DNA of 64,000 nt from Phycisphaerae bacterium. GTDB lineage: Bacteria; Planctomycetota; Phycisphaerae; Phycisphaerales; UBA1924. This document shows, in pieces, positions 1-64,000 of this stretch (positions are counted from its first letter, which is position 1; each line of letters begins with the position of its first letter). The notes under the pieces are model-generated. The model ran no database searches, was not told the DNA's origin, and worked only from the letters and a program-made list of their open reading frames with translations. Location: positions 498,001 to 562,000 of the forward strand of contig JAUIES010000002.1 in assembly GCA_030429705.1 (NCBI GenBank), given 5' to 3'. Made by a program: the position numbers and the translations under genes.

Positions 1-1076
1 CGCGTCGGGCGATCGCGTCGATCGAACAAACCGCTGGCAGCGATTCATTGATCTCGGTTGGACTCGGGACAGAGGCTCGCAGCCCGTTGCTCGAAGCGCT
101 GCGCTATCCCGATCGTCGTGTGCAATATGAAGCCGCACTCGCTCTGGGCAAGTCACAACCCGCGGAAGGCTTTGAAGGTTCGCAACGCGTGGTCCCCACG
201 CTGGCGAGTGCCGTTCGTAACGCAGGAACCAGAACCGCAGTGGTGATGACTGGTTCCGATCGCGAAGCCTACGACGGTTACCGCGGCATGCTTGAGCAGG
301 ATGGGTTCACTGTGCTGCCAGCTGCTCCAAACGGTTTGGATGACATCGCCGGCCCCATCGCCGAAGCCCCCGCGATCGACCTCGTGATCGTGGCTCTCGG
401 TGAAGATGATGCCCGTGCCGTGATTGATGCAGCCAAGGCAAGTCAGAAACTCGCTGTTTCACCGATCCTCGCGTTCGGCAGTGCGGAAGATTTCCCGAAT
501 CTCGATCGCATCTACGGCCGCGACCGCTTGGTCGTCGTCCGTCGAAACTCAATCAGTGATGCTCAGATGCGAAACGCAGCAGAATTGGCCATTAATATCG
601 GCTCAGGCGGGTTGATTTCGACCGCGGAAGCCCAGGACTATGCCGACCGCGCCTTGTCTGTGCTCCGTGATCTGGCTGTGAGTGGTAACGCGGTCCTGCT
701 CGTCGAAGATGCCCGCACCTCGTTGGCGACCGCACTTGGTGAGCGTAGCGGTCGCACGCGTCTGGAAATCGCTGAGGTGCTTGCTCATGTGGACCGTGAA
801 GAGTCACAAATGGCGCTGATGGATTCTGCGATCCGCACGAATGGATCGGAGCAGATCGACCTGCTCGCCAAGGTTGGCGATTCGGCCAAGCGCTTTGGCA
901 ATCTCCTTCCAGAACGCCAGGTTCGTCGTCTGCTCGAGTTGGCTCGCGCTGACGATGCAGCCCTCGCCACATCGGCTGCAGCAGTTGTTGGTGCACTCGA
1001 ATTGCCCAACTTTGCCATCACGCCAGTGATTCTGGAACAAAGCGATGCCGCCCCAGCGCGTGCCGATCGCCGATAA
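1..1076 (+). CDS. HEAT-repeat protein with receiver-like domain (5' truncated)
   Basis: The reading frame is open from the first bases of the window, so the start lies upstream; the in-frame TTG at 48 is not a convincing start. The visible N-terminal part (SLISVGLGTEARSPLLEALR and the following VQYEAALALG helix) is a HEAT-type helical repeat. A middle stretch beginning TAVVMTGSDREAYDGYRGML has the alternating strand/helix pattern of a response-regulator receiver, but the strand that normally ends in the phosphoacceptor Asp reads LVIVAL, so it is probably a pseudo-receiver. The C-terminal ~150 residues return to HEAT-like helices. It precedes pseudopilin and secretin genes on the same strand and is closed by a hairpin terminator, which suggests a role linked to that secretion/pilus locus. 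The exact function is not known. Confidence 0.75.
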   Translation, partial: RRAIASIEQTAGSDSLISVGLGTEARSPLLEALRYPDRRVQYEAALALGKSQPAEGFEGSQRVVPTLASAVRNAGTRTAVVMTGSDREAYDGYRGMLEQDGFTVLPAAPNGLDDIAGPIAEAPAIDLVIVALGEDDARAVIDAAKASQKLAVSPILAFGSAEDFPNLDRIYGRDRLVVVRRNSISDAQMRNAAELAINIGSGGLISTAEAQDYADRALSVLRDLAVSGNAVLLVEDARTSLATALGERSGRTRLEIAEVLAHVDREESQMALMDSAIRTNGSEQIDLLAKVGDSAKRFGNLLPERQVRRLLELARADDAALATSAAAVVGALELPNFAITPVILEQSDAAPARADRR

Positions 1077-1110
1077 CCCAATCGCAAACGGATCATCAAC
1101 TCGATTCTGG

Positions 1111-1144
1111 CACGCCGCACGCAAGTGCGGCGTGCTTTCTTTTG
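1111..1144 (+). terminator. Rho-independent terminator
   Basis: The perfect stem CACGCCGCAC / GTGCGGCGTG around a GCAA-type loop is followed by CTTTCTTTT. It sits 34 bp after the stop codon of the HEAT-repeat gene and separates it from the pseudopilin transcript. Confidence 0.85.
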
Positions 1145-1394
1145 GACATTGGTCACTCATTTCTGGGGTGCACAGTGCGCGCACGCTGGTCCGATTTGCC
1201 GCAATTCGTCCGGATAAACGATCTTTCTGGATACCCGGACCCCTCAGAGCGTACAACCGGCGCGAAGTCGACTTCGGGTTCCTTGCAGGAAGTCAATTTG
1301 AATGTGATATCTCCCGATGTGTGGTGTGCAGCGGCAAGTGTCGTCTGCCGTCCGAGCCGCGGAGGAGGGGCTCGGGCGAATCCGAATCGTACGA
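1145..1394. other. Intergenic region before the first pseudopilin gene
   Basis: About 250 bp between the terminator and the pilin leader hairpin. Short open frames here have no ribosome-binding site and no family-like composition. It probably holds the promoter of the pseudopilin gene, but no confident -35/-10 pair was identified. Confidence 0.4.
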
Positions 1395-1421
1395 CAGGAT
1401 GGCGTGGGTGACGCCATCCTG
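1395..1421 (+). promoter_or_regulatory. Perfect hairpin in the pseudopilin mRNA leader
   Basis: An 11-bp perfect inverted repeat (CAGGATGGCGT / ACGCCATCCTG) with a 5-nt loop GGGTG. It ends 12 nt before the purine-rich stretch that contains the ribosome-binding site (GAAGGAG, 1434-1440). No T-tract follows, so it is not a classical terminator. A 5' mRNA-stabilising or translation-controlling element is plausible by inference. Confidence 0.5.
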
Positions 1422-1448
1422 AACTGAGTTCCTGAAGGAGTGTTCACA

Positions 1449-1883
1449 ATGCAGTACAGTCGTAAAAGTCGTGCGGGCTTCACGCTCGTGGAAATTTTGA
1501 TCGTGGTCGTCATTCTCGGCATTCTCGCCGCGATCGTCGTGCCTCAGTTCACGAATGCAGCAAACGATGCCCGTGCAGGCAACCTGCAAACACAGATCAG
1601 TACGATCTCGAATCAGATCGAACTGTTCCGTGCCCGCACCGGCGCGTATCCGACGCTCGCTCAGCTCAATGCTGCGCCCACGGACGGTACGCTCGGCACC
1701 TCATTCGGTGCATTGGTCGACAATGATTACCTCAAGGCCAGCCCGACCAACCCCGTCAACGGCGAGCAGGATTGCGCTGTTGCAGCAGCTGCCGATGTTG
1801 GATGGACCTGGGTTGTCGGTACCGGTGTGTTCGGCGCGTCATACTTTGACGAGTCAACTGGCACCATCACCACCACCCCGTAA
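1449..1883 (+). CDS. GspG-like type II secretion pseudopilin / type IV pilin-like protein
   Basis: The 144-aa protein begins with a short basic leader followed by AGFTLVEILIVVVILGI, a class III (prepilin peptidase) signal with Gly at -1, N-methylated Phe at +1 and Glu at +5. The hydrophobic helix then leads into a small globular domain with YPTLAQLNA and NPVNGE elements of the GspG (major pseudopilin) type. The ATG at 1449 is chosen because GGAG (1437-1440) lies 8 nt upstream; an in-frame GTG at 1440 overlaps that site. The pseudopilin should assemble into the periplasmic pseudopilus of a type II secretion system. It is bounded by a leader hairpin and a downstream terminator, so it can be transcribed alone, as expected for the most abundant pilin. 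Confidence 0.88.
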   Translation: MQYSRKSRAGFTLVEILIVVVILGILAAIVVPQFTNAANDARAGNLQTQISTISNQIELFRARTGAYPTLAQLNAAPTDGTLGTSFGALVDNDYLKASPTNPVNGEQDCAVAAAADVGWTWVVGTGVFGASYFDESTGTITTTP

Positions 1884-1934
1884 TCGGGCCGTCAGAATCG
1901 TCTCAGGACGAATATACAGTCCATGTTCTCCAGG

Positions 1935-1968
1935 CGGCCGATCCCGAACAGGGATCGGTCGTCATTTT
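1935..1968 (+). terminator. Rho-independent terminator after the GspG-like gene
   Basis: Stem CGGCCGATCCC / GGGATCGGTCG (one G-T pair) with loop GAACA, followed by TCATTTT. It lies 51 bp after the stop codon and before the next pilin gene, consistent with termination or partial read-through. Confidence 0.75.
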
Positions 1969-2012
1969 GTCCCTGACTCAGGGTGCCCATCGAATCAACC
2001 GATCTCAATGAC

Positions 2013-2471
2013 ATGAAACTTCGCAATCAATTTCGAGTCCTCCCAAACCAGAGGCGTTGTCGTGCGTTCACACTGGTGGAGATACTGATCGTCGTCATCA
2101 TCCTTGGGGTTCTGGCGGCCATCGTGACCCCGCACTTTGTCGGCGCGGTCACCGATGCATCGGTGGGAACGACTTCCCACGAACTCGCAAAGCTGAGACG
2201 CGCGATTGAGGTCTATCGGATCGAGAACAACAACCTGTTGCCCGATGTCACCGAAGGCGACGGCACTTGGGGGGCGCTGACATCCGGCAACCAGTATCTG
2301 AAAGGCCCACCAGTGAACCCCTATGTTGGCGGCGCGAATGCGGGCGTGATCATCTTCAGAAACTCACCTGATGTCGCACAGCAGAGCGATTATGGATGGA
2401 TCTTTGACACAACCAGTGGCCAGGTTTGGGCTGGGAGTTTCGATCAGAACGACTTACCAATCGGAAACTGA
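2013..2471 (+). CDS. Pseudopilin (GspG-like), second copy
   Basis: A 152-aa protein with a type IV pilin-like N-terminus, RAFTLVEILIVVIILGVLAA. The residue before the cleavage point is Ala rather than the near-universal Gly. The globular part has GNQYLKGPPVNPY, similar to the YLK...NP segment of the preceding pseudopilin, and it ends with a GWIFDTTSGQVWAG motif common in planctomycete pseudopilins. The start is uncertain. ATG 2013 is given because it leaves a normal-length leader, but there is no clear ribosome-binding site; an in-frame GTG at 1983 would add 10 residues. The gene lies between the GspG-like and GspH-like genes, so it probably belongs to the same pseudopilus. Confidence 0.8.
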   Translation: MKLRNQFRVLPNQRRCRAFTLVEILIVVIILGVLAAIVTPHFVGAVTDASVGTTSHELAKLRRAIEVYRIENNNLLPDVTEGDGTWGALTSGNQYLKGPPVNPYVGGANAGVIIFRNSPDVAQQSDYGWIFDTTSGQVWAGSFDQNDLPIGN

Positions 2472-2510
2472 TTTCGGGCGTGCAGGGGCATGACACACAC
2501 GGAGTATTTA

Positions 2511-3107
2511 ATGCCAATCTCGCATCGCACGCTTCATACAGTTCGTGGTTACACGCTGGTCGAGATATTGATCGTCGTCGCCATCATGGGCATCGCAGGC
2601 ATGGTTGTTCTACCCGCGCTTGGGCAGACCGATATTCTGCGAGTACAGGGCGCGGTTCGCGCCATCGTCGCCGATATTACCTACGCCCAGTCTGATGCGC
2701 TCGCGTATCAGGAACAACGCGCGATCGTGTTTGACACCGCGCTCAACCAGTACACGCTGGTCGAGGTCACAGGCAACGCTGTCGATGCAGAGAACGACGC
2801 GCTGTTCGACCCTCGCGGCCCTGATCAGCGGCATGTCGTTGACTTCGATGACGACCGCTGGGGCAATGTGCAACTCGCATCGCCAATTTTCGGCGATTCG
2901 ACCACACTCATATTTGATGAGTTGGGTGGACCTGTCATTGCTCCTGGTTCGGATGAACCCGGAACCGGCGGAACCGTTGACATTCTCGGTTCACAGTCTC
3001 GCTTGCGCATTACGATTGAGCCGTTTACCGGACATGTGACTGTGGCGGAAGTGCCGCTCGATGGTGTTGTGGATGATGACGACGCTGGGGACGACCCAGA
3101 GCCGTAA
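2511..3107 (+). CDS. GspH-like minor pseudopilin
   Basis: A 198-aa protein with prepilin signal RGYTLVEILIVVAIMGI, in which Gly -1 and Glu +5 are present. It continues with VLPALGQTDILRVQGAVRAI and ITYAQSDALAYQEQ, the GspH/FimT-type pattern in which a helix is followed by beta strands. The C-terminus is a run of acidic residues (VVDDDDAGDDPEP). ATG 2511 is preferred because GGAG (2505-2508 region) is at good spacing; ATG 2490 would add seven residues without such a site. GspH/FimT proteins are minor pseudopilins near the tip of the pseudopilus. It is followed after 27 bp by a small membrane protein gene that is likely co-transcribed. Confidence 0.82.
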   Translation: MPISHRTLHTVRGYTLVEILIVVAIMGIAGMVVLPALGQTDILRVQGAVRAIVADITYAQSDALAYQEQRAIVFDTALNQYTLVEVTGNAVDAENDALFDPRGPDQRHVVDFDDDRWGNVQLASPIFGDSTTLIFDELGGPVIAPGSDEPGTGGTVDILGSQSRLRITIEPFTGHVTVAEVPLDGVVDDDDAGDDPEP

Positions 3108-3134
3108 AAAGACAATGAGAGGAAGCAGGGCACG

Positions 3135-3374
3135 ATGAGCAAGAAACTGATTCACAAGCGGCTGTCTGGGGTCAATGTGGTTGCGCTGACCGCGCTCGCC
3201 GGCTTGTTGATCTGGGCGAAACTCAGGTTGGTGACTGACTTTCCGCGCACAGTCCAAGCCGACCCGCCCGAATCGGAAGTTGATGGGGTCAAACAGAATG
3301 AAACCCAAGGTATCGCTCCAATCCCCCCCACTCATTTGGGGCATGATCCGTTGGGATCGATCCTCAAAGACTGA
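3135..3374 (+). CDS. Small single-pass membrane protein, unknown
   Basis: A 79-aa protein with a basic N-terminus (MSKKLIHKRLSG) and one hydrophobic segment (VNVVALTALAGLLIWAKL), followed by a polar, proline-rich tail. A strong GAGAGGAAG ribosome-binding site lies 11 nt before the ATG. Its position after the GspH-like gene, 27 bp apart, with a strong terminator behind it, makes it the last gene of the pseudopilin transcript. The topology (N-in, short periplasmic tail) would suit a small inner-membrane component such as a GspC/GspM-like connector, but nothing in the sequence proves this. No family was recognised. Confidence 0.65.
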   Translation: MSKKLIHKRLSGVNVVALTALAGLLIWAKLRLVTDFPRTVQADPPESEVDGVKQNETQGIAPIPPTHLGHDPLGSILKD

Positions 3375-3399
3375 CAGACCATCTGTCACCTGTGTCACC

Positions 3400-3426
3400 A
3401 ACCCCCGCTCTTGCGGGGGTTTTTTC
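3400..3426 (+). terminator. Strong Rho-independent terminator
   Basis: AACCCCCGC / GCGGGGGTT stem with loop TCTT followed by TTTTTT. It closes the pseudopilin transcript 26 bp after the small membrane protein gene. The next ~220 bp up to the secretin start contain no supported gene and should hold the secretin promoter. Confidence 0.92.
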
Positions 3427-3646
3427 TGCGCTGCTGTGGCCGATTCGGCAGGAATTGCGCTGCTCGATCGCAAATCACCATGAGGTCACAGGTTCTTGCG
3501 TGATTACAGCGTGTCGCCGCAAAGTCAAGCGAGGCGCTTGACGACGAATGAGCAGTCGTTGACTCAAAATGAACACAGCGCGGAGCCGGACCCACGACGC
3601 ATTGGAGGCGTGTGTAACCCGGTTCGTGAAACACGAGGGCTCACTG

Positions 3647-6340
3647 ATGTTGAATCGCCTGGATATGAACTCGACCATGATTGCTCGGACACCTGGACGC
3701 CGACTCGGCACACTGACCGCTCTGCTCGTGGCACTCGCCGGAACCTCAGTCGGATGGGCGCAGGAGGCGGGTCTGAACAATCTTGTCGAAGAGATGTTCG
3801 ATGAAATCTCCGGCCTGGACGGCGATGACTCAGGCTATGACGACTCGTTTGAAGCAGAGGAGTCAGGTGAGCCTGTCGATCTCTCGTATCTTGAAGACAA
3901 GGTCCGAGTCAATGAATACGACATCGTCGACCTGCATGTCAACAACGAAGACCTGGGGAATGTGTTGCAGCTCTTGAGTCTGCAGAGCCAACGCAACATC
4001 GTCGCGTCAAACAATGTCAGTGCGACCGTCACCGCCGATCTCTACGATGTGACCTTCGAAGAAGCACTTGATGCCATTTTGCATGTGAATGGCTTCGGCT
4101 ACATCAACAAAGGCAACTTCATCTATGTGTACACTGCCGCCGAACTCGGCGAAATCGAGCAGGGTAACCGGGTCCGTATGACTCGGACGATCACGCTTGA
4201 CTACCTCAACGCTGCTGATGCTGCGGCATTCGTTCAGCCGCTCTTGAGTGAGCAGGGCACCATCACCGCCACCAATCAAGCGGGACCGTACTCGATCGGA
4301 TCCGGCACGCCGGTCGGCGGCGAGGACTACGCGTCGAGCGCGATGCTTGTGTTGTTCGACTTTGAAGAGAACATTGAACAAGTCGCCCAGTTGATTGATC
4401 AACTGGATACCAAGCCCGTGCAGGTGCTCGTCGAAGCAACCATACTGCAGACCAGCCTCAATGAAGCAAACGCCTTCGGTGTTGACTTCTCGATCCTGAA
4501 CAACATGGACTTCATCGACTTTGCAGGCTCCGGGCCGCTTGGTGTGGTCGATGACCTCATCGGTGGCATCGGGTCATCACTTTCCGGCGGAAGCCCGAGC
4601 GATGTTTCGGTGCCTGTGCGTGGCAACGGTGCTGCAGTCAATACCTCGGTCGGGAAAGTCGCGGATGCTGGCGGCATCAAGGCCGGCGTGATCCGTGAAG
4701 ATGTCGCGGTGTTCCTGCGTCTGCTCGATGAAGTCACTGATGTGACAGTCGTCAGCAATCCAAAACTGCTCACACTCAATCGCCAGCCCGCACGCGTGCT
4801 CGTGGGTACCAAGGTCGGCTACTTGAACACCACCTCAACCGAAACGAGCACTACACAGAGTGTTGAGTTCCTCGATACCGGTACGCAGCTCAATGTCCGC
4901 CCATTCGTTTCGGCGGACGGTGTGATCCGCATGGAACTGATGCCACAGGTTTCGAGTTTCCGCCTTCGTAATGTGACCGATGCGACCGGTTCGACCGTGA
5001 CGATTCCGGATGAAGACACCAGCGAACTCGTGACCAATGTTATGGTGCGTGACGGCCAGACCGTCGTGCTGGGTGGCTTGTTCACAGAAACAACCAGTGC
5101 GTCACGCAGGCAAGTGCCGGGTCTTGGCGACATCCCAGTCATTGGTGCCGCATTCCGCGGGCACGACGATGAAACCCGTCGCAGTGAGATCATCTTCATG
5201 ATCACGCCTTCGATCGTCAATGACACGATGATGGCCGATGCTGGTAATCGTGCGACCGATTACATGAACTACACCCGCAGCGGTGCCCGCAAGGGAACGC
5301 TGATCTGGGGTCGGGAGCGTCGTATCAGTCGCCTGCTCCAGGAAGCCGAAGATGCTGTGATTGCCGGCGACCGCGAACTGGCGCTGTCGAAGGCTCGTTG
5401 GGCGCTCGAGCTGCACCCACAGAACACCAGCGCTCGTCGTTTACTCGACCAACTCTCGCAGTACCGTCCAGGAAACAGTGGCAGTTCGCTCGAGGACATT
5501 CTGCATCACGAACTTGATCTGCCAGCGGGGTCGGTGCTCGCACCGAACACCAACGCCCAGTTTATCAACCCGCAAGCGATGAGCATCAATACTGGTGAAG
5601 GCGGCGAGACTGGCCAGGTGACCGACTGGCTGCTCTCTGAAGGCGAATCAACGGCTTCGGATGACAGTGGGACCGATGACGATTCGTTCGGCACGCCGTT
5701 CGTTGATTCCTACCAGGAAGAGGCGTTTGTTGCTGACCAGTCCTCAAACACAGACTCGTATACGACGAACGCAGGTTCAACATCGTTTGACTCTTCTACG
5801 GTTAATTCCGAGTTCGCAAGCGAGATTCGCGATCTGTCACCGGAAGAGTTGGAACTTCGTCAGAGTTCGCCGCAGGTCTTCATGCCTGAGCAGGAATGGC
5901 TGCCCGATCAGGCACAGTGGAAGCCGAAGCCTGGCGATTACTTCGTCAACGACCAGGGGCAACTCGTCGAGTTTGCTGGCGACGCAGAATCAAACGAGAC
6001 TGCTCAAGTCGTTGAGCCAGCCGAACCGACCGACACTGACAACGACCCGGAGGGTGTGTTCTTTGACACCGAGTTCGCCGAGGTCGAAGATGAAAGCCTG
6101 TCGATGAACGAAACCACCGAACCGGACGACTTCTCGACTGGTTGGGGCGAAGACGAGTTCACCGCTGCCTTCGGTGATGATGTTGAACAACAGCCTTGGT
6201 TCTTCCCGATCCATGGCGGGCTGGTCTGGGTCCCGATCCCGCGCGGGTTCTTCCCTGCCGAGCAGGCTGACAGTTTCTTCGGCGAGACCGAACAAGAGAT
6301 CACGACTGTCCCGACGGAATCAGGCGAAATCGACGAGTAA
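3647..6340 (+). CDS. Secretin (GspD/PilQ superfamily) with acidic C-terminal extension
   Basis: An 897-aa outer-membrane channel protein. ATG 3647 is chosen because GAGGG (3635-3639) precedes it by 7 nt and it yields a signal peptide (LGTLTALLVALAGTSVGWA, cleavage before QEA). Residues ~90-165 form an STN/N0-like domain (LHVNNEDLGNVLQLLS), followed by an N1-like domain. The C-terminal secretin domain ends with the hallmark VPGLGDIPVIGAAF at ~490-503 and FMITPSIV. Known secretins form a multimeric outer-membrane gate for type II secretion or type IV pili. Unusually, ~370 residues follow: a TPR-like helix pair (ELALSKARWALELHPQNT), a long Asp/Glu/Ser-rich stretch, and a hydrophobic patch PWFFPIHGGLVWVPIPRGFF near the end. 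Together with the neighbouring pseudopilins it defines a T2SS-like system. Confidence 0.9.
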   Translation: MLNRLDMNSTMIARTPGRRLGTLTALLVALAGTSVGWAQEAGLNNLVEEMFDEISGLDGDDSGYDDSFEAEESGEPVDLSYLEDKVRVNEYDIVDLHVNNEDLGNVLQLLSLQSQRNIVASNNVSATVTADLYDVTFEEALDAILHVNGFGYINKGNFIYVYTAAELGEIEQGNRVRMTRTITLDYLNAADAAAFVQPLLSEQGTITATNQAGPYSIGSGTPVGGEDYASSAMLVLFDFEENIEQVAQLIDQLDTKPVQVLVEATILQTSLNEANAFGVDFSILNNMDFIDFAGSGPLGVVDDLIGGIGSSLSGGSPSDVSVPVRGNGAAVNTSVGKVADAGGIKAGVIREDVAVFLRLLDEVTDVTVVSNPKLLTLNRQPARVLVGTKVGYLNTTSTETSTTQSVEFLDTGTQLNVRPFVSADGVIRMELMPQVSSFRLRNVTDATGSTVTIPDEDTSELVTNVMVRDGQTVVLGGLFTETTSASRRQVPGLGDIPVIGAAFRGHDDETRRSEIIFMITPSIVNDTMMADAGNRATDYMNYTRSGARKGTLIWGRERRISRLLQEAEDAVIAGDRELALSKARWALELHPQNTSARRLLDQLSQYRPGNSGSSLEDILHHELDLPAGSVLAPNTNAQFINPQAMSINTGEGGETGQVTDWLLSEGESTASDDSGTDDDSFGTPFVDSYQEEAFVADQSSNTDSYTTNAGSTSFDSSTVNSEFASEIRDLSPEELELRQSSPQVFMPEQEWLPDQAQWKPKPGDYFVNDQGQLVEFAGDAESNETAQVVEPAEPTDTDNDPEGVFFDTEFAEVEDESLSMNETTEPDDFSTGWGEDEFTAAFGDDVEQQPWFFPIHGGLVWVPIPRGFFPAEQADSFFGETEQEITTVPTESGEIDE

Positions 6341-6350
6341 CACATGATCG

Positions 6351-6372
6351 GCAGCGCGCGAAAGCGCGCTGC
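6351..6372 (+). promoter_or_regulatory. Intercistronic hairpin with GAAA tetraloop
   Basis: GCAGCGCGC / GCGCGCTGC, a 9-bp perfect stem capped by a GAAA tetraloop, lies in the 63-bp gap between the secretin and the TPR gene. Only GATGTTT follows, so termination is likely partial at best. A stability or expression-ratio element between the two cistrons is more plausible. Confidence 0.5.
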
Positions 6373-6403
6373 TGATGTTTCAACTGAACATGGAGACTTG
6401 ACA

Positions 6404-7639
6404 ATGCAGAAATCAGATATGATGCGGACGATCCTTGGGCTCGTAGCGATCGCTGGTATGACAGCCTCGTTGGGCTGCGGCGGAACAGGCGCGTACACCC
6501 GCGAGGGAACGAGTCTGGCCAAGGAAAAGATGAATGTCATCAAGAGCGCAACCGAATGGGAAATGGCCCGTCAGGCGTTTCTCGCCGGCGACCTCGACAA
6601 AGCACTTCGCAAGGTCGATGTGTCCATCGGCATCAACCCGAGTGTCGCAAAGAGCCATGTGCTGCGCGGAAGAATCCTGCTCGAAATGGGTGAGATCGGG
6701 CAAGCCCAGCGTTCGCTCGAAACTGCGATCGCAACTGACCCCAATCATGTCGAAGCCCACTACTACATGGGCATCGTCTCTGAGCGCCTCGCGCACACAC
6801 AAGAAGCGTTCGACCATTACGATCAGGCAGCGACCCTCGACGAATACAACGATCAGTACGCGGTGGCTGCTGCCGAGATGCTCATCGATATGAACCGGTA
6901 CGATGACGCATCGGCCTATCTGCACGCGACACCAACGCACGGGCACAGTGCTGGTGTCCGGCAAACGCTCGGACATCTCGCACGATTGCAAGGTGATCTG
7001 TCCACAGCCGTCACAGAGTTTCGCTCAGCTCAGTTGCTCGCACCCGACGACACAGGCATTCTTGAAGACTTGACGCGAGCGCAGTTCGACACAGGTGCCT
7101 TTGCTGATGCCTCGTACGGTTTCTCTCAGTTGCTCGAACGCCCGGAGACTGCCGATCGGCGAGATCTGCAGCGCATGTACGCCGATTGCCTGATTCGTAT
7201 CGACCGACCAATGGAAGCACGCAAGATCTACAAGGAACTGACATCGAGCGCCGCCGGTGCCAGTGATGTTGAAGCCTGGATCGGTCTCGGAAATGTCAGC
7301 TACACCGTCGGCGATTTTGCGACCGTACGACACGCTGCCACCCGTACCGTCGCTCTCGCGCCCAATCGCAAGGACGGCTATGTCCTGTGGTCATTGCTGC
7401 ATCGCAATCAGGGCAATATGGAAGCCAGCGTGAAGAGCCTGCGCGATGCCATCGTACGAGATCCACAGGATCCCATGCTTCACACCATGCTCGCACTCGG
7501 ACTTGTCGAGCTCAATCGTCCGTCTGAAGCACGCATCGCGCTCACACAAGCACTCACGCTCGACCCCACCAATATCTCGGCTGCAACGGTCATGTCTTTG
7601 ATCGATGAAGCCGTTGCCGGTGTTGAAACTGATCGCTGA
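6404..7639 (+). CDS. TPR-repeat lipoprotein
   Basis: A 411-aa protein with a lipoprotein signal peptide (ILGLVAIAGMTASLGC, Cys at about residue 24) followed by a chain of tetratricopeptide repeats, for example SHVLRGRILLEMGEIGQAQR and AHYYMGIVSERLAHTQEAFD. ATG 6404 has GGAG 8 nt upstream; longer in-frame versions lack a ribosome-binding site and would bury the signal peptide. It follows the secretin on the same strand and is closed by a strong terminator. A lipid-anchored TPR protein next to a secretin recalls pilotins/PilF-type assembly factors that help secretin multimerise, but the repeat number is larger than in PilF, so this role is an inference. Confidence 0.85.
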   Translation: MQKSDMMRTILGLVAIAGMTASLGCGGTGAYTREGTSLAKEKMNVIKSATEWEMARQAFLAGDLDKALRKVDVSIGINPSVAKSHVLRGRILLEMGEIGQAQRSLETAIATDPNHVEAHYYMGIVSERLAHTQEAFDHYDQAATLDEYNDQYAVAAAEMLIDMNRYDDASAYLHATPTHGHSAGVRQTLGHLARLQGDLSTAVTEFRSAQLLAPDDTGILEDLTRAQFDTGAFADASYGFSQLLERPETADRRDLQRMYADCLIRIDRPMEARKIYKELTSSAAGASDVEAWIGLGNVSYTVGDFATVRHAATRTVALAPNRKDGYVLWSLLHRNQGNMEASVKSLRDAIVRDPQDPMLHTMLALGLVELNRPSEARIALTQALTLDPTNISAATVMSLIDEAVAGVETDR

Positions 7640-7668
7640 GTCGCACAATAACAATCCATTGACGAGAG

Positions 7669-7696
7669 AACACGGGCTCACGAGCCCGTGTTTTTC
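7669..7696 (+). terminator. Rho-independent terminator
   Basis: AACACGGGCT / AGCCCGTGTT stem with loop CACG and a TTTTTC tail ends the secretin-TPR transcript. It lies between this and the convergent recJ gene. Confidence 0.9.
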
Positions 7697-7713
7697 TACA
7701 GTCGATCGATCAA

Positions 7714-9477
7714 TCACGAACTGAGAATCATCAGATCGTGCAACTCGACTTCGACCTTGGTCGCGCCGTTCCATGTATTCAGTTTTGGCGTCACGATGGC
7801 TTCGACGGGTGCGCCCGGCGGGATCTGACCAACATGCTCTCCCCACCCCCAGGCAACGGCGCGGACACCTCGCCCGCTCCCAGCATCACGCCCGACGAGA
7901 TCCAATGACAGGTGTTTGGCTTGCTGCCCCATGGTGCGCGGCGCGCCGTTCAATCGGAGGCCGCGAACTCGAATCTGCACACGAGGGTTCTCTCGCCCGA
8001 ACGGTGCAAGTTTCTCCAAGGCATCGATCGATCGGCGGTCGAACTCTTCAAGCCTCGCTTCGCAATCGTAATGGACGGTACGAACGAGATCGTCCGGCGT
8101 GAGGTTCTCATTGGCGTGTTTGATGAGCGAGTCGGTCAACGCGCGTACATTGCTCGGTTCGACTCTCAATCCTGCAGCCATGGTGTGCCCGCCAAAACGA
8201 TCCAGCAGATGACCACATGAGGCAAGGCCCGCGTGCATGTTGTACCCGTCGATTGATCGCCCCGAGCCGACACAGATTTCACCCTGATTCTGCATCAAAA
8301 TGGTGGGTCTCGCATATCGATCAACCAATCGAGAACACGCGATACCAACAACGCCAGGATGCCAATCCGGATGTGCGAGCACAATGGCTCGTCGATCAGT
8401 CCCGGTCATCCCTTCTGCCTCGGCCATTTCGCACGCCTGCGCGACGATCAGCCTTTCAGTTTCCTGACGATGCCTGTTGAGTTTGACAAACTCTGCTGCG
8501 ATCTGTTCTGCACGCACAGGGTCATCGGTCAGCATCAGTTCGACCGCCGCAGCCGCGTGCCCCATTCGGCCGCACGCGTTGATTTGCGGCGCAAGCCGGA
8601 ATCCGACGCGCTCCGTGTCAATATCGTCACCACCGAGCCCGGCGGCCTCAACAAGCGCCCGCACACCGACAAACGGCGAATGCTTCACCCGGCCGAGCCC
8701 CCACCTGGTCATCACGCGGTTTTCGTCAACCAAAGGGACAACATCTGCGACAGCACCCATCGCCGCAAGCCCCAGTAAATCGAGCAGCAATCGACGAGTC
8801 GTTTCATCGACTCGGTCTGAACCACAGGAAACGGTCGCGAGTTTCCAGGCGACCTTGTAGGCAACACCCGCGCCGCACAACTCGGTGAATGGCGCAGGTT
8901 GCCAAGGCAGCCCCGGATGAACGATGCTGTGCGCACGCGGACACGCAGCACGCTCGGTCGGGGGCGTGTGATGATCAGTGATAATGAGATCGACTCCACG
9001 CTGCGCTGCGACATCTGCCTCTGCGACTGCAGTTATGCCGCAATCGACCGACACGATCAGCGATGCCCCCTGATCTGCCAGAGATTCGATCGCCTGTGGG
9101 TTCAGGCCGTACCCCTCATCCAATCGATGTGGCACATATGTCAGCACACGGGCATCCGGATTCAACGCGCGAATCATGCGCACGAGAATGGCGGTGGCGG
9201 TGATGCCGTCCACATCGTAATCGCCATAGATAGCAATCACTTCGTCGCCCTCAAACGCTTCGATGATTCGGCTCACCGCCCGATCCATGTCTGGGAGCGC
9301 TTCTGGCGGATGCAGGTGACTCATCGACGGATTGAGAAAAGATGAGGCGACTTGCTCATCGAGCAAGCCTCGGCTCGCAAGAACGCGGCCCACCAAGTGC
9401 ATGTCGTATTCGTTTGCCTCGGTCCGTCCCAACCACCTTCGGGTCAGGCCGCGCGTGATTTCTTCCGTTTGTGTCAC
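7714..9477 (-). CDS. recJ: Single-stranded-DNA-specific exonuclease RecJ
   Basis: A 587-aa protein of the DHH phosphoesterase family that degrades single-stranded DNA 5'->3' in recombination and mismatch repair. Residues ~78-87 carry IYGDYDVDG (motif I), ~165-171 ITDHHTPP (DHH motif III), with SVDCGIT in between, then NACGRMGHA in the DHHA1-linked part, and SGRSIDGYNMHAGL and FGGHTMAAGL in the DHHA1 domain. The C-terminal OB-like part ends in WNGATKVEVELHDLMIL. The GTG at 9477 is preferred as start because AAAGGCGG precedes it; the open frame continues to 9567 but that would overlap the divergent adenosyltransferase gene. It converges with the TPR lipoprotein gene. Confidence 0.95.
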   Translation of the reverse strand: MTQTEEITRGLTRRWLGRTEANEYDMHLVGRVLASRGLLDEQVASSFLNPSMSHLHPPEALPDMDRAVSRIIEAFEGDEVIAIYGDYDVDGITATAILVRMIRALNPDARVLTYVPHRLDEGYGLNPQAIESLADQGASLIVSVDCGITAVAEADVAAQRGVDLIITDHHTPPTERAACPRAHSIVHPGLPWQPAPFTELCGAGVAYKVAWKLATVSCGSDRVDETTRRLLLDLLGLAAMGAVADVVPLVDENRVMTRWGLGRVKHSPFVGVRALVEAAGLGGDDIDTERVGFRLAPQINACGRMGHAAAAVELMLTDDPVRAEQIAAEFVKLNRHRQETERLIVAQACEMAEAEGMTGTDRRAIVLAHPDWHPGVVGIACSRLVDRYARPTILMQNQGEICVGSGRSIDGYNMHAGLASCGHLLDRFGGHTMAAGLRVEPSNVRALTDSLIKHANENLTPDDLVRTVHYDCEARLEEFDRRSIDALEKLAPFGRENPRVQIRVRGLRLNGAPRTMGQQAKHLSLDLVGRDAGSGRGVRAVAWGWGEHVGQIPPGAPVEAIVTPKLNTWNGATKVEVELHDLMILSS

Positions 9478-9550
9478 ATTCCGCCTTTCCGAACAATGAG
9501 ACAATCTAGCATGACTACACGAACGGCACCCGGCAAGGCTGGAGAATACC

Positions 9551-10126
9551 ATGGTCAAACTCAACAAGATCTATACCCGAACAGGTGATGATGGCTCGAC
9601 CGGGCTTGGAACCGGATCTCGAGTCTCCAAAGATGACATTCGCGTCGAAGCGTACGGCGCGGTCGACGAAGCCAACTCGGCGCTCGGTCTGGCGGTCGTG
9701 GCGTGCGTTCGTGATGAGCACAACAAACTCGCCGACATCCTCCGAAACATCCAACATGACCTCTTCGATGTCGGTGCCGATTTGTGTGTTCCGGGATCGC
9801 CTGACGACGGAGGCCTACGAATTCAACAGTCTCAGGTCGATCGCCTCGAGCCCATGATCGACGATCTCAACGATCATCTCGAGCCGCTTCAGAGTTTTGT
9901 TCTCCCCGGCGGGACGGAAGCGGCGGCGGCTCTGCACCACGCCCGCACCGCTGTGCGATTGGCAGAGCGACGAACCGTGACCTTGTTCTCGGAAGATGAA
10001 GAACGAACCAATCGATTGACAGTGCAGTTTCTGAACCGTTTGAGCGACCTTCTGTTCGTGATGGCTCGGGTTGCCAACGACAATGGCCGAAAAGATGTGC
10101 TGTGGAAGCCCGGCGCAAATCGATAA
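9551..10126 (+). CDS. pduO: PduO-type cob(I)alamin adenosyltransferase
   Basis: A 191-aa protein that transfers adenosyl from ATP to cob(I)alamin to make coenzyme B12. It has the family's N-terminal ATP-binding motif YTRTGDDGSTGL (residues ~8-19) followed by GAVDEANSALG, and the C-terminal QFLNRLSDLLFVMAR helix that lines the active site. Length matches the family. A GGAGA site lies 5 nt before the ATG. It is divergent from recJ, with about 70 bp between the two starts. No other cobalamin gene is nearby, so it presumably serves B12-dependent enzymes or B12 salvage encoded elsewhere. Confidence 0.93.
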   Translation: MVKLNKIYTRTGDDGSTGLGTGSRVSKDDIRVEAYGAVDEANSALGLAVVACVRDEHNKLADILRNIQHDLFDVGADLCVPGSPDDGGLRIQQSQVDRLEPMIDDLNDHLEPLQSFVLPGGTEAAAALHHARTAVRLAERRTVTLFSEDEERTNRLTVQFLNRLSDLLFVMARVANDNGRKDVLWKPGANR

Positions 10127-10190
10127 GATCCGTACATTTTCCTACCATTGATAAGTGCACAGCACGCAGGAATAGCAGACAGGCAGCACG

Positions 10191-11708
10191 ATGAGCCCGG
10201 AAAGGGTGCAGGATAACCCGATCGCGAAGAGCGTGTGGCGACTACTCGATCCGCCAATCTCGGACGAGCGTGCGCCTGAGGTTCGACGACAGTTATTGAT
10301 ACAAGCGGCGATCACTTTTGCCGCGGGGCTGGTCCTGCTCGTCGCGCGGATGATCTCTGTTCGAGGGATTGGGTATCCACCAGCCGGAATCGTGATTGAA
10401 TGCATCTGGGCCATCGGTTACTTCATTCTCTTTGGCTGGGCTGCATGGAGCCGACCCAGAGGGAACGCCTTTCTCCGACTGTCCGTCATGATCGTCGTAA
10501 TTGAAGCCGCGTTTGGCGTGCTTCGACTCACCTTCGGATTTGATACGCGCGGCGCATCGTTGCTTGTCGGCGTGCAGGTGTCTCACGCAGCCGGGGCCCT
10601 GCTTTTACCTTGGACGCCGCTTCGAGCGCTCTTGCCCGCGCTCGGTGCGGGCGTGATTGCGGTCATAGCAGTCGTCGCCAGTAAAAGCCCACCAGTTGGG
10701 CTTGGTCGGGTGGGCTTGCTTTTGACGGGACTGGGCGTGTGTCTGCCTGGTCTGGGCATTTCGGTGGTACGAAACTGGCGTGAGCAGGCAGCCGAGATGA
10801 TCGAGTTTTTTCGAGGTCGATATCAGGAGATGCGTCAGGAGTTGGTTGATGCGAGGCTGATTCATGAAGCCGCATTTCCGCCCCCAAGTGAGACCGGTGT
10901 GGTTCGGTTTGCCTATGCCTACGAGCCGATGAGCCAGATCGGGGGCGACTATTTGCACGCACATACTTCGCGTGGCCGGCAGGGCAAGGATGACGCGTTG
11001 AGTCTGGCCATTCTCGATGTGACCGGACACGGCATCCCGGCCGCTCTGACGGTCAACCGATTGCACGGCGAACTCACGCGTCTCTACGCCGAAAACCCGC
11101 ACATGGCGCCTGGCGCCGTGCTCTCTGCGCTCAATCGGTATGTGTACCTCACGCTCGCGGATCACTCCGTGTTTGTGACCGGGATCGTGCTTCGCATCGA
11201 TCCGACCACCAGCGAACTCGAATTCGCGAGTGCCGGGCATCCGCCAGCGTTCCTGCGCGACTCGCGGGGCAATATTGAAGAACTTCCGGCCACAGCAACC
11301 GTGCTTGGGGCTTTCGATGCCGATGAGTTTGACCCGGAACCCATACGCCGCAGATTTATGCCCGGTGACAGCCTGATCGCCTACACCGATGGCGCGACCG
11401 AAGCGCAGGCGCGATCCGGCGATCGGCTGGAAGTCGAAGGGCTCCGGCGAGTGATTGAAGAGCAATGGGCGGATCACACACAGCGTTGGCCTCAGACAAT
11501 CGCGCGAGCGGTGCACCGATTCCGTCATGGACTGCCTGACGACGATGTACTGGTCGTTGAGGCGTACCGCATCATGGGCGAGATGCAACCACCGGTCATC
11601 GGACTTGAAACTGCGGAATCCAAGCCGCCTGCAAGCACGACTGATTCACAATCGCAACATGTCGAGACGACAACGCCTCAATCCTCCTCAGAATCGGCTA
11701 CCGTATGA
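10191..11708 (+). CDS. Membrane-anchored SpoIIE/PP2C-family serine phosphatase (copy 1)
   Basis: A 505-aa protein. The first ~195 residues hold about six hydrophobic segments, e.g. AAITFAAGLVLLVARM and GRVGLLLTGLGVCLPGLGI, followed by a helical linker (MIEFFRGRYQEMRQELVDAR). The PP2C domain shows the metal-binding Asp of QIGGDYL (~248-253), DVTGHGIPAA (~275), SAGHPPA, AYTDGATEA (~397) and a final DDDVLVVEAYR. Such enzymes dephosphorylate anti-anti-sigma (STAS) or similar proteins in partner-switching pathways. It is followed after 45 bp by a paralogue with the same architecture. No STAS or anti-sigma kinase gene is present nearby, so its target is unknown. The serine-rich tail (~40 residues) is probably disordered. 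Confidence 0.9.
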   Translation: MSPERVQDNPIAKSVWRLLDPPISDERAPEVRRQLLIQAAITFAAGLVLLVARMISVRGIGYPPAGIVIECIWAIGYFILFGWAAWSRPRGNAFLRLSVMIVVIEAAFGVLRLTFGFDTRGASLLVGVQVSHAAGALLLPWTPLRALLPALGAGVIAVIAVVASKSPPVGLGRVGLLLTGLGVCLPGLGISVVRNWREQAAEMIEFFRGRYQEMRQELVDARLIHEAAFPPPSETGVVRFAYAYEPMSQIGGDYLHAHTSRGRQGKDDALSLAILDVTGHGIPAALTVNRLHGELTRLYAENPHMAPGAVLSALNRYVYLTLADHSVFVTGIVLRIDPTTSELEFASAGHPPAFLRDSRGNIEELPATATVLGAFDADEFDPEPIRRRFMPGDSLIAYTDGATEAQARSGDRLEVEGLRRVIEEQWADHTQRWPQTIARAVHRFRHGLPDDDVLVVEAYRIMGEMQPPVIGLETAESKPPASTTDSQSQHVETTTPQSSSESATV

Positions 11709-11753
11709 CCAAGGGCAAGGTTGCCGGTGTGCTGATTGAGGAAAGGTTCGGGT

Positions 11754-13190
11754 GTGGCCGGTCAGGAAACAATGGAGTTTCGGCACGAGTTTGTGCAGGA
11801 GACATTCAGTCTGCTGCAGCGTCGCCTGCTGCACTTTGTGTATTTCATCGGCGGTTTCTGGCTGGTGACGACCTGTCTGGAGTGGTTCGTCCGCATTCGA
11901 TTTGTCGTCAATGACCACGACGATGCGAAGCCGTTCTCGCTGTTGACATGGATCGGTGTGAACGATCTGTTGTTGGCGCTCGGGTTCATCGGTGCTTGGC
12001 ACATCGCCCGTCGTCGCAGCACGACCAATCGTCAGGCGGAACTCGCGAGCATCGGTCTTGTCGCGCTTTACGGCGTGCACCTAATCGTCTCGCAGTACGA
12101 TTTGCAATCGCCGTATGAGATCGCTTGGCTGATGTTTGCCGCATTGCACCTGTTGTCTTCCATTCATTTCCCATGGACGACTTACCAGGCAATCGTTCCG
12201 ATCTTTGTATTTGTCCTCGTGCGGTTTGTCTACAACCTCACGGACACGGACACCCCGCTGTCTGTCGATGCCTTGGCCGCCGTGTTTGGCATGCTGATTG
12301 GCGCTCCGGGCATCATCGTCTGTTCTGTCCAACACGAGTGGCGCGAGAGGAACTTTGGGTACAAGCAACTGAGCAGTCGCTACGGCATGTTGCGGAGCGA
12401 ACTTGCTTCGGCTCGGCGTATCCACGAGGCGTTGTTCCCTCAACCATGCGTCGATGGGCCGATCAGGCTGACTTATCAGTATGAACCCATGCGCCACATC
12501 GGAGGTGACTACCTGCATGTTGATCGACATCAGCGTGAAGACGGGTCGGAATACCTCAGTGTCGTCGTGCTCGATGTCACGGGTCACGGCGTTCCCGCTG
12601 CTCTGACCGTCAATCGACTGCACGGCGAGGTGGAGTTACTCTTCGCAGATCAACCCGACGCCTCACCGGGGCAGGTCCTTTCCGCTCTGAATCGATATAT
12701 CCACCTGACGCTCGCGAAGCATTCGATCTATGCAACGGCGTTGTGCATGCGGGTTGATACCTCGCGCAATGTCATCGAGTGGGCCAGCGGTGGTCACCCC
12801 CCCGCCTTTCTGACCGGCGTCGATGGAACGATCGAAGATGTTCCGCCAACGACTTTTGTTCTGGGTGCCTGCCGAGCAGAAGACTTTGAGCCGAACGAGT
12901 CATCGCTGCCATTTCACCCCGGCGATCGTGTGCTCGCATATACAGACGGCGCAATCGAAGCACGCAAGGAAGACGGCATGATGCTCCGGATTTCCGGCTT
13001 GCGTTCGTGGATCGCAGCCGAGCGACCGTCTCCTGGCGAATGGCCGAACCAACTGCTGACGGCGATCGCGACCTACCGCGGCGGAAGCCCGATCGAAGAC
13101 GACACCTTGTTTGTCGAAGTGTTCCGTCCGCTCGGCTACCAGATCAAAGGCAAAGCCGACGCAACTGATGATGAACAAACGACCACTTAA
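11754..13190 (+). CDS. Membrane-anchored SpoIIE/PP2C-family serine phosphatase (copy 2)
   Basis: A 478-aa paralogue of the preceding gene: an N-terminal multi-spanning membrane region (FVYFIGGFWLVTTCLEW, IVPIFVFVLVRFVYNL), a helical linker with the same ARRIHEALFPQP element, then a PP2C domain with HIGGDYLH (~247-254), DVTGHGVPAALTVNRLHGE (~272), ASGGHPPAFL and AYTDGAIEA (~395). GTG 11754 is chosen because GAGGAAAGG (11738-11746) precedes it by 7 nt; ATG 11775 is an alternative. It lies 45 bp behind copy 1 and is probably in the same operon. Its TAA stop shares the palindrome TTAA with the stop of the convergent peptidase gene. Confidence 0.88.
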   Translation: MAGQETMEFRHEFVQETFSLLQRRLLHFVYFIGGFWLVTTCLEWFVRIRFVVNDHDDAKPFSLLTWIGVNDLLLALGFIGAWHIARRRSTTNRQAELASIGLVALYGVHLIVSQYDLQSPYEIAWLMFAALHLLSSIHFPWTTYQAIVPIFVFVLVRFVYNLTDTDTPLSVDALAAVFGMLIGAPGIIVCSVQHEWRERNFGYKQLSSRYGMLRSELASARRIHEALFPQPCVDGPIRLTYQYEPMRHIGGDYLHVDRHQREDGSEYLSVVVLDVTGHGVPAALTVNRLHGEVELLFADQPDASPGQVLSALNRYIHLTLAKHSIYATALCMRVDTSRNVIEWASGGHPPAFLTGVDGTIEDVPPTTFVLGACRAEDFEPNESSLPFHPGDRVLAYTDGAIEARKEDGMMLRISGLRSWIAAERPSPGEWPNQLLTAIATYRGGSPIEDDTLFVEVFRPLGYQIKGKADATDDEQTTT

Positions 13191-15274
13191 TCGAGCAGTT
13201 GTTCAATAGCCCGCATGTGATCCGATGCCTGCTTGAAGTATCGTCGATAAGACTCAACGCGCTCGCTGAGCAGATCGTCATCGTTCAACTCGATCGCATG
13301 CCGCAGCGCGGGCAGCATCCAGGCTGCATAACCGGACGACTGGTCTGAAGACGCGAATCCGCTGCGGAACCAACTGCGGCCGGTGTCAAAGCCGTCGGCC
13401 CATGCCCGCTCAATCATCATCAGTCGAGCGTTGACTTCACGGGATTCGTCCGCTGTCAAGTTCGCTGCAGCCAATCGTCTCATGACCGGATCGGCGACCT
13501 GACCGAACGCAACAGCAGCGGCACGCACCTGCGTGAGCGATGCCAGTCCTTCCAACGAAACGCGACGCTCAAGACCATCCAGATGGCGACCTGTGTGTGA
13601 CGCATAGGTCGACGGATCGAGAGGCAGAATGGTGGTCTCCGAAAGCCGGGCTGCAATGCCAATGGTCATGCCGGTAATCATCATTGCAGACTGATAGTCA
13701 TCCCCCACCACCTGTGTATACCAATGAAGATTATCATAGTTGGTGTGATATGAAGTACCAGGTGCCCCTCGGCCGTTCAATCCGACACAGGGCACCGCGA
13801 GATGACAGTTGAATGACACATGGTCTGACCCTCCACCCAAGTCGCCAAGCCTCGGGTTGCCGTTGCCATCAGTCGCTGGCTTTCGGCTGAGCCATTCTTC
13901 GAGGACGGACTTGCCTTCCATACCCGGCTGCGGAACCCCTCGTGCGGCGTCTGCAACAACCGAGGCCAATGAGGGCGTACCCGATGCGCCGAATGTCGTG
14001 CCCAGCGCGGCCGCGTCGAGATTGATGTACGCAACGCCGTTTCGTCGCAACTCATCTGCGTTTGCTTCGGCGTATTCCGTCGAACCGATGATGCCATGTT
14101 CTTCGGCAGCCCACGCTGCAAATCGAATGGTGCGCGCCGGTTGCCATCCTTGCTGCGCGAGTTCCCCGAAACACCGGGCGGCTTCGAGCAGGCAAATCAA
14201 ACCTGCCATCGGGTCTGCAGCGCCATACCCCCACGAGTCATGGTGACCACCGATGATGATCACTTCGTCAGGAAAGGTAGAGCCACGGAGTTCACCGATG
14301 ACATTGGCTGTCTGTTTGATGCTCCGTTCCTGCGTCACACTCAGCCTGACACGAAGGTCCGGTCCACCGGTCAGACGGTATGCCGCTGACAAGCCTCCTT
14401 GCCATGCATCATCGACGACGCGTTGGCCGTTCATACGCGAGATGATCTCGTTCGCTGCATCCCAACCAATCGGTTGGACCGGGATACGAGGCAACGCCAC
14501 CGCATCTGGCTCCAACCGTTTCGCATTCTCAGTCGCCTCGACAAAGGGTGTGAGCGGATCACCTTTATAGTCAAGCGTCGCGAGCGACCCGCGTTGAATA
14601 CTGCTTCCATTGTTGTATCCCCCCTCAGGATACACGATGCCTTTCACAAAACCGGAGTCTGCTGGATCGGTGTAGATGATCAACCCCGATGCACCGGCTT
14701 CTTGCGCGAACTTGGCCTTGTATCCTCTGAAGTTACCGCCATATCGCGCGATCACGATCTTCCCGGTGCAATCGACCCCTAGTTCTTTCAGTCGGTCGAA
14801 GTCTTCGAGGCGACCATAGTTGGCGTACACAACTTCAGCCGTTGTCTCACCCGTCCCGGCGTACCCGTTAAACCCGATGGGCAAATCGCCGCGATGGGTC
14901 CATTTGTCTTCTTGCAAGGGCTCCTCGCGAAGTGACAACTCGATTGGGTCTTCACCGGCAGGCAGTACAGTCACCGATGCCTCAATCGGCGACGAGAGAT
15001 AGACCCAGAGGTTCTGGCGTTCGACGCTGAGTCCGAACGCACGCATGAGTTGTTCAAGCCGATCAATGGTCCGTGCATCGCCTGGCGTGCCCGCAAGATG
15101 CGGTTCGGATGCGAGCATCTTGTGATAGGTTGCAAGGTTGTCAGGATCTGCCAACTCGAACGCTGCGTCGGCGTACTGGGCTGGTCCTTTCGTACCGTCG
15201 ATCTGGGCGACCGCAGAACTCACAAGATACATGGTGGATGCGACAACGGCACGAGCGAGGAATTGAACATTCAT
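13187..15274 (-). CDS. Secreted M28-family metallopeptidase (glutamate carboxypeptidase II-like)
   Basis: A 695-aa protein with a signal peptide (LARAVVASTMYLVSSAVAQ), a protease-associated domain at ~100-280 (GKIVIARYGGNFRGYKAKFA), a di-zinc M28 domain and a C-terminal helical dimerisation-like domain. Zinc-site motifs are IIIGGHHDSWGYGAADPMAG (~335-355), WAAEEHGIIGS, GGGSDHVSF and TSYHTNYDNLHWY. This order matches the glutamate carboxypeptidase II/transferrin-receptor-like branch, which removes C-terminal residues from peptides outside the cytoplasm. The ATG at 15274 overlaps the cstA stop codon (ATGA), so the two genes are translationally coupled; longer in-frame starts would lie inside cstA. 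The coupling suggests joint peptide breakdown and uptake. Confidence 0.92.
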   Translation of the reverse strand: MNVQFLARAVVASTMYLVSSAVAQIDGTKGPAQYADAAFELADPDNLATYHKMLASEPHLAGTPGDARTIDRLEQLMRAFGLSVERQNLWVYLSSPIEASVTVLPAGEDPIELSLREEPLQEDKWTHRGDLPIGFNGYAGTGETTAEVVYANYGRLEDFDRLKELGVDCTGKIVIARYGGNFRGYKAKFAQEAGASGLIIYTDPADSGFVKGIVYPEGGYNNGSSIQRGSLATLDYKGDPLTPFVEATENAKRLEPDAVALPRIPVQPIGWDAANEIISRMNGQRVVDDAWQGGLSAAYRLTGGPDLRVRLSVTQERSIKQTANVIGELRGSTFPDEVIIIGGHHDSWGYGAADPMAGLICLLEAARCFGELAQQGWQPARTIRFAAWAAEEHGIIGSTEYAEANADELRRNGVAYINLDAAALGTTFGASGTPSLASVVADAARGVPQPGMEGKSVLEEWLSRKPATDGNGNPRLGDLGGGSDHVSFNCHLAVPCVGLNGRGAPGTSYHTNYDNLHWYTQVVGDDYQSAMMITGMTIGIAARLSETTILPLDPSTYASHTGRHLDGLERRVSLEGLASLTQVRAAAVAFGQVADPVMRRLAAANLTADESREVNARLMMIERAWADGFDTGRSWFRSGFASSDQSSGYAAWMLPALRHAIELNDDDLLSERVESYRRYFKQASDHMRAIEQLLD

Positions 15275-17232
15275 GCCGAGAGGGTAGGTTCGCTCCGACG
15301 GATTGTGCGCATCACGCCGAGCGCCTCGATCACAATCCACACCTCGAAGATCAGCATGATGATGCCGATCACGATCAGGTGCCATTGCACCGGGTTGCCG
15401 TCGCTGAGTGGACGAAGGAACTGGACCACCAGACTCGTGATCGCCCAGCCGGTCACGATGAGCATGAAGATCATCGGGATGCCGGTCAGCCATGGCGTGA
15501 CCTTGCGGCGAGCGAGCCAGACGGTGATGACAAGGAGGGCGAGCCCGCCGAGGAGTTGGTTGGTCGCCCCGAAAATTGGCCACAAGATCAGCCCGCCTTT
15601 GCCCGCGTTGGCAAGGCCGACCGAAGGTGCATCAGAAAGTGCGAGAATGCCCGCGGTGACGACAGCGATCGCGGTCGCGACGAAGCGGTTGCCGACGAAG
15701 CCCGCAATGCCAGTGCGAGGTTGGTGGGCATGTCGCCGATCGCCGCTGTCGCATTCGGGACAACTGGAGTCTCCGGGCAGCCCATAGAGGTCATGGCCGC
15801 AGGCATCGCAGATGGCGGAGGCGGGGAGATTGATCGGGCGATGCCCGGCGAGTTCGGCGATGATGTAGCGTTGCAGCCGGGTGGCCGAGTCGAGTGTGGT
15901 GGCGGCGAAGGAGGCGACGAAGACGCCCATGATGGCGACCGCGAGTGCGTGACTGAGGCCAATGGCTTCGATCATGTTTGCTGAACCGGTGACGAAGGGG
16001 GCGAGCATGGAGCCGAGGCCGGCGTCGCCGCCCCATGTGGCGTAGTGGTGTTGCCAGGCGGCGGTACCGTGAATCGATCCACCGAGCATGGGTTCAGTTC
16101 CGGCGGCAAAAGACTGTATCACAGGCATGAGCAGTTGGGGATCGAAAGTCCCGATCCCGATCCCAGCGCAACACGCGAGAATCACCAGCACCGCCAGAAA
16201 CCCCTCCGTCAGCATGGAGCCGTAGCCGACGAACTGGGCATCGCTCTCAGACTTCAGTTGTCGGCTGGAGCAACCCGAGGCCACGAGACAATGGAAGCCG
16301 CTGATCGCACCGCACGCAATCGTCACGAACAGAAACGGCAGGAAGGGGGGGACGAACCCGCCGGGGCTCGCAGGCTCGGGTCGAAGGCGAACCGCGTCGG
16401 CCACGATCGGCGGATGGGCGATCAACAGGCCGAGCATGAGCAGGACCATCGCGATGAGCAATTGCTGGCTATTGATAAAATCGCGCGGCTGAAGCAATGT
16501 CTGCACCGGCAATACGCTGGCAATGAACACATAGACCAGCAGGATGAGCGTCCAGAATGCGATGGGCGAGATCGAGTCGGTGATGGCGGTTGGCAATGTG
16601 ATCTGGGCCCAGCCGTAGTTGGCTGCGACGACAATCGAGCCGTACATCAGGATGATACTGACGATTGACCCAATCAGGAGGCCGCCCCCACGACGCATCC
16701 ACATGCCGAGGCCAATCGCAATCGGGATCTGCAGAAAGACCGGCAGCACGCTCGACGGGTACAACTGAAAAATCGCGGCGATGACGAGCCCGAAGACAGC
16801 GAGCACGATCCACAGCCCCACCACCACGACCAACAGAAACAAGATCCGGACACGCGAACTCACGATGTCTTTCGAGAGATCAGCGATGGTTCGCCCCTGA
16901 TGGCGCATCGAGATAATCAGCGAGCCGAAGTCGTGGATCGCACCCATGACGATCGAGCCGACAATGACCCAGATGAGGGCCGGCACCCATCCCCACACGA
17001 CAGCGACCGCCGGGCCGACAATCGGACCGGTGCCCGCAATGCTTGTGAAATGGTGCCCAAACACAAGGCTTCGGCGGCTGGGGACATAATCAACACCATC
17101 GTTGTGTTCGACCGAAGGCGCCAGCCGCTCTGGGTCGATTCTGAAGATGCGATGGGCGAGAAATCGACCATAAGTGTGGTACGCGACCAGATAGAGGATC
17201 ATGGAGCCGAAGGCGATGGTGATGGTGAGCAT
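15271..17232 (-). CDS. cstA: Carbon starvation protein CstA-type transporter with inserted zinc ribbon
   Basis: A 653-aa polytopic inner-membrane protein of the CstA family, which imports peptides and/or pyruvate during carbon limitation. The N-terminal half has the family's HTYGRFLAHRIFRID, DYVPSRRSLVFGHHFTSIAG, GPIVGPAVAVVWGWVPAL and IHDFGSL segments and about 15 hydrophobic helices. Odd feature: at residues ~474-495, in the loop after TTLDSATRLQRYIIAEL, sits a C4 zinc ribbon ICDACGHDLYGL...CPEC. Zinc ribbons of this CxxCGxDLxGL type are frequent in planctomycete proteins but are not part of ordinary CstA. The gene is the first of a two-gene unit with the M28 peptidase. Confidence 0.93.
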   Translation of the reverse strand: MLTITIAFGSMILYLVAYHTYGRFLAHRIFRIDPERLAPSVEHNDGVDYVPSRRSLVFGHHFTSIAGTGPIVGPAVAVVWGWVPALIWVIVGSIVMGAIHDFGSLIISMRHQGRTIADLSKDIVSSRVRILFLLVVVVGLWIVLAVFGLVIAAIFQLYPSSVLPVFLQIPIAIGLGMWMRRGGGLLIGSIVSIILMYGSIVVAANYGWAQITLPTAITDSISPIAFWTLILLVYVFIASVLPVQTLLQPRDFINSQQLLIAMVLLMLGLLIAHPPIVADAVRLRPEPASPGGFVPPFLPFLFVTIACGAISGFHCLVASGCSSRQLKSESDAQFVGYGSMLTEGFLAVLVILACCAGIGIGTFDPQLLMPVIQSFAAGTEPMLGGSIHGTAAWQHHYATWGGDAGLGSMLAPFVTGSANMIEAIGLSHALAVAIMGVFVASFAATTLDSATRLQRYIIAELAGHRPINLPASAICDACGHDLYGLPGDSSCPECDSGDRRHAHQPRTGIAGFVGNRFVATAIAVVTAGILALSDAPSVGLANAGKGGLILWPIFGATNQLLGGLALLVITVWLARRKVTPWLTGIPMIFMLIVTGWAITSLVVQFLRPLSDGNPVQWHLIVIGIIMLIFEVWIVIEALGVMRTIRRSEPTLSA

Positions 17233-17315
17233 AAAGTGGTCCGTAATGGTGAACTAAACCATGAGCGTACCGCAAGAGCGAGCGTTTGCACAAGCCCCAT
17301 TGAGAGCGAGGAACG

Positions 17316-18212
17316 ATGAGCACACTGCCCGGACTTGTCAATCGAGCGAAATCAAACGCCGTCGCACTCGAGACGACGCTGTTGTGCCATGGCGTACCGA
17401 GCGCATCAGCGCCAGTACTCGCGCGAGAACTCGACGAGATCGTGATTCGTCATGGTGCCTCGCCTGCGCTCGTGGGCATCGTTGATGGCACGCCGACGGT
17501 TGGGCTGACCGATGAAGAACTAGCGGCCATGCTTGCCGCTGAGTCTGTTGTCAAAGTGAACACTGCGAACATCGGCGTGGCTATGCATCGAGGATCACAC
17601 GCTGCGACGACGGTCGCGACAACCATGGAACTCGCAGCGTTGGCGGGCATACGCGTTTTTGCAACGGGGGGCATCGGGGGCGTTCATCGTGAATACGGGG
17701 AACACCTCGATATCTCAAGCGACCTGGCAGCGTTCACACGATTCCCGGTCGCGGTTGTGACCAGCGGTGTCAAGAACCTGCTCGATGTCGTCAGCACGCG
17801 CGAAGCCCTCGAAACACTGGGCGTTCCCGTCGTCGGTTTCCAGACAGACACATTCCCGGCGTTCTATCTCCGCGACGGTAGATGCAGCGTGGATGCACGG
17901 TTTGACAGCGCGACCGATCTGGCCGATTTTGTTTCGTTTGAGATGAACAGGACAGGCCGCGGCGTAGTCATCGCAAACCCCATTCCGACGGAATCAGAAC
18001 TCGATGCCCACGAATGGAACGGCTGGCTCGAAGCAGCGCTTACCCAAGCGAAAGCCGAAGGGTGCGTCGGACGGGCGGTGACACCGCGGGTTCTCGGGCT
18101 TGTCCACGATCTCTCCAATGGCCAGACATTGGAAGCAAATATCGCCCTGGTGAAGTCAAATGCGGCACTGGCTGCTCAAATTGCCGCGCAGATTGCTCAA
18201 TCTCGGACCTGA
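17316..18212 (+). CDS. psuG: Pseudouridine-5'-phosphate glycosidase PsuG
   Basis: A 298-aa protein that reversibly splits pseudouridine 5'-phosphate into uracil and ribose 5-phosphate. Characteristic segments are VALETTLLCHGVP near the N-terminus, KVNTANIGVAMHRGSHAATTV (~95-115), FATGGIGGVHR, DISSDLAAF, VVTSGVKNLLD and GVPVVGFQTDTFPAFY. The length matches the family (~300 aa). AGCGAGGAACG precedes the ATG. It is divergent from cstA (84 bp between the starts). No pseudouridine kinase (psuK) is adjacent, but a nucleoside transporter and a uridine-kinase-like gene lie 7 kb downstream. Confidence 0.94.
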   Translation: MSTLPGLVNRAKSNAVALETTLLCHGVPSASAPVLARELDEIVIRHGASPALVGIVDGTPTVGLTDEELAAMLAAESVVKVNTANIGVAMHRGSHAATTVATTMELAALAGIRVFATGGIGGVHREYGEHLDISSDLAAFTRFPVAVVTSGVKNLLDVVSTREALETLGVPVVGFQTDTFPAFYLRDGRCSVDARFDSATDLADFVSFEMNRTGRGVVIANPIPTESELDAHEWNGWLEAALTQAKAEGCVGRAVTPRVLGLVHDLSNGQTLEANIALVKSNAALAAQIAAQIAQSRT

Positions 18213-18223
18213 TCTGGAACAAG

Positions 18224-18271
18224 AATCGGTGAATTCGACGCAGAACCAGCCAATTGACAAATCGGTGAATT
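18224..18271. repeat. Two 12-bp direct repeats upstream of a dockerin-protein gene
   Basis: AATCGGTGAATT occurs at 18224-18235 and again at 18260-18271, a centre spacing of 36 bp, in the 235-bp gap between psuG and the dockerin gene. The rest of the gap has no supported gene. A TTGACA at 18254 lacks a matching -10 at normal spacing. The repeats could be an operator pair; this is only a suggestion from their position. Confidence 0.35.
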
Positions 18272-18447
18272 GCTCCGAGGGCGCAATCGTCTAAACTATG
18301 GCAGAGGATGAGTTGTTCGCGGAAGGTGTGTGGATCAGTCCAAACATCGTCTGCCTGTCAACGAGCAGAACACCGGAGCAAAGGGCGCGCGATCGTTGCC
18401 CCGTCGTTGATCGTTCCGGCAGAACCAAAGTGTTGAGGAGATCACAG

Positions 18448-20556
18448 GTGAACATGAAGAGTCAAATCGTCGTCGCTGCCCTTGTCTCAATCGCCGGAAC
18501 GGCTGCCGCGCAGGACAGCGTGAGTAGCAACGGAACCACCCTTCCCGGTGACGGTCTGAGCCCATGGGCCGCGGGTGCCCAGCGCACCGCCTATGTGGTC
18601 GATCTATCGCCGTTCTCCACTTCGTGGGGTACCGGTTTCGGCATCGCCCCGCTCATCAAAACCTCGCGGACTTCCGCTGCCTTCAGCGGTTCACTCGGCA
18701 GCGCCCAGTACCTCAGCAACGACTTGCTGAATAACGCCGAGTTCGCTTCAGACACATACGCCTTGTGGGAAAACACACCAGGTGCAGGCATCAACCCGCA
18801 GCAGAACATCGCGCCAGGCTCGATCTCACCCAATGGTGCATCGACGCAGTTTGCTGCAGCCTTTGCTGAGTTTTCAACGACCACCGGCGGGTTTAGTTAT
18901 AACGGCGTGCTCGGCGCGATCGTCAACTTCCGCCCGAACGAGCCCGGTCGTCTGTATGTCACACGCGTCGTCGCAGGTGGTAATACCGGAGACGACCTGA
19001 CCGGCGATTCAGCCCAGTTGGGCTTCGGCTCGATCGATGCCAATGGCAATACATACCTCCGTGCAGACGACTTCGGTCTTTCCGGTAGCCCGTTCGCTCC
19101 GAGTGTGACAGGCAACAACCTGTATCGCGTTGATCTCGACGCACGCGGTGCGGTGGTGAATCAGATCAATGGCAATGTCGCTCTTCTGGACGCGACAACG
19201 GCTTTGTTGACCGGTTCCGGTACGGCTCACGCGACCCCGAACCACATCGCTGAGAGTGTCGCGGCAGCTCCTGCTGTTGCAACCGCTAACTTCAGTGCTG
19301 AATATGTTCGCGGCTCAACATCACCCTTGACCGCCGACACCACCCAGTTCGATACGGGTGTCACATCGTCTCGTGGATCGCTTGGTTCCACGCTTCGCGA
19401 TCCGCTGGGTTCAGGTGTCACCACCTTCGGTCTGCTCGTGCAAGATGCCAGTTCGAATACAACTGGAATGAACATGTTCAGCGTCGATGCCAGCGGCAAT
19501 GTGATCGACACTGCGGCGGTGTTTGTCCCAAGTTCAATCACAGACAACGATGACGGATTTACGCTGAGCTACTCCGGCGTGCAGGAATTCCGTCAGTACG
19601 CCAGCCAGGCGTCCTTCCGTGGCGGCGTTGGTCAAATGGCGGTCGGAAAAGACCGTAACGGGCTGGCTCTTGCAGCGGGCACGATCAGCGAAAACGGCCT
19701 CAACGACGACTTCTCAACTCAGATCGTCGTCGCCCGCCACAACGCAGCAACCGGTGCGACCGAGTGGGCAATGGCTGCCTACATCGACCAGGCATTTATC
19801 ACCGGCCGAAGCGGTAAGGAAATCCTTGATGGACCCGGTGGTGCAGCGATCGGCGTGTTAACGCCGCTCTTCAATGTCACCGGTGGCACGCCTCTCGGCC
19901 CATCGATGTCACCCCCAGTCATCGACGCTGCTGGCAATATCTGGTTCGTAGGTGCTGTGGAACTGTTCGATCGCCTCCCCGGCGGCGGCAGTGACTTCGA
20001 CAGCGCACTCATTCGCGCCGTGTACGACGAAACGACATTCTCATACGAACTGGAACTCATCGTCGAACTCGGCTCGGTGTTTACCGGCATGAACTCAGGC
20101 GTCGCTTGGAACATCCGCTTCACCGGAATCGCTGACTCGAACTCGGTTGACTCGGGTACATTCTTCAGCGGCAACGGTTCGTCGAATGCCTTCAACGGCA
20201 TGCCGGTCGCCGATCTTGACAACGCCGACCCCCGTACCAACGGCGGCATCGTGCTCAATGCCGGCATCACTTACGATGTCGACGGCGACGGCTCGTTCGA
20301 CACCGCAGGCGGCGTGGACGAAGCGTACAACGCCCTGCTCTACATCGGCGCGATCCCCGAAGGCAACGGCCCGTGTAACGACGCTGACCTGGTTGAACCA
20401 TACGGCGTTCTCGAGTTTGCTGATGTGCTCGCCTTCCTCGGTGCGTTCTCAGCGATGGATCCGGCTGCAGACCTCGTCCCCGCTGGCGGCGACGGCGTTT
20501 GGGAGTTTGCTGATGTGCTGTACTTCCTCGGCCAGTTCTCTGCCGGTTGTCCGTAA
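18448..20556 (+). CDS. Secreted protein with C-terminal GC-type dockerin-like module
   Basis: A 702-aa secreted protein of unknown function. The N-terminus KSQIVVAALVSIAGTAAAQ is a signal peptide. GTG 18448 is given as start because GAGGAG (18435-18440) lies 7 nt upstream; ATG 18454 two codons later is possible. The middle part is rich in Ser, Thr, Gly and Asn with beta-strand character and resembles large planctomycete extracellular proteins. The last ~60 residues hold two dockerin-like repeats, DADLVEPYGVLEFADVLAFLG and DGVWEFADVLYFLGQF, ending SAGCP. Such modules are thought to mediate surface attachment or assembly by binding cohesin-like partners with calcium. A hairpin terminator follows. 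Confidence 0.82.
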   Translation: MNMKSQIVVAALVSIAGTAAAQDSVSSNGTTLPGDGLSPWAAGAQRTAYVVDLSPFSTSWGTGFGIAPLIKTSRTSAAFSGSLGSAQYLSNDLLNNAEFASDTYALWENTPGAGINPQQNIAPGSISPNGASTQFAAAFAEFSTTTGGFSYNGVLGAIVNFRPNEPGRLYVTRVVAGGNTGDDLTGDSAQLGFGSIDANGNTYLRADDFGLSGSPFAPSVTGNNLYRVDLDARGAVVNQINGNVALLDATTALLTGSGTAHATPNHIAESVAAAPAVATANFSAEYVRGSTSPLTADTTQFDTGVTSSRGSLGSTLRDPLGSGVTTFGLLVQDASSNTTGMNMFSVDASGNVIDTAAVFVPSSITDNDDGFTLSYSGVQEFRQYASQASFRGGVGQMAVGKDRNGLALAAGTISENGLNDDFSTQIVVARHNAATGATEWAMAAYIDQAFITGRSGKEILDGPGGAAIGVLTPLFNVTGGTPLGPSMSPPVIDAAGNIWFVGAVELFDRLPGGGSDFDSALIRAVYDETTFSYELELIVELGSVFTGMNSGVAWNIRFTGIADSNSVDSGTFFSGNGSSNAFNGMPVADLDNADPRTNGGIVLNAGITYDVDGDGSFDTAGGVDEAYNALLYIGAIPEGNGPCNDADLVEPYGVLEFADVLAFLGAFSAMDPAADLVPAGGDGVWEFADVLYFLGQFSAGCP

Positions 20557-20595
20557 TCGAATGCTCACATGAGATCATGTGACTGAATGACTCAC

Positions 20596-20628
20596 GATCG
20601 CCCGTGTCGAAAGGCACGGGCGATCTTT
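20596..20628 (+). terminator. Probable Rho-independent terminator
   Basis: GATCGCCCGTG / CACGGGCGATC stem, extended by a G-T and a C-G pair to a GAAA tetraloop, then TTT. The U-tract is short but the stem is very strong. It separates two genes for dockerin-bearing proteins. Confidence 0.65.
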
Positions 20629-20675
20629 GCAAAGACGACTCGACGAATGCACTGGACGCACCGGGAGAATGCACC

Positions 20676-22046
20676 ATGTTTGCACGGCTCATCAGTATCG
20701 CGGCGTTGACCTGTTCAATAACTTGTGCTGCACATGCACAGTGGGATCCGAACAACGGTGAATGGGGTAAAACGGAATCGACCGACCTTCGCGTGATGAC
20801 TTGGAATATCCGGGACGGCATTGTGTCCACATCGACACGAAAGAACAATGGATTCACCAACTGGAACGCACTCGTTCATGTCGTCGCAGCACTCAAACCG
20901 GATGTCCTTATCCTGCAGGAAGTCGGCGACCAGAGCGGCAATGGCAGCGGTAGCGGAGCCGACAGTGTCGGTGAACTCGAAGGTGCACTCGATCTGTTCA
21001 TGTACGGCGGAACCGACCCGTTTGTCGGCGGAACCGTGACAAGTTATGTGCAAATGTTCGATGCGACATACGACCTGCCGTATGTGTTCGTCTCCAATAT
21101 CTCTGATGGCTTTAACCGCAATGTGATCATGTCACGCTATCCGATTGCAGACATCAACGGAGACGGACAATCACAGTTCAGTAACTTTGTCCTGATTCCA
21201 GATGCTTATCAGAATGGCGGAAACGGCGGCATCCGAGACTTCATGCACGCTGAAATCGACCTGCCTGACGAAGTCTATCTGGGCGACATGGTCGTGGGCA
21301 ACGCTCACCTGAAGTCAGGCGGAAGTTCAGGCGATCTCGACCAAAGACTGCGTGCCTCCAAGAATATCGCCTATTTCCTCGATTATTTCTTCAACGGTGC
21401 GGGTTCTGGTATCGCTGACCCAAATGCAAAGATTGCCTTCCCGTCGTCTTCACCATCACTGCTGGATGAGCACACGCCGGTCATCTGGGGGGGCGACCTC
21501 AACGAGAACGAATCGACCAATGGTCGCAAGGGACCAGCCGAATGGCTCGCGCGAGCCGAACAAACGGGTGGCACGGACGGCACCGATCGAAATCGGTCTG
21601 ATTCGGTCTATGACGCGGCTGCCCACCCAATCAACGGACAGACCGGAACCTTTGGCTCGAGCAGCACGAACAAGCTGGACTATCTCATCTGGCAGGACTC
21701 CGTCGCACCCGTTCGCCGACAGTTCATTTTCTACTCGAGCGGCACCGGCATGAGTCAGAGCAAACTGCCTTCACCTGTCGATGTGTTTCCGGTTCAGCCT
21801 CTTTCATGCAGCAGCATCGCATCTGATCACAAACCCGTTGTGGTCGATTTCATGCTGCCGCTTGCACCGGTTGATGATTGCCTACCTGACTGGAACAACG
21901 ACGACTCGCTCGACTTCTTTGATGTCATCGGTTACCTCGATGACTTTGCCGCTCAAGAGCCAGCGGCAGATCTGACCGAGGACGGGCTGTTCAGTTTCTT
22001 CGATGTGTCGCTCTTCCTGGCAGCATTCAGCGCGGGGTGCCCATGA
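20676..22046 (+). CDS. Secreted endonuclease/exonuclease/phosphatase-family protein with dockerin-like module
   Basis: A 456-aa protein with a signal peptide (FARLISIAALTCSITCAAHA, cleavage before QWD). The catalytic fold shows RVMTWNIRDG (~37-46), LILQEVG (~76), VVGNAHLKSGG (~206), IWGGDLNENES (~269) and SDHKPVVVDF (~381), i.e. the Asn, Glu, His, Asp-Asn and Asp-His of the EEP metal-dependent phosphodiesterase superfamily (DNase I-like). The last ~55 residues are a paired dockerin-like module, SLDFFDVIGYLDDF and LFSFFDVSLFLAAF, ending SAGCP. It probably acts outside the cytoplasm on nucleic acids or other phosphoesters; the substrate cannot be told. ATG 20676 has GGGAG 8 nt upstream. Confidence 0.88.
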   Translation: MFARLISIAALTCSITCAAHAQWDPNNGEWGKTESTDLRVMTWNIRDGIVSTSTRKNNGFTNWNALVHVVAALKPDVLILQEVGDQSGNGSGSGADSVGELEGALDLFMYGGTDPFVGGTVTSYVQMFDATYDLPYVFVSNISDGFNRNVIMSRYPIADINGDGQSQFSNFVLIPDAYQNGGNGGIRDFMHAEIDLPDEVYLGDMVVGNAHLKSGGSSGDLDQRLRASKNIAYFLDYFFNGAGSGIADPNAKIAFPSSSPSLLDEHTPVIWGGDLNENESTNGRKGPAEWLARAEQTGGTDGTDRNRSDSVYDAAAHPINGQTGTFGSSSTNKLDYLIWQDSVAPVRRQFIFYSSGTGMSQSKLPSPVDVFPVQPLSCSSIASDHKPVVVDFMLPLAPVDDCLPDWNNDDSLDFFDVIGYLDDFAAQEPAADLTEDGLFSFFDVSLFLAAFSAGCP

Positions 22047-22069
22047 GGCACGCAGATTTGTGAGAGCAC

Positions 22070-22879
22070 CTATGAGCCTCGAGCAGCAACCGCGGCGCGA
22101 ACAGCCTGTTCACTTCGGACAGCATCGACCGCGTTTGACCAGTGTCCGTCACTCTTAATGTACGAGCCAACGATGAGTGCGTCCGCGTGCTCAAACAGCG
22201 GACCGATCGACGCCGGCTCGACACCACTGCCGACGAGGACCGGCAAAGAAACCGCACGACGAGCCTCAGCGACATCGTTGACAGAGGTTGGTTGACCGGT
22301 CGCTCCGCCGGTGATGATAACGCCATCGGCACCAAAAAATGCTGCTGCTTCGCAGCACTCACCGATCGACAAGTCGGCAGTGACCGCGTGCGATGCGTGC
22401 TTCTTCTTGATATCACAGAACACGCTGATATCGCTTGCACTGATCGATCGCCGATAGCGAAGCAGAGGCCCTGCCTCGGCCTCGACGAGTAACCCCTCGT
22501 CCGCAACATGACTGAATACGAAGTTCTCACAGCGAACAAAAGCACCCCCCACCGCCTGCGCCACAGCGAGCGCATGCCGGTTACCGCCGCTGAGGATCTG
22601 AACACCGATCGGGACTGATATGGACGCTCGCACAGCGGCGGCGACGCGCGTCATCATGGCTGTGATCTCAGGCCCAAGCCGATCACCATGCACATACGGC
22701 GCGTCGTGCATGTTTTCGATGATCAATGCATCAAAGCCGGCATCGACAATCGTTTTCGCCTCGGCAACTGCCTGATTGACCAAGTCTGCTGCGCTTGCCT
22801 GCGCTCTCGGTGTGCCGGGCAATGCGCCGACATGCACCATCCCGATGAGGGCTTTGCGTTCAAACAACCATTCGTTCAT
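22070..22879 (-). CDS. BtpA/SgcQ-family TIM-barrel protein
   Basis: A 269-aa protein with the BtpA-family pattern: IGMVHVGALPGTPRA at the N-terminus, AGFDALIIENMHDAPY, VPIGVQILSGGNRHALAVA, AFVRCENFVFSHVADEG, DIKKKHASHA, and a phosphate-binding-like end GVIITGGATGQPT...LPVLVGSGVEPASI. The family is a (beta/alpha)8 barrel. BtpA of cyanobacteria affects photosystem I stability, while SgcQ is a putative nucleoside/sugar-related enzyme, so the name does not fix a function. The ATG overlaps the methyltransferase stop (ATGA), making it the last gene of a nupC-led operon. A nucleoside-catabolic role fits this context better than a photosystem role. Confidence 0.88.
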   Translation of the reverse strand: MNEWLFERKALIGMVHVGALPGTPRAQASAADLVNQAVAEAKTIVDAGFDALIIENMHDAPYVHGDRLGPEITAMMTRVAAAVRASISVPIGVQILSGGNRHALAVAQAVGGAFVRCENFVFSHVADEGLLVEAEAGPLLRYRRSISASDISVFCDIKKKHASHAVTADLSIGECCEAAAFFGADGVIITGGATGQPTSVNDVAEARRAVSLPVLVGSGVEPASIGPLFEHADALIVGSYIKSDGHWSNAVDAVRSEQAVRAAVAARGS

Positions 22880-24441
22880 AAGTCGACTCCTGATGTCCTG
22901 GCATGCACATCGGTCTCATGCAGACCTGCGATGGCCGTCATCGTATGCCGAAAGCCGAATACATCCTTCACCGTTGGTTCCACTTCAAGGTCGTTCACAA
23001 TCGAATCATCAGCCTCGCTGTCACGCCAATCGATGATTTCTGATAGCGCCAGTTGCCTCACGGTCCAACACGCATCCCCACCACCCGATGAAGGCGTAAT
23101 TCGAAGGATACCCCCATGCTCGGTCGCAAAGACCTGTGACCGCAGAGAGGCTGCGTACGCGGCTTCCGGATGATACCGATAGCACTCGACGGGTTGTTGT
23201 TTCTGATCGCTCAGCCTTGATGGCTCAAAAGCCGTCGCAAACGCGACGCGCGTCACACCATCTGGAGCATGTTCAAATGCGTCGGCACAATCTTCGGTCG
23301 AAGGCACGACTCCATGCGGCCAGACCGCGAGCACACGACTCCCCACCTGACCAACAAGACCCGATCGCCCGACACGACGAACAGCCTCGCACCCGAGTAA
23401 GCGCATCAGGTCATTCGCCGGCTCGAGAGCGATCGGCACGAGATCAATCACGCAGGACCGTTGACCGCACATCAAGCGATCGACGCGTGACCGGGTGCGT
23501 GAGATTGCTAGTTGCCCGATGTCGGCAGCGATCCAGCGGCGACCCAGTCGTTGAGCAACGGCGGGCGTGGTCCCGCTGCCACAGCACAGATCGACCACAA
23601 GGTCGCCGGTATCGCTCGATGCCTCGATAATCCGCTCAAGCAGTTTCTCCGGCTTTTGCGTCGGGTATCCGGTCGACTCACCCATGATCGGCGACCGGGC
23701 ACTCATCGATGGGCAATCGGTCCAGACGGAGCCAACTTGCCTCCCCTCATCTGCAAAGTAGCGATAGGTCTTGTCATTGACAGTGCGGTCTCGATAGCGT
23801 CTGCCCTGCTCGTCCGTCGATCTGAAATGCGTTTCAAGACTGGCCTGTGCATACGGCTCACGCTGCGATGGGCGATCTGAGCGGAACTTGAACGCATCCC
23901 CTTTGCTGAACACAAGAATGTCGTTGTGTGAGCACCCCCACGCTTGTTTGGATTTGACACCGTTGCCGAGTTGCCACGCGATGGTCCCTCGATCTTGCTC
24001 CGGGCCGAACACTTCTGCAAGAATGCACTTCGCCCAATGTGAAGTTCGCCGATCGACATGCAGATACATCGAGCCGTCATGCGCGAGCAGGCGATGCGAC
24101 AGCGCGACGAGATGGTGAATAAAACAGAGATAGTCGTCTGGAGATGGCCAGCGATCACAGTAAGCGAACTGGGCTTCTGACGGCGCTCCGACACCCACGC
24201 GCGCCAGAAAGTCGTTGCCAACAAGGAAAGGCGGGTCGATATAGATCAGGTCGACCTGCCCTTCAAGATCGCGCAAGAGCCAGGCTGCAGCATCACGAGC
24301 GTCAGCGCGAATCAAGAGCCCGCCGCTGTCTGTTGCAACTCCGTTGGGCATTTCTCGCAACGGTCGAATTTTGCTTGCCAGGTCATCAGCCGATGGCGCG
24401 GCTTTTCCTTCCCAATGGAGGGTTGGCCCTGAATCAGTCAC
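22876..24441 (-). CDS. Site-specific DNA methyltransferase, beta-class (N6-adenine/N4-cytosine)
   Basis: A 521-aa protein with motifs in beta order: DLIYIDPPF (motif IV, ~61-69) precedes the SAM-binding DLCCGSGTTPAVAQRLG (motif I, ~280). YPTQKPEKLLERII is the expected motif X, and WAKCILAEVFG and HNDILVFSK are typical of Mod-like enzymes. DPPF favours N6-adenine methylation. About 170 C-terminal residues after motif I have no recognised domain. GTG 24441 is the start because it overlaps the nupC stop (GTGA); a longer frame would run inside nupC. No restriction gene is adjacent, so this is an orphan methylase within a transporter operon. Confidence 0.88.
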   Translation of the reverse strand: MTDSGPTLHWEGKAAPSADDLASKIRPLREMPNGVATDSGGLLIRADARDAAAWLLRDLEGQVDLIYIDPPFLVGNDFLARVGVGAPSEAQFAYCDRWPSPDDYLCFIHHLVALSHRLLAHDGSMYLHVDRRTSHWAKCILAEVFGPEQDRGTIAWQLGNGVKSKQAWGCSHNDILVFSKGDAFKFRSDRPSQREPYAQASLETHFRSTDEQGRRYRDRTVNDKTYRYFADEGRQVGSVWTDCPSMSARSPIMGESTGYPTQKPEKLLERIIEASSDTGDLVVDLCCGSGTTPAVAQRLGRRWIAADIGQLAISRTRSRVDRLMCGQRSCVIDLVPIALEPANDLMRLLGCEAVRRVGRSGLVGQVGSRVLAVWPHGVVPSTEDCADAFEHAPDGVTRVAFATAFEPSRLSDQKQQPVECYRYHPEAAYAASLRSQVFATEHGGILRITPSSGGGDACWTVRQLALSEIIDWRDSEADDSIVNDLEVEPTVKDVFGFRHTMTAIAGLHETDVHARTSGVDL

Positions 24442-25769
24442 ACCAGCACCCCCGCGATGCAGGCGGTCATCCAAGACGCAAACGCCCCCCCGAGCATCGC
24501 CCGCATCGCCAGTTGCACAAACTGTTTGCGGCGGCTCGGAGCGATCGCGCTGAGCCCGCCAATCTGAATACCTATCGAGGCAAAATTCGCAAAGCCACAC
24601 AGCGCATACGCTGCGATGATCGATGATCGTGGTGAAAGTTTCGGGTTCTCGGCGTTGATGTCATTCGCCAGATCCATATACGCGATGAACTCTGTCACAA
24701 TGACTTTTTCACCAAGCAAAGTACCGAAAAACCCACATTCGGCCCACGGCACGCCCATGGTCCAGGCAAGGGGGGCCAGCACCCAACCGACGACAACCTG
24801 CAGGTTCAGCGTCTCGATGTTCTTCTCTTTCAACCACGCGGCGACCGCAGGCACATGCTCACCGATCGCTTCGAGCGGCCAGGAAATCAGAGCAAGCAGC
24901 GAAACAAACGCGATCAACATGGCTGCGACATTCAGCGCCAACTTCAACCCGTCGGTCGCACCGAGGGCAGCGGCATCGAACAGATTGGCCGGTGGGTCTT
25001 CGACCTTCATACTTTCAACCGCTTCATCGGGCGGCACCTCGGTTTCTGGCACCATCATGCGAGCCATCACGAACGCCGCCGGTGCAGACATCACACTGGC
25101 TGTGATCAGGTGTTTGATCCACACCGCCTTTTCACTGAGCACTGCGTCGATGACTTCTTGCGAGGCATCGGCAGGAGCCGCCACAACAATGAACCCGACA
25201 TATGCAGCAAGCACACTACCAGCAACGGTTGCAAACCCACCCACCATAAGTGTCATCAGTTGCGCTCGCGTCATGCGATCGAGCAGTGGTTTGATACACA
25301 ATGGAGCCTCGGTCTGACCGACAAACACATTGCTCGCCATCGCGAGGGCTTCGGCCCCGGTCACTCCCAATGACTTGCGCAACACCCAAGCGAGTACCGC
25401 GACCAGTCGCTGCATCACGCCGAGGTAGTACAACACACTCATCAGCGAAGCGAAAAAGATGATGATCGGGAGCACGCGGACCGCAAAGATAAATCCCCAC
25501 GGCGCATCCGGAGCGAGCATCTCGCGTGAAAAGACAAATGCAATCCCTGCGTCAGATCGACTGATGATGCCTGCGATCACTCTTGAGACCGTGTCGACTG
25601 CATCAGCAGGACCGGGAACCTTCAATAGGAACAACCCGAGCACAATCTGAAGACCAAGCCCACCGGCGACAAGCCTCCAATCAATCCTGTCGCGTCGCTC
25701 GCTAAGCAAAAACGCGAAGCCGATGAGTACGCCAACACCGATCAATCCCTGAAGTTGTACTGGTATCAC
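24438..25769 (-). CDS. nupC: NupC-type concentrative nucleoside transporter
   Basis: A 443-aa polytopic inner-membrane protein of the CNT family, which imports nucleosides with H+ or Na+. The family hallmark VFVGQTEAPLCIKPLL lies around residue ~145, after ALAMASNVF. Other typical parts are GFATVAGSVLAAYVG and the C-terminal ALCGFANFASIGIQIGGL with its conserved NFxSIGIQIGG. GTG 25769 has GGAGGG 6 nt upstream and gives the expected hydrophobic first helix. It is the first gene of a three-gene unit (nupC, methyltransferase, BtpA-family) and is divergent by 60 bp from a uridine-kinase-like gene, which suggests nucleoside scavenging. Confidence 0.93.
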   Translation of the reverse strand: MIPVQLQGLIGVGVLIGFAFLLSERRDRIDWRLVAGGLGLQIVLGLFLLKVPGPADAVDTVSRVIAGIISRSDAGIAFVFSREMLAPDAPWGFIFAVRVLPIIIFFASLMSVLYYLGVMQRLVAVLAWVLRKSLGVTGAEALAMASNVFVGQTEAPLCIKPLLDRMTRAQLMTLMVGGFATVAGSVLAAYVGFIVVAAPADASQEVIDAVLSEKAVWIKHLITASVMSAPAAFVMARMMVPETEVPPDEAVESMKVEDPPANLFDAAALGATDGLKLALNVAAMLIAFVSLLALISWPLEAIGEHVPAVAAWLKEKNIETLNLQVVVGWVLAPLAWTMGVPWAECGFFGTLLGEKVIVTEFIAYMDLANDINAENPKLSPRSSIIAAYALCGFANFASIGIQIGGLSAIAPSRRKQFVQLAMRAMLGGAFASWMTACIAGVLV

Positions 25770-25829
25770 GCACCGCCCTCCGCTTTCGCCGCATGGTACA
25801 GCATTCGGGCGCATATTGTGTGATCGGCC

Positions 25830-26453
25830 ATGTCAACCGATCAATCGAAAACCGTTTCCTGGACGGACGCACCCGTTATCATCGAACGAATCGCGCGTGC
25901 AGCAGCCACCGAGCGACCTGTCATCGGTATCACGGGTCCCGTAGGAGCGGGAAAGAGCACGCTCGCGCAGATTATCGCAGGTCTGCTCGAAGGCATCGTG
26001 CTCTCGACCGACGACTACTTGCCAGATTACCACACGCTGAATGAATCAGAGCGCGATCGACCCGAGCATGCCGACCTTGCCGGTCTACGCGGTGATCTGC
26101 AGTCGCTGCGTGCGGGCCGATCCGCTCAAGTTCCAGTTTGGTGTTTTCAGTCACATCGTCGAGTTGGAACACGATTGGTTGACCCGCGCGACAGCATCAT
26201 TTGTGAAGGCATTCACACGCTACATGAGACCCTCCGAGCAACTTTCGATGTCAAGGTATTTGTCGAGGCACCGACAAACGATCGTTGGCAGCGCTGGAAA
26301 CAACTCGAAGAATCTGGCGAGCGTGGATGGGGTGTCAAAGCCGCCCGGACATACTTCGAGCGTGTCGCAGAACCGACCTTCAATCGATTCGCTGACGGGT
26401 ACCGAAACGCTGCTGATATTGTCGTTCTCAATCCCGCTACACTGGGTCCATGA
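25830..26453 (+). CDS. Uridine kinase-like P-loop kinase
   Basis: A 207-aa P-loop NTPase with Walker A GITGPVGAGKST (~33-44), VLSTDDYLPDY (Asp-rich substrate-binding segment as in uridine kinase/phosphoribulokinase), IICEGIHTL and a final DIVVLNP. It most resembles the uridine kinase/panK-like group, which phosphorylates small hydroxylated substrates such as uridine. It is divergent from nupC across a 60-bp gap, so imported nucleosides are a likely substrate. Its stop overlaps the M61 peptidase start by 4 bp (ATGA). Confidence 0.8.
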   Translation: MSTDQSKTVSWTDAPVIIERIARAAATERPVIGITGPVGAGKSTLAQIIAGLLEGIVLSTDDYLPDYHTLNESERDRPEHADLAGLRGDLQSLRAGRSAQVPVWCFQSHRRVGTRLVDPRDSIICEGIHTLHETLRATFDVKVFVEAPTNDRWQRWKQLEESGERGWGVKAARTYFERVAEPTFNRFADGYRNAADIVVLNPATLGP

Positions 26454-28327
26454 CCAGATTCTTTTTTCTCATTGCGCTCGTGGTGTCCTCGCTCGCTCGT
26501 TGTGCTCAGGCAGACGAGCCAAGCGTAGAATTTCTCGTACGACTCGATCGACCGCACACGCAGATCATCACCGTCGAAGTCCACCTCTCCGGCATCAGCA
26601 CCGACACGGTCAACCTCCTTCTGCCCACCTGGCGACCGGGGAAGTACCTGATCCTGGACCCTGCAAGTGAAATCCGTCAATATAACGCGCACAACGATCA
26701 GGGTCAGCCACTCAAGATTGTAAAAACAAGCAAATCCGAGTGGCGCGTCACAACTGGGGGGGCGGAAAGTATCACGGTCTCATATGACCTGTACGCCAAC
26801 AGTATCCGTGACCGCACGCGACATGTCGATGACACCCATGCTTTCCTGTCTGGATCCTCTGTGTTCATGCTCTGGCCCGAAGCCCGCGATCAAGCAACGA
26901 CCATTCGGTTTGACCCCATGCCACCTGGATGGGATATCGCGACCGGATTGAAAATCGTCGATGCACACACCATCGTCGCACCGAATTATGACATCCTTGT
27001 CGATTCTCCGATCGAGGTCGGTATTCATGATCGGTTGCAGTTCGCCGTTGACGGTGTTCCGCATGAAATCGTTTTATGGGGCTCAAGCAACTACGACGCA
27101 GAGCGGTTGCGCCGAGACTTTGCCGATATCGTGCGCGAACAGACTGCCATTTTCGGATCGATGCCGTATGAACGCTATGTCTTCCTGCTGCATGTACAGC
27201 CTGGCCTCAGTGGCGGGACCGAACACTACAACTCAACAGTCATGAGCCTGCGACCGACTGCGTTCGATTCACCGAGCAGTTATCGAAGTTTGCTCGGACT
27301 CGCGTCGCATGAGATGTTTCACACTTGGAATGTCAAGCGATTTCGACCAGCAGGAATCAGCCCGTACAACTATCTCTATGAAAACTACTCACCGTCGTTC
27401 TGGCTGGTCGAGGGTTCAACTTCGTACTACGACGATGTCACACTTGCGCGCGTCGGCTTGATCGACTTCGATGAGTATCTTTCTCGGATCACAAGTTCAA
27501 TCAACGGCTACGAGGCGCGTCCCGGCAAGCATGTACAGAGCCTCGCCGAGTCGAGTCACGATGCCTGGATCAAGTACAACCGCAGCGGACCTGACCGCGA
27601 TAACACAACGGTCAGTTTTTACCGCAAGGGTTCGCTTGCCAGCCTCATTCTCGATGCAGAAATTCGACGGCTGTCAAACAATCGAAACTCGTTCGATACG
27701 GTTATGAAAGCACTCTATGAGCAGTTCCCCTACGGCAGTGCCGGCTATACACCTGAAGATGTGATCCAGATCGCAAGTCATGCTGCCGGTGAAGATCTCG
27801 GTCCACTGTTTGAATCCATCATCACCGGCACCGATCTTCTACCGCTCGAATCCGCACTCGAGTACTTTGGTATCGAGATGACGCGAACGCCGGTCAAGTC
27901 AGCATGGCAGAAGGAAGAGAAACTCGATGGCGCGTCAACACGCCCGTATCTCGGTCTCAAAATGAGTGGCACACGCGTGAGTGCGGTGCTCGACGACGGC
28001 CCGGCTTCACTGGCAGGGTTCAATGCTGACGATGAACTGCTCGCAATCAACGGTCAACGCGTGACCAGTTCGAACTTCAAAACGCTCGAATCTGATTTGG
28101 AAGTCGGCGAAACCGTCAACATCACATTCTTCCGCAGAGAAACACTTCGCACACAGTCAGTCGTCGTGGGATCACAAGACAACACATCGCTCAAGTTGAG
28201 GCTGACCAAAGAGCCCACGCCAGAACAGATCGCTGCGTTTGAATCGTGGATGGATCTGGAATGGCCGAACAAAGGCGATGATGATGATGATGAGTCAGAT
28301 CTCGGCGAAGACGCAGAGACCCCTTAG
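26450..28327 (+). CDS. Secreted M61-family metallopeptidase with PDZ domain
   Basis: A 625-aa protein with a signal peptide (FFFLIALVVSSLARCAQA). The zinc site is SHEMFHTWNVKRFRP (~286-300; HExxH plus the WNVK signature of the glycyl-aminopeptidase family), with the third ligand Glu in WLVEGSTSYY. An N-terminal beta-rich domain begins VEFLVRLDRPHTQIITVEV. A PDZ domain at ~490-585 carries PYLGLKMSGTRVSAVLDDGP and GFNADDELLAINGQ. The very acidic tail has a run of Asp. M61 enzymes release N-terminal Gly or Ala from peptides in the periplasm. It is coupled by a 4-bp overlap to the kinase gene although the activities are not obviously related. Confidence 0.93.
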   Translation: MTRFFFLIALVVSSLARCAQADEPSVEFLVRLDRPHTQIITVEVHLSGISTDTVNLLLPTWRPGKYLILDPASEIRQYNAHNDQGQPLKIVKTSKSEWRVTTGGAESITVSYDLYANSIRDRTRHVDDTHAFLSGSSVFMLWPEARDQATTIRFDPMPPGWDIATGLKIVDAHTIVAPNYDILVDSPIEVGIHDRLQFAVDGVPHEIVLWGSSNYDAERLRRDFADIVREQTAIFGSMPYERYVFLLHVQPGLSGGTEHYNSTVMSLRPTAFDSPSSYRSLLGLASHEMFHTWNVKRFRPAGISPYNYLYENYSPSFWLVEGSTSYYDDVTLARVGLIDFDEYLSRITSSINGYEARPGKHVQSLAESSHDAWIKYNRSGPDRDNTTVSFYRKGSLASLILDAEIRRLSNNRNSFDTVMKALYEQFPYGSAGYTPEDVIQIASHAAGEDLGPLFESIITGTDLLPLESALEYFGIEMTRTPVKSAWQKEEKLDGASTRPYLGLKMSGTRVSAVLDDGPASLAGFNADDELLAINGQRVTSSNFKTLESDLEVGETVNITFFRRETLRTQSVVVGSQDNTSLKLRLTKEPTPEQIAAFESWMDLEWPNKGDDDDDESDLGEDAETP

Positions 28328-28360
28328 TCGAACTTGAGATTCGTGCAAGCCAATCAGCGA

Positions 28361-30508
28361 CTAAGGGCAGCCTTCGCTGAACGCGCTCAGGAATGCAGCA
28401 ACATCAAAGAAATCGAAGACACCCATGGGCGGTGCCAGATCCGCGCTTGGATCCATCGAAGAAAACGCACCCAAAAAAGCCTGTACATCAAAGAAATCGA
28501 GCACGCCGAAGGGTGCAGCAAGATCTGCCACGCACTCGTCTGAGCCGTAGTCAACCGTGATCGTTGCCAATGCTGATGTGCCCGCTGTCGTCGTCACACT
28601 GAAGGTCATCGTGTCGAGACCACTTGCACCCTCGTTCGGCTCACACACACGGTATGGGCCTGTTCCAGCGTGCATCGTCGATTGCGTCAACGGGCTCACA
28701 ACAGTCCACGCAGCATCTTCCAAAGACTCAGAAAAATTGGACGGCAACTCGAGAACAAATGGGTGCGCCGGATTCACGGCTCGAGTGTAACCAAACGCCT
28801 CCGGCGTGACCGTGCTCGAACCCGGATCAACATCGTCGATAATCAATGAAAACGGCTCGGCCCACGCACGCGTGCCGTCATCAAACAAGACTTCGACGCG
28901 CACATCGACAAGACCAGCCCCGAGCAACCGACCGTGAACCGTCGCCGACCCGGGGACGGCGTCAAGACTCGCCACAACTCGTCCGTTGCTCCAGATGCGC
29001 GCGCCATCAGTCAGCCCGCCAGCACCACTGACACTGATTTGAAATGCCGAACTCAAATCACCCGTCGAACTCGACGCGCTTGCAGCAGCACCGTGGCTTG
29101 TATTGTCAACATCCAACGACCCGATCCACCGCCCCACCGACCGCACACCGGTGTCATCAGCCGCAAGAATCCTGACGGTGTGATGGCCTTCATCGAGGTC
29201 GGTTGTATCGATATTAAACACCCCCCCGTCTGCGATCGAATCGACGACCACGCCATCGATGACAAGGTCGAGGGATTCAATTGACCCGGAGGGGTGGGTG
29301 GTCGAAGCTACGGGCGAAAGCACAATCGTTCCCGAGACCGCTGAAGTCGGTGCGTCCGGCACATCGACCGTCGGAATGTGTGCGAACGGTCGGGTCAATG
29401 GATCGCCATAGATCAAGCCCTGAAACGGCACATACAGCAGCCCACGAAACACGGCCTCGCCAAGTGACAGACCTTGAAAGTAGGTGCCGTGCGTGTTGGC
29501 TTTCGGGAACTTTCCGACGATATTGCACGGCTCTTCGATTGCACCAAATGACCCAGATGCACCTTTGCGAATCCAATCCGAAACCTTGAGTTGTGCATCG
29601 ATATCAAAAGTCGCAGCCCAGCTCGTCAGGTGATCGGTGAATGCCCCGGGAATCAGCGTCAGATTCTGATTGGGCAAATTGATGTTCGCAAATCCTGTCA
29701 TGATACCAAGACAATCATGCTGACCCACAGGGACTTTCCCATCCAGCAACAGTCCGGACCCTCCAAACTGAGCGAGTTTCGTGATTGCATTTGGATAGGT
29801 CCCCGCGCGAACATTGCGGGCTGGGTCGGCTTCAAAATTCATGAAGTAGAAAGTGCCATTCGGTCGCGTTCCATCCGCACCGACGGAGCGATCAACCATG
29901 TCGTAGATTTCTTGCAGCGTATTTCCGTTGTTGCCGGTGTACCCGAGCATCGACCCGATGAAGTATCGCCGAGCATCTGCATCGGTGCTCGGTTGCCCGG
30001 ACAGGTAACTTGTTTCACTGTCGAAATGGACAGGGTTGTTTGCACCGGCTGAGTATCGATTCGTTTCGCTGAAGGTGTACGCGTTGTTCAACACATCGTC
30101 CGCGATAAACGCCATGGTGTAGCAACTCGCCGTCGAAAACTCTCGAATCGGAGACGGGCACGAATCGGGGACAAGATTTGGCGCGTCGATCGAGTACGCT
30201 GTCCCGGGCATGATCAGCACCTGATCGATGTGGTCAGCAATCACCCGTTGTTCAAGGGTACCAAGGAAAGCAGGCAGATTGACATCGACAAACGATGCAA
30301 AATCAATGGCTGCAGGATCAATATAGAGCACATTGGCATCGGGAATATTGCGAGCAGCCTTGTAGTAGTTGGCAGCCGCCAGCGCGTCGTGACTTGACGG
30401 GTTTGCGATGATGAGCACAGACTCACCTGATCCACCGGCTGTTGCTGACCCGGCGATCGCCACCAGAGTTATCGCACTGCTCCACAAACGCCGTACACAA
30501 TTCGCCAT
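28361..30508 (-). CDS. TIGR03790-like secreted protein with dockerin-like module
   Basis: A 715-aa protein with a signal peptide (SAITLVAIAGSATA). The first ~400 residues begin ESVLIIANPSSHDALAAANYY and continue KAARNIPDANVLYID, then VLIMPGTAYSID, AFIADDVLNN and LLLDGKVP. This pattern matches the uncharacterised TIGR03790 family of planctomycetes and other bacteria. The middle has Ig-like beta domains (HHTVRILAADDTGVRS). The C-terminus has two dockerin-like repeats, GVLDFFDVQAFLGAF and GVFDFFDVAAFLSAF, ending SEGCP. ATG 30508 has GGAGGGG 7 nt upstream. It is convergent with the M61 gene across 33 bp. The function is unknown; a surface-attached hydrolase or binding protein is possible. Confidence 0.78.
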   Translation of the reverse strand: MANCVRRLWSSAITLVAIAGSATAGGSGESVLIIANPSSHDALAAANYYKAARNIPDANVLYIDPAAIDFASFVDVNLPAFLGTLEQRVIADHIDQVLIMPGTAYSIDAPNLVPDSCPSPIREFSTASCYTMAFIADDVLNNAYTFSETNRYSAGANNPVHFDSETSYLSGQPSTDADARRYFIGSMLGYTGNNGNTLQEIYDMVDRSVGADGTRPNGTFYFMNFEADPARNVRAGTYPNAITKLAQFGGSGLLLDGKVPVGQHDCLGIMTGFANINLPNQNLTLIPGAFTDHLTSWAATFDIDAQLKVSDWIRKGASGSFGAIEEPCNIVGKFPKANTHGTYFQGLSLGEAVFRGLLYVPFQGLIYGDPLTRPFAHIPTVDVPDAPTSAVSGTIVLSPVASTTHPSGSIESLDLVIDGVVVDSIADGGVFNIDTTDLDEGHHTVRILAADDTGVRSVGRWIGSLDVDNTSHGAAASASSSTGDLSSAFQISVSGAGGLTDGARIWSNGRVVASLDAVPGSATVHGRLLGAGLVDVRVEVLFDDGTRAWAEPFSLIIDDVDPGSSTVTPEAFGYTRAVNPAHPFVLELPSNFSESLEDAAWTVVSPLTQSTMHAGTGPYRVCEPNEGASGLDTMTFSVTTTAGTSALATITVDYGSDECVADLAAPFGVLDFFDVQAFLGAFSSMDPSADLAPPMGVFDFFDVAAFLSAFSEGCP

Positions 30509-30760
30509 GTCCAAACCCCTCCAAACAAACATAGACCACCCGAGCCACAGGTGAGCCAATGGAACAATACCACATACGCATTGATTCGCAACTCGTGCTC
30601 AATTTGGAAGCGTTTTCTTGTACGATTCAGGCCTCGAAGACCAAAAAGCCCGCAATGGCACCAAAATACACGATCAGTAACTTCGTTTGGTCGCCTAAGC
30701 AGCCGTGGCGATCGTCGAATGGACGCGACGAATCGTCCAACTTGGTTGATTGACAGCCAC

Positions 30761-30791
30761 GAAAAAGCCCTCCGATGTGTATCGAAGGGCT
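30761..30791 (-). terminator. Terminator downstream of tRNA-Pro
   Basis: Read on the minus strand, AGCCCTTCGA / TCGGAGGGCT (one mismatch) encloses TACACA and is followed by TTTTTC. It lies 15 bp after the tRNA 3' end and fits termination of the tRNA transcript. Confidence 0.7.
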
Positions 30792-30805
30792 CAAAACGAC
30801 TCAAA

Positions 30806-30880
30806 TCGGGGTGAGAGGATTCGAACCTCCGACCTTTTGACCCCCAGTCAAACGCGCTAACCAAGCTGCGCTACACCCCG
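30806..30880 (-). tRNA. tRNA-Pro (anticodon GGG)
   Basis: A 75-nt cloverleaf on the minus strand: acceptor stem CGGGGTG / CACCCCG with discriminator A, a D-arm TAGCGCAGCTTGGTTAGCGC, anticodon stem TTTGA / TCAAA with loop CTGGGGG (GGG at 34-36), and a T-arm containing GGTTCGAATCC. The 3' CCA is not encoded. A terminator follows. The GGG anticodon reads CCC and CCU proline codons. Confidence 0.95.
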
Positions 30881-31043
30881 TCAGGATTTGGGCCCATGGG
30901 ACCAGATCCAGCATAGGCGCGTGTAGGCGGGCTGCCCACCGCTCAAGAAATGAGGGGGGGCCGAAAGTCAAAAAGGACCACCATCCGACCGGAGCGACCC
31001 CGAATCGACGCGCCGGGTCGCGATTGCCCCCCTATCCTGCAAG

Positions 31044-32387
31044 GTGAACCTGCTCATTCGACAAGCCCGTGTTCTCAACCCCGCGAGTAACTTCGACCAA
31101 GTGGCCGACATCGCCATCCAAAACGGTCGAATTGCGGCCATCGGAGCAGGTCTTTCGCCAACCGAAGCGGATCAAATCGTTGACGCGGATGGCCTCATCG
31201 CGTGCCCAGGGCTCATCGATCCTCATGTTCACCTGCGTGAGCCTGGGCAGGTCGCCAAGGAAGAGATCGCATCGGGCACCCGGGCAGCAGTCGCCGGCGG
31301 GTTCACCACCGTCTGCTGCATGCCGAATACGAATCCAGCACTCGATTCGCCCGAGATGATCGAGTGGGCCCTAATGAAATCCAAACAATCAGCCCGTTGC
31401 CGAGTCTTCCCGGTCGCCGCTGCGACAGTCGGTCGAGCAGGCGAGCAGATCACCGAGATCGATCTGCTTTCGGCAGCCGGTGCCGTTGCGATCAGTGATG
31501 ACGGCGATGTGGTTGAGAACCCGCGGATGATGAAACACATCCTGCAGGCATGTCACCACGCGGGTCTCGCCTTCATGCAACATTGCCAGGAATCATCACT
31601 TACGGTTGGTGCAGTTATGCATGACGGGGCGGTTTCTGCCCGTCTCGGGCTCGTCGGTTGGCCCCGCGAAGCGGAAGAAATCATCATTGAGCGAGACATT
31701 CGTCTGAACCGTACCGTCGGCTGCCGATACCATGTGCAACACCTCAGTTCCGGGGGGTCCGTAGAGATTATCCGTCGCGCCAAGGCCGACGGACAGTTCG
31801 TCAGTGCTGAAGCCTCCCCCCACCATCTCACATTGACCGATGAATTTTGCGCCGGGCTTGATGGACAAGGCTATAACACCAGTGGCAAAATGAACCCCCC
31901 CTTACGCGAACAATCCGATATTGATGCCATCATCGCTGGGGTGGTCGATGGAACGATCGAGGTGCTTGCCACCGATCACGCCCCACACACCGCCGAGGAG
32001 AAGGGACAGCCTTTCGAAACTGCTCCATTCGGCATCATCGGGCTCGAGTCGGCATTGGGCATCTACGCCCAGGCATTGGTCGAGCCCGGGCACATTGACT
32101 GGCCCCACCTGATCGCCATGCTGACCATCAACCCCGCTCGCCTGTGCAATCTGGACCGCGCCTCGCGCAAAAATGACGGCTTGGGCGAAATCTTTGTAGG
32201 TGGGGCTGCAGACATCACCCTGATTGATCCGAATCTTGAATGGACCTTTTCAATGAACGATGTGGCCGGTAAAAGCCACAACTCCCCGTTCTTTGGTCGG
32301 TCACTGCGCGGCCGAGCGGTCGCTACCATCGTGCACGGTAAACCTCAGTTCACCCTGAATGATCTCGCGGCATCCGCCGCCCATTGA
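31044..32387 (+). CDS. pyrC: Dihydroorotase
   Basis: A 447-aa amidohydrolase for the third step of pyrimidine synthesis, closing carbamoyl-aspartate to dihydroorotate. DPHVHLREPG (~58-67) carries the first metal ligands; TTVCCMPNTNP, the conserved HLS of YHVQHLSSGG, EASPHHLTLTD and LATDHAPHTAEEKG complete the site. Length and motifs fit the long class I enzyme. It starts with GTG at 31044 preceded by GCAAG, a weak site. It lies upstream of the H1-like gene by 18 bp, so the two may be co-transcribed. The 163 bp upstream to the tRNA have no other feature that can be supported. Confidence 0.95.
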   Translation: MNLLIRQARVLNPASNFDQVADIAIQNGRIAAIGAGLSPTEADQIVDADGLIACPGLIDPHVHLREPGQVAKEEIASGTRAAVAGGFTTVCCMPNTNPALDSPEMIEWALMKSKQSARCRVFPVAAATVGRAGEQITEIDLLSAAGAVAISDDGDVVENPRMMKHILQACHHAGLAFMQHCQESSLTVGAVMHDGAVSARLGLVGWPREAEEIIIERDIRLNRTVGCRYHVQHLSSGGSVEIIRRAKADGQFVSAEASPHHLTLTDEFCAGLDGQGYNTSGKMNPPLREQSDIDAIIAGVVDGTIEVLATDHAPHTAEEKGQPFETAPFGIIGLESALGIYAQALVEPGHIDWPHLIAMLTINPARLCNLDRASRKNDGLGEIFVGGAADITLIDPNLEWTFSMNDVAGKSHNSPFFGRSLRGRAVATIVHGKPQFTLNDLAASAAH

Positions 32388-32405
32388 AACCTGCGGAGAA
32401 TCCGA

Positions 32406-33005
32406 ATGGCTGGAAAAAAGAAATCATCGTCCTCGATCTCACCTGCTGAAGCCAGAAAAGCACTGCGCAAGCACTTTAAGGACCGAGGCTACTGCCGCAT
32501 GCCTGATATCAAGCGCCGCGAAGCCGAAGGCAGCGCGTCATACCGCAAGGGCTATGAAGTCCGCTTGCCGTGCGATTCCAAAGCCGAAGCCGGACGCGTG
32601 GTCAAGATGATCCAGGCGGTTGGTCTCAACCCTGGCAAGCCGTTTGCCAAGGGGTCTGGATTCGCCGTTCCGATCTATGGCTTCGCAGCTGTCGAATGGT
32701 TCGTCCCATCAATGAAGGCTCCGGTGATGCCCGCTGCCAAGAAGGCTGCCAAGAAAAAGACTGCCAAGAAGGCCGCTACAAAGAAGACCACAAAGAAGAA
32801 GACAACGAAGAAGGCTGCCAAGAAGAAGACTGCTCCCAAGACCGTAAAGAAGGCCGCCGCGAAGAAAACTGCAAAGCGGAAGACCGCCAAGAAGACGACC
32901 AAGAAGGTCGCCAAGCGAACAACCAAGAAAAAGACTGCCAAAAAAGCAGCGAAAAAGACAGCCAAGAAAACCGCGAAGCGAACCACACGTAAAAAGAAGC
33001 GGTAG
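32406..33005 (+). CDS. DNA-binding protein with histone H1-like Lys/Ala-rich tail
   Basis: A 199-aa very basic protein. Residues ~8-105 are a folded part (ISPAEARKALRKHFKDRGYC, then YEVRLPCDSKAEAGRVVKMI and GSGFAVPIYGFAAVEWFVPS) of no recognised family. Residues ~110-199 are almost only Lys, Ala, Thr and Arg with repeating AKKTAKK/TTKKK units, like the C-terminal tail of eukaryotic histone H1 and bacterial HctA/AlgP-type proteins. It is expected to bind DNA non-specifically and compact the nucleoid. ATG 32406 is 18 bp behind pyrC with GGAGAATCC in front. It could also interact with RNA. The low-complexity coding DNA (repeated AAGAAG/GCC) may be prone to length variation. Confidence 0.8.
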   Translation: MAGKKKSSSSISPAEARKALRKHFKDRGYCRMPDIKRREAEGSASYRKGYEVRLPCDSKAEAGRVVKMIQAVGLNPGKPFAKGSGFAVPIYGFAAVEWFVPSMKAPVMPAAKKAAKKKTAKKAATKKTTKKKTTKKAAKKKTAPKTVKKAAAKKTAKRKTAKKTTKKVAKRTTKKKTAKKAAKKTAKKTAKRTTRKKKR

Positions 33006-33066
33006 CACACCTGACAGACAACTTGCCCAATAATCTCAGACCGAATCTGAGTTGAAAGGAATCGTG

Positions 33067-34101
33067 ATGGCTCTTCGTATCGGCATCAATGGTTTTGGAC
33101 GAATCGGTCGGCTCGTCTATCGCGCTGCTGTGCAAGCGGGTGATATCGAAGTCGTCGCCGTCAATGACCTCGTCCCGGCTGACAATCTCGCGTACCTCCT
33201 CAAGTATGACACCATGCACGGGCGGTTCCTCGTCAACGGCAAACCCGCTGACATCTCGGCGACCGACACCTCATTCACCGTCAATGGCTACACCACACAA
33301 ACCAAGGCGGAACGCGACCCAGGCGCGTTGCCATGGGGCGATTGGGGTGTTGACTATGTCCTCGAATCGACCGGCTTCTTTACCACACTGGAAGATGCCC
33401 ACAAGCACATCGATAACAACGGGTGCAAACGCGTCCTCATCAGTGCGCCGACGAAAAGCCCCGAATCCGTCAAGACCGTGTGCTACAAAGTCAACCATGA
33501 GATTTACGACCCCGCGACCGATGTTGTGGTCTCAAACGCGAGCTGCACCACCAACTGTCTCGCACCCATTTCCAAGGTCATCAACGATCAGTTCGGTATT
33601 GATGAAGCGCTGATGACCACAGTCCACGCCGCAACCGCGACGCAACCGACGCAGGACGGGCCCTCCAAGAAGGACTGGCGCGGCGGTCGAAACGCCTACC
33701 AGAACATCATTCCGGCCAGCACCGGCGCTGCCAAAGCCGTCACGCTGTGCATCCCCTCACTCAAGGGCAAGATCACTGGGATGGCGTTCCGCGTTCCAAC
33801 AGCCGATGTGTCCTGTGTCGATCTCACATTCCGCACAAGCAAGGCGACGAGCCTGAGCGAGATCAACGCAGCCATGAAGGCGGCCGCGGAAGGCGAGATG
33901 CAGGGCGTTCTCGGCTATACCGAAGAACAGGTCGCCAGCAGCGACTTCATCGGCGATCCGCACTCCTCCATCTTTGATGCCAATGCTGGCATCGAACTCA
34001 ACGATCGGTTCTTCAAGGTCGTCAGTTGGTACGACAACGAGGCCGGTTACGCAAATCGATGCATCGACATGCTCCGTTTCATGGCTCGGAAGGACGCCTG
34101 A
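33067..34101 (+). CDS. gap: Glyceraldehyde-3-phosphate dehydrogenase, type I
   Basis: A 344-aa glycolytic enzyme. The N-terminus [18 protein letters not shown] is the NAD-binding Rossmann motif, and the Asp in VVAVNDL after the second strand points to NAD rather than NADP. The active-site [11 protein letters not shown] puts the catalytic Cys near residue 159. The C-terminus has [20 protein letters not shown] 33067 is preceded by GAAAGGA. The gene ends 27 bp before a clear terminator. Confidence 0.97.
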
Positions 34102-34127
34102 CCGGACAACCTCAATCGCATACCATG

Positions 34128-34154
34128 ACGGGCGGCATCAGCCGTCCGTTTTTT
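34128..34154 (+). terminator. Rho-independent terminator after gap
   Basis: ACGGGCGGC / GCCGTCCGT stem (one G-T pair), loop ATCA, then TTTTTTC. Confidence 0.9.
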
Positions 34155-34192
34155 CTTTCGATCAACTGTTTCGGTCCTGACAAGAACGCACA

Positions 34193-34654
34193 ATGCATCC
34201 GATTTTTGAAGATATCAAGTACCGTGGCTCACACGCGTTCAGCGACCTGAAGTACAAGATTCAGGAACTCGCAGCAGAACCGAAAGGCCGAATCCGTCTC
34301 GCGATCGCGGGCGTGCTCTCGATTGCATTGATCGTGCTTGTGATCGCGCAACTCAGTCGTTGGCTCGGCCCGACGCCGGAAGGCCCGAAGGGCGTCACGC
34401 AAGCCAGGGTCAACGAGGTGACACCGGATGGCTGGGTCGCCAAGGCCCGCGAAGCCCTTGCCGACGAACCTGCATTCGCCGATGTTTCTATCGAAGAGAT
34501 CAAACGCAAAGGCGAAGTCACAGGCGTCAAAATCCGGGGCATGGTTCCCGACATGGCAGCCCGGCTTGACTGTATGAATCGCCTCAACGACCTTGGTGTG
34601 CCCGAGAATCTTGACCTCGATCTCAAGGTTGATCCCGATTCGATCAAGCCTTAG
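34193..34654 (+). CDS. Single-pass membrane protein, unknown
   Basis: A 153-aa protein with an N-terminal cytoplasmic segment (~40 aa), one transmembrane helix (IRLAIAGVLSIALIVLVIAQL, ~40-60), and a soluble part of ~90 residues that contains ARVNEVTPDGWVAKAREALAD and VSIEEIKRKGEVTGVKIRGMV. The alternating pattern recalls small alpha/beta domains such as BON, but the match is weak. It lies between gap and cinA on the same strand (37 bp before cinA). No function is assigned. Confidence 0.65.
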   Translation: MHPIFEDIKYRGSHAFSDLKYKIQELAAEPKGRIRLAIAGVLSIALIVLVIAQLSRWLGPTPEGPKGVTQARVNEVTPDGWVAKAREALADEPAFADVSIEEIKRKGEVTGVKIRGMVPDMAARLDCMNRLNDLGVPENLDLDLKVDPDSIKP

Positions 34655-34691
34655 ATAACAAACACGAACAGTACGAACGCATCATCCAGCT

Positions 34692-35966
34692 ATGACCACG
34701 CGCCGCACTGCTGCCATCCTCGCCATCGGTGACGAACTGACCATCGGTCAGAAACTCGATACCAACTCACAGCGCATCGCGGCAGCCCTCACAGATTTTG
34801 GCGTGGTCGTGCAGGAGCACGCGACCGAGCCTGACGACCTGCAGCGCATGGTTGCTTGCCTCGGTCGCCTCGCACGAGACACAGATCTGCTCATCATCAC
34901 CGGGGGGCTCGGCCCAACGGCGGACGACCTGACGCGACAAGCCCTGGCGGCAGCCCTCGATGAATCACTTGTCGAAGATGCTGCTGCGCTTGCCGAGATT
35001 GAATCGTGGTACCGGGGCCGAGGCCGAGCCATGCCCCCCGCCAATCGCGTACAGGCCATGCGACCGGCTTCCGCACGCATGCTGTCCAACCCCAACGGCA
35101 CCGCGCCGGGGTTGGCTGCAACAGTTGGGGGGTGTGCGGTCTATTGCCTGCCCGGCCCGCCGCGTGAGATGGTGCCGATGTTCGAGCGAGACATCCTCGG
35201 GCCGATTGCGTCATCAGTCACCTCCCCCGTATCGACGAAGATCCTCTACACGCTCGGCAAAGGCGAGTCGGATATCGCCGGGCTGCTCGGCGAACTCATG
35301 GATCGCGATCGAGACCCGCTGGTCGGCACCACCGCAAGCCAGGGCGTGGTCTCCGTTCGCATTCGCAGCGAACAGCCGCGCGAGCGGGCCATGGTCGCCG
35401 TCGACTGCGATGCGACCGAAGTGCGCGCTCGGCTCGGTGACTGTGTGTTCAGCGAAGAGCAAGACCTCGCGCCGTATCTGCTCGAACGCTTGGCTGCATT
35501 GGGACAGACCGTCGGCACGGTCGAGAGTTGCACCGGGGGCCTGGTGGCCGGTGCACTCACCGCGATCCCGGGCTCGTCAGCCGTCGTCATGGGCGGCCTG
35601 GTCACCTATTCCAACGCGATGAAGACTGCGCTCGCGGGTGTGCCGGCCGCTGTGATCGAAGAATACGGCGCGGTGAGCAAAGCCTGCGCGGTTGCCATGG
35701 CCGAGGGGGGCAGAGCAAAACTGGGCACGACGCATGCTCTGGCCATCACCGGTGTCGCCGGCCCTGACGGGGGGACAGCATCCAAACCAGTCGGCACCGT
35801 CTGGATCGCGCTCGCCTCAGACGTCTGCCCGACGGACGCACGCCTGTTTCAGTTCCTCGGCAATCGCGAGGCTGTTCGAGGCTGGTCCATCACCAGCGCC
35901 CTCGGCCTGCTTCGCTTGCGGCTTGATCGCGTCGAGATGTCGTTGCTTGGTGAGCGCCCTTCGTAA
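34692..35966 (+). CDS. cinA: CinA-like protein (nicotinamide-nucleotide amidase)
   Basis: A 424-aa two-domain protein. Residues ~1-165 are the MoaB/MogA-like domain (AAILAIGDELTIGQKLDTNS, ITGGLGPTADDLT, GTAPGL, LPGPPREM). Residues ~265-415 are the CinA C-terminal amidase, with the catalytic region VESCTGGLVAGALTAIPGSS (~275) and ALAITGVAGPDGGTASKPVG. The C-terminal domain deamidates nicotinamide mononucleotide for NAD salvage; the N-terminal domain of many homologues has ADP-ribose pyrophosphatase activity. It is convergent with the PEP-CTERM gene. Confidence 0.94.
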   Translation: MTTRRTAAILAIGDELTIGQKLDTNSQRIAAALTDFGVVVQEHATEPDDLQRMVACLGRLARDTDLLIITGGLGPTADDLTRQALAAALDESLVEDAAALAEIESWYRGRGRAMPPANRVQAMRPASARMLSNPNGTAPGLAATVGGCAVYCLPGPPREMVPMFERDILGPIASSVTSPVSTKILYTLGKGESDIAGLLGELMDRDRDPLVGTTASQGVVSVRIRSEQPRERAMVAVDCDATEVRARLGDCVFSEEQDLAPYLLERLAALGQTVGTVESCTGGLVAGALTAIPGSSAVVMGGLVTYSNAMKTALAGVPAAVIEEYGAVSKACAVAMAEGGRAKLGTTHALAITGVAGPDGGTASKPVGTVWIALASDVCPTDARLFQFLGNREAVRGWSITSALGLLRLRLDRVEMSLLGERPS

Positions 35967-36059
35967 GCAATGCGCACACGACAGCCGTTCCGCGTGGCGG
36001 AGTCATGTGTACTGTCGGCGGTTTCAATCGGCGGTTCAGCCAGCGGTTGGCTGCGTCAC

Positions 36060-36737
36060 TTACCGCACGCGTCGACGCATGCCAAGTGTGCCCAAGCCAA
36101 GGATCGCGAGCGTCCCCGGAGCGGGCACGATGCCGATATCGATCGAGAGCGGCGCCTTGTTGATGGACGCCATGCCATCGATTTCGGACGAGACAAACAG
36201 TTGATTGTCGAGTGTGATCAGGACTGAGGTCGCAGGTGCGAAACTGAAGGTCATGCTGCCGTTCCAGGTGCCTGATCCGGACCCGTTGTGCGTTCGATCG
36301 AAGGTCTCCGAGAGGAGCCCCCCACCCGCATCCACCCACGCGAGCGCGACGACCGAGGAGACCGCGTCCGCACCAATGGCGGCAAACGAGCCCGATTCAC
36401 TGATCGTCACCGAGTTGATCATTTCGCCCGGGTGCGCCCGCACCTCCATCGTCAGGCGGCTCTCAAGGAACAAGAAATCGCCATCTTCGCCGAGCAGCGA
36501 GAAGTTCGCATTCTGCGTGCTCAGCGAGTCGCCGGCGACTGAGGGGACACCGAAGAAAGCCACGCCGGTCTGGCCGTGGGTCTCTGTCACACCAAAGAAG
36601 TTGACATGGTCGCCGGCAAAGTCGCCATACGGGATGGTCTCGCCATGGCAGATGCTCGCGGCGGCACACAGCGTTGACAGGGCAACGGCGGCAAGGCCCT
36701 GGCGAGATTGAAAGCGGGCGGCGGTTTGATAGTGCAT
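36060..36737 (-). CDS. PEP-CTERM sorted secreted protein
   Basis: A 225-aa protein with a signal peptide (GLAAVALSTLCAAASICHG) and a C-terminal sorting signal: PAPGTLAILGLGTLGMRRRVR, a Pro-x-Pro-like start, a hydrophobic helix and a basic end. This is recognised by the exosortase/PEP-CTERM export system. The mature part is beta-rich (FLFLESRLTMEVRAHPGEMI, MTFSFAPATSVLITLDN) and of unknown function. ATG 36737 has AGGAGAAC upstream. No exosortase gene is in this window. It is convergent with cinA and divergent from the serine hydrolase gene. Confidence 0.85.
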   Translation of the reverse strand: MHYQTAARFQSRQGLAAVALSTLCAAASICHGETIPYGDFAGDHVNFFGVTETHGQTGVAFFGVPSVAGDSLSTQNANFSLLGEDGDFLFLESRLTMEVRAHPGEMINSVTISESGSFAAIGADAVSSVVALAWVDAGGGLLSETFDRTHNGSGSGTWNGSMTFSFAPATSVLITLDNQLFVSSEIDGMASINKAPLSIDIGIVPAPGTLAILGLGTLGMRRRVR

Positions 36738-37180
36738 GTGATGTTCTCCTCGATTGAAACTGAACAGATGTCCGGCCTGCTCACTCGACACGCCGCGTGA
36801 TGACCTCATCGTGTGGTCAGTGTATCGGATCTCGTCGAGCATGCAGGGGTCTATCCAACCGGCTCCCCAATCCCCATTTGCCGCTTGCCGCTAACCGCTT
36901 GCCGTGTGCCAATTGCCCAGCCCCACGGTTCAACATCGCCGCAATGGGCGGGTCTCGGTCGCTCGACCTGAACATATGAGAACACGGAGGTGCGAAGGGT
37001 CGCGGAGGGCGCTGAGCGATGATGTGGGTTTGGTGGTGCATGCGCGTGGGTGGCGCGGGTCTCCAGCGAGCGGGTTGGGTGCCGAGGTCATGGCTTCGCA
37101 AAGCCATCATGAATCACGCGATGGATGTGCCTGCCCCTTGCCGTCTGCCGGCCTGGCGTCTCGCTGTGTATCATGGTTCC
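36738..37180. other. Divergent intergenic region with a short 7-bp repeat
   Basis: About 440 bp between two divergently transcribed genes, so both promoters should be here; no confident core promoter was found. Positions 36881-36908 contain four 7-bp units CCGCTTG, CCGCTAA, CCGCTTG, CCGTGTG. Open frames running through the region have no ribosome-binding site or family-like sequence. Confidence 0.4.
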
Positions 37181-38629
37181 ATGATGACGCGGTGCATGAT
37201 GGGTCTCGGGTTGGCAATGCTGGTGGTATTGGTCGGCTGCGTGTCATCGGGACGCGTTGATCAAGCTTTGGACAGCAAGGAGACGGCGTCGATCCGAGCG
37301 ATTGGTCAGCATGCCATCGATGCAGACGGCATCGTCGGGCTCTCTGTTGCGGTCTCGCTCGATGGTGAACTCGTCTTTGCCGACGGCTTTGGTCATGCAG
37401 ATCTCGAGAAAAGCCGCCCGGCAACGGCGGAGACGATCTATGACATCGCGTCGGTCGGCAAACAGTTCACGGCAGCGGCGGTGCTGCGTTTGATCGAAGA
37501 CGGCAAGTTAACGCTCGATGATCGCATCCATGACATCGTGCCCGCGACGCCCCCCCACTTTCCCAATGCCACGATTGAAGAACTGTTGCACCACCTTTCG
37601 GGGTTTCGATCGGCGAGTCTTGATGAACTGAACCCGCCGCCCGGTCTCGATCAACTGCGTGAAGGACTGGCCGTCCTGGATGATGTCGGACTCACCGAGG
37701 GCCGGATTGTGTTCGAGCCATCTGCATCTTTCATTTATTCCAACTCGGGCTATCTGCTGCTAGGCTTGGCGGTCGAGGCGGCATCGGGCCGGTCGTATGC
37801 CTCCTACATCACGGACGAGTTCCTTCGGCCGGCAGGGTTGACCAAGATCACGGTGAGTCAGCGACCCGAGGGGCCGATCATGGCGGATTCCCTTCACCTG
37901 TCAGGCACACCAGATGGTGATGAACCGCGACAGGTGTCGCGGGTGCCGTTCATTCACATGTCGGTGTATGCAGGTCAGGGGTCGATCTGCAGCAGTGCGG
38001 TCGACATGATCCGCTGGGAGCACGCGCTCGAAGAGTACCGCATCATCAACGAAGCGTCATTTCGGCAGTTTCGATCGCCCGGCCGTGTACGCGGCGTCGC
38101 CGGCGAGGCGGACATGCCCTACGGCGCGGCCCAGCGGCTGGGTGATCTTGGCGGGCACCGCAAGGTCGGGCATACGGGAACTTATGAGGGGGGGTCGGCG
38201 GCACTGACGCACTATCCCGAGACGGGGCTTTCGATTGCCGTGGTCACGAACACCAACGGTGCGGGCGTGCCGCACGCGTTGTCGATCGAGGGGAAGATCG
38301 CGCGGTTGATCCTCGGCATGGAGCACGCGGCGCCATCGACACCGACGCCGCTGGTTCCAGACGAGATCCGCCATCAGGTCGAGGGGATGTATTCGGACGG
38401 CCGCGTGTTTGAGGCTCGGTTCAAGGGCAATACGCTGCAGGTGTTTCGTGATGGCGAGGTGGTTGAGGAACTGATCTGGGTCGGCGATCTGGACTTTCGC
38501 CAACACGACAAACCGCGCATCCGGCAACGGTTCGTTCTCGATGGCAGCGGAGCGACTGCTCGTGCCGGCTGGTGGGTGTACGAAGTGGACGGCCTCTGCA
38601 TGGAAGTGCTGCGGCGCATAGGTCCGTAG
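37181..38629 (+). CDS. Serine hydrolase lipoprotein (beta-lactamase class C / DD-peptidase family)
   Basis: A 482-aa protein with a lipoprotein signal (GLGLAMLVVLVGC). The class C beta-lactamase-like fold has the catalytic Ser-Lys in IASVGKQFTAAAVLRL (SxxK, ~90), the Tyr motif IYSNSGYLLLG, and a late HTGTYEGG element equivalent to KTG/HxG. A C-terminal ~110-residue beta domain follows (YSDGRVFEARFKGNTLQVF). Such proteins act as DD-peptidases, esterases or peptidases in the periplasm; the true substrate cannot be told. ATG 37181 (or 37184) is used because longer forms would hide the lipobox. It faces the accessory region that begins behind its stop codon. Confidence 0.86.
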   Translation: MMTRCMMGLGLAMLVVLVGCVSSGRVDQALDSKETASIRAIGQHAIDADGIVGLSVAVSLDGELVFADGFGHADLEKSRPATAETIYDIASVGKQFTAAAVLRLIEDGKLTLDDRIHDIVPATPPHFPNATIEELLHHLSGFRSASLDELNPPPGLDQLREGLAVLDDVGLTEGRIVFEPSASFIYSNSGYLLLGLAVEAASGRSYASYITDEFLRPAGLTKITVSQRPEGPIMADSLHLSGTPDGDEPRQVSRVPFIHMSVYAGQGSICSSAVDMIRWEHALEEYRIINEASFRQFRSPGRVRGVAGEADMPYGAAQRLGDLGGHRKVGHTGTYEGGSAALTHYPETGLSIAVVTNTNGAGVPHALSIEGKIARLILGMEHAAPSTPTPLVPDEIRHQVEGMYSDGRVFEARFKGNTLQVFRDGEVVEELIWVGDLDFRQHDKPRIRQRFVLDGSGATARAGWWVYEVDGLCMEVLRRIGP

Positions 38630-38904
38630 TCGTCGCGCACCGGCTGGAGCATGGCGGATCACCAGGCCGGGTGCCGTGGTGGTGACTCTGCTTGGCCGCG
38701 GTGTTTCCTGCGTCCGATTCGACTTGCACACGGGCGCGTTCGCGGAATAACGCGTGGCGAGATAGCGGAACCGACCAAGGACGGCCCGGCAGATCGCACG
38801 GGTCGCGCCCGGTTGATGGTGCTTGCGAGCGGGCAAGAAATGCCGGGCGCGCCGTTCGAGGTGTCTGTGCGCGTATTCCTTTCATGTCGCGCGGAGCACA
38901 AGGC
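38630..38904. other. Gap between serine hydrolase and the 21-bp repeat array
   Basis: About 275 bp of high-GC sequence. All six frames give long but unconvincing translations (arginine/serine/proline-rich), and no terminator with a T-tract was found. No gene is supported here. Confidence 0.4.
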
Positions 38905-38917
38905 TGGTCGCGCACTG

Positions 38918-39270
38918 TTTCTGATGCGTCACGCTTTGTTTGTGTTTCGTCGCGCGGCGTTGATGGTGCGTTTGACATCATTGGTGATGCGTCGCGCGGC
39001 ACTTTTGATGCGTGCGAAATGATTGGTGATGCGTCGCTCAGGACTTTTGACGCATGCGAAAGCGTTTCGCATGCGTGTGAAGGCGTTTCGCATGCATCGC
39101 GCAGCGTTTTTGATGCATGTGAAATCGTTTCGCATGCGTCGCGCACCGTTTCATATGCATCGCGCACAGTTTCAGATGCGTCGCGCAGCGTTTCGCACGC
39201 ATACGAAATCGTTTCACACGCATCGCGCAGAGCAGCAGACGCATCGCGCACAGCAGCAGACGCGTCTTTT
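38918..39270. repeat. Degenerate tandem array of 21-bp units
   Basis: Sixteen complete 21-bp units at 38918-39253 and a partial seventeenth follow each other without any insertion or deletion; a weaker unit may precede. The commonest form is close to TTTCGCATGCGTCGCGCAGC plus G. Two types mix: one ending CGTCGCGCAGCG and one ending CGTGCGAAATCG. Units 4-5 and 6-7 form a 42-bp higher-order pair. Substitutions at unit positions 8 (T/C) and 11 (G/A) are wobble changes in one plus frame (V-S-H-A-S-R-S heptads) and in the opposite minus frame (L-R-D-A-C-E-T heptads). The minus frame has a possible GTG start at 39287 with GAAGG upstream, but it would run into the serine hydrolase 3' end, so no CDS is called. 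Confidence 0.85.
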
Positions 39271-39581
39271 GGAATAGAATTCAACACATCCGGACCTTCG
39301 CCCGCGTGCGAATTGGCCTCGATCAGACCTCCCGCCCCCGAGAGCCCCGATCTTCTCGGAACGCACCGGGGTTGGGGAGATTGTTCGATGCCCATGCTCC
39401 GACAACCCGCCCAATTTCGGGTAGTGGCTGTCATCGGTACCCAGACTCGAAGCACCTTCCACCCTCTCCGAACGAACCATGAACCGCGAATCCACAAACC
39501 CACTACAATGGGGATGAGCCTGTCCAGTTGGGCAGAGGCAGGGTCTCCAGACAGGCGGTCAGCGCCTGAGATCGGCGAGCG
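39271..39581. other. Gap between repeat array and hsdM
   Basis: About 310 bp with no supported gene. A TACAAT at 39504-39509 resembles a -10 element about 75 bp before hsdM, but no good -35 is found at 16-18 bp, so the promoter of the restriction operon is not assigned with confidence. Confidence 0.35.
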
Positions 39582-41246
39582 GTGGCGAAGAAGCGAACGA
39601 AGAAGACCGAGACGAAAACCACGACCACCTCGAACGGCAACGGCGGGGCCATCGGGTTTGAAGAGAAACTCTGGACGGCCGCCGACAAGTTGCGTGGCTC
39701 GATCGACGCCGCCGAGTACAAGCATGTGGTCCTTGGTCTCCTGTTCCTCAAATACATCTCGGATGCCTTCCAAGGGCGGCGCGAGGAGCTGGAGAAACTC
39801 TGCAAGACCCCGAAGTCCGACTACTTCACCGACGGTGACGAAGACTGGACCAACCAGACCCTCGAAGACCGCGATGAGTACGCCTCCAAGAATGTCTTCT
39901 GGGTGCCGCCCGAAGCCCGGTGGTCGCAACTGCGGGCCCAGGCCAAGCGGCCCGACATTGCCAAACTGCTTGATGACGGCATGTTCTCGATCGAGCGAGA
40001 CAACCCGAGGCTCAAAGGCGTGCTGCCGCGCGACTACGCCCGGCGCGGCATCCCCGCCGAGCGGCTCGGCGAACTGATCGACCTGATCTCCGGCATCGGG
40101 CTTGGTGATGCCGAGTCCCGGGCCAAAGACATCCTCGGGCGAGTGTATGAATACTTCCTCGGCAAGTTTGCCGCCGCCGAAGGAAAACTCGGCGGCGAGT
40201 TCTTCACGCCCAAGTCCGTGGTCACGCTGCTCGTCGAGATGATCGAGCCGTACAAGGGGCGGGTCTATGACCCATGCTGCGGATCGGGGGGGATGTTTGT
40301 CCAGAGTGAGCGGTTCGTCGAAGCCCACGGCGGCAAGGCGACCGACATTTCCATTTATGGTCAGGAATCGAACCCGACCACCTGGAAACTGTGCAACATG
40401 AATCTCGCCCTGCGCGGCATCGAGGCCCACCTCGGCGAATCACACGCCGACAGTTTTAAGCGCGACCTGCACCGCGACCTCAAGGCCGACTTCATCCTCG
40501 CCAATCCGCCCTTCAATATCTCGGACTGGGGCGGGGCGAGCCTGCGCGACGATGTCCGCTGGAAGTACGGCACGCCCCCGGTCGGCAATGCGAACTACGC
40601 GTGGATTCAGCACTTCGTGCATCACCTCGCCCCGAACGGCATCGCGGGCTTCGTCATGGCCAATGGGTCGATGTCGTCGAACTCGAGCGGCGAGGGTGAT
40701 ATCCGCAAGGCAATGGTGGAAGCCGACCTCGTCGATTGCATGATCGCCCTACCGGGTCAGTTGTTCTTTACCACGGGTATCCCGGTCTGTCTGTGGTTCG
40801 TGACGCGCAGCAAAGCCGGAGTCAAACTGGCGGGCAAGACCTTGCGTGACCGCCGCAAGCAGACACTGTTTATCGACGCCCGCAAACTCGGAACACTCGT
40901 CAACCGAACGCTGCGGGAACTCTCCGCCGAGGAGATCACCCGCATCGCCGACACCTACCACGCCTGGCGGGGCGAGGCTCCGAAGGGGCAACCCAAGTAC
41001 GAAGACATCGCCGGGTTCTGCAAATCGACCACCACCAAAGAAATCGAAGGCCACGGCTTCGTGTTGACCCCCGGGCGGTATGTCGGGGCTGAGGATATCG
41101 AGGACGACGGCGAGCCGTTCGAGGAGAAGATGGCCCGGTTGACGGCAACGCTCCGGGACCAGTTTGCCGAGTCCAACACACTCCAAACCCAAATCGAGGC
41201 GAATCTCGCATTGGTGGCCGCCGCTTCAACGCCGGAGGTCGACTGA
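39582..41246 (+). CDS. hsdM: Type I restriction-modification system methyltransferase subunit HsdM
   Basis: A 554-aa N6-adenine methyltransferase subunit. Residues ~25-60 form the N-terminal HsdM helical domain ([20 protein letters not shown]), [18 protein letters not shown] leads into the SAM-binding motif [12 protein letters not shown] (~227-238), and the catalytic motif is [14 protein letters not shown] (~304). It modifies the sequence chosen by HsdS. The GTG at 39582 follows GGCGAGCG. The first 20 residues are Lys/Thr-rich and probably disordered. The stop overlaps the RhuM-family ATG by one base (TGATG), so the operon is tightly coupled. Confidence 0.95.
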
Positions 41247-42283
41247 TGGCGGAACCTGCACCAGATTCGGGCATCCTGCTCTTTCAGCCCAATGATGGAG
41301 GCGATGCCTTGCGGGTTCGGATCGAGGGTGAGACGGTCTGGCTCAATCGGCATCAGATCGGCGCGTTGTTCCAGATCTCACCGCCAACCGTCCACGAACA
41401 CCTGAAAAACATCTATTCCGATGAGGAACTCGACCCAACCCCAACTATTCGGAAATTCCGAATTGTTCAAACCGAGGGTTCCCGACGGGTCGAACGGCTT
41501 CTTGACCACTACAACCTCGATGCCATCCTCGCCGTCGGTTTCCGCGTCCGCTCCAGCCGCGGCACCCAGTTCCGCCAGTGGGCCACCGCCACCCTGGGCG
41601 AGTACCTCGTCAAGGGCTTCGCCATGGACGACGAGCGGCTCAAGGCGGGCCGCACCCTCGGCAAGGACTACTTCGACGAGTTGCTGGCGCGGATCCGCGA
41701 CATCCGGGCCTCCGAACGCCGCTTCTACCAGAAGATCACCGACATCTACGCCACGAGCATTGACTACGCCAAGGATGATTCGCTCACCAAGGCGTTCTAC
41801 GCCACGGTCCAGAACAAGCTCCACTGGGCCATCACCGGCCACACCGCCGCCGAGATCATCAAAGGGCGAGCGAGTGCGGCCAAGCCCAACATGGGCCTGA
41901 CCACCTGGAAGAACGCCCCGGCGGGCCCGATCCGCAAGGGCGACATCACCGTGGCCAAGAACTACCTCTCGGCTGAAGAGATCGATGCCCTCAACCGCAT
42001 TGTCACGATGTATCTCGACTACGCCGAAGATCAGGCCAGCCGACGCCATCCGATGCACATGGCCGACTGGGCGGCGAAACTCGATGCCTTCCTCCAGTTC
42101 AACGAGCGGAACATCCTGACCCACGCGGGCACGGTGTCGGCGGAACTGGCCAGGCGGCACGCCGAGCGACAGTTCGATCAACACGAAGAGGCCCGGCGGC
42201 TGCGTGAAGCGAGCGAGCCCACGAGCGACTTTGACAAGGTGGTGGAGAAGGCGAAGCGGATGGAGGGGGGCGGGGATGAGTAG
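41246..42283 (+). CDS. RhuM-family protein
   Basis: A 345-aa protein of the RhuM (virulence RhuM) family. The N-terminal region ETVWLNRHQIGALFQISPPT is an HTH-like segment, followed by VHEHLKNIYSDEEL and the core LDHYNLDAILAVGFRVRSSR with TQFRQWATATLGEYLVKGF. The C-terminal half is helical (DIYATSIDYAKDD, TGHTAAEIIKGRASAAKPNM). The name derives from a Salmonella pathogenicity island gene; the biochemical role is unknown. Members are often found inside type I restriction operons, as here between hsdM and hsdS, so a regulatory or toxin/anti-restriction accessory role is likely. It overlaps hsdM by 1 base and hsdS by 8. Confidence 0.9.
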   Translation: MAEPAPDSGILLFQPNDGGDALRVRIEGETVWLNRHQIGALFQISPPTVHEHLKNIYSDEELDPTPTIRKFRIVQTEGSRRVERLLDHYNLDAILAVGFRVRSSRGTQFRQWATATLGEYLVKGFAMDDERLKAGRTLGKDYFDELLARIRDIRASERRFYQKITDIYATSIDYAKDDSLTKAFYATVQNKLHWAITGHTAAEIIKGRASAAKPNMGLTTWKNAPAGPIRKGDITVAKNYLSAEEIDALNRIVTMYLDYAEDQASRRHPMHMADWAAKLDAFLQFNERNILTHAGTVSAELARRHAERQFDQHEEARRLREASEPTSDFDKVVEKAKRMEGGGDE

Positions 42284-43679
42284 GGCTCACCCAGTTACTA
42301 AGACCGGGGGGCGCTTAGCGACGACTGGCCACATCGCGGGCGATTGCGTGCTCGCTGTCGGCAAGCCACCAAACGAACCTTCGCCTGGCTGGGAATGGCA
42401 TCGCCTCACTGACCTCGCCCGCCTTGAGACAGGCCACACACCGAGCCGCAAACACCCCGAGTATTGGGATGGTGGAATCCCGTGGATCGGAATCCGAGAT
42501 GCAACGGGGAATCATGGGTGCGTACTGGATGACACCATCCAGCATGTTTCACAGGAGGGCATCGACAACTCGTCAGCTCGGGTGCTACCTGCGAACTCTG
42601 TCTGCCTCTCAAGGACCGCATCAGTCGGCTATGTCGTCGTCATGGGCAAACCAATGTCGACCAGTCAAGACTTTGTCAACTGGGTGTGCAATCCGGAACG
42701 TCTCGACTACCGGTATCTCAAGTACGCTTTGCTCGCTGAACAGACAAGTTACGCCCGTTTCTCCCATGGGACTACCCATCAAACGATCTACTTTCCCGAA
42801 GTCAAGGCATTTCATCTCTGCGCTCCCAAGTTGGATGAGCAGAAAGCAATTGCGGATATACTGTCTGATCTCGACGACAAGATTGAGTTGAACCGGCGGA
42901 TGAACCGCACGCTGGAGCAGATGGCGGCGGCGATCTTCAAGGCGTGGTTCGTGGACTTCGAGCCAGTCCGGGCCAAGGCCAGCGGGGCCACCTCCTTCCC
43001 CAGCATGCCCCAGCCCACCTTCGACGCCCTCCCAACCACCTTCGCCGATTCCGAGCTTGGGCCGATTCCGGACGGGTGGGAGGTCATGCCCATCGGTGAC
43101 GCCGTCCAGATCAAGGGTGGTGGGACGCCAAGCACAAAGACGCCCGACTTCTGGGACGGCCCACATCATTGGGTTACGCCGAAGGACCTGTCAGGTCTGA
43201 GTGATCCCATCCTGCTCGACACTTCTCGGTGTCTGACGGATGCGGGGCTCGCCAAGGTCAGTTCGGGCCTTCTGCCACGAGGAACCGTGCTGCTGTCCTC
43301 TCGGGCCCCGATCGGCTATCTGGCAATCACTGCGATCGAAACTGCCATCAATCAGGGCTTTATCGCCATGCTGCCCGGCGGAAGTCTTCCACCGTCGTAC
43401 CTGTTGAACTGGGCCTCGTACTACCTGGATGACATCAAGGGCAACGCCAACGGCACGACGTTCCAAGAGATCAGCAAGAAGAACTTCAGACCGCTGAGGG
43501 CGATCGTTCCTTCGCCCGAAGTTACCGATGACTTCCAGTCGATCGTCGGACCGCTGTACGATCAGGTACGGCTCAATATGCAGGAGTCCACGACGCTTGC
43601 TGAGGCTCGGGATGCCCTGCTTCCGAAGTTGCTGTCAGGTGAGGTGCGGGTCCTCAGTGACAAAGCAGTGATGGTGTAG
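42276..43679 (+). CDS. hsdS: Type I restriction-modification specificity subunit HsdS
   Basis: A 467-aa DNA-recognition subunit with two target-recognition domains. TRD1 covers ~25-185 (GWEWHRLTDLARLETGHTPS, GGIPWIGIRD), followed by the central conserved helix DEQKAIADILSDLDDKIELN...LEQMAAAIFKAWFVDFEPVR. TRD2 begins LGPIPDGWEVMPIGDAVQIK and ends at the C-terminal helix AEARDALLPKLLSGEVRV. ATG 42276 has a G-rich site upstream and overlaps the end of the RhuM-family gene. The TRD sequences are variable across species, so the recognition site cannot be read from the sequence. It is followed after 2 bp by the kinase gene. Confidence 0.94.
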   Translation: MSRAHPVTKTGGRLATTGHIAGDCVLAVGKPPNEPSPGWEWHRLTDLARLETGHTPSRKHPEYWDGGIPWIGIRDATGNHGCVLDDTIQHVSQEGIDNSSARVLPANSVCLSRTASVGYVVVMGKPMSTSQDFVNWVCNPERLDYRYLKYALLAEQTSYARFSHGTTHQTIYFPEVKAFHLCAPKLDEQKAIADILSDLDDKIELNRRMNRTLEQMAAAIFKAWFVDFEPVRAKASGATSFPSMPQPTFDALPTTFADSELGPIPDGWEVMPIGDAVQIKGGGTPSTKTPDFWDGPHHWVTPKDLSGLSDPILLDTSRCLTDAGLAKVSSGLLPRGTVLLSSRAPIGYLAITAIETAINQGFIAMLPGGSLPPSYLLNWASYYLDDIKGNANGTTFQEISKKNFRPLRAIVPSPEVTDDFQSIVGPLYDQVRLNMQESTTLAEARDALLPKLLSGEVRVLSDKAVMV

Positions 43680-43681
43680 TC

Positions 43682-44611
43682 ATGTATCCCATTGAAACCG
43701 TCGATTCTCAACGTGCGATCTCCTACGAGCAACTTGGCACCAAGAAGAAATTCTGGTACGAAGATGATGAAGGCCGGTTGAAACTCTTTAAAGCCGAAGA
43801 GCGCGGATACGGCGAAGATTGGTCAGAGAAGATCGTGTGTGAGCTGGCCGGACCGCTGGGCATCCCTCGTGTCCACTACGACATGGCCCTCGATATCGCC
43901 ACCAAAGTGCCAGGTGTCGTCTGTGCCGACTTCCAAATGGAAGGTCAACAGTTGGTCCACGGCAACACCCTGCTTCAAGTGCAAGACCCGAAATATCCTA
44001 AAAACACGCTCCGTGTTGCCTCGCACACGATCGATGCTGTGTACGAAATCCTTCGATGGCTCGCGCCGCCGGAACTACGCTGGAACAAGGACTCGCCAGC
44101 CGAGATGACCAATGGGGCCGAGGTGTTTTGCGGCTACCTCCTGCTCGATGCCTGGGTCGCCAATCAGGACCGCCATCATGAGAACTGGGCCGCAATCTGG
44201 GATATCAATGCGCCGCAGCGAGACCAGTTTCGGCTTGCGCCGTCGTACGACCATGGCTCCAGCCTGGCTCGAAATGTGAGCGACAAGGAAAAGGCGCGAC
44301 GGCTCCGATCGACTGACTCTGGCTACCGCATCGTTACCTTCGCCCGGCGTGCCCGTTCCAAACTTTTCGCATCAGCCGAGGACGAACGACCGCTACGGAC
44401 CCTCGACGCGTTTCTGGCGTTCTCTCGGCAAGTGCCGGAGGCAGCGACCATCTGGCGGGATCGGCTTCAACGCATCAAGGAAACGACCATCACGAAAGTC
44501 CTCGCGGAAGTGCCCCCGAATCGATTGTCAGCCGTGGGTCGAGATTTTACGCTACAGTTGCTTCTGGAGAACCGCAGACGGATACTGGAATCGCGAGAAA
44601 CAGAGGAATGA
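43682..44611 (+). CDS. HipA-like kinase core (HipT/CtkA-like)
   Basis: A 309-aa protein with the fold of HipA-type serine/threonine kinases but without HipA's ~100-residue N-terminal subdomain. It opens with a Gly-rich loop-like LGTKKKFWYEDD and an ATP-binding Lys in LKLFKAEERGYGEDWSEKIV (~33-50). The catalytic loop is WVANQDRHHENWAAIWD (~158-174; Asp, His and Asn in place) and the metal-binding loop APSYDHGSSLARN (~188). HipA-family kinases phosphorylate translation factors or tRNA synthetases and arrest growth. It lies 2 bp behind hsdS, and its stop overlaps the HIRAN gene start by 4 bp (ATGA). No HipB-like HTH antitoxin is adjacent. Confidence 0.82.
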   Translation: MYPIETVDSQRAISYEQLGTKKKFWYEDDEGRLKLFKAEERGYGEDWSEKIVCELAGPLGIPRVHYDMALDIATKVPGVVCADFQMEGQQLVHGNTLLQVQDPKYPKNTLRVASHTIDAVYEILRWLAPPELRWNKDSPAEMTNGAEVFCGYLLLDAWVANQDRHHENWAAIWDINAPQRDQFRLAPSYDHGSSLARNVSDKEKARRLRSTDSGYRIVTFARRARSKLFASAEDERPLRTLDAFLAFSRQVPEAATIWRDRLQRIKETTITKVLAEVPPNRLSAVGRDFTLQLLLENRRRILESRETEE

Positions 44612-45384
44612 CCAGCAACCTTTTCGTAGCATGGCGTTCGGGTAATCCGAGCGAGAGCACTTGGGGACCGGTCGGTGTGTTGGAACGAACGCCGAGCGGT
44701 GGCTATCGATTTACCTATACGCACGGTGCCCAATCTCTCGCAGGGTTTCACGCATTCCCGGGCATGTCACGCTTCGACGAAGTCTATGAATCCGACGAAC
44801 TGTTTCCAATGTTCGCCAACCGGCTGCTCAATCAGAGCCGACCCGAGTATCGGCCCTCGCTGGTGTGGAGTGGGTTCGACCCCGACAACCCCCCCGACCC
44901 GATCCAACTCCTCGGCGTGACCGAGGGACGGCGACAGACCGACTCGCTCGAAGTGTTTCTGTGCCCGCAGCCGGACTCGGATGGGTGCTTCGTAGCGAAG
45001 TTCTTCCTGCACGGTCTTCGGCACGCACGGCCCGAAGCGATCGCGAGAGTCAATCAACTTCAACCTGATGAAGAACTTCGGATCGTGCCGGAACCCGACA
45101 ACCAGTATGATCGATATGCGGTCGCTGTCTGGACGAACGGGGCCGAGGAGTATCGAATCGGCTATGTGCCTCGTTACCTGGCACGAGACATCCGACGGCT
45201 GCACGAATACTGCGACCCCGAGTTTTTATCATTGCGAGTCCAGCGCGTTAACCCAAGTGCTCCCTTGCAACAGCGGGTGCTTTGTCGCATGAATGCGTGT
45301 TGGCCCGATGGTTTTCAACCCTGTTCTGGTCGCGAGTTTCGACCGATCGGCTCCAGCAATGGCAGCCGAACAGCGGTACAGTAA
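44608..45384 (+). CDS. HipA N-terminal-like domain fused to HIRAN domain
   Basis: A 258-aa protein. Residues ~15-75 ([20 protein letters not shown], then [20 protein letters not shown]) follow the pattern of the HipA N-terminal subdomain: a Val-Gly-x-Leu strand, a Phe-x-Tyr strand and a final Phe-Pro-x-Phe helix. Residues ~120-215 are a HIRAN domain ([41 protein letters not shown]), known from SNF2-family proteins as a module that binds DNA 3' ends. Coupled to the kinase gene by a 4-bp overlap, it looks like the missing N-terminal part of a split HipA carrying a DNA-sensing module, which would make it the kinase's regulator. This role is inferred. The last ~40 residues overlap the hsdR start. 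Confidence 0.72.
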
Positions 45385-48300
45385 GACCGTGCAAGAGGCA
45401 GATATTGAACTGGCTGCATTGAAGTGGTTTCAAGACTTGGGATACGCGCTGCGTCACGGTCCCGAGTTCTCGCCTGGTGCCGCCGGTGCTGAACGAGCCA
45501 CCTACAGCGACATCATCCTCGTCGATCGGCTCCGCAGCGCCCTCCTCACCATCAACCCCGATATCCCCGTCGCGACCATCGACGAAGTCATCAAGCACCT
45601 CCAGCGGCCCGAGGCCCCCACCCTCATAGAAAACAACCGCGCCTTCCACACGCTCCTCCGCGACGGCGTCGATGTCGAGTACCGACTCCCCGATGGCTCG
45701 GCCAAAGGCGACAAGGTCTGGCTCTTTGACTTCACCGACCCCGATCGCAATGACTGGCTCGCCGTCAATCAGTTCACCGTGGTCGAATCGCGCGGCACCA
45801 ACCAGCACAACCGTCGGCCCGACATCGTCGTCTTCGTCAATGGCATCCCCCTGGCCGTCATCGAACTCAAGAACGCCGCCGACGAGAACGCCACCGTCTG
45901 GAGCGCGCACAAGCAACTGCAAACCTACAAGGCCGAGATCCCGAGCCTGCTCAATACCAACGCCCTCCTGCTCGTGAGCGATGGCAACGAAGCCCTCGTC
46001 GGCTCGCTCACCGCGGGCAAGGACCGCTTCACCCCGTGGCGGACCACCGACGGCGAAACCGTCGCCGCCGTCTCGCAGCCACAGCTCGATGTCGCCATCA
46101 AAGGCATCTTCGACCGCCGCTGGCTGCTCGACTATGTTCGCAACTACACCGTCTTTGAAGCAACCGACGAGCACATCGTCAAGAAGATCGCGGCCTACCA
46201 CCAGTTCCACGCGGTCCGCAAAGCCATCGACACCACCATCACCGCCGCCCGGCCCGATGGTGACCAGCGCGCGGGTGTCATCTGGCACACGCAGGGCTCG
46301 GGCAAGAGCCTGACCATGCTCTTCTACGCCGGGCGACTCGTCGAACAGGCCGAACTCGAGAACCCGACCATCGTCGTCCTCACCGATCGCAACGATCTCG
46401 ACCAGCAACTCTTCGCCACTTTCTCTGGCGGCCGAGCCCTGCTGAGACAAACACCCGAGCAGGCTGACGACCGCGACAACTTGCGTGAACTCCTCAAGCG
46501 AGCCAGCGGCGGCGTGGTGTTTACCACGATTCAGAAGTTCCTGCCCGATGACATTGACGGCGTGCGCGGGAACGAACACCCGCTGCTCTCCGATCGTCAC
46601 AACATCATCGTCATCACCGACGAAGCCCATCGGAGCCAATACGGACTCAAAGCCAAAATCGACAAAGAGACCGGCCAGAAAAGTTACGGCTTTGCCAAGT
46701 ATTGCCGAGACGCGCTGCCCAACGCGACCTTCATCGCCTTTACCGGAACGCCCGTTGAAAGCACCGATGTCAGCACACGCGGCGTCTTTGGTAACGAAAT
46801 CGATGTCTATGACATCCAGCGAGCCATCGAAGACAAAGCCACCGTGCCGATCTATTACGAAGCGCGGCTCGTCAAACTCGGGCTCGATGCAGCGATCACC
46901 GAAACCATCGATGACGATATTGACGAACTGACCGAAGGCCAAGAGCTCTCCGAAAAAGAGAAACTCAAGACCAAGTGGGCCGCCATCGAAGCGATTGTCG
47001 GTGCCGACGAACGCATCGAACAAGTGGCCGAGGACATCGTCAACCACTTCGAGGATCGTCTGTCCGGCATGGATGGCAAAGCGATGATCGTCGGCATGTC
47101 TCGAAGGATATGTGTGGACCTGCACGACGCCATTGTCAAACTCCGCCCCGAGTGGTTCCATGAAGACGATGACAAAGGCGCTCTCAAGGTCGTCATGACC
47201 GGGAATGCGAGCGACGGGCCGGCGTTTGCCAAGCATGCTCGCAACAAGGCGAGGCGCGGTGAACTGGCCAAGCGGTTCAAGAACCCCGCCGACCCGCTCC
47301 GGATGGTCATTGTCCGCGATATGTGGCTGACCGGGTTCGATTGTCCTTGTCTGCACACGCTGTATGTTGACAAGCCGATGGCGGGTCACAATCTCATGCA
47401 GGCCATCGCCCGCGTGAACCGTGTCTTCCATGACAAACCCGGCGGGTTGATCGTCGATTACATCGGGATTGCCTTCAACCTCAAGAAAGCACTGAAAACA
47501 TACACACAAAGCGGCGGCCAAGGCGCGACCACGATTGATCAAGAGCAGGCCGTCGCGGTGATGAAAGAGAAGTTTGAGCGAGTCAAAGACATGTATCATG
47601 GTTTTGACTACAGCCGCTTCTTCTCGGCATCCGCAGCCGATCGAGTGGCGGTCATCCCGGCGGCGATCGAGCATGTGCTGGCGCTTGACGACGGCAAGAA
47701 ACGCTATCTGCAAGTCGTCCTTGAACTCGCCAAGGCCTTTGCGTTGGCCGTGCCTCACGACAAAGCACTCGAGATCCGCGAAGATGTCGGCTTCTTTCAA
47801 GCGGTCCGAGCAGGCATCGTCAAAAGCACGGTCAGCGGCGGCCCATCGCCCGAAGACCTCGATCTGGCCGTTCGGCAGATCGTCTCGAAGGCGGTCGCGT
47901 CTGAAGGTGTCCTCGACATCTTCAAGGCTGCCGGTCTCAAGAGCCCCGACCTGTCCATCCTCTCCGATGAGTTCCTCGAAGATGTGCAGGGCATGCCACA
48001 GAAGAACCTCGCCTTCGAGATGCTGCGAAAGCTTATCAACGACGAAATCAAAGTGCGCGGCACGAAGAACATCGTCGAGGCCCGCTCGTTCAGCACCCGT
48101 CTGCAAGAGTCCATTCTCAAATATCAGAACCGAAGCATCGAAACAGCAGAGGTCATTCAGGAACTGATCGAGTTAGCCAAGCGACTTCGCGAAGCCCAGC
48201 AACGCGGCGACAGCCTCGGACTCAATGAATCCGAGATCGCGTTCTACGATGCTCTTGCTGATAATGAGAGTGCTTCGACGCTCCTTGGCGACGAAACACT

Positions 48301-48508
48301 CAAACAGATCGCCCGCGAACTTGCCGACCGTATCCGCAAGAGCGCCACCATTGACTGGACTATTAAAGAAACTGTGCGAGCCGAAATGCGAGCCATGGTC
48401 CGCAGATTGTTACGCAAGTATAAATACCCCCCTGATCTTCAGGAGGCCGCCACAGAACTGGTTCTAGCGCAAGCAGAAACGCTGGCCACGAGTTTGACAG
48501 TACCGTAG
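45359..48508 (+). CDS. hsdR: Type I restriction endonuclease subunit HsdR
   Basis: A 1049-aa motor and nuclease subunit. The PD-(D/E)xK nuclease is [20 protein letters not shown] (~153-172). Helicase motifs are [12 protein letters not shown] (Walker A, ~308), [24 protein letters not shown] (~418), IAFTGTPVE, and [16 protein letters not shown] in the second RecA domain. A C-terminal helical part follows. With HsdM and HsdS it translocates DNA and cuts at a distance. The start is uncertain: ATG 45359 ([10 protein letters not shown]) gives a normal N-terminus and a short overlap with the HIRAN gene; the in-frame ATG 45293 would overlap more. A very long antisense frame over this gene is not supported. 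Confidence 0.94.
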
Positions 48509-48619
48509 CGCAAACTGAGCCTCCCCCCTGCAAATATCACTAACTTTCATATATTTCTCGTACTGTTGCTTAAGTGACATTCTCCCTCCACCGATACCCC
48601 CAAAATCAGCCAGGCACAA

Positions 48620-48640
48620 CGAGCCACGCAGGGTGGCTCG
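48620..48640 (+). promoter_or_regulatory. Hairpin in leader of the gene at 48721
   Basis: CGAGCCAC / GTGGCTCG perfect 8-bp stem with loop GCAGG, about 70 bp before the ribosome-binding site. No T-tract follows. It could be a 5' leader structure or the remains of a terminator for the restriction operon. Confidence 0.4.
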
Positions 48641-48720
48641 GTCATGGCTACAAACTTTCGGGATCACGCATTCTCATCTCTTTGAGAGCGCCACCGGTCC
48701 CAAGCAAGGAGGATTCAACC

Positions 48721-49368
48721 ATGGCAGTACTGCCAAACTCGCGCGAGCAGATGATTGCGTGGTTCGCTGAACGCATCGCCGACTGGGGCGCCAACGCAGA
48801 CAAGATCGGCATCACCGCGCAGCAGGTCGCAGACATTGCCGCCCTCCTCTCCTCAGCCGACAACTCGCTCAATGGCGCCATCGCTGCACGCACAGCCTCA
48901 AAGGACGCCACCGTCCTCTACTACGCCGATGCAGACGCACTCCGCGATGTCGGAGCCGACCTGATCAAAGTCATCAAGGCCTACGCCGAATCAACCAACG
49001 ACCCGTCCGTCTACGCCACCGCGTCGATCCCCCCGCCCGCCGCACCGTCGCCGGCCGGCCCGCCCGTCAAACCCACCGAACTCGACGCCGACCTCCTCCT
49101 CCCCTTCGGCATCAGCCTCAAGTGGAAGGGCAGCGTCAGCCAGGGCGCCTACTTCGGCATCTGGCGACGCGTCGAAGGCGAGGCCAACTTCAGCCTCATC
49201 GACACCACCAAAGCCAAAGCCTTTGAAGACCGCACACTCAGTGGCACCGTGAATAGCGTCGAATATTACATCGCCGCCTACCGCGACGAGTACCAGGTCA
49301 ACTCGGCCGCACTCTCGATCAACATCGGTGGCGGCTCAATGAGTTCGTCGATCAGCATGGCCGCCTGA
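48721..49368 (+). CDS. Planctomycete-type hypothetical with FN3-like C-terminal domain
   Basis: A 215-aa protein of a type seen often in planctomycetes, of unknown function. Residues ~5-100 are helical (REQMIAWFAERIADWGANAD, IGITAQQVADIAALL, ADLIKVIKAYAESTNDPSVY), then a proline-rich hinge (ASIPPPAAPSPAGPP), and a fibronectin-III-like beta domain (LLLPFGISLKWKGS, AYFGIWRRVEGEANFSLID, VEYYIAAYRDEYQV) ending in a Gly/Ser tail. There is no signal peptide. AAGGAGG gives a strong site before ATG 48721. It stands alone and is closed by a perfect 13-bp terminator, suggesting steady expression. Confidence 0.8.
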   Translation: MAVLPNSREQMIAWFAERIADWGANADKIGITAQQVADIAALLSSADNSLNGAIAARTASKDATVLYYADADALRDVGADLIKVIKAYAESTNDPSVYATASIPPPAAPSPAGPPVKPTELDADLLLPFGISLKWKGSVSQGAYFGIWRRVEGEANFSLIDTTKAKAFEDRTLSGTVNSVEYYIAAYRDEYQVNSAALSINIGGGSMSSSISMAA

Positions 49369-49389
49369 TCCAACAACCAAACCAATCAA

Positions 49390-49430
49390 CATAACAAAGA
49401 ACGCCCGGGCAGCCGGGCGTTCTTTCTATT
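49390..49430. terminator. Bidirectional terminator
   Basis: A 13-bp perfect stem AAAGAACGCCCGG / CCGGGCGTTCTTT with loop GCAG; A-rich on the left and T-rich on the right, so it can serve both the preceding gene and the convergent nuoC. Confidence 0.9.
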
Positions 49431-49451
49431 TATCCATCTCACCAGAACGCG

Positions 49452-50036
49452 TTACGACGAAGTCCGGTCAACCACCCGGTACTGCTCACGCTCGCCGCGG
49501 CCACGCAACGGGTAATCCTTCCGCAGCGGGTGGGCCGGGAACTCGCCCCAGGTCAGGATCCGTCGCAGGTCAGGATGGTTGCGGAAGCGAATGCCGAACA
49601 TGTCGAACACCTCGCGTTCGGTCCACTCGGCACCCGGCCACAGACTCGTCACGCTCTCAACCCACAGCGCCGGGTCTTCCTCAATCCCATCCGTCGGCAG
49701 CGACGGACTTAAAAACACTTTGACAAAGAACCGGTCATCACGCCCGTACGCACACAGGTTGTAAATCACCGCGAACCGACCCGGCATGTCCGCCTCGTAC
49801 CCCTCGTAGTCGACGCCGATGACATCGGACAGAAAGTTGTACTGGCACTGCTCGTCGTCACGCATGAACCGCATGACCTCAAGCAGATCGTCAGGCTGGA
49901 CGATCAGCGTCGACTGACCACGAAACTCGGTCGCTGAGAACTGATGATCGCGAAACGCTTCCTTCACCCGAGCAAAGGTCGGATGGTCCAGATTCACTGG
50001 GTTCGGATTCGCTGTCTTGTCGCTGCTGTCGGTCAT
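49452..50036 (-). CDS. nuoC: NADH-quinone oxidoreductase subunit C
   Basis: A 194-aa 30-kDa-type subunit of complex I. The conserved TEREVFDMFGIRFRNHPDLR signature is at ~140-160, after FLSDVIGVDYEG and RFFVKVFL; the C-terminus PAHPLRKDYPLRG is typical. NuoC is part of the peripheral arm near the quinone site. ATG 50036 has GAGGAG upstream; a TTG two codons earlier is less likely. Unusually, no other nuo gene is present on either side, so it is separated from its usual nuoABCD context. Confidence 0.94.
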   Translation of the reverse strand: MTDSSDKTANPNPVNLDHPTFARVKEAFRDHQFSATEFRGQSTLIVQPDDLLEVMRFMRDDEQCQYNFLSDVIGVDYEGYEADMPGRFAVIYNLCAYGRDDRFFVKVFLSPSLPTDGIEEDPALWVESVTSLWPGAEWTEREVFDMFGIRFRNHPDLRRILTWGEFPAHPLRKDYPLRGRGEREQYRVVDRTSS

Positions 50037-50087
50037 GCGCAATCGCTCCTCGAAATCCGCGTAGGGTTCAGCCCGATCGTAGCGCCT

Positions 50088-50708
50088 TCAAGTTCGCTCG
50101 ATGAGGCGTGTGTTGGGTCCCGCGTGCTCGGCGACCAGCGCCCGCAATGCCGCCATATCCAACCGCCCCTGCCCCGCTGCCACCGACACGCACCCTGCCT
50201 CATCGCCATCGCCTCGAATCGCCACATCACTGAGCACGACGCCCCACGCCGAGCCCGCGAGCGACTCGACGATCCGCACCAACTGCTCATCGCTTGTCGC
50301 GACCATCGATGGCTCAAAGAACAACGCCGGCTCGATCAGCAACTTCGCCTCCGGCTGCTGACGCAGCAAATTCAAACACGCCGGGATGTCACTGATCAAG
50401 TGCCGGGCGTGCGGCCGAATGATCGCGCCCGCTTCGACGAGCGTCTCAACCACCCGATCCCGCTCGGTCGCCGCCGATGGCAACCACGCCGATGCGCTCC
50501 GCTCAAACCACCCATCCGCCGGCCTCGCGTCGTCGAGCCAACCAGACCAACAGACCAGGGGCTCCGGTGAACGGTCATCGCGTTCATAGAAAGGAAGAGG
50601 CTCACGAACGGGATTGCCCGCCCAGACCCGAGCGAGGATTGTGCCATCGTCGAGCGCGATGGTCTCCTCGCCGGTCGCCGATTGTTGCCATCGTGCTCTT
50701 TCGGTCAC
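50088..50708 (-). CDS. Hypothetical protein, weakly TIM-barrel-like
   Basis: A 206-aa protein upstream of nuoC by 51 bp on the same strand. It has no signal peptide or membrane helix. The C-terminal half (KLLIEPALFFEPSMVATSDE, SLAGSAWGVVLSDVAIRGD, GRLDMAALRALVAEHAGP) resembles the later strands of xylose-isomerase-like sugar epimerase barrels, where such a GxGxLD segment follows a metal ligand, but it is only ~200 residues long and lacks a clear ligand set. The GTG at 50708 is given as start; the spacing to GGGGA is short. Unknown function; it may be co-transcribed with nuoC. Confidence 0.6.
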   Translation of the reverse strand: MTERARWQQSATGEETIALDDGTILARVWAGNPVREPLPFYERDDRSPEPLVCWSGWLDDARPADGWFERSASAWLPSAATERDRVVETLVEAGAIIRPHARHLISDIPACLNLLRQQPEAKLLIEPALFFEPSMVATSDEQLVRIVESLAGSAWGVVLSDVAIRGDGDEAGCVSVAAGQGRLDMAALRALVAEHAGPNTRLIERT

Positions 50709-50855
50709 TGTCCCCCCAGTCTCGGTGGCTCGATGCAGGAAATGGGTCCGATTCTGTTACACCTTCGAGCGATGGACCGGATGTGTCCGATACCAATCTT
50801 CGCCGCCCGAGAATTGGGCACCAGAAACCAAAGCCACCAAGACGAGGATAGCCCC

Positions 50856-51155
50856 ATGCAACTGCAGTTCGACCTTCGCAAGACCAGTTCGCAAGAGCCC
50901 GCACCTCGAACCGGTGACCGCCTGCCCGAACGCAAGTGGCAGGACGCCGAAGTGCTCTCGCAAGGCCAACTCATCGAACACATCATGGAGATCAATCCGG
51001 GCGCTTCGCTTGAGTTCCTCAGTGCGTTCTCCGCTTCTGAGTTGAACCAATATCTCAATCATCTCCTCTGGCTCGAACAACCCAGAACCGGGGAAGCCGC
51101 ATGGGTCCGCCCGGGCGATTCACCCGCAGTTCTCGCGCGAACGCGCACATATTGA
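50856..51155 (+). CDS. Small hypothetical protein
   Basis: A 99-aa soluble protein. It is mostly helical (AEVLSQGQLIEHIMEINPGA, SASELNQYLNHLLWLEQP) with polar ends. ATG 50856 has GAGGA 8 nt upstream; longer in-frame starts lack a site. No family was recognised. It is monocistronic: a hairpin with T-tract follows 44 bp after the stop. The 147 bp upstream to the divergent gene have no other supported feature. Confidence 0.55.
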   Translation: MQLQFDLRKTSSQEPAPRTGDRLPERKWQDAEVLSQGQLIEHIMEINPGASLEFLSAFSASELNQYLNHLLWLEQPRTGEAAWVRPGDSPAVLARTRTY

Positions 51156-51198
51156 GTCTCTTGGCCCATCGTCGGCGTGCGGCGATGACGAATCGAGA

Positions 51199-51228
51199 GG
51201 GGCACCCGTGGTGGGGTGTCCCTTTTTC
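51199..51228 (+). terminator. Rho-independent terminator
   Basis: GGGGCACCC / GGGTGTCCC stem (one G-T pair), loop of 6, followed by TTTTTC. It separates the small hypothetical gene from the TolB-like lipoprotein gene. Confidence 0.8.
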
Positions 51229-51419
51229 ATGCGCTGGCATGTCTGTTGCGTCAGCGGGCTCATCGGAGCCGCAGGTGCGAGGATCGACTGACGCTGCCTG
51301 TCGTTTTACCGAGGTGCGCAACCCTTGGTGAATTGACAAGCAAGATCCGCCGATCCGAGAAACAGCGGCGTTTGCCACGGAGGGCTCGCGGCCAAACGGA
51401 CCGCCAGGAGAAAAACAAC

Positions 51420-52802
51420 ATGCAGAACATCACCAATCGCTCAACCATCACCTTGCTCACCATCAGCGGCCTCGCGGCCACACTCGGCGGTTGTGCGACG
51501 AGTTCGCCCTGGGCAACCAACACACAATCGCCGACGCTGTACCCCGAACAGGATTGGGCAAGCGCTTCCTACGATTACACCAACAACACCGAGTCCTACA
51601 CCAATACACACACCGGTACCACGACCTTCTCCAACGCGGAACTGACCTCAAACACCTCGCCTTCGTGGGACTCAGCCGACAACGGCTGGGACTTTGTCGA
51701 TGCTGCAGGGAGCGCCGAGCGTGCGGTCGAAGCAACCACAGTCGCTGATACCAACCCGGAGAACGCCGGACCTGACATGTCGTCGCAGATCTACTCGGGC
51801 GTATTGTCGCTCGACCTTCCCATGACGACCGGCTCGGGCGAACAGACCGAGCACACCGTCAACATCCGCCAGATCTCATTCGCACATGACGGGTCGAACT
51901 TTGATCCGATGGTCAGCAGCGATGGCAAGACGCTGCTCTTCTCCAGCACGCAACACCGCCCCACCTCCGACATCTATGTCCAGAAAGTGGGCAGCAAGGT
52001 CATCACACGATTGACCGATGACCCTGATCAAGATGTGATGCCCGCGCTCAGCCCTGACGGCCAACGCGTCGCATTCGCAAGCAACCGCGCTGGCAGTTGG
52101 GATATCTACATCATGCCCGTCACCGGCGGGAAGGCTGTTCAGATCTCAAGCGAATCGGCGAACGATCTGCATCCGAGTTGGAGTCCGGACGGCCAATCAC
52201 TTGTGTTCTGCCGACTCGGCGAAACTTCGGGTCGGTGGGAACTCTGGATTGTCGATGTGTTCAACACCGCGCAAACACAGTTCATCGGGTACGGCCTGTT
52301 CCCAGAGTGGAGCCCGGTCGCTGGCACAGGCTACGCCGGAGCGAACCAGATCCTGTTCCAACGCAGTCGCCAACGCGGCCAGCGCACATTCAGTGTGTGG
52401 ACACTCGATTACCACCCCTCCACGCAGCAAGCAAGCAATGAGACAGAACTTGTCTCGAGCCCCGAGTATGCACTCATCAACCCATCGTGGAGCCCGGATG
52501 CGCAGCGCATTGTGTACGCTGCGGTTCCGAACCCCGACCAATGGACCGAAGAGTCGCGCCCAACTATGGCATCACTCTGGATGATCGGCACCGATGGTCG
52601 CGGTCAGGTCAATCTGACCAGCGGCTCTTCGATTGATCTGATGCCGACCTGGGGTTCGAATGGCAAAGTGTTCTTCGTGTCAGACCGCAGCGGCATCGAA
52701 AACCTTTGGGGCCTCGAGATCGCGCCGGCCATTCTCGCCGCGACCGGCGAACAACCGACCAACCAAGCGTTCACAACCGCACCCACAGAGGAAGGTAACT
52801 GA
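51420..52802 (+). CDS. TolB-like beta-propeller lipoprotein
   Basis: A 460-aa protein with a lipoprotein signal (ITLLTISGLAATLGGC). After a Ser/Thr/Asn-rich linker of ~130 residues it has PD40-type propeller blades: FDPMVSSDGKTLLFSSTQH, DVMPALSPDGQRVAFASN, LHPSWSPDGQSLVFCR and NPSWSPDAQRIVYAA. These repeats match TolB and related propellers that bind proteins in the periplasm. ATG 51420 is preceded by CAGGAG at 9 nt. A second lipoprotein gene follows by 70 bp with its own AAGGAGG, so they may act together at the cell envelope. It lacks the N-terminal domain of true TolB, so it is TolB-like only. Confidence 0.83.
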   Translation: MQNITNRSTITLLTISGLAATLGGCATSSPWATNTQSPTLYPEQDWASASYDYTNNTESYTNTHTGTTTFSNAELTSNTSPSWDSADNGWDFVDAAGSAERAVEATTVADTNPENAGPDMSSQIYSGVLSLDLPMTTGSGEQTEHTVNIRQISFAHDGSNFDPMVSSDGKTLLFSSTQHRPTSDIYVQKVGSKVITRLTDDPDQDVMPALSPDGQRVAFASNRAGSWDIYIMPVTGGKAVQISSESANDLHPSWSPDGQSLVFCRLGETSGRWELWIVDVFNTAQTQFIGYGLFPEWSPVAGTGYAGANQILFQRSRQRGQRTFSVWTLDYHPSTQQASNETELVSSPEYALINPSWSPDAQRIVYAAVPNPDQWTEESRPTMASLWMIGTDGRGQVNLTSGSSIDLMPTWGSNGKVFFVSDRSGIENLWGLEIAPAILAATGEQPTNQAFTTAPTEEGN

Positions 52803-52872
52803 ACCCGGGCAAGCCCTGACCATGGAGAGGGGCTGCTGTTCATTTTCAGAATCGCATGACAAGGAGGGCAGG

Positions 52873-53628
52873 ATGCCCCGAAGTACTCCAGGATGGAACA
52901 CGGGACTGAAGTTGGTATTCGCTGCAGCACTCTTGCTCGGTGGATGCGCAGCCCCTCAATCGTCGCTCGTAGCTCCGAACACGATCACCGCGCCATACGA
53001 CGCGCTCGCGGGCGAGGTCATGTGGGCGGTCGTGCCACCGGTCAATGAGGCAGGTACATCGTTGATGGACCCGCTCGAAGTTGGCGACGCGCTCGTCGCG
53101 GCGGTCACCGAAGTGCGTGGGGTTGCCGCGCTCCCATTGAACCGAACCATTCAAGCGATGCGCGCGCTCAAGATCGAACGCATCACGAGCCCGCAACAAG
53201 TCCGCGCACTCGCTGAAGCGATGGGTGTTGATGGTGTCATCGTGCCGAGTGTCTCGGCGTGGGACCCATATGACCCGCCGGTCATCGGGCTCTCGCTGGC
53301 GCTGTATTCACGCTCGGGTAGCCAGGGCAGTCTCGGACTCGACCCCAAAGCGCTGAGCACGGCAGCCAGCGACGAGCGGTTTCTTGCGCATAGCAACTTC
53401 CTCGATCGCCCGGTTGTTGCCAAGATTGAACATCTCGACGCTCGCAACCATCAGGTGCAACTGCTCGTACAGGATTATGCACACGGGAGGAGTGATTCGG
53501 GGTCGGCGCTCAACTGGCGTATCTATCTTGCCAGCATGGACTTATACACCGACTTTGCCGCATACCATCTCGTGCGGCAGGTGGTTCAGGATGAATGGCT
53601 TCGAACCGCTCGGGTTGCGAGCCAGTAG
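52873..53628 (+). CDS. Lipoprotein, unknown (envelope assembly-type fold possible)
   Basis: A 251-aa protein with a lipobox (LKLVFAAALLLGGC). The mature part begins with a disordered stretch, then has VMWAVVPPVNEAGTSLMDP, VGDALVAAVTEVRGVAALPL, and QVRALAEAMGVDGVIVPSVS. This alpha/beta pattern, with 'what I bind decides expression' strands followed by an AEAMGVDGVI turn, resembles GNA1162/CsgG-like envelope lipoproteins, but the match is by eye only. AAGGAGG precedes ATG 52873. Its place directly behind the TolB-like lipoprotein suggests a shared envelope function. Confidence 0.68.
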   Translation: MPRSTPGWNTGLKLVFAAALLLGGCAAPQSSLVAPNTITAPYDALAGEVMWAVVPPVNEAGTSLMDPLEVGDALVAAVTEVRGVAALPLNRTIQAMRALKIERITSPQQVRALAEAMGVDGVIVPSVSAWDPYDPPVIGLSLALYSRSGSQGSLGLDPKALSTAASDERFLAHSNFLDRPVVAKIEHLDARNHQVQLLVQDYAHGRSDSGSALNWRIYLASMDLYTDFAAYHLVRQVVQDEWLRTARVASQ

Positions 53629-53785
53629 ACCCGGAACGAGTGGTCAGTTCGCGATGAGGAGCGTCATCGACAACCTGCAATTGGGGATGTCAGAAAAACA
53701 AACGCCCAAGTTGCGTTACACAACCTGAAAGATACACATTCGGACTCTGGATCGACCGATAGATCTGGTGCCAGAGGAGCCAATC

Positions 53786-54832
53786 ATGACGACACTTCCG
53801 ATCATTCAAGCATTCGCCGGATACCTGACAGACGAACGGCGGTTCAGTCCGTACACCGCCCGCTGCTACGGAGCCGATCTTCGCCAGTTTGTCGAGTTCC
53901 TGACCGACGAGTTCGGTATCGAACCTGACGCAGCGATCGAGCAGAAAGCAATGGCGACCGCCGAAGCCCGCGTGGGCGAGCCGCTCCCCAAGGTCGAGAG
54001 TGTGGCCGGTGCAATCACGCCTCGCTCTCTGACCGAGATCATCTGCGAAGGTTCGGCTGACACCATTCGGTCGTTCTTGGCGTACTTGGGTGAAAAGGAG
54101 TACTCCGCAGCCACGATGGCACGGAAGATCGCCACTCTCCGGTCGTTCTACAAGTGGGCAGACCGCCGCCGACTGGTCGTCGCCAACCCGATGACGCTCA
54201 TCCGCACGCCACGACAGAACAAGCGCCTTCCCAAGGCGATTACGGTCGAGCAAGTCGAGCAGTTGCTTGCCGCACCGAGTGACAGCGATGTCCTCGGCCG
54301 GCGCGACCGCGCCATGCTCGAAACGCTGTATTCAACAGGTATCCGCGTCAGCGAGCTGGTCGGGCTCGATATTGCCGATCTCGATGCACAGGGTGAATCG
54401 TTGCTCGTCCGAGGCAAGGGCAAGAAAGAACGAATCGTCCCGCTCGGCTCACACGCGCTGGGCGCGATTGCCAAGTACATCGAGGCAGTCGAAGGCGACA
54501 GCAAGTTTGCCGCGAAGTGGACACAATGTCTACAAGCCGGTGGAAATGGTCCGCTGTTTCTCAACAAGCACGGGTCACGGCTCAGTTCGCGCTCTGTGCG
54601 TCGCAAGCTCGATAAGTACCTGCGCAGCGTCGGCCTTGATCCATCCATCAGTCCGCACACTTTGCGACACAGTTTCGCAACGCACTTGCTCGACAATGGT
54701 GCCGACCTGCGGAGCGTACAGGAGTTGCTCGGTCATCAATCACTTAGCACAACTCAGGTCTACACCCATCTGACAGCTGAACGCCTGCAAGACTCGTACA
54801 AGCAAGCTCATCCGCGTGCCGAAGCTGGCTGA
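53786..54832 (+). CDS. xerC: Tyrosine recombinase XerC/XerD
   Basis: A 348-aa site-specific recombinase, expected to resolve chromosome dimers at dif with a partner. The N-terminal core-binding domain (FAGYLTDERRFSPYTARCYG) contains an insertion of ~50 residues relative to XerC/D, explaining the greater length. The catalytic domain has STGIRVSELVGL (Arg ~187), RGKGKKERIVPLG (Lys), HTLRHSFATHLLDNGADL (His-x-x-Arg ~290), LLGHQSLSTTQ (His) and the nucleophile Tyr in VYTHL (~325). ATG 53786 has AGAGGAG upstream. No phage or integrative-element gene is next to it, which favours a housekeeping Xer role over an integrase. Confidence 0.92.
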   Translation: MTTLPIIQAFAGYLTDERRFSPYTARCYGADLRQFVEFLTDEFGIEPDAAIEQKAMATAEARVGEPLPKVESVAGAITPRSLTEIICEGSADTIRSFLAYLGEKEYSAATMARKIATLRSFYKWADRRRLVVANPMTLIRTPRQNKRLPKAITVEQVEQLLAAPSDSDVLGRRDRAMLETLYSTGIRVSELVGLDIADLDAQGESLLVRGKGKKERIVPLGSHALGAIAKYIEAVEGDSKFAAKWTQCLQAGGNGPLFLNKHGSRLSSRSVRRKLDKYLRSVGLDPSISPHTLRHSFATHLLDNGADLRSVQELLGHQSLSTTQVYTHLTAERLQDSYKQAHPRAEAG

Positions 54833-54878
54833 TCAGACCTCGTCAATTTGTCGACTCGTGCTAATCCGGCAAAACTCA

Positions 54879-56156
54879 CTACGGTTGAAACCGGAACTGG
54901 TCGAGTGCGGCGACTGCTTCAATCACCCACTGCGTGAGATCGTTTTTCGCATCGTCGAATCGGTGAACTGCGACGAGTTGCCCTGACCGGTCAATCAAGA
55001 TCGCCACCCGATGAGCACCAGGTGCGAACAGGTCGATCGTTTCACGCGGCGGATGTGTCCAAAGGACCTTTGGCATGCCAAGTTCCGTTTGTTCGAGCAG
55101 TGCGTCAGATTTGATCTGAGACCATCGACCAACGAAGTCATCGAGCCCAGCCTGTGAAAACTCGCTGACCTGCACCACCTGAACCGCGCGTACAACCAGC
55201 AACGGCCGAGGCCGATCGTGAGTCGCTGCCTGAATCGCCAGTTGCTCGCGGGCTTGCGCGATCTGCTCAATGATCGCCTTGCTGCGTGCAGCAGATTGGC
55301 TCGTGTTCGTTACCGAGCGTTCGAGCACGAGCATGAGTGCCGTCGCAAAACGGTCGCCACGCGGCGTGCGTTCTGGCTCAAACGCGCGTTGAAACTCGAC
55401 TTGCGCCCGGTCCTGATCAAACAGACGAAACTCCTCGATCTGCTGGCCGGGTTGAACCTGTGCAGGCTGAGCCCGCAGTGCCCGAATTTGTGAAACGCGG
55501 GAGCGCCCCTCGGTCTCGATGCACCACGAATCAACATCGAGTGGTTCAATGGGTTGATAAGTCAGCCGAAGCCGAGCCGTGCCGTCAACTTGACCTGTTG
55601 TCACTGACTCCGTCAATACCTGACCATGATCCCCTCCCCAAGCATCAATCGCGGGTGTCTGCACGGTCAGATCGCCGACAGTGAATGACCGCAGATGATT
55701 TGATTCGTCTGCGGTCACGCTCGGGCGTGCCGGCCAATCGTGCCCGACAAGTGGATACGCATCGTCATTGTCCGTCAACCATCGGGCCAGCGGTCCGGAC
55801 CAGAGCGGTGGCAACACTTGGCGCAGGAGTAATCCGAGATCATGCCCCGTGGTCGTAAAATAGGTCGATGGGTCATGGGTGTGCCACGCAACGACGACCA
55901 CGCCGTCTGGTGCTCGGCGGCCGAAAACTCGAATAGCCCCAAGTTCGATGAGAACAGTATCGGTTGCGAGCTGGAGTGTCATCGCTCCACGGCGGTCTTG
56001 AATCTGTCCGTTTGATTCTTTCTCCAGCTTCAGTGTGACCGCCCAAGCTTGAGCGACCTGAGGTCGAGTTTCTGCGATCTCTACCCGATCATCATCCTGA
56101 CCGAATGAGGCATAGCAGAAACACACCGTCAACATGAAGCAGAGCGCGTGTTTCAA
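54879..56156 (-). CDS. Secreted hypothetical protein
   Basis: A 425-aa protein starting with a signal peptide (HALCFMLTVCFCYASFG). The start is TTG 56156, which overlaps the folK stop by 3 bases (TTGA); ATG 56135 is an alternative but leaves a less basic leader. The mature protein has beta-rich N-terminal parts (TLQLATDTVLIELGAIRVFG) and a C-terminal region HRVAILIDRSGQLVAVHRFD followed by LTQWVIEAVAAL that resembles the last strands of thioredoxin-like proteins, but no CxxC is present. The function is unknown. It is translationally coupled to folK. Confidence 0.7.
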   Translation of the reverse strand: MKHALCFMLTVCFCYASFGQDDDRVEIAETRPQVAQAWAVTLKLEKESNGQIQDRRGAMTLQLATDTVLIELGAIRVFGRRAPDGVVVVAWHTHDPSTYFTTTGHDLGLLLRQVLPPLWSGPLARWLTDNDDAYPLVGHDWPARPSVTADESNHLRSFTVGDLTVQTPAIDAWGGDHGQVLTESVTTGQVDGTARLRLTYQPIEPLDVDSWCIETEGRSRVSQIRALRAQPAQVQPGQQIEEFRLFDQDRAQVEFQRAFEPERTPRGDRFATALMLVLERSVTNTSQSAARSKAIIEQIAQAREQLAIQAATHDRPRPLLVVRAVQVVQVSEFSQAGLDDFVGRWSQIKSDALLEQTELGMPKVLWTHPPRETIDLFAPGAHRVAILIDRSGQLVAVHRFDDAKNDLTQWVIEAVAALDQFRFQP

Positions 56157-56644
56157 ATTTGCGACTCCGCAGCAATCGCACGATCGAGCAACACCGCGAC
56201 GGATTCGTCCGTCCCTGGCACAACGAGGTCAGGAGCCAAATCGCTCAATGGTTCAAGCACGAAACGACGCTCGGCCAGCCTTGGATGTGGTATCTGCAGC
56301 CCAGGCTCATCGAGCACCAGATCCCCATACAGCAAGAGATCGAGGTCGAGGGTTCGAGGCCCCCACCTTGTTTCGTCATCGCGATTGCGTCCGTGCGCTC
56401 TCTCGATGTCGAGCAACGCAACAAGCAGATCATGCGGCTGCATCACCGTCTCAAGTTCTACGGCTGCGTTCAAGTACGCGGGTTGATTGCAGATCGGCCC
56501 CACGGGCGCCGTTTCACGAATCTCAGACACGGCTTGAATGGTGACATTGGGCGTATCCGCGAGTGCTTCGACGGCTGCGTGCAGATAGTCGGTTCGCGGT
56601 TCGATGTTGGAACCGATTCCTATAAACGCCTGATGCGTCGCCAT
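56153..56644 (-). CDS. folK: 2-amino-4-hydroxy-6-hydroxymethyldihydropteridine pyrophosphokinase
   Basis: A 163-aa enzyme that pyrophosphorylates hydroxymethyl-dihydropterin in folate synthesis. Family motifs are AFIGIGSNIEPR at the N-terminus, NQPAYLNAAVELET, the HPPK signature RWGPRTLDLDLLLYGD (~88-103) and IPHPRLAERRFVLEPL. Length matches the family. The start ATG at 56644 has no strong site. The next gene downstream is a secreted hypothetical with overlapping stop/start codons. Confidence 0.95.
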   Translation of the reverse strand: MATHQAFIGIGSNIEPRTDYLHAAVEALADTPNVTIQAVSEIRETAPVGPICNQPAYLNAAVELETVMQPHDLLVALLDIERAHGRNRDDETRWGPRTLDLDLLLYGDLVLDEPGLQIPHPRLAERRFVLEPLSDLAPDLVVPGTDESVAVLLDRAIAAESQI

Positions 56645-56679
56645 GGTTTGATTGTATGAAGATCGATCCTCGAAGCGAA

Positions 56680-56710
56680 GAAAAAACCCAGCCGATTCAC
56701 TCGACTGGGT
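56680..56710 (-). terminator. Terminator of the flagellar operon
   Basis: On the minus strand, ACCCAGTCGA / TCGGCTGGGT with loop GTGAA is followed by TTTTTTC. It lies about 40 bp after the fliA stop and ends the transcript before folK. Confidence 0.92.
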
Positions 56711-56749
56711 CTGAAAGGCGTGTTGCTGGTTGACTGCGAGGACCGTTCG

Positions 56750-57616
56750 TTACTCGACGGGTTCGAGTTCACGGGCTCGGTGCTGCATTTGCGCTTTGAG
56801 TCGTTGCAGGATTGAACTGTGCATCTGACTTACGCGTGACTCGGAAAGATCGAGTGTTGCACCGATCTCTTTCATCGTCATGCCTTCGTAGTAGTACAAG
56901 ACGACGATCAATCGCTCGGCGCGGCTGAGCCCTTTGGTAATCAAGTCTTTCAGATCACGCTGGTGAAGTTGCCGAAGCGGATTGATCTGCGCATCGTCCT
57001 TGATGACATCGATCTCGCGCATATCGCGTGAACTGTCACTCGGAAATGCTTTGCGTGTGATACTGGTCATCGCGACGGATCGTGAATCGCGTTCATACTT
57101 CTCGATCTCGTCTGGAGCGAGGTTCAGTTGCGACGCCACTTCATCGGTCGATGGGGCGAGACCGGTTTCCATCTGGATTCGCGTTCGCACGGTTTCGACC
57201 TTGGCCGTTCTGTACCGAACAAGGCGAGGCACCCAGTCCATATGACGGAGTTCGTCAAGAATCGCACCCCGAATCCGGTTGGCTGAGTAGGTCTCAAACT
57301 TGACCTCTCGGCTCAGGTCATAGGCATCGATCGCACCCATGAGCCCAAACTGACCGGCAGACATGAGGTCATCAATATCGACTTCATCAGGAAGCCTGGC
57401 GTACACCCGTTCGGCGGTGAGACGGACCAGATGCAGGTACTTGTGGATGAGGAAACTGCGAATCTCTTCCGAATGCGTTTTCGCGTATTCGGTCCAGATT
57501 TCCTCGATTGGTCGATCAGCAAGTTCCGAAGATTCGGCAACTTTGGCAGCCTGACGGGCTACATGTCGACCTTGATTTCGAGCGGTTTGCCTCATTGAGG
57601 CTTCTGATGCTGCCAT
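56750..57616 (-). CDS. fliA: FliA/WhiG-family RNA polymerase sigma factor
   Basis: A 288-aa sigma-70-family factor. Region 2 has RLPDEVDIDDLMSAGQFGLM and TYSANRIRGAILDELRHMDW (the FliA/WhiG signature), region 3 VPRLVRYRTAKVETVRTRIQ onwards, and region 4 ERLIVVLYYYEGMTMKEIGA with the DNA-binding LDLSESRVSQMHSSIL. FliA directs late flagellar genes. ATG 57616 has AAGGAG upstream. It is the last gene of the flagellar cluster here, after a small membrane protein gene, and is followed by a strong terminator. Confidence 0.94.
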   Translation of the reverse strand: MAASEASMRQTARNQGRHVARQAAKVAESSELADRPIEEIWTEYAKTHSEEIRSFLIHKYLHLVRLTAERVYARLPDEVDIDDLMSAGQFGLMGAIDAYDLSREVKFETYSANRIRGAILDELRHMDWVPRLVRYRTAKVETVRTRIQMETGLAPSTDEVASQLNLAPDEIEKYERDSRSVAMTSITRKAFPSDSSRDMREIDVIKDDAQINPLRQLHQRDLKDLITKGLSRAERLIVVLYYYEGMTMKEIGATLDLSESRVSQMHSSILQRLKAQMQHRARELEPVE

Positions 57617-57639
57617 CGGTCTTCTCCTTGACCCTCGGC

Positions 57640-57660
57640 GAAAAGGCTGAATGCCTTTTC
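57640..57660 (-). promoter_or_regulatory. Hairpin in the fliA leader
   Basis: A perfect 8-bp inverted repeat GAAAAGGC / GCCTTTTC with loop of 5, ending 12 nt before the fliA ribosome-binding site (AAGGAG). It may influence fliA translation or mRNA stability. No T-tract follows on the minus strand. Confidence 0.45.
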
Positions 57661-57692
57661 ATCTTCCATGATGAATGAGCCGTCCTGGCTAC

Positions 57693-57735
57693 ACAATCCA
57701 GTATAACCAAAGTTCTCGCACATGATTGAAAAGAA
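57693..57735 (-). promoter_or_regulatory. Possible promoter in front of fliA
   Basis: A TATACT hexamer on the minus strand (57705-57700) is a good sigma-70 type -10 element, but the -35 region at 16-19 bp is poor (TTCAAT-like). If used, transcription would start near 57693, about 75 bp before fliA, and would allow fliA expression apart from flhA. Confidence 0.3.
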
Positions 57736-57779
57736 AATGCTTCATCGGCCGGAAAGTTCAGTACAAACGGAATCTTGAA

Positions 57780-58082
57780 CTATCGCGGCGAGTTCAGGCG
57801 GGCTTCCAATTCGTTCATGTGCGTCTCGTCCACAGGATGTGCGTCCCGATATTGCTGCAAATACTCGGCAATGGTCACTCTGGCGGCTGACGCGACAATC
57901 AACCCTACTGCTTGTCCGACAACGAGTGCGAAGATCGACCGCGTTAAAATCGTTACACCAGAGTTTTCCACAGCCAATCCACTGATTAACGCAACGACGA
58001 AGAAGCTCAGCGCGATCAATGTGGAAATCGTCTTCGTCAGTTGGGGGGTGGTCACGATCGGGTCCAGTCTGGTGGGGGTCAC
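57780..58082 (-). CDS. Small membrane protein between flhA and fliA
   Basis: A 100-aa protein with two hydrophobic segments (STLIALSFFVVALISGLAVE and TRSIFALVVGQAVGLIVASA) and a charged C-terminal tail (YLQQYRDAHPVDETHMNELE). The start codon is taken as GTG 58082; its ribosome-binding site is weak. It stands where flhF and flhG are usually found in polar flagellates, 64 bp after flhA and about 160 bp before fliA. The role is unknown; a flagellar-operon membrane protein is inferred from context only. Confidence 0.6.
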   Translation of the reverse strand: MTPTRLDPIVTTPQLTKTISTLIALSFFVVALISGLAVENSGVTILTRSIFALVVGQAVGLIVASAARVTIAEYLQQYRDAHPVDETHMNELEARLNSPR

Positions 58083-58146
58083 GCCGGGATTGACACGGGG
58101 TCAACATCGGCTGCTGCCAAAGCAGACTGAATCAATATCCACAAAA

Positions 58147-60300
58147 TTACGCGGCTTGCGCGTTCTCGGCCCTACCAACCAGTTCAAGCGATTCGATCTC
58201 GACCCCAGAGACGACCTCGTTGTAACCAAGCACGCCCGTTGTCGCCGAGAATGGCTCGACCACTTGCCGAACAACCGCACGAACGCGTGGCGAAGTGATC
58301 ACGACCGGGGTTGCACCACTCGATGATGCAGCCCGTTCGATAGCCTGACAGATCCGAGAACCAAAGTCCTGAGCAACACGGGCAGGCATCGTGACCGTGG
58401 TCATGCCGCCGGACCGGTCGATGAAACTCTCGATCTCGTCTTCGAAATCGGGATCAAGCGTGACACAGACCAACCGCGGTTTGCCGGTGTCGCTCACCTG
58501 GGTGAACATCTGGCAAATGGTGCGCTTCAGCCCGTTGCGGACATACTCCGTCAAGACATCAACATCCTTCGTCTTGGGTGCCCAATCGGCGAGCACCTCG
58601 AGCACAGACTCAAGGTCACGCACAGGAACGCGCTCGCGCAAGAGGGATTGGAGGATCTTCTGCAACTCGCCGACCTTCATCACCGTTGGAATAGTCTCTT
58701 CGACCAGTTTGGGTGATTTCTCCTTGAGGCCCTCAAGCAGATTGTTCACTTCTTCACGCGTCAGCAGTTCGTCGGCGTGGTCACGGACGATTTCTGTGAT
58801 GTGCGTCGCGAGCACGCTGGTCGGATCGACGACGGTGTAGTTCAAGGCTTCAGCGCGGGCTTGCTGATCTTGATCGATCCACCATGCGTCCAGGCCGAAC
58901 GCCGGCTCGTGTGTTGGCACACCATCGATCTTCCCAAGTGTGATTCCTGAGTCCATGGCGAGCATGTGATCCGGATACAACTCGCCCGCGGCGACCGCGT
59001 TGCTGCGAATCTTGACACGATACTCGCCCGGTCTCAACTGCATGTTGTCGCGAATGCGCAGAGGCGGCATCACCAGCCCGAGTTCGACAGCCAACTGTCG
59101 TCGCACGGCACTGACTCGATCAAGGAGCGTTCCCCCCTGATGAACATCAATAAGTGGCACCAGGCCGTACCCGACCTCAAGTTCAAGCACATCGACGCGA
59201 AGCAGATTCTCGACCGGAGGCGGCGCATCAACCTGCTGTTCTGAACTTTGTTCGGCAGCATCGGTAGCCACAGCAACATCCCGCAAACGCAATCGACGGA
59301 GGGCGTACGAAAGTAGCGCAAGCGCCGCTGCAGTCGTCAAAAGTGGAATCGTCGGGAGCGGGGTCATCGAGAGAATGGTGAGGAACACCGCGGTGATGAC
59401 GAGTCCCTTCGGCTGACTAATGAGTTGGCCGGTGAGTTCTGTCCCCAGATCCTGCTTTGAACCTGATCGCGTCACGATCAACGCTGATGCAATTGCGATG
59501 ACAAACGACGGTATCTGGCTGGTCAGCCCATCACCGATGGTCAACTTGGTGAACACTTGTGCTGTTTGCCCGGCCGGCCATCCGCGTTCGATCGCACCTA
59601 CGGCAAAACCGCCGAGGATGTTGATCGCGGTGATGATCATGCCTGCGGTCGCGTCGCCCTTGACAAACTTGCTGGCACCATCCATCGCACCGAAGAAGTC
59701 GGCTTCGCGCGAGACATCTGTTCGACGCTGCTTGGCTTCCTCTTCATCGATGAGACCGGCAGACAAGTCAGAGTCGATCGCCATCTGCTTGCCCGGCATC
59801 GCATCCAAGGTAAACCGCGCAGCGACTTCGCTGATTCGACCGGCGCCTTTGGTGATCACCATGAACTGCACGATCATCAGAATCGAAAACAGAATGACAC
59901 CAACAAACAACGAGTCACCGGCGACGAAGGTGCCGAATGCGCTGATGACATGACCGGCCACGCCCATGGCTTCTTCGGGTGTGGACGCATCGGCGGTCAA
60001 GATCAATCGCGTCGAAGCGATGTTGAGGACCAGCCGAAACAAAGTGGTTCCCAGCAACAACGACGGAAACACCGAAAAGTCTAACGCGCGATCAAGATAG
60101 AGTGTGGTCAAAAGAACAATCACACCCAGCGAGATATTGACTGAGATGAGGATGTCCAGAACCGCAGGTGGTAGTGGCACGAGCAACACCACCAACAACA
60201 TGACAAAGCCGATCGGGACGATAAACCCGCGGTGTTTGCCGATGCGTTCGAGCCACCCATTCAAGCCCGGCTCTCTCGGATTGTGCAGTTCGGTCGTCAC
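58147..60300 (-). CDS. flhA: Flagellar biosynthesis protein FlhA
   Basis: A 717-aa inner-membrane component of the flagellar type III export gate, which binds late chaperone-substrate complexes. The N-terminal membrane domain (FIVPIGFVMLLVVLLVPLPP, DFSVFPSLLLGTTLFRLVLN, DAMPGKQMAIDSDLSAGLID) includes the FHIPEP-family signature, followed by a large cytoplasmic domain from ~350 onward (VLELEVGYGLVPLID, LRPGEYRVKIRSNAVAAGEL). Length is close to the usual ~690-700 aa. GTG 60300 is the start, 19 bp after flhB. Confidence 0.97.
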   Translation of the reverse strand: MTTELHNPREPGLNGWLERIGKHRGFIVPIGFVMLLVVLLVPLPPAVLDILISVNISLGVIVLLTTLYLDRALDFSVFPSLLLGTTLFRLVLNIASTRLILTADASTPEEAMGVAGHVISAFGTFVAGDSLFVGVILFSILMIVQFMVITKGAGRISEVAARFTLDAMPGKQMAIDSDLSAGLIDEEEAKQRRTDVSREADFFGAMDGASKFVKGDATAGMIITAINILGGFAVGAIERGWPAGQTAQVFTKLTIGDGLTSQIPSFVIAIASALIVTRSGSKQDLGTELTGQLISQPKGLVITAVFLTILSMTPLPTIPLLTTAAALALLSYALRRLRLRDVAVATDAAEQSSEQQVDAPPPVENLLRVDVLELEVGYGLVPLIDVHQGGTLLDRVSAVRRQLAVELGLVMPPLRIRDNMQLRPGEYRVKIRSNAVAAGELYPDHMLAMDSGITLGKIDGVPTHEPAFGLDAWWIDQDQQARAEALNYTVVDPTSVLATHITEIVRDHADELLTREEVNNLLEGLKEKSPKLVEETIPTVMKVGELQKILQSLLRERVPVRDLESVLEVLADWAPKTKDVDVLTEYVRNGLKRTICQMFTQVSDTGKPRLVCVTLDPDFEDEIESFIDRSGGMTTVTMPARVAQDFGSRICQAIERAASSSGATPVVITSPRVRAVVRQVVEPFSATTGVLGYNEVVSGVEIESLELVGRAENAQAA

Positions 60301-60319
60301 GAGTCAATACACTCCTGCA

Positions 60320-61414
60320 CTACGCAACCGACGGCTGGGGCTTCGGCTTGTTTGACTTGGAATCGACGCGGTACACATACGCAAGCAACTCGGCAACGGC
60401 TTCATAATGAGCAGGTGCGATGGCGTCTCCCACCTCGGTCCCCCAGTACAGCGCGCGTGCCAACGGCGGTTTGGCGATCACGGGGACACCGGCAAATCGT
60501 GCGAGTTGTCGAATACGAAGTGCCAAGAAGTCGGCTCCCTTTGCAACCACGACGGGCGCATCCATGTTGTTCTCGTCATATCGAATCGCCACACTGAAGT
60601 GCGTCGGGTTGGCAATAACGACATCGGCCTGCGGCACATCTTGCGCGATGCGCTGCATGGCGATTTCGCGGGCCATCCGCAAACGCTTTCCCTTGACCGC
60701 GGGGTCCCCTTCCATCGATCGCCGTTCATCCTTGACCTCATGCTTGGTCATCTTCAGGTCTTTCTTGTGCTGCCATTTCTGATACATGAAGTCAATGAAC
60801 GCGAGAAAGAGCAGGAGAACGACCAACCACAATGCGAGTTCGAGCGCCATTCTGCCTATGGCAGCGACGGCCGACATACTGTTCATGCGAGGCAGGACAA
60901 TGAGGATTGGAAGCCGCTTGATGGTGATGAGATACGCGACACCAATCACAACGATGAGTTTTAAGATGTTGACACCGGACTTGACCAGACTGCGTATGCC
61001 AAGCAGTTTTTTGGCACCCGCGATCGGGTTCAACTGACTGATCTTCGGGCGCAAGGGCTGAAGCGTGAACAACAATCCGACCTGCGCCAACTGTGTGACA
61101 TACGCGACGAGAAAGACCGCGATGAAAAGCGGCGCAACCAGAATTGCGGCTGAGAAAGCGAAGTTCTTGGCTGTGGGAAAGAGCGTGTCCGTTGTCAACG
61201 GATGCCCATATGTATTGAACATGAGCGAATCGCGAATGATGCGCGCGAGGCCGGACCCCACCCCTGTACCGAACACGAGCAGGATAATAATCGCGGCCGC
61301 CAGACCCACGGCCGCGTTGACATCCTGGCTCTTCGGCACCTGACCTCGATTGCGAGCGTCTTGCAAACGCTTGGGTGTCGCATTTTCAGTCTTCTCGCCC
61401 ATATCCTCAGCCAA
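60320..61414 (-). CDS. flhB: Flagellar biosynthesis protein FlhB
   Basis: A 364-aa inner-membrane export component that sets substrate specificity. N-terminal KTENATPKRLQDARNRGQVP is the family opening, followed by four hydrophobic segments and the cytoplasmic domain with the autocleavage site NPTH (~267-270) in DVVIANPTHFSVAIRYDENN. The start ATG overlaps the fliR stop by 8 bp. The C-terminus is Lys/Pro-rich. It works with FlhA and the FliPQR core. Confidence 0.97.
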   Translation of the reverse strand: MAEDMGEKTENATPKRLQDARNRGQVPKSQDVNAAVGLAAAIIILLVFGTGVGSGLARIIRDSLMFNTYGHPLTTDTLFPTAKNFAFSAAILVAPLFIAVFLVAYVTQLAQVGLLFTLQPLRPKISQLNPIAGAKKLLGIRSLVKSGVNILKLIVVIGVAYLITIKRLPILIVLPRMNSMSAVAAIGRMALELALWLVVLLLFLAFIDFMYQKWQHKKDLKMTKHEVKDERRSMEGDPAVKGKRLRMAREIAMQRIAQDVPQADVVIANPTHFSVAIRYDENNMDAPVVVAKGADFLALRIRQLARFAGVPVIAKPPLARALYWGTEVGDAIAPAHYEAVAELLAYVYRVDSKSNKPKPQPSVA

Positions 61415-62213
61415 TGAAGCCTCCCGTCTGCCCGATGGATTGGGCCCACAGAATCAGCATTTCGAGCCCGGCGAGGATTTCATCGTGAATGACGATGTTG
61501 ATCGCTCCAAGTGCGACAGTCATGATGGACAGGCCGCTCAGAATCTTCGCAGCGAATCCGACCGACAGAATGTTGATCTGCGGCATGGTCTTCATGACAA
61601 AGCCCATCGCGATGAGTGAAAGCATGATGACCCCCATCACGGGCGCAGCGAGACGAATCGCGAGATCGATGCCCGAGTTGATCATGCCCACGACAAGATC
61701 AAGCGGAATGTCCTGAGACGAGAAGGACCCGGTGGGTACATTTTCAAATGTGCTGAGGAGTGCGACGAGAATCAACTCGAGCCCGCCCGCGATGAGATAC
61801 ACCGAGATCCCAAGGGTGAACATGAGTTGGTTGACAACGCCATCGCTGCCTTCCATCTCGGGGTTGAAGGTCTGTGCGAGCCCAAGACCCATCTGGTAAC
61901 CCATGAGAAACCCGGCCATTTGCACGGCGATGATCGGCATCGATGCGATCAATCCGATCACCACCCCGACGAGCAACTCAGAGAACATGATGATGCCGAG
62001 TGTGGGCAGATCAAGCATGGACTGCGCAGGAATCGTTGCTTGTTCCGCCATAGGGAAGACAGCGGCAGCGAGTGTGACCGCGAGAAGTGCTTTGTACCGT
62101 CTTGGGATACTCGCACTCGAGATCAATGGCGTGAAGATGAAGATGCCGGTGATGCGTGTGAGCACCAGCATGTACGGAAGAGCGAGGGGTGTGAGGTAGG
62201 TGACGACTTCCAC
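61407..62213 (-). CDS. fliR: Flagellar biosynthetic protein FliR
   Basis: A 268-aa polytopic inner-membrane protein of the export gate core. Typical segments are LVLTRITGIFIFTPLISSAS, MSELLVGVVIG-like IIMFSELLVGVVIGLIASMP, FLMGYQMGLGLAQTFNP and MGFVMKTMPQINILSVGFAA. The start is taken as GTG 62213 (VEVVTYLTPLAL), 9 bp after fliQ; a frame start 21 codons upstream would overlap fliQ by ~55 bp and add a non-typical leader. Confidence 0.93.
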   Translation of the reverse strand: MEVVTYLTPLALPYMLVLTRITGIFIFTPLISSASIPRRYKALLAVTLAAAVFPMAEQATIPAQSMLDLPTLGIIMFSELLVGVVIGLIASMPIIAVQMAGFLMGYQMGLGLAQTFNPEMEGSDGVVNQLMFTLGISVYLIAGGLELILVALLSTFENVPTGSFSSQDIPLDLVVGMINSGIDLAIRLAAPVMGVIMLSLIAMGFVMKTMPQINILSVGFAAKILSGLSIMTVALGAINIVIHDEILAGLEMLILWAQSIGQTGGFIG

Positions 62214-62221
62214 GGGGTTTC

Positions 62222-62479
62222 TCAGAACAGCGTGAGACGCGAGGCTGCAAACTCGACGAGTTGAATCGTAACCCAAGGCAAAAGCAGGGCTGCCACGAGA
62301 ATCATGATCGTGATCTTGGGAACAAAAGTCAGCGTCTGGTCCTGAATACTCGTCACCGATTGAATCAAACTGATCAGCAACCCCACCGACATACCTGCAA
62401 GGAGAATCGGTGCGGCGATCTTCAAGACCGTCAGCAGCGTTTCACGAACAAGATACACGGCGCTCTCGTCATAGATCAT
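62222..62479 (-). CDS. fliQ: Flagellar biosynthetic protein FliQ
   Basis: An 85-aa protein with two transmembrane helices and the conserved AAPILLAGMSVGLLISLIQS followed by VTSIQDQTLTFVPKI. Length is as expected for FliQ, which forms part of the FliPQR core complex. Its ATG overlaps the fliP stop by 4 bp. Confidence 0.97.
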   Translation of the reverse strand: MIYDESAVYLVRETLLTVLKIAAPILLAGMSVGLLISLIQSVTSIQDQTLTFVPKITIMILVAALLLPWVTIQLVEFAASRLTLF

Positions 62480-63477
62480 GGTTTCTCTCCGAGCAGTGGC
62501 GGCGGCTTCGGCTTCTGAACCCGGCAGAACAGAATCAGAAGTGGTAACGCAGCCGCCTGCGCACTCATGCGTTGACTCATGCCATCTTGCACGAATGTTT
62601 CGAGCAAACTACTGACAACAAGCGTCCAACCATCGACGAGCACAAACAGCAGGAGTTTGAACGGAAGCGAAATCAGGACGGGCGGAAGCATCATCATGCT
62701 CATCGAGATCAACAGGCTTGCAATCACCATGTCGATCACCAGGAACGGCAGATACACGCGAAAGCCAAGCAGAAACCCGACCTTGAGTTCACTGAGCATG
62801 TACGCAGGGATCAGCGACACCATGTCAACATCGGCGCGGGTCATTTCTTCCGGCTTTGAAGTATCGATGCCGCGGTAATTCAGAATGGTGTAGACACTGC
62901 CCCAGTTTCCTGTTGCTTCGATCTGGTCAAACATATAGTCGCGAACGGGTTGCCGAGCGGCGAGCCAGAGTTCGTCATAGTCGCGGATCTCGCCTTGCTG
63001 ATAGGGAACAACCGCTTCTTCCCAGATTCGGTCGATTGTCGGGCTCATGACCAGGAGCGTCATGAACATCGCGAGCCCGGTGACAACCTGTGGGGGTGGG
63101 AGTGACTGAGCGCCCATGGCTTGCCTCAGAAGAGCAAGAACGATCAAAATGCGCACAAAGCAAGTCGTCATCAACATGATCGACGGCACAAGCGTGATCA
63201 CGGTCAGCAGCAGCATGATGTTGACGGCAACCGACAGTCCTGGTTCTTCGCCGTCTCCTGAACTCGAGTTTGAACCCTTGTCCATCACATGCGACGCCCC
63301 GGCAAGTACGCGAATGGGGTTGATCTGACCAGGGCTCGTCGGCAACTCAATGACGCTTGGTGTCGAAAACGATTCTCGAGGCTGTTCAGATGTCGTTCCC
63401 GGAATGGGAGGACCGATCAACTGCGCCGATGCCGATGAAGTCAGCACAATCAAAATGAGAGACGCGACCAACTTCAT
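62476..63477 (-). CDS. fliP: Flagellar biosynthetic protein FliP
   Basis: A 333-aa protein with a signal peptide (KLVASLILIVLTSSASA) and a long polar region (~20-75) before the FliP core. Conserved core parts are MLMTTCFVRILIVLALLRQA, PPPQVVTGLAMFMTLLVMSP, IPAYMLSELKVGFLLGFRVY and MMLPPVLISLPFKLLLFVLV. It forms the FliPQR export channel. The N-terminal extension is longer than in E. coli FliP (~245 aa). It overlaps fliO and fliQ by 4 bp each, which indicates a coupled operon. Confidence 0.97.
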   Translation of the reverse strand: MKLVASLILIVLTSSASAQLIGPPIPGTTSEQPRESFSTPSVIELPTSPGQINPIRVLAGASHVMDKGSNSSSGDGEEPGLSVAVNIMLLLTVITLVPSIMLMTTCFVRILIVLALLRQAMGAQSLPPPQVVTGLAMFMTLLVMSPTIDRIWEEAVVPYQQGEIRDYDELWLAARQPVRDYMFDQIEATGNWGSVYTILNYRGIDTSKPEEMTRADVDMVSLIPAYMLSELKVGFLLGFRVYLPFLVIDMVIASLLISMSMMMLPPVLISLPFKLLLFVLVDGWTLVVSSLLETFVQDGMSQRMSAQAAALPLLILFCRVQKPKPPPLLGEKP

Positions 63478-64000
63478 GCGGCATCTCCTTCGACGCGCAT
63501 CGCTGCAAGCCTTGCACGCAACCGACCAATGGATGGATCAACAGCCGACGAAGCCGCAGGCCGGGTCGGCATCTGAACCCGTTCATCCTGCCACGACACG
63601 CTGTCTCCCTCGGGCGACTCATATCGAAGGCTTCGCTCTGGAGACGCTGCCGATGTTTCCGGATCTGCTTCGGCGCCTTTGAGCGCTTCACGAAACAATG
63701 TTGAGTGACTTGTCCCATCTGCCTCACGAACACTTCTGAGAATGGAGGCGACTTCTTCAGGATCGGTGAACTCGGTCAGCGTGGTCATGCTGCCCGCGGA
63801 GGCTCGAACCCCCACCGACTGGTTGCACAAAACGACACGACGACCGATGCGCAGCAGTACGAGTCGCTGGGTGCGTGCGACCGGGTAACGAGCGAGCACT
63901 TCGATCACGCCGGATGGAGCACGCCCAGCTGCACCAAGCGAGGACATCAGCCCACCCTTGCGACGGCTGACCCACTTGAGCAGAAACGAAAGCAGAAAAA
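63474..64000 (-). CDS. fliO: Flagellar biosynthesis protein FliO (N-terminus beyond the window)
   Basis: The frame is open to the right end of the window, so the start is missing. Its first visible residues (FLLSFLLKWVSRRKGG) are the end of the transmembrane helix and the basic stop, followed by the FliO core GVIEVLARYPVARTQRLVLL, RIGRRVVLCNQSVGV and a polar C-terminal tail of ~100 residues. FliO is a chaperone that helps assemble the FliP ring. An internal ATG at 63947 is not the true start, because conserved membrane-proximal residues lie before it. The stop overlaps fliP by 4 bp. Confidence 0.85.
   Translation of the reverse strand, partial: FLLSFLLKWVSRRKGGLMSSLGAAGRAPSGVIEVLARYPVARTQRLVLLRIGRRVVLCNQSVGVRASAGSMTTLTEFTDPEEVASILRSVREADGTSHSTLFREALKGAEADPETSAASPERSLRYESPEGDSVSWQDERVQMPTRPAASSAVDPSIGRLRARLAAMRVEGDAA

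Follow-up and report, generated by a model that had tools for sequence, protein, structure and literature searches.

A hipIN-type kinase and its HipN partner within a type I restriction operon, flanked by hsdS and hsdR

What is a short HipA-type kinase doing between the specificity and endonuclease genes of a type I restriction operon, and what could the HIRAN protein encoded directly behind it contribute? The two genes lie in a 64,000-nucleotide stretch of DNA from a Phycisphaerae bacterium (the window; contig JAUIES010000002.1, positions 498,001 to 562,000), to which the window coordinates below refer. A sequence-only reading had described them as a split HipA, a toxin–antitoxin-like pair in which a module that binds DNA ends could make kinase inhibition depend on DNA damage or restriction products. 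The pair is a member of hipIN, a kind already described: Gerdes, Baerentsen and Brodersen (2021) define hipIN by HipI, a kinase of reduced length, and HipN, which is encoded behind it and joins a HipS-like to a HIRAN domain; they propose HipN as the neutralising partner of HipI and HIRAN as a sensor of phage DNA ends that triggers abortive infection (PMC8262856). As their text gives the same architecture and hypothesis, the idea of a split HipA that senses DNA ends through HIRAN is largely a rediscovery. The useful addition of the window locus is its placement, a hipIN pair inside a type I operon, with hsdS before and hsdR after it, in what looks like a cargo slot.

Anatomy of the locus and of the two proteins

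Six closely packed genes on the plus strand make up the locus, in the order hsdM, rhuM, hsdS, kinase, HIRAN protein and hsdR. The features are as follows:

39582..41246, + strand, hsdM, type I DNA methyltransferase subunit (Pfam N6_Mtase 5.2e-107, HsdM_N 4.5e-26)
41246..42283, + strand, RhuM family protein, operon accessory gene (Pfam Virulence_RhuM 1e-116; PADLOC PDC-S05 1.9e-147)
42204..43679, + strand, hsdS, type I specificity subunit (Pfam Methylase_S 1e-41); listed from a GTG, an uncertain start, and the real one may be further in
43682..44611, + strand, HipI-type short Ser/Thr kinase without HipA N-subdomain-1 (PADLOC PDC-M03A 7.8e-100; HipA_C; K37, D163, N168, D190)
44608..45384, + strand, HipN, HipS/HipA-N-subdomain-like (aa ~2-120) plus HIRAN (aa ~124-244) (PADLOC PDC-M03B 3.8e-83; Pfam HIRAN 8.7e-12; fold)
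44611..44967, + strand, stretch coding for the HipS-like domain, aa 2-120 (fold, profile-profile comparison and conservation)
44977..45339, + strand, stretch coding for the HIRAN domain, aa 124-244 (Pfam and fold match)
45359..48508, + strand, hsdR, type I restriction endonuclease/translocase (TIGR00348 hsdR 2.3e-182; T1RH-like_C, SWI2_SNF2, HSDR_N)

The hsdR start at 45359, which gives a 26 bp overlap with the end of hipN, is likely judging from the sequence. Two base pairs separate the hsdS stop from the kinase start, and kinase and hipN, two ORFs in different frames, overlap by 4 bp (ATGA); both the extent of the pair given earlier (43682-45384) and this overlap were exact. The 3.49-Mb genome holds one copy of the kinase. 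A promoter scan detected no plus-strand site, which is weak evidence either way. Just upstream of hsdM, a tandem repeat array with 21/42/63/84-bp periods occupies window positions 38916-39266 and is open in several frames on both strands.

The kinase is 309 aa long. Its match to Pfam HipA_C falls under the family cut-off (E 2.7e-5), and each of the 84 aligned kinase sequences matches HipA_C at E<=0.01. K37, D163, N168 and D190 are invariant in the same alignment (84/84); by HipA motifs we take them to be the ATP lysine, the catalytic loop and the metal site. The column of T20, in a segment that we assign to the Gly-rich loop, holds Thr in 69 sequences, Ser in 14 and Asn in 1 (n=84). A PDB search with the kinase profile finds CtkA at E 5e-14. 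The fold was made for the closest relative, L055 (59% identical to the window kinase), rather than for the window kinase, and the kinase part of this model matches CtkA with a Z score of 26.4, HipT (8ezs_B) with 18.7 and HipA (3tpb) with 17.4. Because the alignment of the L055 model with HipA starts only at HipA residue 122, the ~120-residue N-subdomain-1 of HipA is missing from the kinase, as the earlier reading had it; the core is whole but has no lid. In named genomes, the nearest relatives of the kinase come mostly from Planctomycetota, several of them Phycisphaerales.

The missing subdomain has its counterpart in the partner. Since the Pfam model of the HipA N-terminal domain, Couple_hipA, scores below its cut-off in the window HipN (E 0.013; E<=0.05 in 30 of 81 aligned HipN sequences), chance similarity was checked first, and it is ruled out by the fold and profile evidence. 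The AlphaFold model of HipN, made with 81 sequences, reaches pLDDT 93.5 and pTM 0.88, and its residues 2-120 match HipS 7vkb_B (Z 10.1, 2.1 A over 101 residues), E. coli HipS 7ab3_E (Z 9.6) and the HipA N-terminus 2wiu_C (Z 9.1). In hhalign, a one-to-one comparison, 36 HipN N-domains align with 8 HipA/HipS N-domains, taken from genomes of the window's order, over 95 columns (Prob 93.9, E 1.6e-7). We read the N-terminal domain as homologous to the HipA/HipS N-domains rather than similar by chance, on the strength of model and profiles. The HipN profile, searched against the PDB up to E 10, finds only lp_0118 and HLTF HIRAN chains (6 sequences) and no HipS, so the HipS likeness rests on fold and profile-profile comparison. 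The claim that the partner joins a segment folding like the HipA N-subdomain to a HIRAN domain is thus borne out; the extent of the HipS-like domain, earlier put at residues ~15-75, had to be corrected to about 2-120.

In HipN, a conserved ELFPxFxNR...RP(E/D)Y segment covers aa 64-81, with R78 kept in 81, P79 in 78, E/D80 in 81 and Y81 in 79 of 81 sequences. HipS blocks HipT by a Trp65, near Glu63, that is inserted into the HipT active site, as reported in PMC10627512. The conserved HipN residues 78-81 (RPEY) lie near the corresponding loop, and HipN Tyr81 may be the direct counterpart of this Trp65; in the hhalign comparison, however, the HipS motif (PEGW) falls four residues earlier, on residues 74-77, which vary and immediately precede RPEY.

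HipN residues 123-244 match lp_0118 (3k2y_D, Z 13.5) and HLTF HIRAN (5bnh_A, Z 11.2, a structure with ssDNA; 4xzf_A, Z 10.8), and Pfam HIRAN (PF08797) is found at E<=0.05 in 80 of 81 aligned sequences. The HIRAN signature is largely kept, with N165 in 80, D168 in 77, G185 in 81 and Y186 in 78 of 81 sequences. P219, conserved in 80 of 81, seems by eye to stand at the place of HLTF Phe142, which serves duplex binding according to PMC8262856; a proline there would fit the single-strand binding suggested in the same text.

The pairing extends beyond the window. HipN follows the kinase directly in all 133 loci compared, 53 of them viral, many being near-copies, and 80 from genomes (the best 80 of 397 relatives found); at 80% identity the 133 loci form 86 kinase clusters and 80 HipN clusters. 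The largest gap between the two genes among the 80 genome loci is 112 bp. A later viral set, mostly from the same contigs as the first, has both proteins in 74 of 74 cases. Kinase and HipN distances correlate (Mantel r 0.82 over 71 pairs, with 0 of 2000 permutations as high), and one viral contig (IMGVR_UViG_2636415485_000001) carries a natural fusion of the HipL type, L316:3932-5482, a single ORF with the kinase at aa 4-284 and HipN at 289-510. Near-constant pairing and this fusion support the earlier reading of the two genes as a pair. When kinase and HipN of L055 were folded as one chain, the model reached pLDDT 91.5 and pTM 0.79. Mutually unplaced halves would be expected to give a pTM of about 0.53 from their size fractions (a reasoned value rather than a control run, and pTM is a global score), so the model places the two proteins with some confidence.

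There are exceptions to the intact pair. On an Oscillatoria plasmid (NC_019730.1, L330:3853-4738) a complete HipN stands behind the last ~41 residues of a kinase, with XisH/XisI genes nearby, and on a Mycolicibacterium plasmid (NZ_CP126903.1, L331:1773-4816) an IS110 transposase gene separates the kinase and HIRAN genes. Broken kinase frames are seen in L050, L100, L143, G195 and L297. Among 392 genomes of the window's phylum there are 12 kinase matches, two of them weak: nine show HipN, G179 is cut by a contig end, and G324 and G362 are without either protein by the models. In the two phage records examined, a Vibrio phage under Vinavirales (L151:3971-5685) and a Clostridioides phage (L150:2905-4494), an integrase gene follows the pair directly.

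Related systems

All anatomical features examined agree with published hipIN: the short kinase without N-subdomain-1, the Ser/Thr beside the Gly-rich loop (present in most members, per PMC8262856) and the downstream gene for a HipS-like and a HIRAN domain. The window pair differs in being embedded between hsdS and hsdR; the word 'restriction' occurs 0 times in the main text of that article. Both proteins also match PADLOC models of adjacent proteins over nearly their full length, PDC-M03A (7.8e-100) and PDC-M03B (3.8e-83), and PDC-M03 is listed in PADLOC as a phage defence candidate. PMC12988326 and PMC13092281 credit the PDCs to Payne et al. 2024 (bioRxiv 10.1101/2024.01.29.577857), and PMC13092281 names this preprint among its references for a PIN domain and HipA kinase that had been validated. 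A literature search, with Payne et al. 2024 outside its reach, found no experiment on any hipIN member.

HipL, the fused form of hipIN (PMC8262856), has the same three domains in the same order on one polypeptide, whereas the window encodes them in two genes. HipBST resembles the window pair as a split HipA whose N-subdomain is a separate protein of the same fold. However, HipS precedes HipT, carries no HIRAN and is accompanied by HipB, whereas the window partner follows the kinase and carries HIRAN, and a Pfam scan of eight locus proteins found no HipB-like protein, in line with the earlier remark that none is adjacent. A split hipA of another layout occurs in a genome of the window's order (L320:523-1705), where a HipS-like gene, matching HipS structures at about 1e-15, lies upstream of a HipT-like kinase.

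EcoprrI/PrrC and RloC share with the proposed hipIN function an effector that disables translation; PrrC is tied to type I restriction genes, and RloC is rarely so but responds to DNA breaks (PMC3874165, PMC2610378, PMC3874168). Both are tRNA anticodon nucleases with ABC ATPase motifs, unlike the HipA-type kinase of the window. HipAD / DS-6 also combines a HipA-family kinase with a non-HipB partner, as described in PMC13092281, and its defence is lost on mutating a predicted catalytic residue; its partner is a DUF3037-DUF1829 protein rather than HipS or HIRAN. A 2025 paper places HipA-HIRAN clusters beside deoxydinucleotide nucleases (PMC11706625).

Inhibitor or activator: the role of HipN

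We consider the window pair most likely to be a hipIN module, carried as cargo by the type I operon, in which HipN holds the kinase inactive and releases it through HIRAN, a reading that we hold to be moderately probable. The HipS-like domain of HipN would sit on the kinase and keep it inactive, and HIRAN would bind exposed 3' or single-stranded DNA ends, whether of phage DNA on its way in or in replication, of degraded DNA or of fragments cut by restriction. Bound ends would release or reorient the kinase. Once freed, it would phosphorylate an essential host protein, by analogy perhaps an aminoacyl-tRNA synthetase, and growth would stop; in the window operon this would form a second line of defence behind restriction. 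For this reading stand the pairing with its matched divergence and natural fusion, the invariant kinase residues, the HipS and HIRAN folds of HipN, the tandem model of L055, the HIRAN signature and the precedent of HipS blocking HipT. The defence context counts for it too, namely the PDC-M03A/B match, the phage integrase neighbours and the cargo found in the slot. The HipN that persists with a kinase remnant on the cyanobacterial plasmid would make sense if the danger came from the kinase. Against inhibition, the fused form tethers the HipS-like domain permanently, unlike a labile antitoxin, the alignment gives HipN no firm counterpart of HipS Trp65, and the pairing has the exceptions named above.

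The main rival turns the role of HipN around. In HipA, the N-subdomain is part of an active kinase, and a HipS-like domain therefore need not inhibit. HipN could instead be an activating or targeting subunit, its lid completing an active HipI-HipN kinase that HIRAN brings to DNA ends, where DNA-bound proteins would be phosphorylated. The L316 fusion, which keeps kinase, lid and HIRAN permanently joined, speaks for such an enzyme, as does the lack of a HipB-like repressor among the eight locus proteins scanned, and constant pairing fits a two-subunit enzyme equally well. However, the detached N-subdomain homologue of HipBST is an antitoxin (PMC10627512), HipN resembles HipS about as much as the HipA N-domain (Z 10.1 vs 9.1), and a HipN kept with no more than a remnant of its kinase fits an antitoxin better. 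An activating HipN is possible and, on these grounds, rather doubtful.

If inhibition by HipN with release through HIRAN is true, hipIN would be a phage-defence switch, a kinase toxin controlled by direct sensing of DNA ends, and a hipIN pair embedded among restriction genes would be a clean place to ask whether restriction products are the signal.

Restriction genes and the hsdS-hsdR slot

Among the best 80 of 397 relatives, the pair is immediately flanked by hsdS in front and hsdR behind in 11 loci, and hsdR directly follows it in three more (L057, L072, L077). Two genomes of the window's phylum, G278 and G368 (L136, L137), also have the window's gene order. In L057, HsdR-like pieces lie on both sides of the pair. 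Of these 80 genome loci, 25 show an hsd match at some point of the stretch retrieved, and 21 show one within 1 kb of the pair. Some matches are weak (L119 25 bits, L097 36 bits, L113 53 bits; in the later viral set a single 21-bit HsdM match, L306). The scan used models made from the window's own hsd genes, which distant restriction types may escape; the upstream HsdR of L120 needed Pfam. In L120:7551-14606, from a gammaproteobacterium, the genes of a different type I family are ordered hsdR, kinase, HipN, hsdS, hsdM, apparently a separate embedding of the pair, and in L094:2212-8895 the pair lies directly downstream of the gene for a single-chain type ISP restriction enzyme, with overlapping ORFs. 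A quick tree of 93 kinases puts the 12 rows with the order hsdS-kinase-HipN-hsdR inside one group of 33 rows (SH-aLRT 97), where a further 17 rows have no hsd label and 4 a partial one, with five changes of state.

No hsd match was found in 55 of the best 80 genome loci out of 397 (20 of the 55 having <3 kb on one side), nor in any of the 53 viral loci. Restriction dependence as a general, defining role of hipIN is rejected on these counts. With most loci lacking an hsd match, a link between hipIN and restriction is possible but not required, and restriction is no general trigger; the earlier suggestion that restriction products are the specific trigger is correspondingly weakened.

The same counts stand against a PrrC-like guard, in which HipI-HipN would be silenced by HsdMSR or would sense its products, and would fire once the enzyme is disturbed, be it by anti-restriction proteins of a phage or by DNA degradation. 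There is precedent: prrC lies inside a type I operon, whose enzyme keeps PrrC sequestered until T4 infection sets it free (PMC3874165; cf. PMC2610378), and RloC responds to DNA breaks (PMC3874168). The order hsdS-kinase-hipN-hsdR in 11 of the best 80 genome loci, in the window and in G278 and G368 counts for such a guard, the order in L120 and the type ISP neighbour in L094 suggest repeated recruitment, and in one related operon (L183) an AAA_13 gene with a match to the PrrC model fills the same slot. However, many unrelated genes fill this slot, so position alone may mean a hotspot, and we regard the guard as unlikely.

The variety of the slot emerged from a survey of related operons. A close HsdR (E<=1e-100) is present in 56 of the 392 genomes of the window's phylum, and of the 25 places ranking next to the window, 20 were read upstream of hsdR (L182-L201); left out were G142 and G269 (contig ends), G203 and two known hipIN carriers. 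The hsdS-hsdR gap is shorter than 200 bp or absent in 4 of the 20 and measures 626-4809 bp in the other 16. In 10 of these 16 gaps, the cargo gives matches to defence families, known or candidate:

L183: AAA_13 with PDC-S06 and PrrC-model match
L187: CHAT with PDC-S11
L189: PDC-S14 and PDC-S01
L191, L192: PDC-S11
L193: Fic/SoFic
L195: KAP NTPase
L196: PDC-M24B
L199: GmrSD and PDC-M04A
L201: RhuM

The other six hold a transposase, weak matches or nothing among the part of their cargo ORFs that was scanned. In these operons of the phylum, the hsdS-hsdR gap appears to be a slot whose cargo varies from one operon to the next.

An addiction or passenger module in a permissive insertion slot, stabilising the operon or hitch-hiking with it, is improbable: it would account for the kinase matching in 12 of the 392 phylum genomes (two weakly) vs 56 with a close HsdR, and for the state of the slot in the 20 relatives read (4 with a short gap or none, 16 with other contents), but not for the strong conservation of the kinase residues and most HIRAN signature residues, the candidate defence genes in 10 of 16 filled slots, or the lack of a transcription-repressing antitoxin among the eight locus proteins scanned.

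A bolder extension, to which we give little credence, would make the hsdS-hsdR gap of this type I operon family a site reserved for interchangeable suicide effectors of a second line; for hipIN, the trigger would be read by HIRAN, so that DNA ends left by restriction, or phage DNA that had slipped past it, would switch the kinase directly and join cutting and cell arrest in one response. With their differing cargo at one and the same position, the related operons could help in the search for further effectors. In L108:3079-4185, a gene for a SIR2-domain protein lies between hsdS and the kinase-HIRAN pair.
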